DNA from: a virus
Virus record (IMG/VR): IMGVR_UViG_3300013111_000681
Location: 1 to 20,025 of that record
Strand: one strand, 5' to 3'
DNA length: 20,025 bases
The position numbers and the translations under genes are program-made. The notes below the pieces were generated by a model. The model worked only from the letters and a program-made list of their open reading frames with translations, was not told the DNA's origin and ran no database searches. Shown here piece after piece: positions 1-20,025 of the stretch; the stretch's first letter is position 1, and each line of letters begins with the position of its first letter.

Positions 1-211
1 CTTGGTTAGCTTTGGAGAAAATAGGATAAGTTTGTACAAATACAATTCTTAGTATAACTGTATCTATTCCCACCCAACTCTCCCTTTAATTATATCAGTA
101 ATATCTGGGTTGTATATTAAAAAATGTAATTGTTCGTTATCACTCACAAACATAAAAAATATTAATACAATATTCTAATACACGGTATTATCTGTTAGAG
201 GTGATCTGTTA
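1..211. other. Leader region with no assignable gene
   Basis: No convincing gene is visible here. One plus-strand frame ends at the TAA at 27-29 after eight codons and another at the TAG at 50-52, so the tail of an upstream gene could lie here, but neither tail is recognisable. On the minus strand a GTG at 73-71 follows a well-placed GGAG (83-80) and stays open for 24 codons to the window edge, so a divergent gene starting here is also possible. Choosing between these needs sequence left of the window. The rest is very AT-rich and holds the promoter candidate listed separately. Confidence 0.4.
143..171 (+). promoter_or_regulatory. Candidate sigma70-type promoter for the first glycosyltransferase gene
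   Basis: CTCACA at 143-148 matches four of six bases of the -35 consensus. It is followed by a 17-base spacer and TACAAT at 166-171, which matches five of six of the -10 consensus. Transcription would start near 178, about 34 bases before the ATG at 212, leaving room for the AGAGGTGAT ribosome binding site at 197-205. In DNA this AT-rich such matches arise by chance, so this is a candidate only. Confidence 0.35.
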
Positions 212-2089
212 ATGAAAAGTCCTTTTAATCAAATAACTATCAAAGATAATACTGAAATAGTGTTAGTCTCTGATCTGTTCTCTATAGATATTAATGGTGG
301 AGCGGAACTTACTACTGAATCTCTTTTTGAAAATAGTGAATATAATATACAAAGAATTTATTCTAAAGATCTGAATATTGATCTTTTAAAAGAAGGTCAT
401 AAAAAATTCTGGATCTTTACTAATTTTGCTTATATTAACCTAAATTTGATACCTACTATTATTGCGAATTTAAAATATTCAGTTATTGAATATGATTATA
501 AGTTCTGTAAATATCGATCCGTTGATAAACATAATCATTATGATGATATCGAGTGTTCATGTCATGAAGAACAACATGGACAGTTAGTTTCTACATTTTA
601 TTACGGAGCTAAGTCACTGTGGTATATGTCTGAAAGGCAAAGGTCAGTATATGAAACTAGGTTTCCTTTCTTAAAAGACACAAATAACTTTGTTTTATCT
701 TCAGTTTTCTCTACTTCGTTTTTTAATGAAATATCTGGACTATCAAAAAATAAAAAGAATGAAAAATATCTGATCCTAAACTCACAAAGTTGGATTAAAT
801 CACCCCAAACAGCTATTAACTGGTGTAAAGAAAACAATAAAGAATATGAACTAATTTCAGGTCTCACAAGCTCTCAGTTTTTAACAAAGCTTTCTAAATC
901 AAGGGGTATCGTATATAAGCCCTTAGGGCATGATACATGTCCGAGAATGATTATTGAAGCAAAGTTACTTGGCTGTGACCTCGAAATAAATGAAAATATT
1001 CAACATAAAAACGAAGAATGGTTCTCTGGGTCAAATAGTAAGATGATCAAATATTTGAAAAATCGTCCAAGCGTATTCTGGGAAGAAATAACAAAAAACA
1101 TAAAATCGCCAACAATATCTGGTTATACTACAACTTATAACTGTATTGAACAAAAGTACCCCTTTGAACAATCAATATTGTCCCTGGTTGCATTCTGCGA
1201 CCAAGTTGTTGTTGTTGATGGTGGTTCTAATGACGGGACACTTGAAGTACTCCAGAAGTTGTCTAAGCTTCACGAAACCATATCGATCCACTTACTCCCT
1301 AAGGATTGGACTGAAACAAGATTCGCAGTCTTTGACGGGGCTCAAAAAGCTGCTGCCAGAAAACTCTGCACGTCTGATTTCTGTTGGCAGCAAGATGTAG
1401 ATGAGATAGTTCACGAAGACGATGGACAAAAAATAAAGAACCTAGTAGAGAATTTTCCAAACACCACTGACTTAGTAGCCCTTCCTGTAGTAGAATATTG
1501 GGGTGGATATGACAAAGTCCGTGTCGACGTCAATCCCTGGAAATGGAGACTAAGTAAAAACAAAGAATACATAACACACGGAATACCAGCACATTTAAGA
1601 GAATATGACGAAAATGGCGAATTATTCTCAAAACCCGGATCAGATGGGTGTGACTATATACGAACTGACAACGGAAACCCTATTCCATTTGGAAACTTTT
1701 ATACTCAAGATCTTCACGAAGTAAGAACCTTAGCACTTTCAGGAAACACAAAGGCTGTCAATGAATACCAAAAGGCTATCGAAAAAATAACATCAAATTA
1801 TCCTGGAGTTTATCACTATTCTTGGTTCGATCTTGAGAGAAAAATAAAGACTTACAAAAACTATTGGACAAAACACTGGCAGAGTATGTACAACATTACA
1901 CAAGAAGACACAGCTGAAAACAATATGTTCTTTGACAAACCCTGGTCTGAAGTATCTGACGAGGAAATATCGGATTTAGCTACAAAACTAAAAAATGAAA
2001 TGGGCGGCTGGATATTCCATCAAAAAATAAACTTCAACAGACCAACTCCGTCAATAAAGATTTGTAAAACACCAAAGTCTATGATATAG
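212..2089 (+). CDS. Two-domain glycosyltransferase (GT-B-like N-terminal half, GT2 C-terminal half)
   Basis: Likely transfers sugars from nucleotide-sugar donors in the infected cell's cytoplasm. Residues about 15-300 look like a degenerate GT-B/GT4 enzyme: a GGAELT motif near residue 30, and a PRMIIEAKLLGC segment with Glu249 where GT4 enzymes carry the donor-binding EX7E region. Residues about 305-560 are a GT-A family 2 domain: strand VVVV (332-335), then DGGSNDGT (336-343), and DVDE at 395-398 as the DXD-type metal/nucleotide-sugar site. The C-terminal 65 residues are unassigned. The ATG at 212 sits six bases after GGTGAT, a strong ribosome site. The acceptor is unknown. Nearby glycosyltransferases suggest a shared glycosylation pathway acting on virion protein or modified DNA (inference). 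G+C is about 25-30% in sampled N-terminal lines and up to 48% in the GT2 half, which hints at domain-level recombination. Confidence 0.8.
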   Translation: MKSPFNQITIKDNTEIVLVSDLFSIDINGGAELTTESLFENSEYNIQRIYSKDLNIDLLKEGHKKFWIFTNFAYINLNLIPTIIANLKYSVIEYDYKFCKYRSVDKHNHYDDIECSCHEEQHGQLVSTFYYGAKSLWYMSERQRSVYETRFPFLKDTNNFVLSSVFSTSFFNEISGLSKNKKNEKYLILNSQSWIKSPQTAINWCKENNKEYELISGLTSSQFLTKLSKSRGIVYKPLGHDTCPRMIIEAKLLGCDLEINENIQHKNEEWFSGSNSKMIKYLKNRPSVFWEEITKNIKSPTISGYTTTYNCIEQKYPFEQSILSLVAFCDQVVVVDGGSNDGTLEVLQKLSKLHETISIHLLPKDWTETRFAVFDGAQKAAARKLCTSDFCWQQDVDEIVHEDDGQKIKNLVENFPNTTDLVALPVVEYWGGYDKVRVDVNPWKWRLSKNKEYITHGIPAHLREYDENGELFSKPGSDGCDYIRTDNGNPIPFGNFYTQDLHEVRTLALSGNTKAVNEYQKAIEKITSNYPGVYHYSWFDLERKIKTYKNYWTKHWQSMYNITQEDTAENNMFFDKPWSEVSDEEISDLATKLKNEMGGWIFHQKINFNRPTPSIKICKTPKSMI

Positions 2090-2112
2090 TCTATTATAAA
2101 CAGGATTATAAA

Positions 2113-2961
2113 ATGAGTGAAGAAAAGTATTTATTACCAACGGGAAAACCACATGTATCATTCTCTGAGATAAAAGAGTGGGCAGAATGTTCTTGGCGTC
2201 ACAAACTGGCAAAGATTGACAAAATCGATATGTTCAAGCCCTCACCGTACCTTGGGTTTGGAACAGCAGTTCACGAAGGCTGCGAAAACATGCTCGAGGG
2301 AAAAGATCTCAATAAAGACAAACTACTCAATGACATTCGAGAAGACTTTAAGAAGCACGGGTTCGATGATCCTAAGTGGGTTGAACAACAGCCTGGTTGG
2401 TATAAAAAATCATCTGATGTCGGTGTTGAAAAATGGTGCGAATGGGCAGAGAATATGTGGAATGAAGTACCTGCTTATTTAGATAAGGAATTCCCGGGTT
2501 GGGAAACTGTAAAAGCTGAGGAGTATCTTTACGAACCAATCGAGAGTAAGCCTGTTAAATTTAAGGGTTTTGTTGACGCAATCATTAAAGTACCTAAAAA
2601 GCGCGGTGAAGGTTATATATATCATATTTTGGATTGGAAAACTGCCGGTGCTTATGGTTGGCGTAGAGATAAGAAGCAAGACTTTAAGCTTCAGGCTCAG
2701 CTTGTACTTTACAAACACTTTTACTCAATTAAATACGATATTGATTTAAAAGATATTCGTTGTGCATTTATTTTGCTTAAGAGAGGCGGAAAGATTGGAA
2801 ACATTGTTGATATAGTACCTGTTTCTGTAGGACCAAAGACATTAGCTAAAGGCGTTAAACTTATGAATAACATGATCCATGCAGTAATGAATGGCTTTGC
2901 TATGAAAAATAAAAATTCATGCCAATTTTGTCCTTATAAAGATACAACGCATTGTAAATAA
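2113..2961 (+). CDS. PD-(D/E)XK exonuclease with predicted Fe-S cluster (RecB/Cas4-like)
   Basis: Predicted metal-dependent DNA exonuclease of the RecB/Cas4 clan (PDDEXK_1 type). The active-site order is intact: His54 in GTAVHEG, Asp155 in GFVDA, Asp174-Trp-Lys176 in ILDWKTA, and Gln196-x3-Tyr200 in the QxxxY motif. Four cysteines fit the cluster ligands of Cas4 and AddB: Cys26 near the N-terminus, then Cys270, Cys273 and Cys281 at the extreme C-terminus. At 282 residues it is a stand-alone nuclease with no helicase domain. In phages such proteins are thought to act in DNA replication, recombination or host DNA breakdown; no Cas1 or Cas2 is present, so adaptation is not suggested. It starts 23 bases after the upstream gene with AGGA about eight bases before the ATG. 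The first half shares the raised G+C of the preceding GT2 domain. Confidence 0.85.
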   Translation: MSEEKYLLPTGKPHVSFSEIKEWAECSWRHKLAKIDKIDMFKPSPYLGFGTAVHEGCENMLEGKDLNKDKLLNDIREDFKKHGFDDPKWVEQQPGWYKKSSDVGVEKWCEWAENMWNEVPAYLDKEFPGWETVKAEEYLYEPIESKPVKFKGFVDAIIKVPKKRGEGYIYHILDWKTAGAYGWRRDKKQDFKLQAQLVLYKHFYSIKYDIDLKDIRCAFILLKRGGKIGNIVDIVPVSVGPKTLAKGVKLMNNMIHAVMNGFAMKNKNSCQFCPYKDTTHCK

Positions 2962-2988
2962 AAAAATATTTTAAATTATTATCATTTT

Positions 2989-2997
2989 TGATATAAT
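2989..2997 (+). promoter_or_regulatory. Candidate extended -10 promoter element TGATATAAT
   Basis: TG-A-TATAAT is a perfect extended -10 element in the 62-base gap after the nuclease gene, with no good -35 (the best-placed hexamer at 2969-2974 is TTTTAA). Transcription would begin near 3004, just ahead of the AGGTG at 3009-3013. It would drive the 28-codon frame and the two GT4 genes. The same nine bases recur at 6552-6560 ahead of another gene start. Confidence 0.45.
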
Positions 2998-3023
2998 GTT
3001 TCATGTTTAGGTGTATATAATAA

Positions 3024-3110
3024 ATGATTAATAAAGAATTCAAAGAAAATAAGTTGAAACTGCTTAGAATGACAGATAGACAAATTGAAAAAGATGGGTT
3101 TTTACAATGA
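3024..3110 (+). CDS. Small ORF, 28 residues, possible leader peptide
   Basis: A 28-codon frame starts at ATG 3024, ten bases after AGGTG, and ends in a TGA that overlaps the next gene's ATG in an ATGA (3107-3110). The product is highly charged and lysine-rich (begins MINKEFKENK, ends RQIEKDGFLQ), with no signal peptide or membrane segment. The ribosome site and stop-start overlap suggest it is translated and feeds ribosomes to the glycosyltransferase gene, which lacks a clear Shine-Dalgarno site of its own. It may therefore be a coupling leader rather than a functional protein. I do not recognise the sequence. Confidence 0.5.
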   Translation: MINKEFKENKLKLLRMTDRQIEKDGFLQ

Positions 3111-4345
3111 AGAAGAAAAAGATATTAGTATTATCTGATCATGCTCTTTCAACGTCAGGTGTCGGCACTCAAACACGTCATCTTATAAATGGACTGCTTC
3201 AGAAGAACGAATGGACTTTTAGACAGTTTGGCGCTGCCATGAAACATACTGATTATAAAACTGTAACAGTCCATGACGATTTTATAATTAAGCCAATTGA
3301 TGGTTTTGGAGACAGGAACCTTATTAGATTAACACTTGCAACAGAAAAACCTGATCTTATTTTTATTTTTACTGATCCAAGATTTTTTACATGGCTTTGG
3401 GAAATGGAAGATGAAATACATCAAGTTTGCCCAATTGCATATTGGCATGTATGGGACAACGCTCCTTATCCAAAATTTAATAAAACTCTTTATGAATCAA
3501 CAGACACAATTAATTGTCATTCATTTCTGACATATGAACTACTTTCAGATAATCTTCCTAATCATTCAAGAATTAATTTTATACCGCATGCTGTCCCAAA
3601 AGAACTCTTTTATAAACTTTCACAAGGTGAAATAAAAAATTATAAAAAAGCTATTCTTGGTAGCGATAGGGGAGATCATTTTGTAGCAATTTGGAATAAT
3701 AGAAATGCTCGCAGAAAACGCCCTGGTGATTTGCTAAATGCATGGAAACTATTTCTTGATAAAGTACCTAGTCGCGACGCAACATTAATAATGCATACTG
3801 ACCCCTTAGACAGTGAAGGCCCGAACCTGTATATATTGGCAGAAGAATTAGGAATCAAAAACAATGTATTCTTTTCAAGAGATCGCCTTGAATTTGATAA
3901 AATAAATATATTATACAATATTTCAGATGTCTGTGTTAACATAAGTTATGCCGAAGGATTTGGCCTTGCAACACTTGAAGCAATGCAAACAGGTACTCCA
4001 ATAATTGCAGCCAAAACCGGTGGGCTTACAAGGCAAGTTGTTGATCATCGTGATGGATCTGAGAATGGTATTGCAATCGATGTCAGCATTTCAACTTTGG
4101 CAGGTTCGCAACAGGTTCCATATATCTATGAGGATTATGTTGCCATTGAAGATGTTGCTACTGCAATTTTTGAGATATATTCTTATGACGAACAAACAAA
4201 AAACAAAATGTCAAAAAAAGTTATGGATTATGTTGATTCTGAATTTAATATTCAAACAACAGTCGATTTATGGCACAGTTCATTAAATAATACAATAGAC
4301 ACCTGGAAAAAAGATTATAAACCATGGGACATTACAACACTATGA
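3107..4345 (+). CDS. GT4-type glycosyltransferase
   Basis: A 412-residue GT-B fold glycosyltransferase, the usual size for group 1/GT4 enzymes. The N-terminal domain opens with a beta strand and glycine-rich loop (ILVLSDHALSTSGVGTQTRH), which belongs to the acceptor side. The C-terminal donor domain carries the EX7E pattern with Glu283 and Glu291 inside EGFGLATLE, followed by AMQTGTPIIAAKTGG, typical of nucleotide-sugar binding. It is expected to be a retaining enzyme acting in the cytoplasm; sugar and acceptor cannot be read from the sequence. Its ATG overlaps the stop of a 28-codon frame and its own stop overlaps the next gene's ATG (4342-4345), so three reading frames are chained by ATGA overlaps. 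No strong ribosome site precedes it, consistent with translational coupling. Confidence 0.85.
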   Translation: MKKKKILVLSDHALSTSGVGTQTRHLINGLLQKNEWTFRQFGAAMKHTDYKTVTVHDDFIIKPIDGFGDRNLIRLTLATEKPDLIFIFTDPRFFTWLWEMEDEIHQVCPIAYWHVWDNAPYPKFNKTLYESTDTINCHSFLTYELLSDNLPNHSRINFIPHAVPKELFYKLSQGEIKNYKKAILGSDRGDHFVAIWNNRNARRKRPGDLLNAWKLFLDKVPSRDATLIMHTDPLDSEGPNLYILAEELGIKNNVFFSRDRLEFDKINILYNISDVCVNISYAEGFGLATLEAMQTGTPIIAAKTGGLTRQVVDHRDGSENGIAIDVSISTLAGSQQVPYIYEDYVAIEDVATAIFEIYSYDEQTKNKMSKKVMDYVDSEFNIQTTVDLWHSSLNNTIDTWKKDYKPWDITTL

Positions 4346-5517
4346 ATAAAAAAAATGTAGTAATAAGGGCACCTCTTTTATCACAGTCTGGCTATGGCGT
4401 TCACTCTCGCCAGATTGCCAAGTGGCTTTTCACAAGAGTCGATTTTTCTACAACAACTCAGGTCGTAAATTGGGGTAATACACCTTGGCTTTTAAACCAT
4501 GATGCTGAAGATGGTCTTATAGGGCAAATTTTTGAGAGAACAAACACAGGAAGAAGTACTTTTGACATTTCATTTCAAGTGCAACTTCCTAATGAGTGGG
4601 ATCCAAAACTTGCAAAGTTTAATGTTGGTGTAACGGCTTTAGTCGAAACAGATAAATGTAATCCAGTGTGGATAAATAATATAAACCAAATGGATCTTGT
4701 AATTGTTCCATCTCAATTTGTTAAAAAAACAATTTATAATACTGGTATTGATGTCACAACAAAAATAGTTGTTGTTGGAGAATCATATCATGAATCAATT
4801 GATAAAGATATAGCACCTTTATTTCTTGATATTGACACAAAATTTAATTTTTTAGTATTTGGTCAATTTACAGGAATGACTCCGCAAACAGATAGAAAAA
4901 ATTTATTTAATACTATCAAATGGCTTTGTGAAGAGTTTAAAGATGAAAAAGACATTGGAATAGTATTTAAAACAAATTCCAGTCGTGGTACAAAAATTGA
5001 TAAAGGTATCACAATAAATCTGGTTAAAAAACTCATCAGTGAAGTTAGACAGTGTCAATATCCAAAAATTCATCTTCTTCATGGAAATATGTCACCTGGT
5101 GAAGTCGCGTCATTGTACACACATAAACAAATTAATGCACTTATCTCCGCTACTAGGGGTGAAGGTTTTGGATTACCTTTGCTAGAAGCCGCTGCATCAT
5201 CGCTTCCGATTATTGCGACGAATTGGTCAGGTCATCTTGATTTTTTGCAGTTAGGTAGCTTTATTGAGCTTGACTACAGATTAAATGAAGTAGATAAAAG
5301 AAAACTTGATAATCATATTTTTGTTCCTGGCGCAAAGTGGGCTGAGGTAAATGAAAAAGATTTTAAAAATAAAGTAAGAAATTTTTATAAAAATAGAAAA
5401 GGAATCCAGTCTAAATCAAATAAATTAGCGCAAAAAATTAAGCAAGACTATTCATTCGATGCTACAAAAATTCAGTATAACGAAATGACACTAAAAAATA
5501 TTTTACAAAATGATTGA
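4342..5517 (+). CDS. Second GT4-type glycosyltransferase
   Basis: A 391-residue GT-B/GT4 enzyme. The N-terminus (NKKNVVIRAPLLSQSGYGVH) is a standard first strand plus glycine loop. Glu274 and Glu282 form the EX7E pair in EGFGLPLLE, followed by AAASSLPIIATNWSGHLDFL in the donor-binding domain. I chose the ATG at 4342 because it overlaps the preceding stop as ATGA and puts the first beta strand right at the N-terminus. An in-frame ATG at 4324 would add six residues (MGHYNT) and overlap the upstream gene by 22 bases. The end overlaps the next gene by eight bases. Together with the other two transferases it probably builds or extends a glycan in successive steps (inference). It differs too much from its neighbour in the N-terminal half to be a recent duplicate. 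Confidence 0.85.
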   Translation: MNKKNVVIRAPLLSQSGYGVHSRQIAKWLFTRVDFSTTTQVVNWGNTPWLLNHDAEDGLIGQIFERTNTGRSTFDISFQVQLPNEWDPKLAKFNVGVTALVETDKCNPVWINNINQMDLVIVPSQFVKKTIYNTGIDVTTKIVVVGESYHESIDKDIAPLFLDIDTKFNFLVFGQFTGMTPQTDRKNLFNTIKWLCEEFKDEKDIGIVFKTNSSRGTKIDKGITINLVKKLISEVRQCQYPKIHLLHGNMSPGEVASLYTHKQINALISATRGEGFGLPLLEAAASSLPIIATNWSGHLDFLQLGSFIELDYRLNEVDKRKLDNHIFVPGAKWAEVNEKDFKNKVRNFYKNRKGIQSKSNKLAQKIKQDYSFDATKIQYNEMTLKNILQND

Positions 5518-5839
5518 TTTTATTTCACTTTATCATTTATATATTATAGGATTGTTAGTCTTGTTATGTGGTGTTTCTGTTTTTTTTATGATTAAGTTTG
5601 CACTTGTTGTTTTAAACACTGAACAAAAATTAACAGATATTTTAGACGCAATAGATGATGAATACACAGAAATTACAAAAGTTCTTGAGAAACCTGTGTT
5701 TTTTGACAGCGTCGAAATTAGACAAGTAATCGCTAGCATTGAAAATGTTAGGCACACATTTTTAAATATTTCAAATTATATCATTGAAGATTTTAAAGAC
5801 GAAAACAACGAAGAAAAAAATGAAAAGGTAAGCAATTGA
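5510..5839 (+). CDS. Small single-span membrane protein, function unknown
   Basis: A 109-residue protein with one strong hydrophobic helix at residues about 11-35 (rich in I, L, V and F). It is followed by a long acidic, probably helical cytoplasmic region containing LTDILDAIDDEYTEITKVLE and VFFDSVEIRQVIASIENVR, and a Lys/Glu/Asn-rich tail. No signal peptidase site is seen, so the helix probably anchors it in the inner membrane. Its ATG overlaps the upstream glycosyltransferase by eight bases and its TGA overlaps the TTG start proposed for the sigma factor (TTGA, 5836-5839), so it sits between the glycosylation genes and the transcription genes within one transcript. I cannot name a function; the heptad-like spacing in the soluble part allows a short coiled coil. 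Confidence 0.7.
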   Translation: MIDFISLYHLYIIGLLVLLCGVSVFFMIKFALVVLNTEQKLTDILDAIDDEYTEITKVLEKPVFFDSVEIRQVIASIENVRHTFLNISNYIIEDFKDENNEEKNEKVSN

Positions 5840-6570
5840 TAGTAAGACGACTCAAGCGACGAAGAGGAAAGCGTAAAGGTACGAAAATGTATTTTGGTCG
5901 TCCTGCGCATGATGCTATTTGTGAATTTCAAAATACAGAAAAACAGGAAGATAAACACGAGATTTATGTAACGAGGATTAAAAAACCATTCAATACACTC
6001 GTTGAAAATCTAATTTTTATTCACGGTTTCAGGTCACTTACAGGATCACATGAAGATCTAAAAAATGATTGTGTTACATTTTTATATGAGACAATTCACA
6101 AGTTCGACCCATCTAAAGGTTCAAAAGCATTTTCATATTTTAATGTTGTTGCAAAAAATTGGCTAATTATACAATCAAAGAAAAATACACGAGAGTTAAA
6201 GAGAGCCGTTTCGTTAGATGACACTGAAATATTAAGTTTTCGTGATAAACAGTTAATTGAAATGCATTCTATTGTTGACGCGCAAGATAAAGACATGCTT
6301 AATAAAAACTCACTTATTGATTTGTTTTTAATGCTAGAAGAAATAAAGCATCAGCTTGATGGTGAAAATGAAATACTGTGTATTAATGCAATAATAACAT
6401 TATTTGAAAAAATTGAAGAACTTGACTTTCTAAACAAAAGAGCAGTTTTTGTTTATTTGCGCGACCTGTCAGGATTAAATCCAAAACAATTGTCAGTTGC
6501 AATGTCTGCTATTCGGCGCCACTATCGCCTAATAAAGAAAGATGATAAATATGATATAATATTCTTATAA
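5836..6570 (+). CDS. 55: Late-transcription sigma factor, T4 gp55-like
   Basis: Resembles the T4 gp55 family, the divergent sigma factor that directs host RNA polymerase to phage late promoters. The key stretch is FDPSKGSKAFSYFNVVAKNW (residues about 90-110) followed by a basic segment KKNTRELKRAVSLDD. In gp55 the corresponding KYKNPHAYITQACFNAF region forms the conserved domain-2-like core that binds the beta' coiled coil and the -10 DNA. The extreme C-terminus, YDIIFL, is hydrophobic with an acidic lead-in, like the sliding-clamp-binding tail of gp55. The start is uncertain: TTG 5836 overlaps the preceding stop and has AAAAGGTA five bases upstream (244 residues), while ATG 5887 has AAAGGT six bases upstream and gives 227 residues without the Arg/Lys-rich lead. 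The baseplate operon downstream is a logical target. Confidence 0.75.
   Translation: MIVRRLKRRRGKRKGTKMYFGRPAHDAICEFQNTEKQEDKHEIYVTRIKKPFNTLVENLIFIHGFRSLTGSHEDLKNDCVTFLYETIHKFDPSKGSKAFSYFNVVAKNWLIIQSKKNTRELKRAVSLDDTEILSFRDKQLIEMHSIVDAQDKDMLNKNSLIDLFLMLEEIKHQLDGENEILCINAIITLFEKIEELDFLNKRAVFVYLRDLSGLNPKQLSVAMSAIRRHYRLIKKDDKYDIIFL
6552..6560 (+). promoter_or_regulatory. Second TGATATAAT element, possible promoter
   Basis: The same extended -10 nonamer found at 2989-2997 lies inside the last codons of the sigma factor gene, about 20 bases before the ATG at 6581. A start site near 6567 would leave a very short leader with the AAGGTAA ribosome site. It also encodes the Asp-Ile-Ile of the sigma factor's C-terminus, so the match may be a by-product of coding. 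Confidence 0.25.
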
Positions 6571-6580
6571 GGTAATAAGC

Positions 6581-6949
6581 ATGTCAAAATTAGATAAAAT
6601 TAATAAAGAGTTAACGAAAATTGATGATAAAAATAAAAAAGTCAAGCAGTTTGCTGATTTACTTGATTCAATAGACACATTAGAAGACAAACGTAAGTTT
6701 TTGTGGAAAGAAATATACGAAAATTCTATAAATGATAGAGAATGTGCAGCATTTCTTTTTGCAGATCTGTTTACAGACCTATCAGGCTCTGCTCAACATG
6801 CTGTTGCTGGAACAATTGCGGCAAAGTATCTTGAACGAATGAGCAAATCAAATGATCAGATTTTAAAACTTGCAGAATTAATATCAAAAGCTGAAGAACA
6901 AAGTGCCCAAATTAATCCAGATGATATTTATAATACAATTATGGAGTAA
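6581..6949 (+). CDS. Conserved-looking helical protein, function unknown
   Basis: A 122-residue soluble protein, with no signal peptide or membrane helix. The N-terminal 45 residues are Lys/Asp-rich and probably helical (INKELTKIDDKNKKVKQFAD). The middle, residues about 55-90, is less charged and Ala-rich (AAFLFADLFTDLSGSAQHAV), and the C-terminus is acidic, ending PDDIYNTIME. It begins ten bases after the sigma factor with AAGGTAA as ribosome site. Position and size (T4 gp33 is about 112 residues) make a late-transcription co-activator conceivable, but I see no sequence match to gp33 and the tail lacks the LDFLL-type clamp motif. A tail-assembly chaperone or small structural protein is equally possible. 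Confidence 0.6.
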   Translation: MSKLDKINKELTKIDDKNKKVKQFADLLDSIDTLEDKRKFLWKEIYENSINDRECAAFLFADLFTDLSGSAQHAVAGTIAAKYLERMSKSNDQILKLAELISKAEEQSAQINPDDIYNTIME

Positions 6950-6954
6950 TTTTT

Positions 6955-8439
6955 ATGTCACGTGATTTTTTTAAGTCAGCGCTTGGTGATCTTGGTACAC
7001 ACGTAAAGAATGTTACGACTGACGACGGTCAGTTTATAACAGCATACGTAATTGATTATGTAAGTAATCCTGCTGATTTATCAAAAGAAAAATTTAAAGA
7101 CCTTTTTGGTGCTGAGATTACAGCAAATGATATTATAGGAATGCCACGTAATACAATTTTTGCATACCAGCTCAATAGAAAACAAAATTTAAAAAATCAA
7201 AGACCTTACATTGTTTTACCATTTTTCTCTCACATAGTCCAACCTATAAAGCCCGGTGAGTTGATTTGGTGTATAAAAGATTTTGATGGTCAGTTATATT
7301 GGCTTTCACGTAAACACTCACTATTAAGTGTAGAAGATTTAAACTATACATGCGAAACCCGCCTTCAGGAAACGCTTACTGACAATGTAATTATTAAAAC
7401 AACTAAGCAGACGGCAGATAAGTTTAATTCTGAAAAAGTAAAAGAAGACGTTTCATCTAAACCTATATCATTTCCGCCAATAACGGCAATAAAAACTGAT
7501 GCGCTTAAGCAAAATTTAAATATTTTTAATGCATCTGCAATTTCTGATTTTACTGGCGAGCCTATTCCACGTGCATCAACAAGATCTCCAGACTTATCAT
7601 TGCACGGATCTAATAACACAATGATTCTTCTTGGCGAAGACAGAGACACAGATAACTTAGATGAGGAAGGTCGGCAACAAAGCCGAGGTGCAATTGATCT
7701 GGTTGTAGGTCGCGGGCAAACAGAAAAAACATCAGCAATAAAAAATATTGAAAATGTATATGGATATAATGAAATAAATAAAGATACAAGATCGACAATT
7801 CCTGGTGAAAATGATAAAAAAACCGAGGGCGATATTGATTTTAAAAATGATTCTGCTCGTATTTTTATTTCAATGAATTCAATTGCTGATCAAAAGCTTG
7901 GTTATATTGATAAATTTGGTACAAGTTTAGACTTTTTTAATATAAACCATGGACACTATGACAGTGCAACAAGTGATGCCGTCATTTTACCAAAATCTTG
8001 TATTATTATTAAAGCAGACGAGAATAGGATCATTTCAAAATATGGTGGTTCATTATTATTAAAACGAGAAGGAAAAGAAACATCTTCTGGTGATAACGAG
8101 ACAGAACAAACAAATATTGAACTGTGTAAAGAGGGAAACATTCATCTTCGAACAGGTGACACAGGCATAATATATTTAGGTGAAAATGTATATTCACAAC
8201 CTGCAGTTCTTGGTCACGAGCTTATCGCTCACTGTAAATATCTATCACAAATATTAAAAGAGGTGATAATTCCTTCTCCTGTTGGTCCACTAACACTTGC
8301 ATCAGCAACAACCGGGGGTGCTAATCCTATGAATTTTAATGTTGTGTTAAATGATTGGGAGAATTATCTTGATAATTTATTAAGTGATGTTGTTGTTGTT
8401 GGATCAACGTATAACAATGAGAAACAGCGCCCATCATGA
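6955..8439 (+). CDS. Baseplate hub/central spike protein candidate (gp5-like OB-fold), no lysozyme domain
   Basis: A 494-residue structural protein. Residues about 60-130 look like the N-terminal OB-fold of phage hub/spike proteins: IVLPFFSHIVQPIKPGELIW followed by a YWLSRKHS strand. A middle region has SLHGSNNTMILLGEDRDT (around 215-235) and an RGAIDLVVGRGQ segment, typical of beta-rich phage baseplate proteins. Residues about 300-420 carry short beta repeats (SIADQKLGY, GGSLLLKREG, LCKEGNIHLRTGDTGIIYLG). The C-terminal 70 residues are helical (GHELIAHCKYLSQILKEVII). T4 gp5 has a lysozyme domain between OB-fold and beta-helix; nothing like its catalytic Glu/Asp/Thr arrangement is seen here. 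A GGAG lies eight bases before the ATG. It heads the baseplate gene run just before gp25-like and gp6-like genes, which supports the hub role. Confidence 0.55.
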   Translation: MSRDFFKSALGDLGTHVKNVTTDDGQFITAYVIDYVSNPADLSKEKFKDLFGAEITANDIIGMPRNTIFAYQLNRKQNLKNQRPYIVLPFFSHIVQPIKPGELIWCIKDFDGQLYWLSRKHSLLSVEDLNYTCETRLQETLTDNVIIKTTKQTADKFNSEKVKEDVSSKPISFPPITAIKTDALKQNLNIFNASAISDFTGEPIPRASTRSPDLSLHGSNNTMILLGEDRDTDNLDEEGRQQSRGAIDLVVGRGQTEKTSAIKNIENVYGYNEINKDTRSTIPGENDKKTEGDIDFKNDSARIFISMNSIADQKLGYIDKFGTSLDFFNINHGHYDSATSDAVILPKSCIIIKADENRIISKYGGSLLLKREGKETSSGDNETEQTNIELCKEGNIHLRTGDTGIIYLGENVYSQPAVLGHELIAHCKYLSQILKEVIIPSPVGPLTLASATTGGANPMNFNVVLNDWENYLDNLLSDVVVVGSTYNNEKQRPS

Positions 8440-8939
8440 TAACGAAGAGTATCATAAAAGAAACATTATTAAATCAAATTTATAATGATGGTATGTTTAA
8501 ACAGTTTGATAATATACCTACTGCGGCCGACGCATGGGCGACAGCGCTTACACAAATAATCTCTCTTGCTGGCGCAGTATCACCTCCTGGTGTTGCAGCT
8601 GCTGCAACTGCTGCACAGCCAGCACTGTTTTCAGCACTTCTTGCGACAATGTCAGCTGCACCAACAATTACAGCAATATCATCACCAAAAATTGTATTTG
8701 ATACACCAGTTACAGCATTTCTTATGACGATATCTGCTACAATACTTGCTGTCGCACCATATAACGTTGTAATTCCACCGTCGGCGTCGTTTAGCGAGGT
8801 GTTTCCAGCAATAGATGAATGTAAAGAAATATTAACACTTGATGATATTGCAGAATATCTATCAGCAAAAATTTATATGTGGATATTGACTGCAACCTGG
8901 ACACCACCGTCTGGGACACCAATAGCACCTTGGAGCTAA
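8436..8939 (+). CDS. Ala-rich probable structural protein, function unknown
   Basis: A 167-residue protein whose ATG overlaps the preceding stop as ATGA (8436-8439), so it is probably translated with the hub candidate. After a polar helical start it is dominated by Ala, Thr, Ser and Pro: residues about 30-75 (AWATALTQIISLAGAVSPPG, then AAAATAAQPALFSALLATM) and about 90-115 (TAFLMTISATILAVAPYNVV). These stretches are hydrophobic enough to cross a membrane or to pack as a helical bundle. The C-terminus returns to polar helix and ends WTPPSGTPIAPWS. No signal peptide is obvious because the hydrophobic part starts too late. Lying between the hub and the gp25-like gene it is probably a virion component, perhaps a spike or hub accessory. 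I do not recognise the family. Confidence 0.55.
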   Translation: MITKSIIKETLLNQIYNDGMFKQFDNIPTAADAWATALTQIISLAGAVSPPGVAAAATAAQPALFSALLATMSAAPTITAISSPKIVFDTPVTAFLMTISATILAVAPYNVVIPPSASFSEVFPAIDECKEILTLDDIAEYLSAKIYMWILTATWTPPSGTPIAPWS

Positions 8940-8995
8940 ATTCAATAGGTAAATTATGTTTGTAATATTTAATAGCTAGAGGGGAGTATGCATTT

Positions 8996-9466
8996 ATGGC
9001 GAAACTAAGTTTTAAAAGTGTTGGTGAAACGTTAAATTCAGATAAATTTTTGTCATCGAAGACATTTGATTTACCTTATGGAATAACAACACCCCTGCAG
9101 GTCGGCGATGATTCATTGTTTGAAATGTCTTCTGGTATGGCATCACAAATTTATGATAATTTAAAAAATCTTATTATGACAAATCACGGTGAACGATTAG
9201 GTCAGTTTTCATTTGGTGCAAATTTACAACCGCTTCTGTCAGAGCGCATTTCAAATGATAGTTTTGATGCAGAAGCAATGAGAAGAATTAAAACTGCAGT
9301 TAATTTTTTTATGCCGTATATTTCACTCAAAGATTTTGAAACGCAAATTGGTGAGTTTGATGAAATAACCCGATCTACAAGTATATTTATTACATTGACA
9401 TATGACATAAAAGATCTAGGTGTTGTTAATAAAAAAATTGTTGTATCACTACTTCCAATATGCTAA
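8996..9466 (+). CDS. 25: Baseplate wedge protein, gp25-like (GPW/gp25 family)
   Basis: At 156 residues it is close to the usual size of the family (T4 gp25 is about 132 residues). The signature is at residues about 50-80: YDNLKNLIMTNHGERLGQFS then FGANLQPLLSE, matching the family pattern of a helix, a conserved E-R-L turn and a G-x-N-L/P segment. In T4-type baseplates gp25 sits in the wedge, where it contacts gp6 and helps start sheath polymerisation; gp25 and its relatives are also the counterparts of type VI secretion TssE. A GAGGGGAG ribosome site precedes the gene. It selects ATG 8996, since the nearer ATG at 8988 is out of frame. The next gene is gp6-like, the usual order in marine T4-like phages. 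Confidence 0.85.
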   Translation: MAKLSFKSVGETLNSDKFLSSKTFDLPYGITTPLQVGDDSLFEMSSGMASQIYDNLKNLIMTNHGERLGQFSFGANLQPLLSERISNDSFDAEAMRRIKTAVNFFMPYISLKDFETQIGEFDEITRSTSIFITLTYDIKDLGVVNKKIVVSLLPIC

Positions 9467-9487
9467 TTATCATGACAGGAGACTTAG

Positions 9488-11335
9488 ATGTCTAAAAAAA
9501 TTATTGAAAACGTTTTAAAAAAGAAAACATTAAGCCAATTTTACGGTCGTGATTTTGATGCAATTCGTGCCGACCTTTTACGTTATGCAAAAATCTATTT
9601 CCCAGATAAAATTAAAGATTTTTCAGACGCATCAGTCGGTGGTTTATTCTTAGACATGGCTGCACACGTTGGCGATACGATGAGTTTTTATATTGACCAC
9701 CAATTTAATGAGCTAAATATTGGCACGGCAATTGAAACAAGAAACATAATAAAATTATTTAAATCGGCAGGCGTCCCGCTACGCCCTGCTTCCCCTGGCG
9801 GCGTGCTTGCATCTTTTTATATTGAAGTTCCAGCTGTTTTGGATATAAATGATAATTATGTTCCTGACCCATCTACATTACCAATTATTCAAAAAGGGAC
9901 AATTATAAAAGCAAATTCTGGTATTTCATTTACACTTCTAGATAATTTAGATTTTTCTAAAGAAATAAATGACGTGCTAATTGCAGAAAGCGTGATTGGA
10001 AATATTGATGTTAGTTCAAATCCAACGTCTTTTATCATGAAAATGTCGGGTATCTGCGTATCAGGCAATACAAATACAAAAAAGTTTCAACTGGGTGATT
10101 TTGAACAATTTAAAAAACTAACGTTAGATAAAAAAGATATTACAGAAATATTATCTGTAAAAGATTCTGATGGTAATGAGTATTATGAAGTTGATTATTT
10201 AGTTCAAGATGTTGTTTTCAAAAAAGTTCAAAATAATGATTATGATTATGGCACTGTATCAGAAAATCTTGAGCTTCTCCCAGCACCATATAGGTTCACG
10301 AAAGAATATAATACTTTAACAGGTTTTACTACTTTAACATTTGGTTCAGGCAATTCATCAACGCTTGACGGTGATTATATTCCAGATCCTAGCGATTTTG
10401 CGTTACCATTATATGGTAAAACAGCATTTTCACGCGCGGCAATTGACCCTAAAAACATGCTATCAACATCAACGCTTGGCATGGCTCCGCATAATACAAC
10501 ACTTACTGTAACATATAGGTCTGGTGGTGGTTTAGGCCACAACGTTCCTGCAAATTCAATAAAAACAATCTCAACACTGTTTATTGCTTACAATAGATTA
10601 TCAACTGCATCGATTAATCTTTCAATTAAAAATTCTGTTGATGTTTTAAACGATTTAGCTGCGCAGGGCGGTGAGGATAAGCCAACATTAAATGAAATGA
10701 AATATGAGTATAAAGGATATATGAACTCTCAATCTCGTATTGTAACTAAAAGTGATCTTTTGGCTAGGGTCTATACGATGCCTGCGGATTTTGGAAGAGT
10801 ATTCCGCGCGGGTATTTCAAAAATATCACCAAACCCACTGGCAACACAATTATTTATTTTAAGCAGAGACAGCGCTGGTAAAATTACACATTCATCTGAT
10901 GGTCTTAAGAAAAATCTTGAAATTTATTTAAATGAATATAGGCTAATTTCTGATGCTATTGATATTTTAGATGCATTTATTATTAACATAGGACTTGAAT
11001 ATGAAATTATTACAGACGGTGTTTCGAATAAAAACATAGTAATTCAGCAAATAAATTCTAAGTTAAAAGAATATTTTAATATTAAAATGTGGCAAATTGA
11101 TCAACCAATAAATAAATCAGAAATAAAGAAAATCATCTTATCAAACGATGCTGTTATTTCTCTTGTTGGCGACATTTCAATTTTTAATAGGACAGGTGTC
11201 GGTAGTTCAGGCGATTATAGCAACATTTTATTTGACCCAACAGCTAACACAAAAAATGAGTTTGTAATTGGTCCCGTTGGCTCAATGTTTGAGTTAAAAT
11301 TTCCAAGTGACGATATTATAGGATACGTGAAATAA
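9488..11335 (+). CDS. 6: Baseplate wedge protein, gp6-like (baseplate J family)
   Basis: A 615-residue protein, near T4 gp6 (about 660 residues). Residues 57-100 hold the family core, MAAHVGDTMSFYIDHQFNE then AIETRNIIKLFKSAGVPLRP. Next comes a beta-rich section with GTIIKANSGISFTLLDN, the typical J-protein strand in which a linear sequence of small domains is held. The central part has YRSGGGLGHNVPANSIKTIS and a later EMKYEYKGYMNSQSRIVTKSD segment that recurs in gp6/J proteins. In T4 gp6 dimers form the continuous inner ring of the baseplate that joins the wedges. The ribosome site ACAGGAG is seven bases before the ATG, and the gene ends one base into the ATG of the next (TAATG), so expression is coupled. 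Confidence 0.85.
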   Translation: MSKKIIENVLKKKTLSQFYGRDFDAIRADLLRYAKIYFPDKIKDFSDASVGGLFLDMAAHVGDTMSFYIDHQFNELNIGTAIETRNIIKLFKSAGVPLRPASPGGVLASFYIEVPAVLDINDNYVPDPSTLPIIQKGTIIKANSGISFTLLDNLDFSKEINDVLIAESVIGNIDVSSNPTSFIMKMSGICVSGNTNTKKFQLGDFEQFKKLTLDKKDITEILSVKDSDGNEYYEVDYLVQDVVFKKVQNNDYDYGTVSENLELLPAPYRFTKEYNTLTGFTTLTFGSGNSSTLDGDYIPDPSDFALPLYGKTAFSRAAIDPKNMLSTSTLGMAPHNTTLTVTYRSGGGLGHNVPANSIKTISTLFIAYNRLSTASINLSIKNSVDVLNDLAAQGGEDKPTLNEMKYEYKGYMNSQSRIVTKSDLLARVYTMPADFGRVFRAGISKISPNPLATQLFILSRDSAGKITHSSDGLKKNLEIYLNEYRLISDAIDILDAFIINIGLEYEIITDGVSNKNIVIQQINSKLKEYFNIKMWQIDQPINKSEIKKIILSNDAVISLVGDISIFNRTGVGSSGDYSNILFDPTANTKNEFVIGPVGSMFELKFPSDDIIGYVK

Positions 11336-12426
11336 TGTATAAAATTATTACAGCTTCTGCTGACACATATATAACAAATAAAATATTAAATGCATCAACG
11401 AAAGCGTCTGATGCAAATATGGGTAAGTCAAGCACAATTGATATTTTTAAATTATATGATGAATCTATTTTTACAGGTGAAGCTACACCAATTGAATTGT
11501 CGCGAGGATTAATAAAATTTGATCTAGACAACGTTCCCGCCACAGCACCTGCTGAATTAAATTTTTCTTGCGAGCTAAAGTTATTTGATGTATTCGGTGG
11601 ACAGACATCACCTTCAAATTTTACGTTGCAATTATACCCACTTCGTCAGGCATTTGATGAAGGACAAGGTCGAGACGTTTCATCATTTGATGATCTAGGT
11701 GTATGCAATTATATTACGGCATCATTTTCTGCGGGATCAGATAATACTTGGGAAATTCCCGGAGCAGCTGGGCCAGCTGCTGATATATTTACAGGATATT
11801 CAACATTGACACAGGTTTTTGAAGAAGGAACTGAAGATCTTTCAATTGATGTTTCTGCAGTTATTTCAGATATGCTTGATGGAACAATTCCAAATAATGG
11901 ATTTAGGCTATCATTTATCGCAACAGAAGAAACAGACACAAAAACAAGATTTGTTAAGCGATTCATTTCTCGTCATTCAAATGATAAAAACAAAACGCCT
12001 CGTTTAATTGTAAAGTATGATGACACTATTCAGGATTCAACAACAAATCTTTATGATTACACAAATTATATTTCAACGATTACAAATTTAAAAAGTGAAT
12101 ATTCACATAGTGATAATATTAGATTTCATATTTTTGTTGAGGATAGAAATTATAATAATGTAGTCGCATCAAAACTGCCACTAGAAAGAGCAAGCCTACT
12201 GTTAGACAATATGTATTATTCGATTGTTTCAAATGCATCAGGTGATATTATTATACCATTTGACACGGTTGGCACAAAAGTTTCATATGATGAAGATGAA
12301 ATGTTTTTTGAATTAAATATGTCAAATCTTTCGAAGGGAATGTCATATGAGATAAGATTTAGAATTATTGAATCAGATGGTATTCAATACACAATACAGA
12401 ACAAACATATTTTTATGGTTATGTAA
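11335..12426 (+). CDS. DNRLRE-domain baseplate-associated protein
   Basis: A 363-residue protein. Residues 1-225 fit the DNRLRE domain layout: ASADTYITN at the start, GKSSTIDIFK, then SRGLIKFDLDNVP, a DEGQGRDVSSFDD region where DNRLRE proteins have their W-x-E segment, SIDVSAVISDMLDGTIPNNG followed by FRLSF, and the closing PRLIVKYDD strand. Residues about 240-363 form a second, beta-rich domain, Ig-like by pattern (SDNIRFHIFVEDRNYN and SYEIRFRIIESDG). DNRLRE domains are beta-sandwich modules mostly known from secreted and surface bacterial proteins, where they are linked to glycan binding or structural stacking. Placed between the gp6-like and gp7-like genes, it is likely a baseplate component or adhesin. 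The gene starts in a TAATG overlap with the previous stop. Confidence 0.65.
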   Translation: MYKIITASADTYITNKILNASTKASDANMGKSSTIDIFKLYDESIFTGEATPIELSRGLIKFDLDNVPATAPAELNFSCELKLFDVFGGQTSPSNFTLQLYPLRQAFDEGQGRDVSSFDDLGVCNYITASFSAGSDNTWEIPGAAGPAADIFTGYSTLTQVFEEGTEDLSIDVSAVISDMLDGTIPNNGFRLSFIATEETDTKTRFVKRFISRHSNDKNKTPRLIVKYDDTIQDSTTNLYDYTNYISTITNLKSEYSHSDNIRFHIFVEDRNYNNVVASKLPLERASLLLDNMYYSIVSNASGDIIIPFDTVGTKVSYDEDEMFFELNMSNLSKGMSYEIRFRIIESDGIQYTIQNKHIFMVM

Positions 12427-12429
12427 TAA

Positions 12430-15400
12430 ATGACGTATTCATCACCAACATTTGTATCACCTTTTTTTATTGATAGTTTAGCCCAAAATAAAGCGGCTAA
12501 AAAAATTAATGATAATGACCTTGACTTAAGCGATGATGTGTATGCTCATTATAATTTAAACTCAATCCAATCAACACAGCAACTTCCTATTGATTGGTCT
12601 AGCTTCGAAAATCATACATTTTTTAATTCCGCAGAAGCAAATGTTAATACGGCGTTTGATACAATCGTAAATAAGTTTCCGTTTGATGGAACAAAAAAGG
12701 AGGTTCATGATTTTTTAGTGGGCCTCACTGGGTTTGAAAAATATGTTTATGATTCATTCCCAAAAAATACAGGATTTCTTAAATTTGACAATTCTTATAT
12801 TGAAGTAAGTGATAGAAAAAATGCAGATGAAATAATTGACAAAACGATACCTTTTGAGCGAGTTCTTAATCCTGGTGCCAATTCTTTTTCTATTGAAACA
12901 CATATTTTTATTCCTGAGGAAGTTAATGATAACCAGGTAATTTGTCAAAAAATTGAAAATGAAGACCTTGGTTTTTCGCTAGTATTATCTGAATCAAGTT
13001 CAATTGAAACAGCTCAAATTCAATTTATTATTACATCTGGTTCATCGATGGTTTTTGAAGAGTTTCCTATCACAAAAGGCGGATTTTCACATATTTGCGC
13101 AACATTTGATAGGAGCCCAGGCCAAAATAAAATTTATTTATATCAAAACACTGAATTAATAACAGTGTCAGACTCAGTTGAAATGCTAGAGGTCAGTCCT
13201 GTTTCTTCTGCATTGACAATTGGAACTGGAACAACAACTTTACAAACAGGTTTTTTGACTACTGAAAAGTTTGTTCCCCAAGAGACATTTTCTGGCTATT
13301 TAGATGAATTTAGGTTCTTTCATTCAAAGCGATCTATTGAAGATCAGGAGCTTTATGGTAAAAAAACAATTTTTGCAAATGATGATCTTAAGTTATACTT
13401 CAAATTTAATGAACCATATGATTACGACAATTCTGCAAATACAACAAATATACTTTTAGATTCATCTGGCAACTCACTTCATAGTTATATTTCAAATTTT
13501 GATGTAGAGCTTCGAAACACAGGATCGCTTTTACTAGAACCGATCTCTTTTGAAGATAAATCTTTTGCCCCTGTTTTGTTTCCGGCATTTGAAAAAACAA
13601 TTAACTTAAACACAGGGCTTCTATTATCTGCAAGTTTTTATGATGAAAATAATCCAAATTTAATTACAAAACTTGTGCCTCCACATTATTTCTTAGAGGG
13701 TCAGCAAGTCATCCAGACAGATGAGAAAGGAATGGGAACAATTTCAAGTGCATCACCAACATTAGATACTCCTGGGAATGGACAGCTAGGAACAGCACAG
13801 ATGCTGACTGCATTATTGCTAATGTGGGGTAAGCATTTTGACGAAATAAAGATTGTTTTAGATCATTTTTCAAATATTATTCACCTTGACTATGATGATA
13901 AAGATTCTGCTTTAGCAATGTTTTTACCATTTATTTCTGAATATTATGGATTTGACCTTCCATCATTTTTCCCTAACGCAACTCTAGCACAATTAATAGA
14001 AGGCGAAAATATTGATGGAAATATTTCTTCATCGTTATCACTTGACTATATTCAAGGACAGCTATGGAAACGTATGCTTTTGAACTTAAACGATGTTCAC
14101 AAATCAAAAGGAACAATTCATTCGATAAAGTCTATGCTTCGTAGCGCTGGAATTGATACCGACTCTTTATTACGAATTAGAGAATATGGCGGTAACGCTA
14201 AGAAAGACATCACATTTTCACGCCAACAAAAAACAGAAGTATCTACATTGCTTGATTTTTCTGGTTCGTTATCAACTGAAACACCAGGAATATTATCAGC
14301 ACAAGGGTTTGCGCCTAATTTTCCATACCTAACATCATCATGGCTTTCAGGTTCAAGAACAGAAGTGGGATTTCCAGAGCCTGTTGGTCCATTTACCAAT
14401 AAGGAAATATATTATCCTCACGGAATATCCTCATTTGAATCTGATGGTTTATATACGTCAGGCTCATTTTTAGTTGAAGGTATTTATAAATTTCCTAAAC
14501 AAAGAACATATCCTGAAAATCAAAGTTTAATGCGGCTTTGCATAACTGGTACTTTACAGCCGTCTGATACACATGCTGTGGTCGCAAATATAATTGCTGT
14601 TTCATCATCAATCTCGCCTGAGGATCATGAGTTAAGGTGCTATATTAGTCCGACTGACTCAACTACGATGACTGACGACAGCATCATTTCACTTATTTTA
14701 ACAGGTACAAATATTTTTGACGGAAATAAATGGAATATTTCTGTGTCCAGGCATCGTAATGATGAGATTAGCAGCGTCGCTTCCTCATCGTATTCATTAA
14801 AATGTGCCAGACAATCATTTGGTGAGATTAAAGAATTTTTTACAACATCATCATTCTTTTATGAGGGTGCTGATAACGATATGTTTAAAACAAATAATGA
14901 TAACTTAAATGCATCTGGATCATTTATTACGATAGGAAACCAAGCGATTGCAGCACATGATAAGTTTTTAAACGCAGCGGCACTTTCATCTGTTACAAGA
15001 ACTACAGAATTTGGAGGTCAAGTTGGCCACCTTAGAATGTGGTCAAAAGGTTTTACTAACAATGAATGGAAAGAGCATGTTAAAAATTATACTTCACTTG
15101 GTGTAGTTTCACCTTTTGATAATTTTAATTTTAATACAGTGGCAACTGGATCATTTCAACGATTAAGAGTGGATGCTTCAACAGATCAAGTCAGCACAGG
15201 CACAAATGTGTCAGGTGAAATAGAATTATTTGATTATTCACAAAATGAAAACCATGTCGGTTGTTTTGGGTTTGAAGCTGACACAAATGTTATTAAGCCA
15301 GAAACATTTTACTTTGGGTTAATATCATCTAAATTTGATCTTTTGCAAGAAACTAATAAGATTCGTGCGAGGGGAATGGAGAAAGAATATAATGCAGATT

Positions 15401-15888
15401 CTTCAAAAAACGCAATTCACGGTCTTGTTCATGAGCTTACAAAACAAGGTGAATTTTTTGATGATCCAAGGTTTTCTGTAGAGTTTTCTTCTGTTGATGC
15501 ACTGAACGAAGACATTATCAAGATGTTTTCATCACTCGATATTATAAATGATATTCTTGGCGCTCCAAATAATGTATTTGCAGACTCATATCAAGATTTA
15601 GAAAAATTAAGAGAGGTTTATTTTAATCGTCTTACGTCGAAACCTGATCTTGATAATTATTTTGCATTATTTAAATGGTTTAATAGCACATTTACTCAAA
15701 TTATTGAACAGCTTCTTCCACGAAAAACAAAATATATGGGGACAAATTTTATTGTTGAGTCTCATATGTTAGAGCGCCACCGTTTTAAATACCTTTACGA
15801 TGATATTTATTTACAAGCTTCAGAGCGTGACAGTTCTAGGGGAAATATCTTTCTATCGCAAATAACAGGCAGCATAGGTAAATTCTAA
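12430..15888 (+). CDS. Large baseplate wedge candidate (gp7-like position) with two LamG-like domains
   Basis: A 1152-residue protein, near the size of T4 gp7 (about 1030), and in gp7's place after gp6. Residues about 115-310 form a concanavalin/LamG-like domain (FLKFDNSYIEV, SFSIETHIFI, FSHICATFDR, YLDEFRFFHSKRS). Residues 458-590 resemble a helical region shared by large phage wedge proteins: MLTALLLMWGKHFDEIKIV, then HLDYDDKDSALAMFLPFIS, and GTIHSIKSMLRSAGIDTDSL ending in RIREYGG. Residues about 670-895 form a second LamG-like domain (SFLVEGIYKFP, NISVSRH, VGHLRMWSK). The last 150 residues include helical FALFKWFNSTFTQIIEQLLP. LamG folds usually bind sugars, so these may be receptor contacts or only wedge decoration. 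There is no clear ribosome site; coupling to the preceding gene three bases away is likely. Confidence 0.6.
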   Translation: MTYSSPTFVSPFFIDSLAQNKAAKKINDNDLDLSDDVYAHYNLNSIQSTQQLPIDWSSFENHTFFNSAEANVNTAFDTIVNKFPFDGTKKEVHDFLVGLTGFEKYVYDSFPKNTGFLKFDNSYIEVSDRKNADEIIDKTIPFERVLNPGANSFSIETHIFIPEEVNDNQVICQKIENEDLGFSLVLSESSSIETAQIQFIITSGSSMVFEEFPITKGGFSHICATFDRSPGQNKIYLYQNTELITVSDSVEMLEVSPVSSALTIGTGTTTLQTGFLTTEKFVPQETFSGYLDEFRFFHSKRSIEDQELYGKKTIFANDDLKLYFKFNEPYDYDNSANTTNILLDSSGNSLHSYISNFDVELRNTGSLLLEPISFEDKSFAPVLFPAFEKTINLNTGLLLSASFYDENNPNLITKLVPPHYFLEGQQVIQTDEKGMGTISSASPTLDTPGNGQLGTAQMLTALLLMWGKHFDEIKIVLDHFSNIIHLDYDDKDSALAMFLPFISEYYGFDLPSFFPNATLAQLIEGENIDGNISSSLSLDYIQGQLWKRMLLNLNDVHKSKGTIHSIKSMLRSAGIDTDSLLRIREYGGNAKKDITFSRQQKTEVSTLLDFSGSLSTETPGILSAQGFAPNFPYLTSSWLSGSRTEVGFPEPVGPFTNKEIYYPHGISSFESDGLYTSGSFLVEGIYKFPKQRTYPENQSLMRLCITGTLQPSDTHAVVANIIAVSSSISPEDHELRCYISPTDSTTMTDDSIISLILTGTNIFDGNKWNISVSRHRNDEISSVASSSYSLKCARQSFGEIKEFFTTSSFFYEGADNDMFKTNNDNLNASGSFITIGNQAIAAHDKFLNAAALSSVTRTTEFGGQVGHLRMWSKGFTNNEWKEHVKNYTSLGVVSPFDNFNFNTVATGSFQRLRVDASTDQVSTGTNVSGEIELFDYSQNENHVGCFGFEADTNVIKPETFYFGLISSKFDLLQETNKIRARGMEKEYNADSSKNAIHGLVHELTKQGEFFDDPRFSVEFSSVDALNEDIIKMFSSLDIINDILGAPNNVFADSYQDLEKLREVYFNRLTSKPDLDNYFALFKWFNSTFTQIIEQLLPRKTKYMGTNFIVESHMLERHRFKYLYDDIYLQASERDSSRGNIFLSQITGSIGKF

Positions 15889-16709
15889 TGGCATCAGCAA
15901 AATTTATTAAAAGAACAATTATCGGTACATTAGTACCTGCAGTTGATAGGTCTTCTCGTTTTGATCCACCTCTTCGTATTATAGCCGAAGAAAATTCAAT
16001 TGATACATCTAAAATTTTACGTTTTAGGCAGGGCATTTCTGTACAATTACAAGATCAAAAATATTCTGAAGCGCTTACTCCTAAAATATCATCGGGCCAA
16101 CAACGCGGAAAACAGCCGGATCATTATATTGAAGAGCGTGAGTTTGGACAGCCTAAATATCACCTTGATGATAAAAAATATCTTGATATTAATGGTCGTT
16201 TTGATCCAATAGCATTCTTGGGCGGAAATTGGGCCATTCAATATCCTATAGTATTTCATGAGAGCCTTGTTGATCCTGCAAGGTTTGATGGTGTTATCGA
16301 ACCGCTTACAATCCGTAATACTATCGGAAACCTATCTATCGACTCCCCATTTCATCCACATTCTTTCCGAGGTGACCTCCAGGCTGGTAACACATCGAGA
16401 GAGTTCGGTAGCTCTGTAATCACTGGAGACATCACGACGTTAGAAGCAGAAGTAAGCGATCCGTTTTTTGATGCACAAGAAAAGATCCTAGAAGTTGCTG
16501 TTCCTGGCTATAGCTCCGATGTAGCAAAAATTCAAAATGCCTTTAATGATCATGAAGGACAAGTAGCAAATGATGAACTAAACACATCATATGATAGAAA
16601 CCGCCAGCGTTATGACCATAACACAAAATCATCAGTATCGGGCTTCATATATGGGAATAATCCAGAAGGTACCGATTCATTAGCTTTTGGCGGATTACTA
16701 AAAAAATAA
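15888..16709 (+). CDS. Putative baseplate/tail protein, function unknown
   Basis: A 273-residue protein starting in a TAATG overlap with the previous gene, with AGGT eight bases upstream. The N-terminal third is basic and Arg-rich (FIKRTIIGTLVPAVDRSSRF). The middle contains YLDINGRFDPIAFLGGNW and aromatic, proline-bearing loops (FHESLVDPARFDG, DSPFHPHSFRGDLQ). The C-terminus is polar (YDRNRQRYDHN, SGFIYGNNPEGTDSLAFGG). There is no signal peptide or membrane helix. By position it could correspond to gp8 of T4 (334 residues), but I see no sequence signature and the match is positional only. G+C is about 50% over 16321-16440, far above the roughly 32% at the start of the same gene, an internal composition shift. 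Confidence 0.6.
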   Translation: MASAKFIKRTIIGTLVPAVDRSSRFDPPLRIIAEENSIDTSKILRFRQGISVQLQDQKYSEALTPKISSGQQRGKQPDHYIEEREFGQPKYHLDDKKYLDINGRFDPIAFLGGNWAIQYPIVFHESLVDPARFDGVIEPLTIRNTIGNLSIDSPFHPHSFRGDLQAGNTSREFGSSVITGDITTLEAEVSDPFFDAQEKILEVAVPGYSSDVAKIQNAFNDHEGQVANDELNTSYDRNRQRYDHNTKSSVSGFIYGNNPEGTDSLAFGGLLKK

Positions 16710-16757
16710 AATGTATTATATTTATAGGTGTAAATTTATAAAGTTATGGAAAGTTAA

Positions 16758-19700
16758 ATGAGTGAAGAAGTAAAAAGTAAGTTTCTTGGTAATACAACAA
16801 TTAATGATATAAATATTGTTGATCATCATCTAACTGGTTCGTGGCAAACAATATATGGTGATATTAATCCAAACATAAACAATGATAGCCTCATAGCATA
16901 TTGGAGGTTTTATAATGATGACGGCGGAACATTTACAGAAGATTCATCTGGAAATAGTCATGTTATAAACTGGACAAATGAACCTTCATTAAATTTTGAT
17001 ACCCCGTTTAAAAACAAAAACTCAACAGTTACTTTCGATGGTACAAATGATGTTGGTGTTGTTAGTGACCATGATGATTTGTCATTTGGTGACAGCGCTA
17101 ATGATAGCCCATTTAGCATTAGTTTTTGGATAAAACAAAATCCACTTGAACCAACTAAAGAATATCAAAATATTATAAATAAACTTGATGGTGTAAATAG
17201 AGAATATGCAGTTTGGTTATATAATAATCAAGCAGACAGCGAAAACGCACAAACAATTTCGTTCTTTTTATATGATTCAGTTGCAGGTCATCGAAAATAT
17301 TCATATGTAATTGATAATAAGGCGATAGTTGATAATTTATGGCACAATATTACAATTACATATAACGGAAATGAAACACTGTCAGGTTCTGGTATTACAA
17401 TTTATTTAGACGGTCATAAAAAGAGCGGATCTGAAATTAATTATAGTGAAGTAGGGACATATACTGCTATGCATAATACAGCGGCTGATATAACTGTTGG
17501 TGGTTGGGACGCTGCAGGTTCATATTTAAATGCTTCTTTAGCTGAGCTTGCTATCTGGAATCGAGAGCTTAATGAAACAGAAGTAAAAGCACTTCATGAT
17601 GTCAAGCATGGCGTTTTTTCAAATTCATATACATCGTACTCACCTCGAATTGCCCTTCGTGATCAAGACAATCATCGGGGTCAATATCCCACTATCAAGC
17701 GTATAGGTGATAAAGATCGAAGTGGTGAATTTGATATAAAATTTAACGATGAGAATACAATATTATTCAAAGGTGAAAGTGATCTAAATGTTCAAGTTGG
17801 CCTTCCGGCAAATGATCCAAAAGTACCGTCAATTTCATCTGACATTTCGACACAAGGAAGAGTAAAAAAGGGGATTGGTGATCAAGCGTTTAATATCATC
17901 ACACCTGGTCAAGACATTTCAGCGTTTAACGATACGGACAAACATATCGGAGCATCTGAGTTTTACCTAACGGGAACTGATCAAGAAGTTTATCCAAACT
18001 TTTCATCACCGCTTGGAAGCAAGACGTCATTTACATTTGATATTACGGCAAATGAAGAACAATATGTATTTCGCCAGACAGGTGAAGCTGTAGCCGCTGG
18101 TGCCTTAGCTGAAAATGTACTTGACTCTGTAGATTTTCGTGATCAAGATTTTACAGGATTCTGCTATTATGCATTTGGTAAAAATAAGTGGGAACAGGTT
18201 GGATTAACGAATCCAGAAGATGGCTCATCACGTACATATAGATATGCATTTGATTACAATAGCTATGGTGATGCTGGTCCTGAAACTTTTCCCTCACAAT
18301 TCGCTGGTCAGAACAATTTCTATCCCCAAAACAACGAAAAAAACAGATCATTAAACTACACAAAAGAAAATCTAGGCTATGACAAAACAGGCCTTCCAAC
18401 AATTTCATCTCTTGCACCCTGGGGAACACAATACCATGCAACGTCAAGTCAGGTATTAAGTACAAGCGATATAATTTCTTCACCATTTCTTCTTGAGAAA
18501 ATTAACATTTCACTCCCTGTTCATGCTCGCCAATTAATCAACGGCGACAATGGTCTAGGTGTTGGTGGCGGAGCCGATGACATGTCACGTGAGATGACGA
18601 ATTATGTTGTATTTTTATATCTTCAAAGACAAAACACATCTTCAGGAGCAGATACTACCGAAGGTGTATCGTCAAGTGAAAGAGTGTTAATTGCAAGTAG
18701 CTCAGTATGCTTTTATAATTCGAATGTTTTGGTTGATAATGCTGGAGCCACAGAGCTTGCAACGTTTGAGCCAATACATGATGCAGGTTTTTCTCACGGA
18801 TTTACGTTCGCAAATGATGGAAACTATGAGGAAAAAACATACGACGGAATTATCAACTTAGAATTTACACCTGCAATTGCAAGCTCATGTTATATGTATT
18901 CTAGGATTCCTCGATATACTGACAGTTCATCTACATATAACGGAGCTTCAACGATGTACTCACATTTTTGGCCTGGAGGTAATAACATTGAACCGTTTCA
19001 ACTTGATAATACTTCTGCAGGCGGAAAAGATTCAGATATATCACTAGAAATGTCATTATATCCTTTCAAAGAGTATGTATTTGCTAATTCTCCTACGTTA
19101 CAAGCCAAAAATCAAAATATACCTGTTCATAAGTTTGTTAAACGCCACGTCAAAAACTATGGGCCAGCTTTAACAAATCAAGAAACGACAACAGGTGATA
19201 TCCTCTTTGATAAAGTTTTTCAACAAGTGACAGTGAAATCATACTCCCAATCTGCGCCATTTATATTATTACCAGGTGATCAGTTGGTTTTAGGTATTGA
19301 TCGTTGTGTGGGCGATAAAATAGGAGATTATGGATTAGTAAGCCAGCAATCATTGTCAGGATCTCTTCTTAAAATTAAAACAGATCCGGCATCAATGACG
19401 TTTTACGGCTCGCTAATAAAAGAAAACAAAGAGTATCACGAGAATAGAAATCAAGATCTTACATCAAATGCAATCCACGAAGCTCTTTATAGTCATCCAA
19501 CTGTTGATCAGTTTGAAATTGAACCGATCTCTGTGTATAGCGGTTCATTTTTTAATGAATATCTCACCGGCTCTTTTAAGGTCGATGAACTGGGCTTCGA
19601 TGCATCTCGGCGGGTAGTTGCCGATGCTGCTGCACAATCGACATCGTATATACATCATAATAGGGGTTTTCGTTGTGCTGATTCAAGTGAGGTATTTTAT

Positions 19701-20025
19701 GATACGGTGCTTCCTGACATGTTTTTATATGCACGTGTTCAATGGCCAGATGAAACAGTTAAAAAAACGATTGACAATGTTATTTATTATGACGGTCCGT
19801 CAGATGATGATACTCCAGATGCTGGAGCAGCTTTCTGGCAAGGTATATATGCGTTTCCGTTTGCTCATGAACTAAATAGGGGAGACATTCAATACAAAAT
19901 AAAGTATAAAAATGCGTCTGGTGGTGATCTATATACATATAATGCAAATACTTCGCGAACTCTTTTATTCATGGAAGGATTTTCAAAAACAGCCGGCGTA
20001 GATAACATTGGCGATATTTATGTAG
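16758..20025 (+). CDS. Very large LamG-domain tail/baseplate protein, C-terminus beyond window
   Basis: An open frame of at least 1089 codons runs from ATG 16758 off the right edge without a stop. GGAAAG six bases before the ATG serves as ribosome site. Residues about 45-285 are a LamG-like beta sandwich: LIAYWRFYND, STVTFDGTND, SFWIKQ, LWHNITITYNG, ITIYLDGHKKSG, ITVGGWD and AELAIWNRELNETEV, the usual order for LamG_3-type domains. After that come long beta-rich regions (RIALRDQDNHRGQYPTIKRI, TSFTFDITANEEQYVFRQ, SPFLLEKINISLPVHARQ, VFQQVTVKSYSQSAPFILLP) without recognised domains. The downstream end YNANTSRTLLFMEGFSKTAG is still beta-like. Size, LamG and position after wedge genes suggest a baseplate-periphery or receptor-contact protein. 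It may work with the other LamG-bearing protein in this operon. Confidence 0.7.
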   Translation, partial: MSEEVKSKFLGNTTINDINIVDHHLTGSWQTIYGDINPNINNDSLIAYWRFYNDDGGTFTEDSSGNSHVINWTNEPSLNFDTPFKNKNSTVTFDGTNDVGVVSDHDDLSFGDSANDSPFSISFWIKQNPLEPTKEYQNIINKLDGVNREYAVWLYNNQADSENAQTISFFLYDSVAGHRKYSYVIDNKAIVDNLWHNITITYNGNETLSGSGITIYLDGHKKSGSEINYSEVGTYTAMHNTAADITVGGWDAAGSYLNASLAELAIWNRELNETEVKALHDVKHGVFSNSYTSYSPRIALRDQDNHRGQYPTIKRIGDKDRSGEFDIKFNDENTILFKGESDLNVQVGLPANDPKVPSISSDISTQGRVKKGIGDQAFNIITPGQDISAFNDTDKHIGASEFYLTGTDQEVYPNFSSPLGSKTSFTFDITANEEQYVFRQTGEAVAAGALAENVLDSVDFRDQDFTGFCYYAFGKNKWEQVGLTNPEDGSSRTYRYAFDYNSYGDAGPETFPSQFAGQNNFYPQNNEKNRSLNYTKENLGYDKTGLPTISSLAPWGTQYHATSSQVLSTSDIISSPFLLEKINISLPVHARQLINGDNGLGVGGGADDMSREMTNYVVFLYLQRQNTSSGADTTEGVSSSERVLIASSSVCFYNSNVLVDNAGATELATFEPIHDAGFSHGFTFANDGNYEEKTYDGIINLEFTPAIASSCYMYSRIPRYTDSSSTYNGASTMYSHFWPGGNNIEPFQLDNTSAGGKDSDISLEMSLYPFKEYVFANSPTLQAKNQNIPVHKFVKRHVKNYGPALTNQETTTGDILFDKVFQQVTVKSYSQSAPFILLPGDQLVLGIDRCVGDKIGDYGLVSQQSLSGSLLKIKTDPASMTFYGSLIKENKEYHENRNQDLTSNAIHEALYSHPTVDQFEIEPISVYSGSFFNEYLTGSFKVDELGFDASRRVVADAAAQSTSYIHHNRGFRCADSSEVFYDTVLPDMFLYARVQWPDETVKKTIDNVIYYDGPSDDDTPDAGAAFWQGIYAFPFAHELNRGDIQYKIKYKNASGGDLYTYNANTSRTLLFMEGFSKTAGVDNIGDIYV

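Follow-up and report, generated by a model that had tools for sequence, protein, structure and literature searches.

The window that we analysed takes up an entire IMG/VR record (20,025 bases) and represents part of a tailed-phage genome; every open reading frame (ORF) longer than 111 aa lies on its plus strand. It encodes, in this order, a GT2 protein, a PDDEXK nuclease, two GT4-type glycosyltransferases that are conserved upstream neighbours (GTb, 3107..4345, and GTc, 4324..5517), a 109-aa protein and a sigma-like protein. Proteins of 122, 494 and 167 aa follow, and after them come a gp25-like baseplate wedge protein (8996..9466), a gp6-like baseplate wedge protein (9488..11335), a 363-aa protein (11335..12426), a protein of 1152 aa (12430..15888), a small 273-aa protein, p273 (15888..16709), and a giant tail protein of at least 1089 aa that is open at the record end (16758..20024). 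Among the tail proteins of the window, PHROGs recognised the gp6 and gp25 families only.

The 1152-aa protein is probably a baseplate wedge protein of the gp7/gpI type. It had been predicted to carry two LamG-like domains flanking a helical region, and this layout was borne out by Pfam for the first domain, by predicted folds for both and by a helical core at about residues 385-612. The N-helical block (residues 46-110; 12565..12759), which bears the motif NHTFF and is the most conserved part of the protein, is followed by LamG1 (residues 113-375; 12766..13554), whose C-terminal tail reads LKLYFKFNEP..LLDSSGNSLHSYISNF. Next come the helical wedge core (13582..14265), with weak similarity to Tail_P2_I and Gp7_helical, the sequence-cryptic LamG2 (residues ~630-955; 14317..15294) and a C-terminal helical block (residues 958-1152; 15301..15885). 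PF13385 (Laminin_G_3) matches residues 148-302, within LamG1, with 32.4 bits and an E-value of 1.2e-7 (Pfam cut-off 27.6 bits). LamG2 was missed by Pfam in the window sequence, and a sequence search of solved structures with it gave no match; Laminin_G_3 nonetheless matches the LamG2 region of 7/73 aligned members, at best with E 2e-4, and no other family exceeds 2/73. When LamG2 was modelled alone from the 73-row alignment, the mean pLDDT was 93.5, and the model matched the LamG domain of PAPP-A (Z 15.9, rmsd 3.5, 204 residues aligned), PTX3 (Z 13.6) and laminin/neurexin LG domains (Z about 12). The same LamG/pentraxin folds were matched by LamG1 (model residues 113-373; Z 20.2, rmsd 2.5, 199 aligned), in a search that used a model of the whole protein with a mean pLDDT of 54, the values being 78-89 at residues 151-260 and dipping to 36-42 near residues 131-140, 271-280 and 331-340. 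The rows shown from this search are LamG1 matches, one tandem-LG row spanning residues 113-948, and they say nothing on the helical parts of the protein. For both wedge domains, then, the modelled folds agree with the original prediction. Variable loops are present in LamG1 and LamG2.

A third domain of this type had been placed near the N-terminus of the giant, and there PF13385 indeed covers residues 114-277 above its cut-off (51 bits, E 2.2e-13; cut-off 27.6 bits). This domain, LamG3 (residues 40-285; 16875..17612), is known from sequence alone; it has the motif AYWRF..EDSSGN on its N-terminal side and is followed by an anchor motif (residues 290-345; 17625..17792) that is common to the giants of relatives and is named PPR after the PPR(I).. 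start there. Pfam for LamG1 and LamG3, together with the folds of LamG1 and LamG2, lead us to regard the three LamG-type domains as real.

A profile search of IMG/VR gave at least 568 relatives; the 80 top-ranking loci were used together with three genome contigs, one of which matches the LamG1 region only. A blastp hit to the wedge protein was obtained in 97 loci, in 92 of which the ORF is closed and 1100 aa or longer, and 73 members including the window were non-redundant. The clade is large and consists of bacterial viruses, most of which have not been cultured. Since the relatives were retrieved partly by the LamG1-tail pattern and come from the 80 top-ranking loci out of at least 568, clade members that lack LamG1 may be missed. 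Within this sample, judged by the genes detected, operon order is kept in 71 of the 72 relatives, the exception being one ORF hit by two queries. The wedge protein is of near-constant length and its helical ends are highly conserved among the 73 members, with a mean pair identity of 0.615 in the N-helical block, 0.390 in LamG1, 0.452 in the core, 0.434 in LamG2 and 0.485 in the C-terminal block. In the same sample (the best 80 out of at least 568), an iterated HMM, which had taken up LamG1 copies along the way, detected LamG1 in each of the 72 non-redundant relatives; Pfam alone saw it in 13/14 relatives. LamG2 was seen weakly in 10/72, and its region is full length, 306-420 aa, in all 73 members.

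The downstream domain behaves differently. A LamG domain downstream of the wedge gene was found by HMM in 35 of the 72 relatives (best 80 of at least 568), a lower bound because blastp tied one further locus (L017) to LamG3 and the HMM did not. These domains lie in giants before the anchor (19) or after it (5), in ORFs at the p273 position (7), in other near ORFs (5) and in far ORFs (3), classes that overlap in that some relatives fall in two. The same HMM detected no LamG downstream of the wedge gene in 37/72 relatives, in 7 of which under 1.3 kb of sequence follows that gene. The HMM behind these counts was trimmed and iterated and gave no hits on reversed ORFs at E 1e-3; an earlier version that included the anchor motif had over-counted giants and was set aside. 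In one relative (L012), the p273 homologue is split by a LamG and a glycine-rich domain. The LamG3 types are modular traffic, unlike LamG1 and LamG2.

How did the two wedge domains come to lie where they are? Pfam has little to say about the backbone. Tail_P2_I and Gp7_helical are the two commonest families among 37 core segments, where they match weakly (17/37, best E 0.0045, and 3/37, best E 0.011, respectively), and the window's own core scores E 0.34 and 11.2 bits against Tail_P2_I, below the cut-off of 20.6. PHROGs gave nothing consistent on the core, and sequence searches of solved structures with the core and the C-terminal block found no baseplate protein. Isolated weak Pfam hits, among them HTH_MCM7 and Haspin, were dismissed as chance. 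A tblastn search with gp6 returned 12 records, among them Immutovirus immuto, Microcystis phage Mel-JY01 and the 484-kb phage LR756508. These three share the order gp25, gp6, a protein of ~370 aa and, further on, a large protein, and the protein at their gp7 position has 1265-1400 aa. Against a three-sequence profile of these gp7-position proteins, the core and C-terminal block scored E 1.8e-17 and E 1.3e-12, respectively (hhalign), and both parts were located in each of the three proteins. Weak Pfam wedge signals and the low confidence of the core in the whole-chain model would suit a peripheral fibre or spike protein standing beside the wedge instead of the gp7 wedge itself. However, that is unlikely given the profile homology of both the core and the C-terminal block to gp7-position proteins, the gene order, the near-constant length and the strong conservation of the helical ends.

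The same comparison shows the places of LamG1 and LamG2 to be either empty or filled. In 11/11 non-redundant immuto-type proteins, slot 2 is empty, with 9 aa between the matched core and C-terminal stretches (the C match in immuto begins at column 48 of the C block). LamG matches in this slot number 0/11, the best LamG1-profile E-value in the set (0.013) falling on another part of one member, L143. In 12/12 Mel-type proteins, slot 2 is filled: its 278-283 aa contain a match to the LamG1 profile (E 6.5e-7 to 5.8e-5). In LR756508 the second slot has 360 aa with a weak LamG2-profile hit only (E 0.0075). As for slot 1, all 23 immuto- and Mel-type proteins have 83-115 aa between the N-helical match and the core, compared with 274 in the window; the N-helical match that defines this slot is short (Mel-type, E 8.1e-5 over 31 columns; immuto-type, E 0.0069 over 20 columns). 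The window has both slots filled, as do its 72 non-redundant relatives (from the best 80 loci out of at least 568). With none, one or two slots filled in three groups, LamG1 and LamG2 are therefore insertions in the wedge backbone, in a series that is unrooted and sets no direction of gain versus loss. Such a backbone would comprise the N-helical block, the helical core and the C-terminal helices, with LamG1 inserted between the first two and LamG2 between the core and the C-terminal block of what would be a gp7/gpI-type wedge protein of a contractile-tail baseplate. In other words, lectin-fold domains are built into a core wedge protein.

Whether the three domains share an origin can be answered in part. 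Profile comparison links LamG1 to LamG3 (E 1.3e-11) and to LamG2 (E 1.6e-6 over 206 columns), which supports a shared origin of LamG1 with both others; between LamG2 and LamG3 the link is weak (E 6e-4, 40 columns). Control segments in the same comparison gave E 0.047-0.72. A tail after the last helix is common to LamG1 (LYFKFNE..LLDSSGNSLHSYISNF) and LamG2 (NFNF..LFDYSQNENHVGCFGF), and in LamG3 its counterpart is found on the N-terminal side. With the tail included, the LamG1-LamG2 probability rose from 33% to 74% in 14-row alignments. The shared tail, a feature of the sequences, fits a common origin of both wedge domains, but an internal duplication is not proven because LamG1 scores closer to LamG3.

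The original prediction also drew attention to sugar-type folds in one baseplate operon with glycosyltransferases upstream, and the pair did prove to be a constant neighbour. Among the best 80 loci out of at least 568, GTc and GTb were found in the same order in 32/32 and 20/20, respectively, of the non-redundant loci that reach far enough upstream. In a smaller set, GT4 matches occur in 11/16 records, the other five ending before the GT position as judged by coordinates and ORFs. Where found, the pair shows mean identities of 50% and 58% to the window's enzymes, the wedge protein being lower at 37-46%. It is conceivable, as one of the two ideas of the original prediction has it, that the LamG domains bind glycans put on the virion by the phage's own glycosyltransferases; this would be a sugar clamp for assembly or for holding fibres. 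The constant order of the pair and its higher conservation than that of the wedge protein would agree with this. However, since the glycosyltransferases and the wedge LamG domains are both universal in one clade, their association carries no independent signal. Moreover, in the record of Mel-JY01, which has LamG in slot 2, the GT4 matches fall at 5 and 84-86 kb and gp6 at 163 kb; in immuto, GT matches occur without any wedge LamG. Phage glycosyltransferases are also reported to modify DNA (available text of PMC12619734). All this makes the clamp very unlikely. Its more elaborate form, a baseplate that is a built-in lectin ring reading phage-made sugars on the fibres or the giant, with glycosylation controlling fibre attachment or triggering, we regard as about equally improbable.

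One more protein of the operon deserves mention. Lying between gp6 and the wedge protein, the 363-aa protein aligns as a profile with its Mel-JY01 homologue (E 7.5e-22, hhalign) and does without a middle insert of ~150 aa found in most of the clade. CBM96 matches were obtained in 8/27 scanned proteins of its family (best E 6.3e-6) and the disaggregatase repeat in 2/27; in the window protein and 13 clade relatives, CBM96 was found in 0/14 at E 0.1. Judging from these distant matches, it is possibly a further sugar-binding-type fold, one that had been overlooked in the original prediction.

The ligand of a LamG fold can be a sugar, a protein or a metal, and some LamG folds have none; T4-type baseplates have six wedges. 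By analogy with the latter, the baseplate periphery of this phage would bear a ring of about twelve LamG domains. In the reading that we prefer and consider rather likely, the window encodes a wedge protein whose fixed LamG1 and LamG2 do a constant job, together with LamG3 as a swappable adhesion module. The constant job might be the docking of fibres or other baseplate parts, possibly along with a generic contact with envelope polysaccharide; we infer it because none of the 72 relatives examined (from the best 80 loci out of at least 568) lacks either domain at its place. Adhesion would be the task of LamG3 and its moving counterparts, which are carried by the large downstream tail protein and its neighbours, since the LamG3 type comes and goes among relatives as receptor-contact modules do. 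Their conservation makes LamG1 and LamG2 look more like a built-in part than like a host-specific receptor binder. In a phage group that is large and mostly uncultured, fixed wedge domains are thereby set apart from putatively swappable adhesion domains.

Nonetheless, LamG1 and LamG2 might be receptors for host glycans, a lectin ring that would grip envelope or capsule polysaccharide once the fibres have bound. The fold of LamG1 is near 4dqa, a putative carbohydrate-binding Bacteroides protein (Z 19.4), a CBM40 is among its Foldseek matches, the variable loops of both domains would suit ligand contact, and the neighbouring 363-aa protein has the CBM96-type relatives described above. However, the PTX3 segment GQEKNG, where pentraxins have Ca2+-binding residues, aligns with gsGsaa in the family profile and with GTGTTT in the window, so that pentraxin-type acidic residues are not seen in that loop. 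The polar residues that LamG1 does conserve (D128, N327, E328, D344 and S346 in 73/73 members, H351 in 71/73) lie mainly in the tail motif and strands, and from their pattern of conservation they could be structural or form a metal site. Presence of LamG1 and LamG2 in all 72 relatives (best 80 of at least 568) is likewise unlike that of mosaic receptor modules. On the other side, LamG proteins are predicted to act in host recognition in phage genome papers (available text of PMC8541153), AlgoCIS has a cage of carbohydrate-binding modules (CBMs; available text of PMC8894135), and a CBM-bearing wedge protein of phage Vp4, Gp119, seems to act in just this way (available text of PMC11406892). The Vp4 precedent counts against a constant job because the CBM-bearing wedge protein binds cells and its CBM-less homologue does not. 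Taken together, we see host-glycan binding by the wedge domains as possible, if somewhat doubtful.

CBMs in phage wedges are thus already known; LamG in a gp7-type wedge was not found described in the open-licence literature, which excludes most subscription journals, and the available texts of PMC9025141 and PMC8541153 describe no LamG wedge. According to the available text of PMC11406892, Gp119 of Vp4 (Herelleviridae) is baseplate wedge protein 3 with CBM folds and binds host cells, and the CBM-less Gp177 of Deep-Blue does not. As in that pair, carbohydrate-type modules are present here in one wedge protein and absent from a homologue. The differences are that Gp119 is another wedge protein, with CBM families, Bacillus hosts and binding established by experiment, whereas the window has predicted LamG folds, fixed in the clade, in a gp7-type protein. 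In AlgoCIS, as given in the available text of PMC8894135, two CBMs are inserted in domain IV of the wedge protein Alg11 and form a spike cage, while the window's two LamG domains sit in the gp7-type protein. The gp7-like part of Alg12 is laterally exposed and variable there, and is called a hotspot of re-engineering. Jumbo phage pPa_SNUABM_DT01 resembles our phage in having several LamG genes (gp001-003, 256 and 258 by domain search), for which cell-surface contact was proposed; a wedge location is not described in the available text (PMC8541153). The moraphages are jumbo phages from aquatic habitats that have gp25, gp6, a sigma factor and several core glycosyltransferases; they can be likened to the window by gene content alone, LamG and concanavalin having 0 mentions in the main text (PMC12619734). 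Two further comparisons are with homologues in cultured phages. The gp7-position protein of Mel-JY01 (1336 aa) is like that of the window in the core, the C-terminal block and the LamG-like slot 2, and unlike it in the empty slot 1; its linear record has no GT4 match near the baseplate genes. If the Mel-JY01 genome is circularly permuted, its 5-kb GT4 match lies about 23 kb past the wedge gene. In Immutovirus immuto, gp109 (1265 aa) has the core, C-terminal block and gene order of the window, with both LamG slots empty. The series of none, one and two filled slots thus provides naturally occurring variants, two of which come from cultured phages, for testing what LamG domains do in a wedge protein.

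Upstream of the baseplate genes, the two GT4 glycosyltransferase genes (3107-5517) are constant neighbours, being found in 32/32 and 20/20 testable relatives. Within the same run of glycosyltransferase and baseplate genes, a protein encoded at 5836-6570 weakly matches sigma-70 region 2 (E 0.03) and is kept in relatives; it is possibly a sigma factor for late genes. The gene of the 494-aa protein is separated from that of gp25 by an Ala-rich, hydrophobic ORF of 167 aa (8436-8939), for which blastp found no relatives at E 1e-5 among the loci compared.

LamG domains also occur elsewhere in the related viruses. In G014, the 280,913-base record containing the related locus L016, a cluster of four small open frames (242-316 aa; 152390-155160), distant from the baseplate genes, carries a Laminin_G_3 domain in each frame. 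At 11387-13828 of another related locus, L012, lies the homologue of p273, the small protein between the wedge and giant tail proteins; it is interrupted by an insert that contains LamG together with a glycine-rich domain of the ALK/LTK type.

The 363-aa protein between gp6 and the wedge protein (11335-12426) lacks a middle domain of ~150 aa that most clade members have. This domain looks like another optional insertion, since shorter versions of the protein (378-406 aa) are also present in the close relatives L019, L020 and L026, and the Immutovirus immuto homologue is likewise devoid of it.
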